The notes under the pieces are model-generated. The model had not been told where the DNA came from, made no database searches, and saw nothing but the letters and a program-made list of their open reading frames with translations. This document shows, in pieces, positions 1 to 37,374 of a DNA stretch of 37,374 nucleotides. Source of the stretch: Roseovarius sp. GTDB taxonomy: Bacteria; Pseudomonadota; Alphaproteobacteria; Rhodobacterales; Rhodobacteraceae. Made by a program: the position numbers and the translations under genes. The stretch's first letter is position 1. The number at the start of each line of letters is the position of its first letter. The stretch lies in assembly GCA_026709325.1 (NCBI GenBank), contig JAPOTF010000025.1, positions 1 through 37,374 on the forward strand. The letters run 5' to 3'.

Positions 1-632
1 TGCGGAAGGAGTTTCCCGTGGTTTTTGCTCTTGCCTGACGTTTTTTTGTCATAATGGCCGATTTCGACAGCAAAAGTCCACGAAAAAATGTTTTCGGCAA
101 TCCAGTTAAACCATTGCAAAACAACGAAAAGAATTTCTAGCGGGAATTGCTGATCAATACAGTGTTATCAAATGCACTCTTCCATGATTTTAGCTGGAAT
201 GATCACAGCTTTTGAGTTGTAAGCGTTGCTCTTATAATGCACCTCTATAGCTCTTATTAGTTTACACATTAAGAGCTTTATGTCAGAGAGCGATTATCTG
301 TTTTCCTCCAGCTTTTGTTTTTCGAAAACCATGGCTTTTCCATGAAAAACTGATATGGTTTTTCCGTGCAGGTCTGAAAATTCCTGCAAAGATCAGGCAA
401 AAAGTCTGCGAAAAGCCTTTTCAAAAATCATCGCAACCCATTGACGAATTTAATCGATAAACTGGCTGGTATTGCCGTTATCCGTTTACCGATAGTAAAT
501 ACCTCGTCATGCGCATATCCCGAAAACCCCTGATATCGCAATGCAAGCCAAAACTTTAATTCAACATCATGTGAACCTTATGCAAACCAATGTCGCGCCC
601 TGCAATCGCGTTGTCCAGCAATGAATTTTGAA
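1..632. other. Gene-free region left of tRNA-Arg
   Basis: No open frame here looks coding on either strand. The sequence is AT-rich with many T and A runs and many short stops. Bases 3-38 could be read as the last codons of a plus-strand gene ending in TGA at 36-38, followed by a T run, but this is too short to support. Around 322-357 there are short nested inverted repeats (AAAACCAT with ATGGTTTT, and CATGG with CCATG), which are weak. I see no recognisable RNA family. Confidence 0.5.
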
Positions 633-709
633 TGGCGAACCGGGGAGGATTCGAACCCCCGACCCCTTGATTCGTAGTCAAGTGCTCTATCCAGCTGAGC
701 TACCGGTCC
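633..709 (-). tRNA. tRNA-Arg (anticodon ACG)
   Basis: Read on the minus strand this folds into a complete cloverleaf. The acceptor stem GGACCGG pairs with CCGGTTC (one G-U), followed by discriminator G and an encoded CCA at 633-635. The D arm is GCTC...GAGC, the anticodon stem CTTGA/TCAAG closes the loop CTACGAA, and the T arm is GGGGG-TTCGAAT-CCTCC. The anticodon ACG is at 673-675. After A34-to-inosine editing it would decode CGU, CGC and CGA. It lies just downstream of the agmatinase gene on the same strand. No clear terminator follows it. Confidence 0.97.
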
Positions 710-811
710 GTGCGGAAGTGTCTAATGCATTTCTTCATCATGCGCAAATGGATTTTACGCCAATGTTTGAATTTCATCTTGTCGCGGCTCTGATTGCAAT
801 AAATTGCCGCA

Positions 812-1765
812 TCACCTGCCTTTGGCATGAAATACGAACCCAAGCGTGTTCAGCAAAAGCTGCGCCGCAAGTATGCTGGTGGAACCCGTCGGGTCATAAT
901 CCGGAGCCACCTCAACAAGGTCAATTCCAGCGATTTCATGTCTGCTGGCAACCGCCTGCATAATCTCGAGAACCTCGTAATACAGGAAGCCTCCGTGACT
1001 GGGGGTGCCCGTGCCGGGCGCTATGGACGGGCAGAACGCGTCAATGTCGATGGTTATGTACAGGCGCGCGTTTTCGGGAATGTGGTCAATGACGCCTGTG
1101 GTTCCGATTGCCCGAGCCTGACGCACGGAAATTATGCTGGAACCCATGTTTCGGGCATCTGCATAGCCTTCCTTGGCCGTGGAACTGACATTTCGAATGC
1201 CGACTTGGGTAAGACCAGTCACATGGGACTTTTCCGCCGCCCTTCGCATCGGGTTGCCATGTCCGATGCGAACGCCATGTCGCTCGTCCACAAAGTCGAG
1301 ATGGGCGTCAATTTGCAAAATGTGAATGTCTCCCTGATCGTAAAAGGCGTTTACACATGGGATATTGATGGAATGATCCCCGCCAATGACCACCGGCAGC
1401 GCCTTTGCCTTTAGGATTGCGCGAACTCCCGCTTCAATGTTTGCATGGGATTTTACGCTGTCAGTGTGAACTATGTCGGCATCGCCAATATCCACTATTT
1501 TCACGTCGCCAGGCAAATAGGTTATGTCATCTTCGTGGTCGTAGGCGCCTGAATGCCCAAAGGAAAAAAGCGTTGACGCCTCGCGTATGCCGCGCGGGCC
1601 GAATCTTGCGCCCGAACGCCACTGCGTTCCAAAATCAAAAGGAGCTCCGAGTATGGCCGCATCGGCGTTTATCGAATTCCAGTCTTCAACATATGGCCGC
1701 TTGCCAAATGTTGATATGCCTACAAAAGGCAGGTCGAGTCTGCCATGCTCATAGCCGTGTGCCAT
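812..1765 (-). CDS. speB: Agmatinase-family ureohydrolase
   Basis: A 317-residue member of the arginase/agmatinase/formimidoglutamase family, which uses a binuclear Mn centre to hydrolyse guanidino compounds to urea plus an amine. The metal ligands are visible in order: GGDHS (near residue 130), DAHLD (near 155) and the late IDID pair before APGTGTP. The C-terminal IDLVEVAPDYD segment is agmatinase-like. Where homologues usually read DP after the IDID pair this protein reads CP; that position is not a metal ligand. ATG at 1765 has GGAG upstream. Agmatinase (agmatine to putrescine) is the best guess; guanidinobutyrase or a related activity cannot be excluded. It is divergent from guaB, sharing the 1766-1894 region. 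Confidence 0.88.
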   Translation of the reverse strand: MAHGYEHGRLDLPFVGISTFGKRPYVEDWNSINADAAILGAPFDFGTQWRSGARFGPRGIREASTLFSFGHSGAYDHEDDITYLPGDVKIVDIGDADIVHTDSVKSHANIEAGVRAILKAKALPVVIGGDHSINIPCVNAFYDQGDIHILQIDAHLDFVDERHGVRIGHGNPMRRAAEKSHVTGLTQVGIRNVSSTAKEGYADARNMGSSIISVRQARAIGTTGVIDHIPENARLYITIDIDAFCPSIAPGTGTPSHGGFLYYEVLEIMQAVASRHEIAGIDLVEVAPDYDPTGSTSILAAQLLLNTLGFVFHAKGR

Positions 1766-1843
1766 TTGCGAACTCCGTTTAAGTGACTTATAGTTTGCCT
1801 GATCTCAGACAATGTGAACTGCAAATTCGTCTTTAACAATTAG

Positions 1844-3343
<1,500 letters not shown>

Positions 3344-3361
3344 AGGAAATTCCCTGGAAAA

Positions 3362-4528
3362 ATGACACCGGGTGCAAGAGTCTCGGCCGCAATTGAAATT
3401 CTTGACGGCATTCTTGGCGAAACTCCCGCCGAGCAGGCTCTGCTGCGCTGGTCACGCAATGCGAGATATGCCGGTTCCAGCGACAGAAGAGCAATCCGCA
3501 ATCACGTTTATCAGGCACTGCGCTGTCTTCGTTCCTATGCGGAACTGGGCGGTTCAAAGACCGGGCGCGGGCTGATGATAGGATATTCTCGCGCTGCCGG
3601 CCTGGACATTGAAGCCATTTTTTCAGGCGACGGATACGCGCCATACAGGCTGAGTCCAGCCGAAAGGCAGGCTGGAAATGACCCAGCATCAACAGGTTCA
3701 AGATGGAATCTGCCAGACTGGCTCGTGCCAAAATTCGAAAAATCCCTGGGATCCGCAGCCGAAAACGCCGCGATTGAATTGCAAAAACGCGCGCCAACTG
3801 CCGTAAGGGTGAATTTTGCCAAAGCCGACGCCAAAAAGGCCGCGTCGAGTCTGTCCAATGATGGCATACATTCGGTACCCATACCCGGTGTTTGCACCGC
3901 GCTGCAAATCACGGATGCCTCGCGGAATGTTGTCGCGTCAAATGCATATAAAATGGGATGGATAGAACTTCAGGATTCATCGAGTCAGGCTGCAATGGAA
4001 TTGATACATGTGCCCGAATATGCAAATGTCCTGGATTACTGTGCGGGAGGTGGTGGAAAAACACTTGCGCTTGCCGCGCGCGCAAATGCAAACTGGCATG
4101 CCCACGACATCAGCATGAAGCGCATGGGCGATATTGACGCTCGGGCAGCGAGGGCGGGGGCGAACGTGCGGATTCTTAAACCTGGCGATTCGGGGTTGGC
4201 GGCTCCATATGATATTGTGATTTGCGATGTGCCATGTTCTGGAAGCGGCGCGTGGAGACGAAATCCGCAAGCGAAATGGCTTTTTGATGAAACGCAACTG
4301 GATGAATTCATTGACCGGCAGATCGGCATACTTAAAGCGGCCTCAAAATTGGTGAAGAAAAGCGGATTGCTGGCCTATTGCACATGCTCCATTTTAATTG
4401 AAGAGAACGAGCGACAGGTGAAAGAATTCCTGACATCCGAAAGAAAATGGGATCTGGAGCGGGATAAAAGATGGCCCATTTCGCCAACGGGCGATGGTTT
4501 TTATCTTGCATGTCTGCGCAGAATCTAA
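3362..4528 (+). CDS. rsmB: RsmB-family 16S rRNA m5C methyltransferase
   Basis: A 388-residue SAM-dependent RNA cytosine-C5 methyltransferase of the NOL1/NOP2/Sun group. The N-terminal about 130 residues resemble the NusB-like RNA-binding domain. The Rossmann part shows LDYCAGGGGKT (SAM loop), then DVPCSGSG (the PC motif, product-release cysteine) and YCTCS (the TC motif, nucleophilic cysteine) followed by ENE. Family knowledge suggests modification of C967 of 16S rRNA, but target specificity within this family cannot be read from sequence. It sits 18 bases behind guaB. It is a little shorter than the enterobacterial enzyme. Confidence 0.87.
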   Translation: MTPGARVSAAIEILDGILGETPAEQALLRWSRNARYAGSSDRRAIRNHVYQALRCLRSYAELGGSKTGRGLMIGYSRAAGLDIEAIFSGDGYAPYRLSPAERQAGNDPASTGSRWNLPDWLVPKFEKSLGSAAENAAIELQKRAPTAVRVNFAKADAKKAASSLSNDGIHSVPIPGVCTALQITDASRNVVASNAYKMGWIELQDSSSQAAMELIHVPEYANVLDYCAGGGGKTLALAARANANWHAHDISMKRMGDIDARAARAGANVRILKPGDSGLAAPYDIVICDVPCSGSGAWRRNPQAKWLFDETQLDEFIDRQIGILKAASKLVKKSGLLAYCTCSILIEENERQVKEFLTSERKWDLERDKRWPISPTGDGFYLACLRRI

Positions 4529-4995
4529 AGTGATTTGAGGTTTTTGGAATGCCGCAAGCGTTTGCGGTTAGCGGCGGCCCGCACATGAATTTAGGCATTA
4601 TGCCGGTAATGGCGAATCAGCTTAAATCCCCGCATGATGGGGATGTCTGCAATGGCATGTGCGAAGTGCCTTGTGCGATTATTGCCATTTAATGCGTGAA
4701 CTGATTGCGACAATATTTGATTTATCTTGAATCGAAGTTTTGAAATTGTCCAGGGAGTATTTTTTAAAAAAACAAAACAGGCTCATATATATGGAATTTA
4801 TTTTTAAAGCTTTTATCAAGGTTAAATAAGGCTAATGCGTTAATGTTTGGACATTTCCGGTCAGCTTGTCATCTCGAATGTTCAAATCATGTTTTTGAAA
4901 CTTTGTGAACAACACGTGAACAAAGTGGCTATGGACACGCATTCCAGTGTGTGAAATATGAAGGGCATTGAAAACAGTTGGCAAAGAAATGAAAG
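4529..4995. other. Long intergenic region before recA
   Basis: This 467-base gap holds no credible gene. Its left part has short perfect hairpins without T tails: CCGCAA/TTGCGG at 4552-4567 and ATCCCC/GGGGAT at 4626-4644. A T6A7 run lies at 4760-4772. The right part is AT-rich and contains the SOS box listed separately, so it is mostly the recA control region. No known RNA family was recognised. Confidence 0.55.
4907..4921 (-). promoter_or_regulatory. SOS box (LexA operator) of recA
   Basis: GAAC-N7-GAAC is seen exactly at 4907-4921, which is GTTC-N7-GTTC on the minus strand. This direct repeat is the known LexA operator type of alphaproteobacteria, unlike the palindromic CTGT-N8-ACAG of gammaproteobacteria. 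A near match on the plus strand, GTTC-N7-GTTT at 4880-4894, lies just before it. The site is 74 bases upstream of the recA start, a suitable place for repression. DNA-damage induction of recA is inferred. Confidence 0.82.
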
Positions 4996-6027
4996 ATGGA
5001 ACCCGGAAATAACGCAAACAAGCAAAAGGCGCTTGATAGCGCTTTGGCCCAGATCGAGCGGCAGTTCGGCAAGGGTTCGATCATGAAACTCGGTGTCGAG
5101 CAGCAGACGCAGGATGTCGACGCCACATCGACGGGATCACTGGGTCTCGATATTGCTCTTGGTATTGGAGGTCTTCCGAAAGGCCGCATTGTAGAGGTTT
5201 ACGGCCCTGAAAGCTCCGGAAAAACGACACTTACTCTGCATTGCATTGCGGAGGAGCAAAAGCGTGGCGGCGTTTGCGCCTTTGTGGATGCGGAACATGC
5301 CCTGGATCCGGTTTATGCGCGAAAGCTGGGCGTTGATTTGGACGAGTTGCTAATATCGCAGCCGGATACCGGCGAACAGTCGCTGGAGATTGTCGATACA
5401 CTTGTTCGTTCAGGCGCAATTGGAATGATTGTTGTAGATTCCGTTGCAGCACTTACTCCCAAATCGGAGCTTGAAGGCGATATGGGCGACAGCAATGTCG
5501 GTGTGCAGGCCAGATTGATGAGCCAGGCGATGCGCAAACTTACAGGCTCCATAAGCCGCAGCAACTGCACCGTGATTTTCATAAACCAGATACGCATGAA
5601 AATAGGCGTCATGTTCGGCAGTCCGGAGACAACCACTGGCGGCAACGCCCTTAAGTTCTATTCTTCCGTCAGGCTCGACATTCGAAGAATTGGAGCGATA
5701 AAGGACCGCGATGAAATCATTGGAAATGCAACCAGGGTAAAGGTGGTTAAAAATAAAATGGCGCCGCCCTTCAAGCAGGTCGAATTTGACATAATTTATG
5801 GAGAAGGTATCTCGAAGACGGGCGAACTGCTGGATTTGGGTGTAAAATCCGGTGTTGTGGAAAAATCCGGCAGCTGGTTCAGCTACGGCGATGAACGCAT
5901 CGGGCAGGGCAGGGAGAATGCAAAAAGGTTTCTAAAGGAAAACAATGAGACGGCTCTTGAAATTGAGGATAAAATCCTTGCTTCGCATGGGCTTGACTCC
6001 AATGAGCAAGCCAATGAATCTGAATGA
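4996..6027 (+). CDS. recA: Recombinase RecA
   Basis: A 343-residue RecA, full length, with the typical start ([20 protein letters not shown]), Walker A GPESSGKT at residues 70-77, the MAW-adjacent Walker B region [12 protein letters not shown], the L1/L2 DNA-binding loops including [14 protein letters not shown] and [12 protein letters not shown], and an acidic C-terminal tail. It forms the ATP-dependent filament on single-stranded DNA, catalyses strand exchange, and acts as coprotease for LexA self-cleavage. ATG 4996 fits the family start. A SOS box lies upstream. alaS lies two genes downstream, an arrangement common in alphaproteobacteria. Confidence 0.98.
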
Positions 6028-6059
6028 ACCTTAAACCGCCAAGATAAAGGCTGGCTGCT

Positions 6060-6620
6060 CTGATTAGTCGAAGCGAACTGGATTCCGCATGGCCGCACAT
6101 TATGGCCGCACCAAAAGACGGGGCGGCCATTGAAATGCTTTGTTTGCGACCCGCAATGGGAAAGAGGCAATTTGTTGAAAAAATCGAGGTTACCGTGGAA
6201 CAGGGAATTCCGGGAGAACGCTGGAGTATTTCACCATGGATGCGTTTGCCCGACGGAAGTCCGGATCCTTCAATCCAGATCTGCTTTTTGCAGAAGCGAG
6301 TACTTGATCTGATCTGGACCGACAGGGAAAACACGGTGCATCCCGGAGACACTTTCATTGTCGACATGGATCTATCGGAGCGCAATCTTCCCAAAGGAAG
6401 TTTGCTTCATGCGGGTGGCGCAATATTGGAGGTGTCGGGAGAATTCAACAATGCCTGCCCGAAATGGAAGAAAAGATATGGCGAAGATGCGCTGCAGTGG
6501 GTTCGAGCGCCAGAGAATCGCGTTTTGCGCCCGCGGGGCATTCTTGCAAAAGTGCACAGGGGAGGGGTCATCGCCCTTGGTGACAGACTGACAAAAAATG
6601 ACAAAAGTCTGCGGCCGTGA
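6060..6620 (+). CDS. MOSC domain-containing protein
   Basis: A small single-domain MOSC protein, the fold of the molybdenum-cofactor sulfurase C-terminal domain. The first ATG in frame (6102) gives 172 residues, but the frame continues upstream with LISRSELDSAWPHI, which resembles the leading helix of related proteins. An AAAGG at 6046-6050 would place initiation at CTG 6060 (9-base spacing, used here) or ATT 6063. The putative sulfur-carrying cysteine is in NACPKW, and the end GVIALGD is typical of the fold. Role inferred: metal-sulfur cluster or Mo-cofactor chemistry; substrate unknown. It lies between recA and alaS, all on the plus strand. Confidence 0.75.
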   Translation: MISRSELDSAWPHIMAAPKDGAAIEMLCLRPAMGKRQFVEKIEVTVEQGIPGERWSISPWMRLPDGSPDPSIQICFLQKRVLDLIWTDRENTVHPGDTFIVDMDLSERNLPKGSLLHAGGAILEVSGEFNNACPKWKKRYGEDALQWVRAPENRVLRPRGILAKVHRGGVIALGDRLTKNDKSLRP

Positions 6621-6698
6621 CTCCAGCCATGGGGCCCGTCCGCCTTAATCACCAATTCATTTCGACATTTTCAACATGATTCCACGAGAGGGCTGATT

Positions 6699-9365
6699 AT
6701 GCCGACACTCAATGACATACGTTCGGAATTTCTGAATTTCTTTGCCAAAAACAATCATGAAGTGGTCGACAGTTCTCCACTGGTGCCGCGAAACGATCCG
6801 ACATTGCTGTTCACCAACTCAGGCATGGTGCAATTCAAGAACCTTTTTACTGGCGTCGAGCGGCGCAGCTACAAAAGGGCGGTTACCAGTCAGAAATGCG
6901 TAAGGGCCGGCGGCAAACACAACGATCTCGACAATGTGGGCTACACGGCGCGCCATCATACATTTTTTGAGATGCTAGGCAATTTCAGTTTCGGGGATTA
7001 TTTCAAGGATGAAGCAATACCTTTTGCCTGGGACCTGCTTACAAAGGGCCTTGGACTCAATTCCGAAAAATTGCTGGTAACCGTCTATCACACTGATGAC
7101 GAGGCCGCCAGGATATGGCGGAAACACGCGGGGATTTCAGATGACCGCTTAATCAGAATCGCAACGGACGACAATTTTTGGTCGATGGGGCCAACCGGTC
7201 CATGCGGTCCATGCACGGAAATTTTTTATGATCACGGGCCCGATATTCCCGGAGGACCTCCGGGAAGCCCCGACGAGGACGGAGACCGGTTTATCGAGAT
7301 ATGGAATCTCGTATTCATGCAGAATGAGAGATTCGAGGATGGCGGAATGCGTGAACTCGAGATGCAGTCAATAGACACTGGCATGGGACTGGAGCGAATC
7401 GGCGCGGTTCTGCAGGGAAAGCACGATAATTACGATACTGATTTGCTGCGCTGTCTCATAGAGGAAAGCGCCCATGCAACAGATGGGGATCCAGATGGCC
7501 CAGGCAATGTCCATCACCGTGTGATTGCCGACCATTTGCGGTCGAGCGCGTTTCTAATTGCAGATGGAGTGATGCCTTCCAATGAAGGGCGGGGGAATGT
7601 GCTGCGCCGAATCATGAGAAGAGCAATGCGACATGCGCATCTTCTGGATTCAAAGGATCTGGTTATGCACAGGCTTGTTCCAGCGCTGATTTCACAGATG
7701 GGTCAGGCTTTCCCGGAACTTGGCCAGGCTCAGGCTCTTATCAGGGAGACGCTCCAATTGGAGGAGAAGCGTTTCAAGCTGACGCTGGAGCGCGGACTTC
7801 GATTGCTGAATGAAGAAGTTGAAAAGCTGGGCGACGGCAATGCTCTGCCAGGCGAAACGGCTTTTCTGTTGCATGACACCTACGGGTTTCCGCTTGATCT
7901 GACGCAGGACGCGTTGCGTGAGATGGGCCGCTCGGTTGATGTCGCGGGATTCGATTTGGCGATGGCGGAACAGAAGGCCAGGGCGCGAAAAGCATGGTCT
8001 GGCACTGGCGATTCCATAGAACGTGAAATCTGGTTTGATATCGCGGATGAATATGGCGCCACGGAGTTTCTTGGCTACAGGGACGAAAGTGCGGAAGGTC
8101 AAATAATCGCCCTGGTTTCCGACGGGAAGCGCATTGACGCCGCAGTGGAAGGGGAGAATGTTCAGATTGCCATGAATCAAACCCCATTTTACGCCGAATC
8201 CGGTGGGCAGGTGGGAGATTCCGGGATCATCACGACCGAAAGCGGAATTGCGCAAGTCAAGGACACCCTCAAATCGGCAAATGTCTTTGTTCACATCGCC
8301 AAAGTGACCGGCGGTCGGATCGAATCGGGTCACTCCGCGAAGCTGGAAGTGAGTCGCTTGCGTCGCGCGGCTATCCGTTCGAATCATTCCGCAACGCATC
8401 TGCTGCATGAGGCATTGCGAAAGGCGCTCGGCGAACATGTTTCGCAGAGGGGAAGCTTGAACTCGGAAGATCGCCTGCGCTTTGATTTCAGCCATTCCAA
8501 AGCATTGAGCGTGGATGAACTGGGCCGTGTCGAGAAAGAGGTAAATGCATATATTCGGCAGAATGCAATGGTGGAAACGCGCATTATGACACCTGACGAT
8601 GCACGGGCCATTGGAGCTCAGGCATTGTTCGGTGAAAAATACGGAGATGAAGTGCGCGTGGTTTCAATGGGCATAGACGAGGGTTCAGGCAAGGGACTGG
8701 ATGGCAGAACATATTCATTGGAGCTTTGCGGTGGTACGCACGTGCGGCAAACCGGGGACATAGGCATGTTTGCCATGATTGGCGAATCGGCATCAAGCGC
8801 GGGCGTGCGCCGAATTGAGGCCATGACAGGAGAGGCGGCTTTCAGTTATCACGCAAATTGCGGCAGGCAATTGAGCGAAATCGCTCGGGTTCTGAAAACG
8901 CAACCGGGAGAAGTGGTCAGGCGTGTGCAAACGCTTGTGGAAGAGCGAAAAGATCTTACGCTTGAGGTGGCAAGGCTTCGAAGGGAACTGGTCAGTGGAG
9001 ACGGTGGCACGGATCAGGAGCTGCAAATGCAAAAAATCGGCGGTGTCAACTTTCATTCAAGGATAATATCGGGCGTTTCGGGAAAAGATCTTCCACATAT
9101 GATTGATCAGATAAAGGCGCGCATGGGAAGCGGCGTTGTGCTTCTTGTCGCTGAAAACGATTCAAAGGCGGCAACGGCCGTGGGTGTTACCGGTGATTTG
9201 ACAAACGAATTGTCCGCTGTTGATCTCGTTCGCGCGGCGGTCAGGGAATTGGGTGGAAAAGGTGGAGGCGGACGTCTGGATATGGCGCAGGGTGGCGGGC
9301 CCGATGCATCTTCCGCAGATGCCGCCGTCAGAGCCGTTGAAAGAGTCCTCAAGAGCCGTCCCTGA
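6699..9365 (+). CDS. alaS: Alanyl-tRNA synthetase
   Basis: An 888-residue class II synthetase that charges tRNA-Ala. In order: the catalytic core starting [15 protein letters not shown] with the [17 protein letters not shown] motif, the tRNA-recognition helices near [12 protein letters not shown], the editing domain with HSATHLLH (HxxxH zinc site) and CGGTH (remaining Cys/His ligands), and the C-Ala domain with a glycine-rich GKGGGGR segment. All key motifs are present and the length is normal. GAGAGG lies just before ATG 6699. The first DUF1330 gene follows 34 bases later. Confidence 0.98.
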
Positions 9366-9399
9366 AAAGATTCGACAGGACCAAAAAGGAGGTGAAATT

Positions 9400-9687
9400 A
9401 TGAGTGCCTATGTGATCGCCAGAATCGAAGTTGCCAATTCTGAAGATTATCAGATCTATGCCAGTCAGACCGTGGCCATGGCCGAAAAGGCGGGCGGTAA
9501 ATTCCTCGTAAAGGGAGGGAATCAAACACAGTTGGAGGGAAACAGCCCCGAGAGGCATGTCATCGTGAAATTTGACAATCATCAGGCGGCCATTGATTGG
9601 TATAACTCCGAGGAGTACGGAAAAATTCTGCCAATCGCGCTGTCTTCAAGCGTGCGCGATATAGTGGTTGTGGATGGGATGGAATAA
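9400..9687 (+). CDS. DUF1330 domain protein, first of tandem pair
   Basis: A 95-residue ferredoxin-like alpha+beta barrel protein of the DUF1330 family: YVIARIEVANSEDYQIYA at the start, then the GGKFLVKGG strand, a conserved QLEG, and HVIVKFD with the following WYNSEEY helix. The open frame extends back into alaS, but ATG 9400 is clearly the start because AAGGAGGTGA at 9386-9395, fully complementary to the usual 16S rRNA 3' end, sits just before it. No biochemical role is established for the family. It is probably cytoplasmic and dimeric, inferred from related folds. Translation is expected to be strong. Confidence 0.9.
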   Translation: MSAYVIARIEVANSEDYQIYASQTVAMAEKAGGKFLVKGGNQTQLEGNSPERHVIVKFDNHQAAIDWYNSEEYGKILPIALSSSVRDIVVVDGME

Positions 9688-9697
9688 GGAGAAAATC

Positions 9698-9985
9698 ATG
9701 CCGGCACTATGGATTGCCCATGTAACCGTGACTGATGCGGAAGCCTATGGAAAATATGCCGCCCTTGCCGGGCTCGCCATTGAAAGGCATGGCGGATATT
9801 TTATCGCGAGGGCAGGCAGGTATGTCCAGCTGGAGGGCAAGGAGCGGCCGCGCAATGTGGTTGCAAAGTTTCCGTCTGTTGAGGCCGCCGAAGCCTGCTA
9901 TAATTCTTCCGATTATCAAGCGGCATTGGATTATGCGCGCAATGCCTCTGAACGTGAACTCGTCATAATCGAAACCACGGAATAG
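9698..9985 (+). CDS. DUF1330 domain protein, second of tandem pair
   Basis: Another 95-residue DUF1330 protein, a diverged tandem copy of the preceding gene. The shared elements are the first-strand pattern (LWIAHVTVTDAEAYGKYA), GGYFIARAG, QLEG, VVAKFPS and CYNSSDY at matching positions. ATG 9698 is chosen because AAGGAG overlaps the stop codon of the first copy 10 bases before it, so the pair is surely one transcript. Identical length and matching motif positions indicate gene duplication, and the sequence divergence suggests it is old or functionally relevant. Function unknown; a heterodimer is possible but speculative. Confidence 0.9.
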   Translation: MPALWIAHVTVTDAEAYGKYAALAGLAIERHGGYFIARAGRYVQLEGKERPRNVVAKFPSVEAAEACYNSSDYQAALDYARNASERELVIIETTE

Positions 9986-10493
9986 CGGTACGTTTTTCCG
10001 TTGAATTTAACCCATCTCGCATGACAGTTTGTTTTAGGATATTGTTTAACAACAGCATGTTGGGATGCGTCAAAAAATTCTTGTCACTACATTCATGCGG
10101 CAAATGGTGCCAGCGGAACCTGTATCTGTGGGATGATCTGCGGAGTATGGTCCGCCGGTTCGCCTTCCCGAACTGGGAGACGCTCCATCCGGGCCTCGCC
10201 GGGGACTTCACATTCGCCCTTGTCCGCGACGGACCGTAGACGCCACCGGCGCGGCGCGCGCAAATCACCCGCCCCAATTCAACGTCAACCTTCGCCAAAC
10301 CTTGAAAAGCCGCACCGGACGCAACCGCCCGGACATCGCCCATGTGCGCCGAAAGCACCCAAATCGTCCCATGCGGACAAATCGACAGGCAAAATGGCAA
10401 AAAATCTGATGGCGGGAATTACTGTTACTGGTAAACAAGTTGTTTACGGGATTCGTTGAGGGCATAGAATCCGCAAAGGAGGCGAGTAACGCC
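9986..10493. other. Gene-free left part of accessory island
   Basis: This 508-base stretch separates the DUF1330 pair from the unrecognised gene at 10494. Bases about 10140-10340 are visibly richer in G and C than the neighbours, with CCGGCGCGGCGCGCGC near 10246. Several frames stay open for 70-140 codons, but none has a good start or recognisable motifs, so I call no gene. The right end holds the 17-bp palindrome listed separately. The composition break fits acquired DNA. Confidence 0.45.
10431..10447. promoter_or_regulatory. Perfect 17-bp palindrome, operator candidate
   Basis: GTAAACAA-G-TTGTTTAC is an exact inverted repeat with a one-base centre. It ends 46 bases before ATG 10494 of the next gene, a typical distance for an operator overlapping a promoter. 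Autoregulation by a DNA-binding partner encoded in the operon is inferred by analogy with toxin-antitoxin loci. No binding protein is identified here. Confidence 0.55.
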
Positions 10494-11339
10494 ATGCAGC
10501 CAAAAAAAATTACTGTGGAACCCTCCGCCGATCATCCTGAAATACTGGATATTCGGGATGCAATGCGGCAGGTTATGGATTATTTTGACTTACTTACGGA
10601 TCAAGGTGACTCTAATGTTGTGTGGAACCTTGTGTTCGCGAGCACCAACAACTCCCCATTTACCGCCAAGGGATCTCCTGTTGACCTGAGAACAAATGCT
10701 CCAGCATTTGCGCAGGTCAAGGACCACGTTGCCGTCATCGAAAGGGGTTTGGCTCGGGTGCAGGCCGGAGAGCCTTTGGACGAAGACTTTCCGATGGAAA
10801 AAAAATCTGCAGTCATGCGGATACTTGAAAGGAATACAAACGGGATCGAAAAAACTCGTATTGAGTTTGATGACGGCAATAGCTTTGAAATCGTGCCGCA
10901 AGTGGCCGAGCGCTTCCTTGCTGTCATGCAAGGCGCTGGAGATGAGGAATACGACTATCTGTTTGCAACCTTTGCCCGAAATGAAGTCGGCTCCATCGAG
11001 GGCCGCATTGTTGATCTGGGCACAGATTACGACGAACATTCCATTAAGCTGAAAGAACATCGCACAGGTCAAGAGATACGGTGTCGAATATCCCCTGAAG
11101 CACGGGATGAAATCGAAAACAGTTTAACGGTTAGGGATGTTTGGACTCATCGTCGGATACGAATCCGCGGCGTAATTAATTATGATGCAAACGGTAAAAT
11201 CATTCGCGTTTTCAATGGAAGAATTGAATATATTGATCCGCCAGAAGTTTCCACAAGAGATTTACGCGACCCCGAATTTACCGGTGGACTCACGGCCTAC
11301 GAGTACCTCGACAAACTGAGGGAGAATGAGCTTGGCTGA
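10494..11339 (+). CDS. Uncharacterised protein upstream of PIN gene
   Basis: I do not recognise this 281-residue protein. ATG 10494 is preceded by AAAGGAGG at 10475-10482, so it is preferred to the longer open frame beginning at 10440. No signal peptide or membrane segment is visible. It has an acidic, helical N-terminal half (including a DIRDAMRQVMDYFDLL segment) and a beta-rich C-terminal half from about residue 180 with GSIEGRIVDLG, RIRIRGVINYDANGKI and GRIEYIDPPE, reminiscent of a small barrel. Its last 14 bases overlap the ATG of the PIN-domain gene, implying coupled translation. The context suggests an antitoxin or immunity-like partner; this is inference, not homology. Confidence 0.75.
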   Translation: MQPKKITVEPSADHPEILDIRDAMRQVMDYFDLLTDQGDSNVVWNLVFASTNNSPFTAKGSPVDLRTNAPAFAQVKDHVAVIERGLARVQAGEPLDEDFPMEKKSAVMRILERNTNGIEKTRIEFDDGNSFEIVPQVAERFLAVMQGAGDEEYDYLFATFARNEVGSIEGRIVDLGTDYDEHSIKLKEHRTGQEIRCRISPEARDEIENSLTVRDVWTHRRIRIRGVINYDANGKIIRVFNGRIEYIDPPEVSTRDLRDPEFTGGLTAYEYLDKLRENELG

Positions 11340-11825
11340 AATTCCGAAGTATTATTGGGCCGCAAGTGCATAGATCGAATTAACTGGTTTGACAAGGGTC
11401 GCGTTGAGCGGTGTTGCAATGTAATTGAGTTGGTTAGAAATGGTGAAGCTGAGTTGCGGACATCGGCGTTTACTTTGGCAGGGGTTTGGAAAAAGAAATG
11501 CGACACTGAAGCTGTCGGTATCCAGAAAGAACAAGATCGAGCCTTCGAGAACTTAATTGAGGCCGAGTTTGTTAAGAAGATAAACGTTGATGTCGATGTG
11601 GGTAGTCTTGCGCGACGTCTATTGAGGCGGCACCCTTCGATTGGGAAGCCGCAGGATGCGATTCACGTTGCGAGTTGTTTGCCTGGCAACGTGGATGAGC
11701 TGCACACATTTGCTGAAAGGGATCTAATCAAGTTCGATGGACAACTACCAAGGCGTGACAAAATCAAACTCAAGATTTGCAAGCCACTGGCACCTTTGGA
11801 ACCGGATATGTTCTCCGACGATTGA
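11326..11825 (+). pseudogene. Decayed PIN-domain ribonuclease (VapC-like)
   Basis: ATG 11326 opens MSLAEIPKYYW, the usual start of a PIN toxin, then hits TAG at 11371. The rest of the domain continues in another frame (IDRIN from 11370 onward to TGA 11825). About four bases are missing between YYW and IDRIN compared with the expected YYWDASVWIDLIN spacing. Catalytic residues are also lost: the first Asp is Ala (codon GCC at 11359) and the Glu of the TSAFTLAEV motif is Gly (GGG at 11481). The later QDAIHVA aspartate remains. PIN proteins are Mg-dependent RNases, often toxins. This copy should be inactive. A TTG at 11355 could start the second frame, but that would give no catalytic N-terminus. 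Confidence 0.8.
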
Positions 11826-11926
11826 AAAAGCCAAATCGCAAGACGACAAGCTCAAATAAGTCGCCCGCCTTGGTCACATCGGAGGAACCCAATGGGGTCC
11901 GCCCGAAATTACATCGCGTTTTCGCG

Positions 11927-12409
11927 TCAAAACGGGATATCGTCATCATAATCGGACATGCCGGACGAGTTATCCTGAATTTGGCCGTAATCCTGTGGAG
12001 GAGCGCTTTGAGTGCCATGGCCTCGATTGTCGCGATACCCCCCGCCGCCTCCATCCCCGCGGCCGTCAAGCATTATCAGACTGCTGCCGTATGGCCTTAA
12101 AGCCACCGAGGTTGTGTATCGGTCCTGACCACTTTGATCTTGCCATTTGCGGGTTTCAAGTTTTCCTTCGATATATACTTTGGAGCCTTTTCGCAGATAT
12201 TGCTCCGCGACATTCGCAAGAGGCTCGGAATATATTTCAACTTGATGCCATTCAGTCCGCTCACGTTGCTCCCCGGTGTTGCGGTCTTTCCACGTGTCAG
12301 ATGTCGCAATTCTAAGATTGCACACCTTTCCGCCACTGGGAAATGTGCGTGTTTCCGGATCTGCGCCAAGATTTCCAATTAACGTGACTTTATTTAGTGA
12401 ACGGGCCAT
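11927..12409 (-). CDS. ssb: Single-stranded DNA-binding protein
   Basis: A 160-residue SSB with the OB fold starting [19 protein letters not shown], the conserved [32 protein letters not shown] core, a glycine-rich flexible linker (about residues 112-130), and the acidic tip DDDIPF that recruits repair and replication partners. It coats single-stranded DNA in replication, recombination and repair as a homotetramer. Length is normal. It is divergent from the lytic transglycosylase gene and convergent with the decayed PIN gene. No SOS box of the type found before recA is visible in its upstream region. Confidence 0.97.
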
Positions 12410-12588
12410 CGACGCATCCTTTGCCTATGTTTTTTTGTTCCCGCCCCTTAGAGCACTTGGAATCGGGAATTGAAAGCCTTAAATTATGAAAACCGGTCAT
12501 TCGCATGCACGGCAGGTTGCCGTTCAAATGGCATGTTGAGGTTTGCAGAGCCATATAGTATTCGGCAAAATGTCAAAGAGGATTTAGC

Positions 12589-13170
12589 ATGAGAACATTG
12601 CTTGGAAATTTTGCATTGTCCATTGCGTGCATTTCATTCATTGCGCCTGCATCTGCCATGGCGGATGTGCTTTCCACAAAAAGTCGCAAAGCGTCGTTTT
12701 CATCAATGGCCAGTGTGATTGACGGGCGTTTCAGCCAAAAAAGTCGTTCAGTTATAAGACAAGACGGATCCATATCCTGGAGCCTTCAGATCTACAATGG
12801 AAGTTATCGCGGCAAGTATCTTGTGGCCGCAAGAAGCGCGGCGCAGCGCCATGGAATACCGGAAGGCCTGTTTCTGAGGCTGGTCGAGCAGGAATCCGCC
12901 TGGAAAAGCAATGCTCGATCGCACAAGGGGGCGATTGGACTGGCCCAGTTAATGCCGCAAACGGCAAAATATCTTGGTGTAAACCCTCATGACCCTTATC
13001 AGAACCTCAATGGTGGCGCCAGATATCTGGCGGAACAATATCGGGAATTCGGCTCATGGCGCCTGGCTCTGGCCGCATATAACGCCGGTCCGAATGCGGT
13101 CAAGAAATACAACGGAATTCCGCCCTACAAGGAAACCATAAACTACGTGAAGGCGATTTGGGGAAGCTGA
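12589..13170 (+). CDS. Lytic transglycosylase, SLT family
   Basis: A 193-residue exported peptidoglycan lytic transglycosylase. Residues 1-25 form a signal peptide with an AMA-D cleavage site. The SLT domain covers about residues 75-190: catalytic Glu near residue 102 in the QES motif, GAIGLAQLMPQTA, NLNGGARYLAEQ and AAYNAGPNAV. It cleaves the MurNAc-GlcNAc bond to give 1,6-anhydro products in the periplasm. The short length, with little beyond the catalytic domain, is like small housekeeping or virB1-like enzymes, but no secretion genes are nearby. GAGG precedes ATG 12589. Confidence 0.92.
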   Translation: MRTLLGNFALSIACISFIAPASAMADVLSTKSRKASFSSMASVIDGRFSQKSRSVIRQDGSISWSLQIYNGSYRGKYLVAARSAAQRHGIPEGLFLRLVEQESAWKSNARSHKGAIGLAQLMPQTAKYLGVNPHDPYQNLNGGARYLAEQYREFGSWRLALAAYNAGPNAVKKYNGIPPYKETINYVKAIWGS

Positions 13171-13255
13171 CCACTCATTGCGCCTTCCCGGTACCGTTTC
13201 AGCTTTGATCGGGATTTTGGAACGATGCTATTTTCCCATGCAAGGCATGCGCGGT

Positions 13256-14137
13256 TTAAAATTCATCAAAATTCAGCCAATGCCAGCTTTTCATGCGTGC
13301 GCGAAACCAGCTTCGCTGGCGTTTGGCATATTGGCGAGTGGCGACTATTGCGTCATTTCTCGCCGACTCGAGCGAGCATTCTCCATCGATAAAACGGATC
13401 AGTTCCCTTGCGCCTATGGCTTTTGATGACGGATGTTCGGGATTCCATGCGCTTCTGTTGCGGCTCGCTTCTTCAATCGCGCCATTTTCAACCATCATGT
13501 CGAAACGCGCCTCTATTCTGGGATTAAGCCATTCAACCGGAGCATTGATCGCAAGGGCAATGCAGCTGGATAGCGGCAGTAGTGGCGCCTCAGTCGTCTT
13601 CCGCCATTTGGAAATGCTTTTTCCGGTTGCGCGATGCACCTCCCAGGCTCGCTGCACGCGCATGGGATTCATTTGGTCAATATCGGAAAGCGTGGCGGAA
13701 TCAAGATCGGACAAAAGCGCGGACAAACCATGTTTTTGAACGAGTGTTTCCGCCTCATGGCGAACTTCGTCCGGCACGGGCGGAATTTCGGCCAGGCCTT
13801 CTGTCAGGGCATGGAAATAAAGACCCGTACCCCCGACAATTATAGGGCGCGGACCATTTTGCATCAACGGCCGCAGTTCTCGCAGCCAGTGCCCAACCGA
13901 ATATTCGGCTTCGCCGGCAATGTGACCATAGAGCAAATGTGGAATTGCCGCTTCATCTTCTTTGGACGGTCGCGCGGTCAATATGCGCCAATTCTGATAG
14001 ACCTGCATTGCATCCGCGTTTACTATTGCTCCACCTTTGCGAGAAGCAATCTCAAGCGCCAGCCTTGATTTCCCCGAAGCTGTCGGACCGGTAACAAGTA
14101 CCGGAATGTCGGAAGATATGTTCCAGAATGCAGACAT
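13256..14137 (-). CDS. miaA: tRNA dimethylallyltransferase
   Basis: MiaA transfers a dimethylallyl group to N6 of A37 in tRNAs reading codons that begin with U. With ATG 14137 the protein is 293 residues, with the P-loop GPTASGKS at residues 17-24, the conserved NADAMQVY, IIVGGTGLYFHAL, and the late AIGARELI and ATRQYAKRQRSWFR segments. The frame is open to a TTG at 14221, but the extra 28 residues are unlike the family, so the inner ATG is used; neither start has a strong ribosome-binding site. It is convergent with the transglycosylase gene and divergent from pyrH. Confidence 0.94.
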   Translation of the reverse strand: MSAFWNISSDIPVLVTGPTASGKSRLALEIASRKGGAIVNADAMQVYQNWRILTARPSKEDEAAIPHLLYGHIAGEAEYSVGHWLRELRPLMQNGPRPIIVGGTGLYFHALTEGLAEIPPVPDEVRHEAETLVQKHGLSALLSDLDSATLSDIDQMNPMRVQRAWEVHRATGKSISKWRKTTEAPLLPLSSCIALAINAPVEWLNPRIEARFDMMVENGAIEEASRNRSAWNPEHPSSKAIGARELIRFIDGECSLESARNDAIVATRQYAKRQRSWFRARMKSWHWLNFDEF

Positions 14138-14272
14138 TTGCTGACTACCATATGAGGATTTCCGCAGCCGTCGGCAAGATTTGCCTCTTGCAAACTGTTT
14201 GGTGATTGAAAGCTGATCCAAAATAGGACATTTTGGGGCCGATTTTGAATTTCATCCTGTTGGAGTCGGACA

Positions 14273-15004
14273 ATGCCCGATTTTATTGCCAAAACCACGA
14301 GGTTCGACCGCGTTCTGCTCAAGATATCCGGAGAGGCCTTAATGGGCAATCAGGGATTCGGACTGCATCCGCCGACCGTTAAGAGAATTGCCCAGGAGGT
14401 GAAGTCGGTTCATGACCTTGGAGTTGAGATATGCATGGTGATAGGCGGCGGAAACATTTTTCGCGGGGTTCAGGCATCGGTGCAGGGAATGGAACGCACC
14501 ACGGCGGACTACATGGGAATGCTTGCAACCGTGATGAATGCTCTCGCAATGCAAAACGCGCTTGAAGAGACCGGCATGTTTTGCCGTGTCATAACGGCCA
14601 TCAGGATGGATGAAGTCGCCGAGCCCTACATCAGGCGCCGCGCCATCCGCCATCTTGAAAAAAAGCGAATTTGCATTTTTGCCGCAGGCACGGGCAATCC
14701 GTTTTTTACCACGGATACGGGCGCGACATTGCGGGCAAACGAGATGAATTGCCAGGCGCTGTTTAAGGCGACCAAAGTTGACGGGGTCTATGACAGGGAT
14801 CCAAAGAAGTACAAGGATGCAAAAAGACTTGACAATGTGACCTATGACGATGTGCTTTCAAAGCGTTTAAATGTAATGGACGGCAGCGCCATTGCACTGG
14901 CACGTGACAACAACATGCCCATAATTGTCTTTTCTTTGGATGAACCGAACGGATTTCGGTCGATACTTGATGGTTCGGGAACATTTACGACCGTGCACAA
15001 ATGA
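14273..15004 (+). CDS. pyrH: UMP kinase (uridylate kinase)
   Basis: A 243-residue amino-acid-kinase-fold UMP kinase (UMP + ATP to UDP + ADP), with [13 protein letters not shown], the [11 protein letters not shown] phosphate-binding loop, [14 protein letters not shown], and [10 protein letters not shown] near the nucleotide site. GGAG precedes ATG 14273. It begins the envelope cluster; in many alphaproteobacteria rpsB and tsf come directly before it, but here the upstream neighbour is miaA on the other strand. frr follows. Confidence 0.97.
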
Positions 15005-15055
15005 GTGCGCGGGTACATTGTCAATGGCATGCGCGCAGTGGAGGGAAGGTTTTCC

Positions 15056-15619
15056 ATGACCGACGAATTTGAATTGGATACCGATGATCTGGAACTTCGG
15101 ATGGATGGCGCAATCGCGACATTGAAGACGGAGTTTGCATCATTGCGGACCGGAAGGGCGTCATCGGGAATGCTTGAACCGATTCTGGTCGAGGCATATG
15201 GCCAGAAAACCCCCATAAACCAGGTGGGAACGGTCAATGTTCCCGAACCGAGAATGCTGACCATAAACGTCTGGGACAAAAGTCTCGTGAGAGCTGTGGA
15301 AAAGGCCATCCGAGAAAGCGGGCTTGGGATTAACCCCCAGATAAACGGCACAATAATCATGCTTCCCGTACCCGAGCTTAACGAGGAGCGCAGAAGGGAA
15401 CTTGCCCGTGTCGCGGCGCAATATGCCGAGCAGGGCAGGGTCGCGGTCAGAAACATTCGCAGAGATGGCATGGACCAGATCAAAAGAGCCAAGGCCGATG
15501 GAATTTCCGAGGATGACCAGAGATTTTGGGAAGACGAGGTGCAGGAGATAACGGACCGTTTCATAGGTGTCATTGACAAGACCCTGGAAACCAAGCAGGC
15601 GGAGATCATGCAGGTTTGA
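15056..15619 (+). CDS. frr: Ribosome recycling factor
   Basis: A 187-residue ribosome recycling factor, which with EF-G splits post-termination ribosomes. The conserved [45 protein letters not shown] and [10 protein letters not shown] segments are all present. The frame could begin at a GTG right after the pyrH stop (15005), but ATG 15056 is the real start: GGAGGGAAGG at 15040-15049 lies before it and the extra upstream residues have no counterpart in the family. It is co-directional with pyrH and uppS. Confidence 0.97.
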
Positions 15620-15658
15620 TGTGGCAAGAATTCCAAGGAGCAAACGATTAAAAAACCA

Positions 15659-16366
15659 TTGAATCCAGGTCCCCGCCACGTTGCCATAATAATGGATGGA
15701 AATGGCAGATGGGCAAGGGCTCGGGGTCGCCCGCGCCTCTATGGCCATCAGGCGGGAGCGCGCAGAGTGCGGGAGATCGTGCGGGCATGCCCCGAACTGG
15801 GGGTGGACTATCTTACAATCTTTGCGTTCTCCACTGAAAACTGGAAGCGCACGCAATCCGAAGTCGCGGGCCTCATGAATATATTTCGGCATGCCATGCT
15901 GAGGGAAATGCGTGAATTTGCAAGGCAAAATCTGCGAATTAGATTTATTGGCGACCGGCTTAGACTGGATTCGTCACTTCGAAAACTCATGGATGACGCC
16001 GAGGAAATGACCAGAAACTGCACAGGGGTTCAGTTGACGGTTGCCTTGAACTACGGCGGGCGCGATGAGGTGGCACGAGCCACAAGAAGACTGGCTCAGG
16101 ATGTTTCCGATGGTCGGCTTGAACCCGAAAATGTAAATGAGGTGACTCTTGCAAGCTATCTGGATACCTGCGTTTTACCGGATCCCGATCTTGTCATACG
16201 CACAAGCGGCGAGGCAAGGATCTCCAATTTTCTGCTTTGGCAGTCGGCCTATTCCGAATATGAATTCATTAACACCTTGTGGCCGGACTTTACCCGCGAG
16301 ATTTTTACGGAGCTTCTGAAAAAATACGGGTTGCGAAAGAGAAGATTCGGAGCGGTTGGCACATGA
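15659..16366 (+). CDS. uppS: Undecaprenyl diphosphate synthase
   Basis: A cis-prenyltransferase that condenses isopentenyl diphosphate onto farnesyl diphosphate to make C55 undecaprenyl diphosphate, the carrier lipid for peptidoglycan and polysaccharides. Motifs: HVAIIMDGNGRWA with catalytic Asp13, FSTENWKR, and the late DLVIRTSGEARISNFLLWQ and EYEF segments. From TTG 15659 it is 235 residues. The Shine-Dalgarno AAGGAG at 15635-15640 is 18 bases from that TTG but six from an in-frame ATT at 15647, which would add MKKP, a typical start for the family. The start is therefore uncertain. The stop overlaps cdsA as ATGA. Confidence 0.95.
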   Translation: MNPGPRHVAIIMDGNGRWARARGRPRLYGHQAGARRVREIVRACPELGVDYLTIFAFSTENWKRTQSEVAGLMNIFRHAMLREMREFARQNLRIRFIGDRLRLDSSLRKLMDDAEEMTRNCTGVQLTVALNYGGRDEVARATRRLAQDVSDGRLEPENVNEVTLASYLDTCVLPDPDLVIRTSGEARISNFLLWQSAYSEYEFINTLWPDFTREIFTELLKKYGLRKRRFGAVGT

Positions 16367-17160
16367 CCGCCAACACTCGATGGTTCGACCTGAAAACCCG
16401 CACGCTTTCCGCTCTTGTGATGGCCGCAACCGGCTTCGGTCTGCTTTTGGCGGGTGGAATGGCGCTTTCCGTTGGAATGTGCATTTTCTGCGGCCTTATG
16501 GCGTGGGAGCTGGCCAGAATGTTCGGTGTGCGCGGAGTATCCTGGCTGGCCGCAATGAATGCGGCGGCTCTAGCGGTCGCAATTGAATTCGGTGGTGTGT
16601 TTGAACAATTTGGTCTGATCCTGCCGCTGGTTTTTGCCGTGACGGTCGCGGCCGCCATGTTTGCATCGCGCGACAGGATGGCAGCGGCCCTTTTCAACGG
16701 CTATTTGCTGCTGGGATGCCATTCTTTTGTCGCAATAAGGCAAGAGGGTGGTTTTGAGATGATTATCTGGCTTGTCTGCGTGGTAATCGCATCAGATGTC
16801 GCGGGATATTTTGCAGGCAGATTTCTGGGTGGGCCAAAGTTTTGGCCTTCGATTAGCCCGTCAAAAACATGGTTCGGGACAGTTGCGGGATGGTTGGTAG
16901 CCGCAACCGCCGGACTGCTCTTTGGAGCAGTCTCCGGGGCGGGAATCGAGCTTGTCGCAATATCGGCGGCTGTCGCGCTGGCTGGGCAGATGGGCGACAT
17001 AGCCGAAAGCGCGATTAAGCGAAAAGCCTCCGTCAAGGACAGTTCCGCTCTCATTCCCGGTCATGGCGGATTGCTTGATCGCTTTGACGCATTATTGGCC
17101 GCATCCATCATGGCATTTGTTTTATTCAAGCTAACTTATTTGCCTCAGAGCATGTTTTAA
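16363..17160 (+). CDS. cdsA: Phosphatidate cytidylyltransferase
   Basis: An integral membrane enzyme of 265 residues making CDP-diacylglycerol from CTP and phosphatidate, the precursor of all phospholipids. Multiple hydrophobic helices fill the N-terminal two thirds. The signature at the C-terminal end is GDIAESAIKRKASVKDSS followed by LIPGHGGLLDRFD, with SPSKTW earlier. ATG 16363 overlaps the uppS stop by four bases, showing coupled translation; the longer open frame upstream lies inside uppS. In related genomes dxr normally follows, but here it is missing. Confidence 0.96.
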   Translation: MTANTRWFDLKTRTLSALVMAATGFGLLLAGGMALSVGMCIFCGLMAWELARMFGVRGVSWLAAMNAAALAVAIEFGGVFEQFGLILPLVFAVTVAAAMFASRDRMAAALFNGYLLLGCHSFVAIRQEGGFEMIIWLVCVVIASDVAGYFAGRFLGGPKFWPSISPSKTWFGTVAGWLVAATAGLLFGAVSGAGIELVAISAAVALAGQMGDIAESAIKRKASVKDSSALIPGHGGLLDRFDALLAASIMAFVLFKLTYLPQSMF

Positions 17161-17417
17161 TGACGAACGGCGCATTGGCAAACTCGCAGTTCGCACATTG
17201 ATTCAAATTTATTGGCAACAACCGCGTGTCCTAATTTTCACCCGGCGCCAGTTGCGGAATTTCCGGCGTAAAGCCGACATTTGGATTGTCTCCGCTTGCG
17301 GTTTTCCAATCTCGCGGAAAATGTAATTGCCATGCGCATGGAAATTTGCCAATAGGTGTCAAATATTGACGCCATCACCATAAAGATGCGGACGGCAAGC
17401 AGGAGTGGGGACGGAAA
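17161..17417. other. Gap where dxr is expected
   Basis: 257 bases between cdsA and rseP with no plus-strand frame of note and no recognisable remnant of dxr. A 12-bp palindrome CCATGCGCATGG lies at 17330-17341. The minus-strand open frame that covers part of this gap runs deep into rseP and is a shadow. Confidence 0.5.
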
Positions 17418-18746
17418 TTGGACATTATTTCTCTGGCGCCGCAATTCGGCAATGTGTTTTGGGTGATCGTTTTTTTTGTGCTGGCCTTGTCGATCATAGT
17501 GGCCATTCATGAATTCGGTCATTACATTACAGGTCGCTGGTGCGGGATCCGAGCCGACGTGTTTTCGGTGGGCTTTGGTCCAAGCCTTTGGTCCTGGACA
17601 GATCGAACTGGGACGCGCTGGCAAATCGCCGCTCTCCCTTTGGGCGGTTATGTAAAGTTTTTTGGCGATTCCGGTCCCGCAAGTGAAATGGCTTCGGGCG
17701 AATTTGATAAAATGCCGCCGGAATTGCGGCGTCAGACAATTCACGGGGCGCCGCTGTGGGCGAGAACTCTTACGGTTTCGGCCGGTCCCGCGTTTAATTT
17801 CATATTGTCCATAATTCTGTTTGCGACAATGGCCGTGTCGACCGGAAGGATTGCCGACCCGCCAACAATAGGAAAAATAAATCCCCTTCCCACCCAGGGC
17901 GTTGAACTTCTTCCAGGTGACGAGATCATCCGAATAAACGGCGTGGATCTGTGGGAATCGGCAGGACTGGACTCGCAAATTCCATATCGAACCCTGCTGG
18001 AATACGATGTGCGTCGGGAAGGTCGTACAATGACCGTTTTGGGGCCACACCCCTATCCTCCACTGGTAAGCGGTCTATCCCCCTTGTCGGCGGCCTATGA
18101 AGCCGGCATCAAAAAGGGGGACGTGATTGTGGGGGTCAATGACCGGCCCGTGGCAACTTTCAGCGAAGTAAAGGAATTCGTGGAATCGTCCAGTGGAGCC
18201 GTGCTAAAACTGAAAGTCTGGCGCAACGGGGACACGTTGGATTTTGAACTTGAGCCCCGAAGGCGCGATGAACAGGTTGCAGAGGGCGGTTTTGAAACCA
18301 ATTGGCGCATTGGCATTACCGCGGGGCTTGCATTTGAACTTGCAAGGGAAAGCGTGCCGATCGGAGAATCGCTTGTCTACGCCGTTGAACGAACATGGCT
18401 TATCGTTTCAGGTTCGATTTCCGGAATTTGGCACATAATCACGGGTGTCATCAGCAGCTGCAACATTTCCGGGCCAATTGGCATCGCAAAGGTCTCGGGG
18501 GCCATGGCCAGTCAGGGCGCAAGCAGTTTCGTTCTGTTCATTGCCGTGCTTTCAACAGCCGTGGGTCTTTTGAATCTTTTTCCAATTCCCGTACTGGATG
18601 GCGGTCATCTGGTATTTTACGCCTATGAACTGGTGGCGGGCCGCCGACCGAGCGACAAAACCGTCGGCATTCTCACGACCATGGGGTTTGGCTTGCTGTT
18701 CGGCATTATGGCATTTGCAATATTCAACGATATTTTTTGCACCTGA
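17418..18746 (+). CDS. rseP: Site-2 zinc metalloprotease RseP
   Basis: A 442-residue inner-membrane intramembrane protease. HEFGH at residues 31-35 in the first membrane helix is the zinc-binding and catalytic motif; the partner aspartate is in NLFPIPVLDGGH near the C-terminus. Between them lies a periplasmic part with a clear PDZ domain (AGIKKGDVIVGVND) and a diverged one before it (LLPGDEIIRINGVD). The family cleaves anti-sigma factors and leftover signal peptides. The start is TTG 17418, with GGGGA shortly before it. It precedes bamA by 137 bases. Confidence 0.95.
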   Translation: MDIISLAPQFGNVFWVIVFFVLALSIIVAIHEFGHYITGRWCGIRADVFSVGFGPSLWSWTDRTGTRWQIAALPLGGYVKFFGDSGPASEMASGEFDKMPPELRRQTIHGAPLWARTLTVSAGPAFNFILSIILFATMAVSTGRIADPPTIGKINPLPTQGVELLPGDEIIRINGVDLWESAGLDSQIPYRTLLEYDVRREGRTMTVLGPHPYPPLVSGLSPLSAAYEAGIKKGDVIVGVNDRPVATFSEVKEFVESSSGAVLKLKVWRNGDTLDFELEPRRRDEQVAEGGFETNWRIGITAGLAFELARESVPIGESLVYAVERTWLIVSGSISGIWHIITGVISSCNISGPIGIAKVSGAMASQGASSFVLFIAVLSTAVGLLNLFPIPVLDGGHLVFYAYELVAGRRPSDKTVGILTTMGFGLLFGIMAFAIFNDIFCT

Positions 18747-18820
18747 ATTCCGGAACCGTCTATTTGTTGTGAATATGTCAATATAATGCGGTTAAGCGCG
18801 CGCTTTGCCGTAATTTTGTT

Positions 18821-18849
18821 TTGACACGTTGCGAATTTAAATGTATACG
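18821..18849 (+). promoter_or_regulatory. Predicted sigma-70 promoter of bamA
   Basis: TTGACA at 18821-18826 is a perfect -35 element; 17 bases later TATACG at 18844-18849 is a reasonable -10. The expected start of transcription is about 30 bases before the bamA ATG at 18884. It would drive bamA and skp, and perhaps the lipid A genes beyond. Prediction only. Confidence 0.6.
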
Positions 18850-18883
18850 TTTCCCATAGTATTCAATTCTGCTGGAAATTCCG

Positions 18884-21394
18884 ATGAAATACATGCGCTT
18901 TAATCCCGGATTGATGAAAATTGCAAAATTGGCTGGCAAAGCAATCCAGGGGGCATGCGCAATTCTCGCAGTAATGCTTGTTCTTTTAATGGTTTCGGAG
19001 GGAGTTAAGGCTCAGGAGTATGAGTTTTCCACCATATTGGTGGAGGGCAATCAGCGCATTGAATCGGCGACAATCAAAAACTACGCCGGAATATATGAAG
19101 GCGTTACCGTTTCCGATGGCGACATTAATGATGCATATCAAAGGGTCCTGCAAAGCGGCCTTTTCGAAAGCGTCGAGATCGACCCGCAGGGGGATGTTCT
19201 GACGATAGCGGTCGTGGAATTTCCAACGGTAAATCAAATAGTTTTTGAGGGAAACCAGCGCATTAACGATTCGGTTTTCGAGCGGATTATTGAAAGCAGA
19301 CCCAAGCAGGTTTTCAGCCCAAGCAAGGCCGAGCGGGATGCCGATTTAATCGCGGAAGGGTATCTGCGCGACGGTCGCGTGTCGGCTCGCGTAACGCCCA
19401 AGGTAATCAGGCGGAGCGACAACCGCGTAGATCTCGTGTTCGAAATATTCGAAGGTCAGGCGATCGAGGTTAAGCGCATAGGTTTTGTGGGCAACCGCAG
19501 CTTTTCAGATCGCCGCTTGCGCAGAGTTGTGGAAAGCAAACAGGCTGGACTGCTCAGGTTTTTGACGAAACTTGACACGTTTGTCGAGGACCGCCTCGAG
19601 TTTGACAGGCAGGTGCTTACGGATTTCTACGCTTCACGGGGATATGTAGATTTCCGGGTTACGGGAACGAACGCGGAACTGACCCGGGAGCGGGATGGCT
19701 ATTTCATCACGTTCAACGTCGAGGAGGGACAGCAGTTCCGCTTTGGAAACATTGAAACGGTAACGGACAGGACGGATCTTGACGCCGACGAGTTTCATCA
19801 GGCCCTGAAGCTTAAATCGGGCGTCGTGTATTCTCCAACCCATGTTGACAGATCGATAGCCAGAATGGAGCGTCTGGCAATTCAGAAGGGAATCGAGTTT
19901 TTAAGGGTTGAGCCGCAAATAACCCGCAATGAGCGCGATCTAACGCTTGACGTAACCTTTTCACTTAATCGCGGGCCTCGCATTTTTGTCGAGCGAATTG
20001 ACATTGAAGGCAACACGACAACGCTCGACAGGGTTGTCCGCCGCCAGATTGATGTAGTAGAGGGGGACCCCTTCAATCCGAGGCAGATTCGCGAGGCTGC
20101 TGAAAGAATTCGCGCACTTGGATACTTTGCAAGTTCCGAAGTCAACACCCGCGAGGGATCGAGACCCGATCAGGTCATTGTGGATGTTGATGTCGAGGAA
20201 ACCACCACCGGCACCTTGTCTTTTGGAGCGGGCTATTCATCCGACCAGGGTCTGGGCGTGACAATTGGATTCTCCGAAAGAAATTTTCTCGGGCGCGGAC
20301 AGATTCTGTCAGCCGACATTGCGGCATCATCTGATACCACAAACTACAACATAAATTTTGTCGAGCCCGCGTTTCTTGGACGGGATGTCATATTTGGTTT
20401 GGCCACGCAGCTCCAGGAGACGGAGTCGGCCAACAGCGCCTATGACACGAGCCGTGGAGAGTTGCGTCCGAGTCTCGGATTTCCAATAAATGATAATTCC
20501 CGCGTGACGGTATATTATTCGGTCGGTTACAGTGAAGTTACCTCTTATCGGGGCGTGGGGTCAGGTCAACGGAAAACAACAACTATATATGCTAAGAATA
20601 CTACTGAAGATGGTAAGATGGTGAGATCTCATACCGAAAACATGAATGAAGGTAAGCTAGTCGATGAGTGCGATCAAATAAAGGAAGAATATTATTCAAA
20701 AAATGCCTATATATGTGCCTATGGTCCAAGCGTACTGCAAAATGATGTTGATCAAGGACGATTGAATAAGCATGCTTTGGGACTTCGCTATTTGCGGGAC
20801 ACGCGCCGGAGTGGACTGAATCCCAATGCGGGGATTCTATTGGACGCCGGCATCGAAATTGCCGGAATTGCAAGTGATCAGGAATATATTCAGGCAACTG
20901 GTCGTTTAATGGGTCAAACCCGGGTTCTTGGGGAAGACGTTTTGCTGCGCTCTTCATTGGAGGGCGGGATTATCAATATGCTGGGCGGTAAGCGCAGCAG
21001 AGCAATTGATCGCTTTACGCATCAGATAATACGAGGTTTTGACTCCAACGGCATCGGGCCCAGTCAGCGAGGAGAGCGGGTGGGCGGCGAAAAGTATGCC
21101 GCGCTAAAATTCGAAACCGAATTTCCCATTGGTGTTCCCGACGAGTTTGGAGTTTCAGGCGGAGCCTATTATGATGTGGGATCTTTGTGGGGGCTGGACA
21201 AGTTTGGTAGGCCAACTGATCCGAACGGGCCGGGAATTAAATCCCGCGACTTTAAACTTCGGCAGGTTGTGGGATTTGCGCTCTTTTGGGAAACCCCTCT
21301 TGGCCCCTTGCGCATGAATTTTTCACATGTTCTGGATAAGCAGCCCGAGGACAAGACAAGATCTTTCGACCTGAGCGTCCGAACAGATTTTTAG
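18884..21394 (+). CDS. bamA: Outer membrane assembly factor BamA
   Basis: The Omp85 protein that folds and inserts outer-membrane beta-barrel proteins. 836 residues: signal peptide (cleavage near VKA-QE, about residue 43), five POTRA domains up to about residue 435 (repeated GNQRI/GNRSF/GNTT strand-turn pattern), then the 16-strand barrel with the conserved RGF (Arg717) and a C-terminal phenylalanine. Residues about 560-630, encoded by 20570-20770, are an insertion that is richer in A and T than the flanks and carries two cysteines (596 and 611), probably a surface loop. The total length is above the common range. It is followed by skp after one base. Confidence 0.95.
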   Translation: MKYMRFNPGLMKIAKLAGKAIQGACAILAVMLVLLMVSEGVKAQEYEFSTILVEGNQRIESATIKNYAGIYEGVTVSDGDINDAYQRVLQSGLFESVEIDPQGDVLTIAVVEFPTVNQIVFEGNQRINDSVFERIIESRPKQVFSPSKAERDADLIAEGYLRDGRVSARVTPKVIRRSDNRVDLVFEIFEGQAIEVKRIGFVGNRSFSDRRLRRVVESKQAGLLRFLTKLDTFVEDRLEFDRQVLTDFYASRGYVDFRVTGTNAELTRERDGYFITFNVEEGQQFRFGNIETVTDRTDLDADEFHQALKLKSGVVYSPTHVDRSIARMERLAIQKGIEFLRVEPQITRNERDLTLDVTFSLNRGPRIFVERIDIEGNTTTLDRVVRRQIDVVEGDPFNPRQIREAAERIRALGYFASSEVNTREGSRPDQVIVDVDVEETTTGTLSFGAGYSSDQGLGVTIGFSERNFLGRGQILSADIAASSDTTNYNINFVEPAFLGRDVIFGLATQLQETESANSAYDTSRGELRPSLGFPINDNSRVTVYYSVGYSEVTSYRGVGSGQRKTTTIYAKNTTEDGKMVRSHTENMNEGKLVDECDQIKEEYYSKNAYICAYGPSVLQNDVDQGRLNKHALGLRYLRDTRRSGLNPNAGILLDAGIEIAGIASDQEYIQATGRLMGQTRVLGEDVLLRSSLEGGIINMLGGKRSRAIDRFTHQIIRGFDSNGIGPSQRGERVGGEKYAALKFETEFPIGVPDEFGVSGGAYYDVGSLWGLDKFGRPTDPNGPGIKSRDFKLRQVVGFALFWETPLGPLRMNFSHVLDKQPEDKTRSFDLSVRTDF

Positions 21395-21395
21395 A

Positions 21396-21986
21396 ATGCT
21401 CAAAACCGTACATGTCCTGTTATTGGCATTCACGGCAATCCTAAACATGGGATTGATGATTTCATTTGCTGAAGCCGTGGAAATATATGTTGTTGATGAC
21501 AGTCAGGTGATTGAACGTTCAAAATATGGAAAACACATCAAAAGTGAATATGACGCAAAACGGGCCTGTCTCGATAAAGAGCAGAAATCAATATCGGAGG
21601 AGCTAACCAAAGAAGAAGAAGTCCTGGTGTCGCTGCGTGACAATATCAGGATGTATGAGGGCGAGGAGAGAGAAGAAAGGCAAAGGGAATTCAATGGCAA
21701 GGCGGACAAGTTTCATGTGAAGGTGCAGTCACTCAGGGAGGAGGTTCAAATTAAATCCTCGCTTATTGAGCTGGAATACAACAGGGCCAGGGAAAAATAC
21801 CGGCGGCATTTGCAGGAGATACTCAATGGAATTTCCTCAAAAATCGGCGCGGATATAATAATCCCGATATCAAGTGTTTTTGTGTTTAACAGGGAGTATG
21901 ATTTAACAAATGAGGTTATCGAGGTGTCCAATTCCATTTTTGACAGAGAACCACGTGAAGAAAAACCTGTAAAGTGCCAAATTTAA
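21396..21986 (+). CDS. skp: OmpH/Skp-family periplasmic chaperone
   Basis: A 196-residue secreted OmpH-family protein. A signal peptide (about 27 residues, AEA-VE) leads to the typical first strand VEIYVVDDSQVIERSKYGKHI, then a long charged helical hairpin (about residues 55-145; many Glu and Lys, coiled-coil like), then a returning beta part and a basic/acidic tail ending KCQI. Skp trimers hold unfolded outer-membrane proteins in the periplasm for BamA. It starts one base after the bamA stop, so the two are co-expressed. In relatives lpxD follows; here fabZ does. Confidence 0.88.
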   Translation: MLKTVHVLLLAFTAILNMGLMISFAEAVEIYVVDDSQVIERSKYGKHIKSEYDAKRACLDKEQKSISEELTKEEEVLVSLRDNIRMYEGEEREERQREFNGKADKFHVKVQSLREEVQIKSSLIELEYNRAREKYRRHLQEILNGISSKIGADIIIPISSVFVFNREYDLTNEVIEVSNSIFDREPREEKPVKCQI

Positions 21987-22071
21987 AATAGATTGTTAAG
22001 GCATGAGTTTCTTTGACCCGCAGTGTTTCCTGAAGCAGGCGCAGCATCAGTTATAAATGAAGGATGGTTAA

Positions 22072-22545
22072 ATGGGAGACAGTCTTAAATCAGCCGATAT
22101 TCAGACAATTCAGCGAATAATCCCGCACAGATATCCGTTTCTGTATGTGGACAGGGTGATTGACATTGACGGGTACAAGTCATGTATTGGAATTAAAAAT
22201 GTCACAATGAATGAACCGTTCTTTGCCGGTCATTTTCCAGGAAGACCAATAATGCCAGGGGTTGCAATAGTCGAGGCCATGGCGCAAACGGCAGCGGTAA
22301 TGGTGGGTTCGGAATTCCAAATGCATGACCAAAATATCCAGGTTTATTTCATGGGCATAGACAACTGCAAATTTCGCAAAATGGTGATTCCGGGCGACGT
22401 GCTGAAAATGAAAATAGAAACGGTTCGGGGCAGGCCCGGAGCCAAGATCTGGAAATTTAACGGTATCGCCAATGTGCGAGATGATTTGGCCTGCGAGGCC
22501 GGCTTTACCGCAATGATGGATATGCCCCGGGAGAAAGACGCGTGA
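22072..22545 (+). CDS. fabZ: 3-hydroxyacyl-ACP dehydratase FabZ
   Basis: A 157-residue hotdog-fold dehydratase that converts 3-hydroxyacyl-ACP to trans-2-enoyl-ACP in fatty acid synthesis. Active-site His54 lies in [12 protein letters not shown] and Glu68 in VEAMAQTAA. The N-terminal [16 protein letters not shown] is typical. It competes with LpxA for 3-hydroxyacyl-ACP, so placement next to lpxA links membrane phospholipid and lipid A supply. It overlaps lpxA by four bases (GTGA). Confidence 0.97.
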
Positions 22546-23345
22546 CAACCGAGTATGTGACGTCAATACACCCAAGTTCGATCATAGAAACCGGAGCGAA
22601 AATTGGGGCGGGATGCCAGATAGGCCCATTCTGCCACGTGGGGTCACGGGTGGTGCTTGGGGATGGCGTTGTGCTTAAATCGCATGTGGTTGTCGCCGGC
22701 AATACGGAAATAGGAAATGACACGATCGTGTTTCCCTTTGCATGCATAGGGGAAATTCCGCAGGATCTTAAATTCGCAGGCGAAGAGACATCTCTCGTTA
22801 TAGGCAGACGCAATCGAATTCGAGAGCATGTAACCATGCACACGGGCACCGCTGGAGGCGGCGGGATAACCCGAATTGGGGATGACGGTCTTTTCATGGC
22901 GGGATGCCATGTTGCGCATGATGTTCAAATTGGCGACAGAGTGATCATTGTCAACAATGCCGCGCTTGCCGGTCATTGCATAGTGGAAGACGACGCCATA
23001 ATAGGGGGTTTGGTGGGAGTGCATCAATGGGTGCGAATTGGCAGAGGGGCAATTATAGGTGCCGTAACGATGGTTGCGAACGATGTCATTCCATATGGTC
23101 TTGTACAGGCGCCAAGGGGCGAACTCGATGGCTTAAACCTGATCGGTCTGAAGCGAAGAGGCGTTTCGCGTTCGGAAATCAGCGAACTCCGCTCCGCCTT
23201 TCGTGTACTTGCCAAACGCGAGGGAACGTTTCAGGATCGCGCCAGTCAGCTGGGGCGCGACAACGAAAACAGACTGGTGCGCGATATTGTGAATTTTATT
23301 CTAGTGGACAGTGATCGGTCGTTTTTGACTCCAAACCCGGAGTAG
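22542..23345 (+). CDS. lpxA: UDP-N-acetylglucosamine O-acyltransferase
   Basis: The first lipid A enzyme, transferring 3-hydroxyacyl from ACP to the 3-OH of UDP-GlcNAc. The 267-residue protein is a left-handed beta-helix of hexapeptide repeats up to about residue 190, with the catalytic His126 in GCHVAHD, and a helical C-terminal domain ([19 protein letters not shown]). It starts with GTG 22542, overlapping the fabZ stop; translation is presumably coupled. lpxI follows after three bases. Confidence 0.97.
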
Positions 23346-23348
23346 AAG

Positions 23349-24263
23349 ATGACGGTTGCTCTCATCGCGGGGCAGGGCGATTTACCGCCTCATCTTGCAA
23401 ACATCCTCGCGAGGCGCGGAAAACACCCTCTGGTTTATGAGCTCGAGCAGTTTCCCTCCAGCATTTCGAATAACATTGCCCGCACTCGTTTTAGGCTGGA
23501 GCATTTCGGAAGCTTTCTTGAGAATCTTCGCGCTTTGAAAGTGAGACATTTATGCATGGCGGGATCAATGAAGCGCGTTCCAGTGAATCCGGCGCTTGTT
23601 GATGCGGCGACAATGCCTTTAATTCCTCGTTTGAAAACAGGTCTTGCAAAGGGCGATGACGGCACTTTGAGAATGTTCATTGAAATATTCGAAGAGCGGG
23701 GCATTGAGGTAATTGGCGCGGCGGATATTGATCCGGAACTGCTTCCCGCTGCCGGAATAGTCAATGGACCGCTTCCTGACGGGATTGAAAATGAAGTGAA
23801 CGTCGCCATGTCGGCTTTATCGGAAATGGCTCTGAAAGATCTCGGGCAGGCGGTTGTGGTTCGCAATGCAAAAATTGCTCAACGGGAAGATGAAAATGGC
23901 ACTGATGCCATGCTTCAAAAGGAAATTCCCAAGTCAGCAATGGCGGAAATTCCCGATGTCACCCGGTTAATCGGCGAAGAAAATCTTGAGAACGCTGTTT
24001 TAAGGATTTCCTGCATTCGAGGCGAATATATCGACAACATTAATGGAATTCTTTTCAAGGCGCCAAAGCCGGGGCAGGAAATGAGAGCGGACATGCCTCT
24101 CGTTGGAATTGCGACTGCCATCAATGCAGCTTTGGCGGGTCTTTCGGGGATTGTGGTGGAAGCCGGCGGAGTGATGGTCCTGAACCGGGCTTTGGTTCGA
24201 AGACTTCTCGAGTCGCTTGGCATGTTCATTTGGGTCATGCCACGTGGAAGGCATGAGAGGTGA
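23349..24263 (+). CDS. lpxI: UDP-2,3-diacylglucosamine pyrophosphatase LpxI
   Basis: The alphaproteobacterial alternative to LpxH: it cleaves UDP-2,3-diacylglucosamine to lipid X and UMP in the cytoplasm. 304 residues with the N-terminal ALIAGQGDLPPHLA motif, KGDDGTLRMFIEIFEERG, NGTDAML and the late KAPKPGQEMRADMPLVGIAT and GIVVEAGGVMVLNR segments of the former DUF1009 family. The stretch at residues 190-230 is less like the family than the ends. The stop overlaps the GTG of lpxB by four bases. Confidence 0.93.
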   Translation: MTVALIAGQGDLPPHLANILARRGKHPLVYELEQFPSSISNNIARTRFRLEHFGSFLENLRALKVRHLCMAGSMKRVPVNPALVDAATMPLIPRLKTGLAKGDDGTLRMFIEIFEERGIEVIGAADIDPELLPAAGIVNGPLPDGIENEVNVAMSALSEMALKDLGQAVVVRNAKIAQREDENGTDAMLQKEIPKSAMAEIPDVTRLIGEENLENAVLRISCIRGEYIDNINGILFKAPKPGQEMRADMPLVGIATAINAALAGLSGIVVEAGGVMVLNRALVRRLLESLGMFIWVMPRGRHER

Positions 24264-25417
24264 AGGTTTTTCTAATAGCTGGCGAAGCATCCGGGGATAT
24301 GCTTGGCGCATCGCTCATGGTCGGACTTAAGTCACTAGCCGATGTCGAATTTAGCGGCGTCGGCGGCATCCAAATGCAACGGGAAGGTTTGGAATCGCTT
24401 TTTCCAATAGATGAATTGAGCCTCATTGGAATTGTCGAGATTCTGCCAAAGTACTTTCATCTATCCAGGAGAATCAGGGAAACCGCAAATGCGGTGCTAA
24501 AGGCCAGGCCAGATGTTTTGATTACCATTGACAGTCCCGATTTTTGCTTGCGCGTCGCGAAAATTGTAAAGCGAAAAACCGGTATTAGAACAGTGCATTA
24601 CGTTGCTCCATCGGTATGGGCTTGGCGACCGAAAAGAGCCCAAAGGATGGCAGCCGCAATCGATCACGTTCTTGCCCTTCTTCCATTTGAGGTGCCTTAC
24701 ATGGAGGCTGCCGGCATGGAATGCGATTTTGTTGGTCATCCGGTGGCTTCGGGTCGTCAGGCGACTTGCGGGGAAATCAGCGATTTTCGCAAACGTCACA
24801 ATATCGGAAATTCCCCCGTCCTAATGGTGCTGCCCGGATCCCGTAAAGCGGAGTTGGCAAGGCTCGGGCCCATTTTTGGTGAATCGGTTAAACAGGTGCT
24901 GGCCAGATATTCCGATTTGCGACTTGTGCTGCCAACACCGTCAAGCCGCTTGACGCAATTGCGGGAACTCGCGAGCGACTGGCCGGGAAACCCCGTAATT
25001 ATCTCTTCGGACAATGGAGAATCAAATCAGGGCCAACGCGAAAAGGCCGCGGCATTTGGAGCGGCAAACTGGGCCCTGGCCGCCTCGGGAACCGTGTCAC
25101 TGGAACTCGCCGCGGCCGAGGTGCCAATGGTGATTGCATATGATGTTGCATGGCTGTCGCGGGCAATAATATCCAAAATGATAAAAATCGACACATTGAC
25201 TCTTGTAAATCTTGTAAGTGAAACCCGTGCCATACCGGAGTGCAACGGAAGAAAATGCAAACCCAGGTATATTGTGCCAAAACTGATGGAGGTAATGGAG
25301 TCTTCCGGTGACCAGATAGGTGCAATGCGCGCAACCATGCAGAGACTGGGTCGCGACGGCGAGGACTCCGGTCTGCGCGCGGCCAGGGCCGTAATCTCCC
25401 GACTGGAGAGGCGGTGA
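24260..25417 (+). CDS. lpxB: Lipid-A-disaccharide synthase
   Basis: A GT19 family glycosyltransferase of 385 residues that joins lipid X and UDP-2,3-diacylglucosamine into the lipid A disaccharide. It begins KVFLIAGEASGDMLGASLM, with GVGG, HYVAPSVWAWRPKRA, FVGHP, VLMVLPGSRKAEL and a late SGTVSLELAAAEVPMVIAY. It starts at GTG 24260, which overlaps the lpxI stop. It is the last gene of the envelope cluster. No obvious U-tailed terminator follows; a hairpin lies at 25442-25469. Confidence 0.96.
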   Translation: MKVFLIAGEASGDMLGASLMVGLKSLADVEFSGVGGIQMQREGLESLFPIDELSLIGIVEILPKYFHLSRRIRETANAVLKARPDVLITIDSPDFCLRVAKIVKRKTGIRTVHYVAPSVWAWRPKRAQRMAAAIDHVLALLPFEVPYMEAAGMECDFVGHPVASGRQATCGEISDFRKRHNIGNSPVLMVLPGSRKAELARLGPIFGESVKQVLARYSDLRLVLPTPSSRLTQLRELASDWPGNPVIISSDNGESNQGQREKAAAFGAANWALAASGTVSLELAAAEVPMVIAYDVAWLSRAIISKMIKIDTLTLVNLVSETRAIPECNGRKCKPRYIVPKLMEVMESSGDQIGAMRATMQRLGRDGEDSGLRAARAVISRLERR

Positions 25418-25441
25418 CGGTTTTCCGCGTGTAATTTTCCG

Positions 25442-25469
25442 CATGATCTGAGGCCAAAGCCGGATCATG
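25442..25469. other. Hairpin between lpxB and mnmA
   Basis: CATGATC at 25442-25448 pairs with GATCATG at 25463-25469, with an inner GGC-CAAA-GCC stem. No T run follows on either strand, so it is only a candidate terminator or transcript-end stabiliser for the convergent lpxB and mnmA transcripts. Confidence 0.4.
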
Positions 25470-25587
25470 ATATTGACTTAGCCGTTTCCCGCAAATTCCG
25501 AAATCCCGTTTACGCCGGCGGTGGCCGGTTTTCACATGCAAAGACCCACGTGATGCATGGATTGTTTCCCAATGCGGCAAACTGAAA

Positions 25588-26727
25588 TTACAGACCTTTT
25601 GATATCCAGCCGCCTCCAAGAACCCGCGAGCCGCCGGTTTCATAAAACACGCATGCCTGACCAGGCGACACTCCAAGCTCGGGCGCAAGCAGTTCGACAT
25701 TTGCGCTGTTGTTGTCCGCAGGTCGTATGACCGCTTCCTCCGGTGGTCTTGTTGAACGTATTTTAGCGGATACGCACCATTCGCTTTTTGAATCAAGAGG
25801 CCGGTCGCCCAGCCAGTTTATTTCTTTTACCGGCACAATCCGGGTGGATAACATTTCCCTGGGACCGACTATGACCTGTCTTTTGTCCGAATCAAGCTTT
25901 ATCACGTAAAGCGGTTCGGAAAGACCGCCAATGCCAAGTCCGCGACGCTGGCCAATGGTATAGTGAATTGCACCTTCGTGGTTTCCCAAAATCCTGCCAT
26001 CGGCATGAACTATATCCCCGGGTTCAGAGGCCCCCGGCCGAAGTTTTTCTATTACCGCGCCATAGTTTCCCCCGGGAACAAAGCAGATATCCTGACTGTC
26101 GGGCTTGTCCGAGATGACAAGTCCGTATTTCCTTGCCAGTTCCCTCGTTGAGGCCTTGGAGGGCATGTTCCCCAATGGAAACCTCAGATATTTCAGTTGC
26201 CGAGCAGTTGTGGTGAACAAAAAATAGGACTGGTCGCGCTCCATGTCTGTCGCGCGATGAAGTTCAGGTCCATGCGCGCCAAGTTTGCGCTGGATGTAAT
26301 GCCCCGTTGCCATGCAGTCCGCATCCAGGTCGCGGGCGGTTTCAAGCAAATCCCTGAATTTGACGCGCTCGTTGCATCTTATGCATGGGACGGGTGTGGA
26401 TCCGGACATGTAGCTATCGGCAAACTCGTCAATTACCTCATTTCGGAATATGTTTTCGTAATCAAGGACGTAATGCGGAAAACTCATCTCTTCGGCAACG
26501 CGTCTTGCATCATGGATATCCACGCCGGCGCAGCAGGCGCCCTTTTTGGCAAGAGCCGCGCCATGATCGTACAACTGAAGCGTAATTCCGATTACTTCAT
26601 AGCCTGCTTCGGACAACATGGCCGCGACTACGGAGGAATCGACTCCTCCCGACATGGCCACGACAACGCGCGTTTCTCCAGGTGGTTTGGAAAACCCGAG
26701 TGAATTAAGAGTCGAATCAAGAGGCAT
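25588..26727 (-). CDS. mnmA: tRNA-specific 2-thiouridylase MnmA
   Basis: A 379-residue enzyme that forms 2-thiouridine at position 34 of tRNA-Lys, Glu and Gln. The ATP-binding PP-loop is SGGVDSS (residues 26-32); the two catalytic cysteines are in CIRCN (Cys118) and [10 protein letters not shown] (near residue 215). The GHYI and [12 protein letters not shown] segments and the C-terminal beta domain are present. It is convergent with lpxB and its start is divergent from the outer-membrane barrel gene, so the region after 26727 holds its promoter. Confidence 0.96.
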
Positions 26728-26782
26728 TTGGACAACCTAAGACTATCGCACGTGCAACATATTTGCCCGCGTGTTCGCAAGT

Positions 26783-26811
26783 TTGGACCGTTTTTACATG
26801 AGCAATATATG
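26783..26811 (+). promoter_or_regulatory. Weak promoter candidate before leader terminator
   Basis: TTGGAC at 26783-26788 and TATATG at 26806-26811 are 17 bases apart and could form a plus-strand sigma-70 promoter. It would start a leader or small RNA of about 115 bases ending at the terminator at 26903-26932. Both boxes match consensus only partly. Confidence 0.3.
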
Positions 26812-26902
26812 AAAGTCACTATTTTCAAACAGTCTTTTCCGTGTGATCCAAAAAATAATTTTTGCGCTTGCGCCTAAGCCTGGGGGCGAATAGCGGGCAA
26901 TC

Positions 26903-26932
26903 AAGGGATGCCCATTATGGGCATCCCTTTTT
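26903..26932 (+). terminator. Intrinsic terminator in leader of barrel gene
   Basis: AAGGGATGCCC at 26903-26913 pairs perfectly with GGGCATCCCTT at 26919-26929 around the loop ATTAT, and the stem runs into five T residues (26928-26932). This is a textbook plus-strand intrinsic terminator. No plus-strand gene ends before it: upstream is mnmA on the other strand. It lies 17 bases before the start codon of the barrel gene, so it is either an attenuator or the end of a small RNA. Confidence 0.8.
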
Positions 26933-26949
26933 GTGTGAAAGGAAACACA

Positions 26950-27648
26950 GTGAAAGTATTAACTGCAATAATATCGGCGTCTTTTTTGTTTGGCATGCCC
27001 GCTTTGGCTGAACCATTCAATGGACCTGTGCTCGGTCTGTCTCTTGGTCAGTCAAGGGGAAGTGTGGATTTTAATTTCAACGGTACGGTAAATGGTTCGC
27101 CTAACAAGGAAACCGGAGACATTCCGATGTCGCTTGATGGCGGCGAATTTGGCGTATATGCCGGATACCGTCACGCGTTTGACGGCGGTTTTGTGATTGG
27201 GGCAGAGCTTGGCTACATAAACGGCCGGGCAAAAAGCTCATCGAGGATTTCCGTAAGAGATTTGGATTTCAGCATTGCCGTAGAGAAAAACTCCCAATTT
27301 TACTTTGATTTTAAACCGGGGTTTGCAAATGGGGAGGGCATGATGATTTACGGTCTCATAGGATATCAGAGAACCGGTTTTGATGGCATTTATACCGATA
27401 ACGACACCGGTACCGCAAAGGTCGTAAAGGCTTCCACAAGTTCGAGCGATTTGCGCATTGGCTTTGGGGTTGAATATGCATTAAGCGAAAACGTGACGAT
27501 TAGAGGACAATACCATCAGTCAAGCTTTGGCGATCTTGGCTTTGATTTTGTAAAGCCAAAGACCGAAAACGACATGATGGAAGATTTCATTGAGAAATAT
27601 GATGCTAGGGAAAGTGTCGTCTCAATTGGGATTACATTCGGCTTCTAA
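26950..27648 (+). CDS. Outer membrane beta-barrel protein
   Basis: A small porin-fold protein of 233 residues from GTG 26950. It begins MKVLTAIISASFLFG with signal-peptide cleavage at ALA-EPF, then alternating hydrophobic strands rich in Gly and aromatic residues (GEFGVYAGYRHAF, FVIGAELGYI, MIYGLIGYQRTGF, DLRIGFGVEYAL) and ends VVSIGITFGF with the terminal Phe needed for BamA recognition. It resembles 8-stranded OmpA/Omp25-like barrels. The open frame extends to 26908, but that ATG lies inside the terminator hairpin; GTG 26950 has AAAGGAAA before it. Ligand or role unknown; perhaps a structural or immune-exposed surface protein. Confidence 0.8.
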   Translation: MKVLTAIISASFLFGMPALAEPFNGPVLGLSLGQSRGSVDFNFNGTVNGSPNKETGDIPMSLDGGEFGVYAGYRHAFDGGFVIGAELGYINGRAKSSSRISVRDLDFSIAVEKNSQFYFDFKPGFANGEGMMIYGLIGYQRTGFDGIYTDNDTGTAKVVKASTSSSDLRIGFGVEYALSENVTIRGQYHQSSFGDLGFDFVKPKTENDMMEDFIEKYDARESVVSIGITFGF

Positions 27649-27683
27649 TTTTTTGCAATGCGAGCTTTTAGATGCATAAAAAC

Positions 27684-27709
27684 GGGCATGCCGGCCATTC
27701 GGCATGCCC
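27684..27709 (-). terminator. Strong hairpin after barrel gene
   Basis: GGGCATGCCG and CGGCATGCCC form a perfect 10-bp stem around a six-base loop. On the minus strand the stem is followed by GTTTTTATG, giving an intrinsic terminator in that direction. On the plus strand it lacks a T tail, so it may only weakly end the barrel gene transcript (stop at 27648). The arms resemble those of the hairpin upstream of the same gene. Confidence 0.6.
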
Positions 27710-27816
27710 ATTGTCGCGCATTTGCAGTTGAAGCCCGGAATGGCGCTCTGCATAATAAATTTGCCGCAAATTGATTGCGGTTTGCAAGTGCGACCTTGCC
27801 AGATTGAGGGGATTAA

Positions 27817-32084
<4,268 letters not shown>

Positions 32085-32209
32085 CGGTCTGCGTCAGCTT
32101 GCAAGACATCAATGCGCAGACTAGAATTTTATCGTGATTGCGGTGTAAGGCTGTTTTTTATGGCGGTCACTCCTGGCTTTGTATTTCGAGGATAACGGTT
32201 CGCGAGTGG

Positions 32210-35200
32210 ATGAATATTGGTGAAACGAGTGGGATAATGACTGGGGATGGCTTCGAATCGGCTTCTGAAGGGTCGCTTCTGGATAGAATCGCGATATTTC
32301 CGGTCGCTCCCGATGAAGGGCGCGGAAAGCTGTTTCTCAATGATTTGCTGGAAGATGTGAAAGTTGGAGAAAGTCTTAAAGCCCTGATTTGCCGAAAACC
32401 GGAAATTGAAGGCTTTTTGACTGGGATAATGTGTAACACTTCATATTTGCGCGATCTCATGCGCGCGGATCCCGGTCGTCTCGTTGACATCTTAAACGAC
32501 AATCCTGAAAGCAGAATTGACCGTATTGTTAAAGCCACCATTGATTATCAGGCGGCAGGCGAAGCCGATCTCATGATTGATCTACGCAAGGCCAAGCAGG
32601 ACATGGCGCTTACGATTGGTCTTGGTGATATAGGTGGAGCGCTGGATCTGAACAAGGTTACGTGCGCTTTAACCGCATTTGCGGACGCCTCGCTGACCGC
32701 AACCATTAGATATGCATTGGGAGAGCTTGCCAAAAGGGGAAAATTTAATCCCCATGATGCCAACGCCCCTGAAATTGACAGCGGCCTGATAGTGCTTGCC
32801 ATGGGGAAGCATGGCGCATACGAGCTAAACTATTCGTCCGATATTGATTTGATTATACTTTTTGATCGCGAAAAAGCTCCCATTCCGGATTCCGTGGAGC
32901 CGCAGACGCAGTTTGTCCGTCTTGTTCGAAGACTTGTCAAAATCATGCAGGAACGCACGGCGGATGGCTACGTTTTTAGAACGGACCTTCGTCTCCGTCC
33001 GGATATAGGTTCCAATCCATTGGCAATGCCGTCGGATCTGGCTGTCAATTACTACAAGACGCAGGCGCTTACATGGGAGAGAACCGCGCTGATTAAGGCG
33101 AGAGCCTGCGCGGGAGATATCGCTGCCGGAGAGATGTTCCTTCACAATGTGGTGCCGTCGATTTGGTCCATGAATTTGTCTTTTGCCTCCATAGCGGATG
33201 TGCAGGACATAAAGCGTAAAATTCACATGCACAAGGGACATTCCGATATCGCCGTTGCCGGTCACAATGTGAAACTTGGCCGAGGCGGCATACGCGAAAT
33301 TGAATTTCTGGTGCAAACCAGACAGATAGTCGCAGGTGGGCGCAATCCCTCTTTGAGGGGTCGCCGGACACTCGATATGCTGAACAGGCTATGTGAAACG
33401 GGATGGGTTCGCGAAGATGCCCGGGACGAGCTGTCCGAGGCCTATGGGTATTTGCGAAATGTTGAACATCGCATCCAAATGCTCAACGACGAGCAAACCC
33501 AGCTTTTGCCCAAAAGCCAGGATGGTCTGGACCAGGTGGCATATCTCATGGGTTGCCCTGATTTCAGATCTTTTGAGGAGGCGATTCTTGAGAGATTTAA
33601 TTGCGTTAAGCGCCATTACGAGGAGATGTTTGAAGACGAATCGGTTTTTTCCCCGGAACGGGACAGGCTGAATTTTTCTGGTGATGGCTATGATGCCGAC
33701 ACAGTTAAAAAACTTGGAAAACTTGGGTACGGGAATCCCGAAACCGTAATTGACACTGTCAGAAACTGGCAGGCCGGAACCTACCGGAGCACAAGATCCG
33801 AAAATGCCCGCGAGCGACTTGAGGAATTAAATCCGGTTCTTTTTTCGGCACTTGCGGCAACCGACAATGCGGATGACGCCTTGAGCAGATTCGACGCCAT
33901 TTTGTCGAAAATGCCGCGTGGCGTTCAATTCTTCGCCTTGCTGCGTTCAAATCCGCAAATTATGAATTTGCTGGCCACCACAATGGGCAGCGCGCCCAGG
34001 TTTGCGGAAATTGTCGCTCAAAGGCCGCAAGTGCTGGACTCGCTTCTCGATCCCTCCTTTTTGGGCGTCATGCCAAGCGTGCAGGATTACAACGAGTTTC
34101 TCGACAGAATGCTTGCCGATGCCCGTACTTATGAGCAGGTTCTAAATCAGGTGCGGTTTTTTGCCCAGGAGCAGCAGTTTCTCATAGGTATCCGTGTTCT
34201 TGCAAACACGCTCAAGGAGAACAGGGCGGGTCTTGCGCTTTCACGTCTTGTAGACGTGATCGTCGAGCGTCTGCTGCGTCATGTGTTTGAGAATTTCACC
34301 CGCAAATATGGAAACATTCCCGGGGGAAGCATCGCCATATTGGCCGTTGGCAAACTTGGCGGGCAGGAGATGACGGTTTCCACAAATCTTCAATTTGTTC
34401 TGGTATATGAATTGCCGAAAGATGAAGCCGTTTCAGACGGGACCGAAAAACTCAAGGCAAGTGTCTACTATCGGCGTTTGGCACTGAGATTTATCGCTGC
34501 GGTTTCGGCGCCAACATCTGAAGGGGCGCTATATCCGGCGGGTATAAATCCTCTGTCATTTGGCTATGCGGGGCCACTTGTAACAAGGCTCGACAGATTT
34601 GCCGCCTACCAGAACGAGCGGGCGTCAACTTTGGAGCTAATGGATTTGACTCGAATGCGCGTCATTGCGTCTAGTTCAAGAGAATTTGCGTTTTCGGTTT
34701 TTGACCGTATTGGCGAATGTCTTAAAAAACCCAGAGACAAGATAAAACTGGCCAGTGAATTTCGTTTGAATAGAAAGAACATTGAAAGGGAAAAGAGTAC
34801 AAAGGATTTATGGAACTTGCGTTTTGTATCCGGGGGCGTCGTTGATATTGAGCATATTGCCCAGTATTTGCAAATTTGCCATGCGCATGAAACCACTGTG
34901 GGCATGGCAAAGGGTACCGAGCAGGCACTGGAGTTTCTTAACGAGCTTGGGCTTCTGGAGACGGCCGACTTTGAGATCCTAATTGATGCATTCAGACTTT
35001 ATCAAAGACTTGAGCATGTTTTGTGTCTGGCATTTTCAGAGAAGACCATTCGGGAATCCCCCGCCGCCGCGATTTATGCGGAAGTGGTTCGCGTGACTCT
35101 TTCAGATGAAACGGCTACCGCTGATTCTCCACTGGGGATAATTGATTTGCTTGTTCAGGTCTCCGGTTTCCCCTCGTTCGACAAACTGGAATATTCTCTG

Positions 35201-35266
35201 GCAGAATATCAGCGCAAAACCCGTGAAATATTTCTGCGAATTATCGGGGATATCGAGATTGACTGA
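32210..35266 (+). CDS. glnE: GlnE-like protein with degenerate adenylyltransferase domain
   Basis: GlnE adenylylates glutamine synthetase (C-terminal domain) and removes AMP again (N-terminal domain). From ATG 32210 this is 1018 residues, close to the family length; ATG 32237 is an alternative. The N-terminal site is intact: ELNYSSDIDLI with Asp211 and Asp213, and RTDLRLRPD with Asp259. In the C-terminal half the frame AVGKLGGQEM is kept, but the ASDLD motif reads STNLQ (Asn726, Gln728), and the DMRLRPSG motif reads GINPLSFG (Gly778). Thus all three metal-binding aspartates are gone, with no stop or frameshift. Predicted: deadenylylation possible, adenylylation lost. Neighbours are unrelated. 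Confidence 0.92.
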   Translation: MNIGETSGIMTGDGFESASEGSLLDRIAIFPVAPDEGRGKLFLNDLLEDVKVGESLKALICRKPEIEGFLTGIMCNTSYLRDLMRADPGRLVDILNDNPESRIDRIVKATIDYQAAGEADLMIDLRKAKQDMALTIGLGDIGGALDLNKVTCALTAFADASLTATIRYALGELAKRGKFNPHDANAPEIDSGLIVLAMGKHGAYELNYSSDIDLIILFDREKAPIPDSVEPQTQFVRLVRRLVKIMQERTADGYVFRTDLRLRPDIGSNPLAMPSDLAVNYYKTQALTWERTALIKARACAGDIAAGEMFLHNVVPSIWSMNLSFASIADVQDIKRKIHMHKGHSDIAVAGHNVKLGRGGIREIEFLVQTRQIVAGGRNPSLRGRRTLDMLNRLCETGWVREDARDELSEAYGYLRNVEHRIQMLNDEQTQLLPKSQDGLDQVAYLMGCPDFRSFEEAILERFNCVKRHYEEMFEDESVFSPERDRLNFSGDGYDADTVKKLGKLGYGNPETVIDTVRNWQAGTYRSTRSENARERLEELNPVLFSALAATDNADDALSRFDAILSKMPRGVQFFALLRSNPQIMNLLATTMGSAPRFAEIVAQRPQVLDSLLDPSFLGVMPSVQDYNEFLDRMLADARTYEQVLNQVRFFAQEQQFLIGIRVLANTLKENRAGLALSRLVDVIVERLLRHVFENFTRKYGNIPGGSIAILAVGKLGGQEMTVSTNLQFVLVYELPKDEAVSDGTEKLKASVYYRRLALRFIAAVSAPTSEGALYPAGINPLSFGYAGPLVTRLDRFAAYQNERASTLELMDLTRMRVIASSSREFAFSVFDRIGECLKKPRDKIKLASEFRLNRKNIEREKSTKDLWNLRFVSGGVVDIEHIAQYLQICHAHETTVGMAKGTEQALEFLNELGLLETADFEILIDAFRLYQRLEHVLCLAFSEKTIRESPAAAIYAEVVRVTLSDETATADSPLGIIDLLVQVSGFPSFDKLEYSLAEYQRKTREIFLRIIGDIEID

Positions 35267-35425
35267 AGTTAAGCCACTGCGGCGATGCAGGCATCAGTGG
35301 ATGTTTATAATTCCAGGGAAATGCCTTGTGGAATTTTTTCGGGGAACAATTTGCCTGCGCAATTGCCAGGTGGATTGCAATCATCCGGTGCCTGGCTTGC
35401 AAACATCGGCTGATTTCGGCTCAAA

Positions 35426-36997
35426 TTAATCACGATTGCCCGTCGTTTCGGCGCGAACGTCCAGCAGTTTTCGATCCTCGCGTCCACAGACCATCGCGAT
35501 CAAATGAACAGGCTTTTCACGGTTGATATATTTTTCGGCATAGCCCCGATCCCGCATCTGGGCGAGTGCCGCCTCCAGGGCGGCTTCGACATCTTTAGCC
35601 TTTTCCACCATCTTGAACTCCAGTACAAACACCTGCCCACCCGTAAGTACAACCATGTCGGCACGGCCGTGACTTGAAGCTTCCTCCGAGCGCACATCCA
35701 CGTCGATCGCACGGAAGCACATATGCAGCAGACCGGCATACCACGCCTCATGGCGAGCGAGGCCGTTGTTGTTCCACTGATAAGGTATACTGGCCAAATA
35801 GGCGCGAAACTCTTGGGCAAAGCTCTCAAAGTCATGTGTCTCAAGACAAGTCTGGAGTGATCTGGCCTCCTCCAGCGGAACATGGTCCCGCGTATTCAGG
35901 TTCGCCAGCAACGCATCATTTAGACTGAGTTTGACCTCCCGATTGGGATAGTCCAGCCGGTATAAAATCCTGTGGCCCTGCCGATCTTCGCCAGTGATCG
36001 TCAAATAACCCGTCTGAAACAGCAAGGCCTCGGCACTGATATCATCTACATCGAATTTTGAGACTAGCGACCTGTCGGCCATCCGATTCTCCAGTTCCCT
36101 CAAGCTGACGGACTTCTTCTTCAGTGTTTCGAAGAGGAAGGTCGGTGAACCTGTCTCAAACCAGTATGGGCAGAACTCCCGGTCATTGAACAGCAAGAGC
36201 ACATCAAAGGGATTGTAGAGCCGCTCTTCCCCACGCCAGTTGTAGCCATTATACCATGTGCGGATCATGTCGCGGTCTAATCCGTCAAGCTCAGGCGCAA
36301 AAACGGTATCGATATCGACGTCCGTATACCCGCAAATCGCAGCAAAATGCGGATCCAGGCTGATATCCTTCAGGTTATTGAGATCCGAGAACAAGCTTAC
36401 CTTGGAGAACATGCTCACACCGGTGACAAAAACAAAGCGGACATGCTCGGCACTACCCTTAATGATTCCATAGAAACTCCGTAGACACTCCCGGTTGGCC
36501 CGTGCCAGGTTAGTGTCGTGTAGTCCGTCAAGGATGGGCTTGTCATACTCATCCACGAGAATCACAACCCGCTGGCCTGTCTTGCGGTGAAGGCGGTTCA
36601 ACACATCGAACAGGTACTCCGGTGCCGTTTTCCATGTTGACGATGAAAGCTTGGCGTCGCGCTCAATTGCTTTTAATTGAGCGAGAATGTTGCGCTCAAT
36701 ATCCGCTGGTCCGTCATACTTCCTGTTAAAGCTCAACCGCACCACCGGATGGGTGACTGACCAGTCCCAGTGTTCACAGATCGCCAGACCCCCGAACAGT
36801 TCCTTGCGTCCCTCAAACACGGCCTTAATCGTATCCACCAGCAGACTCTTGCCGAAGCGACGCGGGCGGGAAAGGAACCAATGATCGCCCCGCTTGATCA
36901 GATCCCAAATCATCGCGGTTTTATCAACGTAATAGCACTTCGTTTCACGCAGTCGGGCGAAATCCTGAATGCCGATGGGCAGACGTTGACGGCTCAT
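35426..36997 (-). CDS. AAA-ATPase-like / PD-(D/E)XK nuclease protein
   Basis: A 523-residue protein with two known parts: an N-terminal AAA-ATPase-like domain (PF09820 type), with the degenerate P-loop RPRRFGKSLL at residues 44-53 and Walker B ILVDEYDKPIL near 145, and a C-terminal PD-(D/E)XK-superfamily nuclease domain (PDDEXK_9 type) with GRADMVVL and FVLEFKM, where the Asp, Glu and Lys form the likely active site. AGGAGGAAG precedes ATG 36997. The family is widespread, often multi-copy, with unproven function; roles in mobile-element or defence biology are guesses. Codon use looks different from the glnE side, suggesting transfer. Confidence 0.85.
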   Translation of the reverse strand: MSRQRLPIGIQDFARLRETKCYYVDKTAMIWDLIKRGDHWFLSRPRRFGKSLLVDTIKAVFEGRKELFGGLAICEHWDWSVTHPVVRLSFNRKYDGPADIERNILAQLKAIERDAKLSSSTWKTAPEYLFDVLNRLHRKTGQRVVILVDEYDKPILDGLHDTNLARANRECLRSFYGIIKGSAEHVRFVFVTGVSMFSKVSLFSDLNNLKDISLDPHFAAICGYTDVDIDTVFAPELDGLDRDMIRTWYNGYNWRGEERLYNPFDVLLLFNDREFCPYWFETGSPTFLFETLKKKSVSLRELENRMADRSLVSKFDVDDISAEALLFQTGYLTITGEDRQGHRILYRLDYPNREVKLSLNDALLANLNTRDHVPLEEARSLQTCLETHDFESFAQEFRAYLASIPYQWNNNGLARHEAWYAGLLHMCFRAIDVDVRSEEASSHGRADMVVLTGGQVFVLEFKMVEKAKDVEAALEAALAQMRDRGYAEKYINREKPVHLIAMVCGREDRKLLDVRAETTGNRD

Positions 36998-37310
36998 GAT
37001 CTTCCTCCTGAAGGGCGCTCAATAAAAACGACTGCGCGATGTTTCATCATTGCGTGTTCACTGGTAAGGATTGCAGTTCAAAACCTGGCACGGTTTGGCC
37101 CAAACGGTTCAAAACAGCATATATAGACATCTGAAGCAATATAGGGTTTCCCGGATGGGCATTTAATGACGTTCTCGGCATCATGATCCTTCCAAATCGA
37201 CTTGCCTCTCTGAACTTATACCAAAACCGGAAAGTTTTCGATGCATGATTTGCCCTGCTGTTTGCACATCGATTTTCGCCCGGTTCCGCCTGCCGACGCT
37301 TCAAACGCGC
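36998..37310. other. Intergenic region upstream of AAA gene
   Basis: 313 bases without a convincing gene. A 13-bp palindrome GTTTGG-C-CCAAAC lies at 37093-37105, about 95 bases before the AAA-ATPase-like start, an operator candidate of low weight. An 85-codon minus-strand frame at 37047-37304 has no clear ribosome-binding site and no motif, so I leave it uncalled. Confidence 0.4.
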
Positions 37311-37374
37311 TCAGGCATTTCGGCAAAGCCGTTCGATCTCTTCCGCGGTTTCACGGACCCGGTTCGCAAAACGG
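37311..37374 (-). CDS. Possible C-terminal tail of a gene beyond the window
   Basis: On the minus strand the last bases read RFANRVRETAEEIERLCRNA followed by TGA at 37311-37313. The amphipathic, Arg/Glu/Ala-rich run is typical of a helical protein end, and the frame is open to the window edge. Only about 20 residues are visible, so neither coding status nor family can be decided. Confidence 0.3.
   Translation of the reverse strand, partial: RFANRVRETAEEIERLCRNA

Follow-up and report, generated by a model that had tools for sequence, protein, structure and literature searches.

The adenylylation cycle of glutamine synthetase (GS) is a textbook bicyclic cascade. Opposing activities of this sort can be separated, as in RelA/SpoT, where the two opposing activities of a bifunctional Rel were divided between two copies and a pseudo-domain was retained. 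For the GS cycle, passages of two published accounts (PMC12409994, PMC6490700) describe a single enzyme, GlnE, that performs both opposing reactions: the C-terminal half adenylylates GS, the N-terminal half removes the AMP by phosphorolysis, and PII or PII-UMP chooses the direction. Unidirectional adenylyl transferases (uAT) have been engineered from GlnE in Azorhizobium and Azospirillum, which passages of PMC9249168 present as laboratory truncations that keep the adenylylating (AT) half and drop the deadenylylating (AR) half. Among the matches listed in a search of the open-access literature, with subscription journals mostly outside its reach, no natural one-way GlnE and no genome with two glnE genes was recognised by title or abstract.

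The protein described here is encoded in the window, the whole stretch of 37,374 nucleotides of Roseovarius sp. contig JAPOTF010000025.1 that was analysed. Like known GlnE (NF010706; PDB 1v4a and 3k7d), it consists of two homologous nucleotidyltransferase halves and a central region, but it lacks all three AT aspartates and its genome also carries an intact glnE. Unlike uAT, it is natural, full length and has kept the AR half. The likeness to RelA/SpoT lies in the division of opposing activities and the kept pseudo-domain; it differs in that the chemistry is unrelated, the window copy was probably acquired and not duplicated, and the GlnE split recurs several times.

Loss of the AT triad from a full-length GlnE homologue

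The features of the window discussed below are as follows.

27823 to 29997, forward strand: ligA, adjoining recG (Pfam)
29970 to 32084, forward strand: recG of the host-family type, directly upstream of glnE (identity comparison)
32210 to 35266, forward strand: second-copy glnE, 1018 codons from ATG 32210, in an open reading frame open from TTG 32138
32420 to 33145, forward strand: N-terminal GlnE domain (AR, deadenylylating), retained; PF03710, 178.4 bits, 8/91 AR invariants changed
32840 to 32848, forward strand: AR catalytic D-x-D, Asp204 and Asp206, intact (alignment)
32984 to 32986, forward strand: third AR aspartate, Asp252, intact (alignment)
33632 to 34000, forward strand: central regulatory region (residues 468-590) with moderate change, 3/12 invariants; borders drawn by us from the domain matches
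33968 to 34681, forward strand: C-terminal GlnE domain (AT, adenylylating), catalytic residues gone; PF03710, 130.6 bits, 18/50 AT invariants changed
34379 to 34393, forward strand: AT D-x-D replaced by STNLQ (Asn719, Gln721; alignment and DNA)
34541 to 34543, forward strand: third AT aspartate replaced by Gly771 (alignment and DNA)
35024 to 35089, forward strand: insertion of 22 residues (932-953) in the C-terminal helical domain, shared by the window protein and its relative P0002

The reading frame is uninterrupted across 32138-35266, which bears out the intact frame of 1018 codons reported in the initial annotation, and the alignment with P0002 begins at ATG 32210, the likely start codon. 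Residues are numbered here from 32231, seven below the earlier numbering. The protein contains PF03710 twice and PF08335 twice, each GlnE domain being followed by a GlnD_UR_UTase domain (Pfam), scores 1101.7 bits against the NCBIfam model of the bifunctional GlnE equivalog (NF010706, cut-off 724), and aligns with both solved GlnE halves, PDB 1v4a and 3k7d.

At the AR positions 204/206/252 the window protein reads D/D/D, within the motifs SSDIDLI and RTDLRLRPD, so the N-terminal aspartates previously described as kept (Asp211, Asp213 and Asp259 in the earlier numbering) are all in place. At the AT positions 719/721/771 it reads N/Q/G, within STNLQFV and LYPAGINPLSFG; both the alignment and the DNA, in which a single reading frame passes through both AT motifs, agree with the original observation that all three aspartates (726, 728 and 778) had been lost. 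The family motif quoted with that observation needs correction, since LYEVDFRLRPSG, not LYEVDMRLRPSG, is what most of the close relatives carry, but the loss itself stands. Both sites carry D/D/D in 236/236 reference proteins (P0003-P0120 and P0123-P0240, not sorted by genome copy number) and in 68/68 GlnE of single-copy genomes. Across the near-invariant columns of the family, the window protein deviates at 8 of 91 in the AR half, 18 of 50 in the AT half and 3 of 12 in the central region, and the difference between the first two counts argues that the AT loss is the product of neither chance nor misalignment.

The AT loss is common to P0001 (a 99% identical cluster of 11 members) and P0002 (84% identical), and an assembly error, considered as its cause, was ruled out by these relatives with the same loss. 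The AT triad of P0002 is N/Q/H, and part of its second AT motif reads STHIKPLSFG where the window has PAGINPLSFG, so that the AT site has gone on changing since the loss; 4 of the 11 AT positions compared between the two proteins differ. Also changed in both species are R773, L774, R775, P776, S777, W799 and W801. No further degenerate relative was found in a search of genome contigs. The window protein thus has the AR triad, the domains and the equivalog score of a bifunctional GlnE and lacks the C-terminal AT triad; judged by its sequence, it is a GlnE homologue that is not classed as bifunctional.

The 22-residue insertion is absent from all 236 reference proteins and all 68 single-copy GlnE (304/304), and its presence in the window protein and P0002 is possibly tied to the AT loss.

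An intact second GlnE in the same genome

A PF03710 search located a second GlnE of 937 codons on contig C163 of the same assembly (G000:C163), with both triads intact and with 2/91 AR and 1/50 AT invariants changed. The genes for GS control whose presence had been proposed as a check were also found: one PII gene adjoins glnA, a second PII gene adjoins an AmtB-like gene, and a GlnD-like protein is encoded (we assigned the names AmtB and GlnD from the sequences). The motif NLYDLP, which we take to be the adenylylation tyrosine site, is present in GlnA and absent from the other four GS-like ORFs. Because the C163 GlnE is intact, adenylylation of GS presumably remains possible, and the idea that the organism has lost it, raised initially as GS no longer being switched off by AMP, is unsupported. 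The genome instead suggests the alternative given at the time, that another enzyme adenylylates GS.

Neighbourhood and origin of the window glnE

The glnE ORF opens at a TTG separated from the end of recG by 53 bases. Compared with full-length genes, the window recG shares 54-64% identity with recG from its own family and 34-53% with recG from other families (a partial same-family recG, in G033, is 45% identical), and this closeness to the same-family genes indicates that the contig belongs to the host family. A glnE beside recG was present in none of 29 relatives, with roughly 1.5 kb examined on each side. The named nearest intact relatives of the window copy are Roseibium GlnE (~53-55%), and those of C163 are mostly Roseovarius GlnE (about 57-59%); the labels Stappiaceae-type and Roseobacter-type used here are our own and follow the names of the nearest relatives. 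In an AR-domain tree, a quick tree with SH-aLRT support only, the window protein and P0002 fall within Stappiaceae-type proteins (starred sets of 5 and 9 rows), and C163 groups with the protein P0122 (99) within Roseobacter types (unstarred 84-92 inside a starred 26-row set). Considering these relatives, the tree placement and a recG context that lacks glnE elsewhere, the window glnE was likely acquired rather than native. There is no compositional sign of recent transfer in its GC content, 49.5% vs 51% in the neighbours.

Facing glnE, a gene at 35426-36997 on the reverse strand encodes a predicted AAA-ATPase with a C-terminal PD-(D/E)XK domain (PF09820 and PF08011). Its third-position GC is 62.6% vs about 50-52% in ligA, recG and glnE, and it may be a later arrival.

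Domain-wise divergence between sister proteins

The window protein and P0002 are 88.9% identical in the AR and 81.7% identical in the AT nucleotidyltransferase half. Among 56 reference pairs with an AR identity within 0.02 of theirs, drawn from every second reference, AT identity has a mean of 91.7% and a minimum of 87.5%, and the window-P0002 value falls below all of them. P0122 and C163 are 82% identical overall, with 87.6% in the AT and 76.8% in the AR half; in 7 reference pairs with comparable AT identity, AR identity averages 89.5% and is at least 85.8%, above this last value in every pair. P0122 reads GYVFQPNLCLRPD and GRGGIQEIEF, its third AR aspartate is replaced by Asn, and 13/91 AR and 1/50 AT invariants are changed. 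Across the protein clusters P0002 and P0122 the native copy shows a decay (AR) that mirrors that of the window copy. The C163 copy of the window species retains its AR site, so that the split is not reciprocal in this genome. The matching distances of the two sister proteins (84% and 82%) suggest that P0002 and P0122 derive from one sister species.

Recurrence in genomes with two GlnE copies

With an AR query, a second GlnE ORF was found in 6 of 394 family genomes and, in a class sample, in 7 further genomes of 386 (six listed genomes are in both samples). These are 13 two-copy genomes, 12 of them readable; G597 was excluded for an unreadable AT site, its copy G597b being an open frame of 720 aa near a contig end and without an AT site in the alignment. 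One copy combines an altered AT triad with an intact AR triad in 7/12 readable two-copy genomes, a pattern seen in 0/68 single-copy genomes (Fisher p 2.5e-7, in a non-random sample with a control that we picked from the listed rows). Left out of the control were L037 (truncated at 643 aa), L020 and L040 (from genomes with two copies), L047 (the window's own) and L132 (a duplicate of G040).

The seven altered AT triads read NQG in the window genome (G000), EDD in G014a, REE in G043b, GEE in G126a, ADD in G218a, CDH in G466b and PDD in G653a. The G466b triad lies beside a deletion and depends on the alignment, and G014a, with nothing more than an Asp-to-Glu change, may still be active; leaving it out gives 6/12. 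The partner copy has an intact AT triad in each of the seven (C163 in G000, and the partners in G014, G043, G126, G218, G466 and G653), a test that covers those seven genomes. Both copies keep both triads in G029, G256 and G476 (3/12). In G652 and G722, which are of one genus, the AT triad is kept and 11-12 of 49 AT invariants are lost in one copy; for this second copy w is 0.16 and 0.17, with AR and AT equally constrained (Nei-Gojobori), and its AT sites may be active. The loci L103, L104, L107 and L108 of these two genomes possibly represent a transitional stage or an AT site whose specificity has changed.

G653 contains an AT-lost, AR-intact copy together with an AR-altered, AT-intact copy (E/D/D, 16/91 AR invariants changed) and, on the reading of these sites, is a reciprocal pair in one assembly. 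The AR-altered copy, L106 (G653:C84), is a candidate natural writer-only enzyme.

The AT-lost copy is of the host-family type in G218 and G014 and foreign-looking in G000 and G126, and the AR-domain tree has AT losses in several places, with G043b, G653a and the G652a/G722a pair together at weak support. The mixture of types and the scattered positions argue that AT loss does not just befall foreign copies. Where one site was lost alone or first, it was AT in 7 cases and AR in 0 (sign test 0.016), an excess that is partly ascertained because an AR query would miss copies from which AR had gone entirely. It should be noted that a number of the two-copy genomes come from bins that are fragmented or impure (7% contamination in G043, 870 contigs in G126, 87% completeness in G256), and their second copies could be foreign contigs.

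A frameshift behind the altered sites elsewhere was rejected, as tblastn with intact GlnE at six loci gave no second-frame match; this check is weak for G466b, where the AT half is unmatched in any frame past query residue 721. Several apparent two-copy genomes were also set aside. Two other double-match genomes in a phylum sample (397 genomes) had one ORF matching twice, G421, G502, G553, G724, G734 and G753 had two matches within one ORF, and G758 had two adjacent overlapping matches on one contig.

An AT-lost lineage around G653a

All 120 nearest relatives of G653a (120/120) keep AR D/D/D, and 51/120 have an altered AT triad (14 of the 51 being Asp to Glu only), counts which are not natural frequencies since the seed is itself AT-lost and AR-intact. 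The 31 nearest clusters (P0241-P0271, about 70% identity or more by alignment) are all AT-altered and AR-intact, and the first AT position is non-acidic (P, A or T) in every one. With our own script and Nei-Gojobori counts, dN/dS was obtained for the pairs G652/G722 and L149/L150; between L149, taken as the G653a gene, and L150 it is 0.22 for AR and 0.31 and 0.56 for the AT halves. The gene of this lineage is under purifying selection that is weaker in AT. Among 80 named loci, 74 have an ORF (6 have none under the motif filter), of which 71 are intact and 3 AT-altered (L149, L150 and L151). The features proposed to define a one-way class, AR intact, AT lost and conservation between species, are present in the window protein, P0001, P0002 and 31/31 clusters.

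One further locus, L184 (NZ_VCCH02000076.1), is titled Mycobacterium sp. KBS0706 and has an alphaproteobacterial-type GlnE. Its match covers the same query span as that of Inquilinus limosus L188, and the record is possibly misnamed.

Explanations for the AT loss

The window GlnE probably acts as a one-way AMP eraser on GS, to which the intact GlnE on the other contig would add the AMP. A one-way deadenylylase was among the roles first envisaged and is the best supported, and the generally dead pseudoenzyme envisaged beside it is disfavoured by the strong conservation of the AR half. A gene that is redundant beside an intact GlnE might also be a decaying pseudogene, its frame not yet broken, both halves going and no function left, and the AR and central invariants that have changed (8/91 and 3/12) would fit such a fate. 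This is unlikely, however, with a frame that is open in the window and a P0002 that is 16% apart and still 978 residues long, with an AR half that is 89% identical between the two and unchanged in its catalytic residues, and with AT-broken relatives elsewhere that have dN/dS < 1 and include one lineage of 31 clusters with AR intact throughout. Similarly doubtful is a regulatory role in which PII, glutamine or GS is bound by a dead AT half that controls or competes with the intact GlnE, AR catalysis being secondary. A C-terminal domain that is full length though without known catalytic residues, 89% identity between the two species over the last part (residues 901-1000) and an insertion shared by both and missing from the intact GlnE would all be in keeping with it, but interspecies conservation peaks around the AR active site (91-92% at residues 201-400) and the family-wide invariants are kept far better in AR than in AT.

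Catalytic residues can migrate in some enzymes, and this is the support for an AT site that works with other residues and leaves the window protein bifunctional. Such a rescue is extremely improbable, given that seven further residues of the AT site are changed in both species along with the three aspartates, and that more than a third of the positions compared between them differ. Hardly more credible is a bin of two mixed organisms, in which the window genome would have the AT-less GlnE only. The assembly consists of 196 contigs and the window copy is foreign-looking, but contamination is 0.26%, the window glnE shares its contig with the host-family recG that precedes it, and the sister proteins of both copies stand at matching distances.

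As a one-way deadenylylase, the window protein would trace back to a Roseibium-type glnE that a Roseobacter-like lineage gained beside recG, with the redundant AT site lost before the split of two species whose GlnE are ~84% identical. The AR domain would phosphorolyse GlnA-Tyr-AMP, yielding ADP, under control by PII-UMP and 2-oxoglutarate as in known GlnE, and the C-terminal pseudo-domain, full length and in frame, would probably serve as a scaffold or sensor. With C163 as the writer, GS control would persist and be biased towards the active form. That AT goes first may reflect a second AMP writer probably being costlier than a second eraser: in passages of PMC9249168, a writer-only GlnE is reported to be metabolically detrimental when strongly expressed. 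An added eraser, by contrast, ought to be tolerated.

Implications for GS control

Slightly more likely than not is a broader proposal, that Alphaproteobacteria have repeatedly split the bifunctional GS switch after gaining a second glnE. One copy would become an AMP eraser (AR only), in some lineages the other would drift towards an AMP writer, and the cycle would run on two separately expressed one-way enzymes. Annotation would mask the AT loss, as the window protein scores above the threshold of a model that carries "bifunctional" in its name. The window GlnE would be a natural mirror of the writer-only alleles that, in passages of PMC9249168, were built for ammonia excretion, and an eraser-only GlnE could serve where GS should stay active. 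If true, separate genes could set the two rates of the cycle where an eraser-only GlnE occurs naturally alongside a writer, and such an enzyme would provide ready material for asking why both activities are normally fused.
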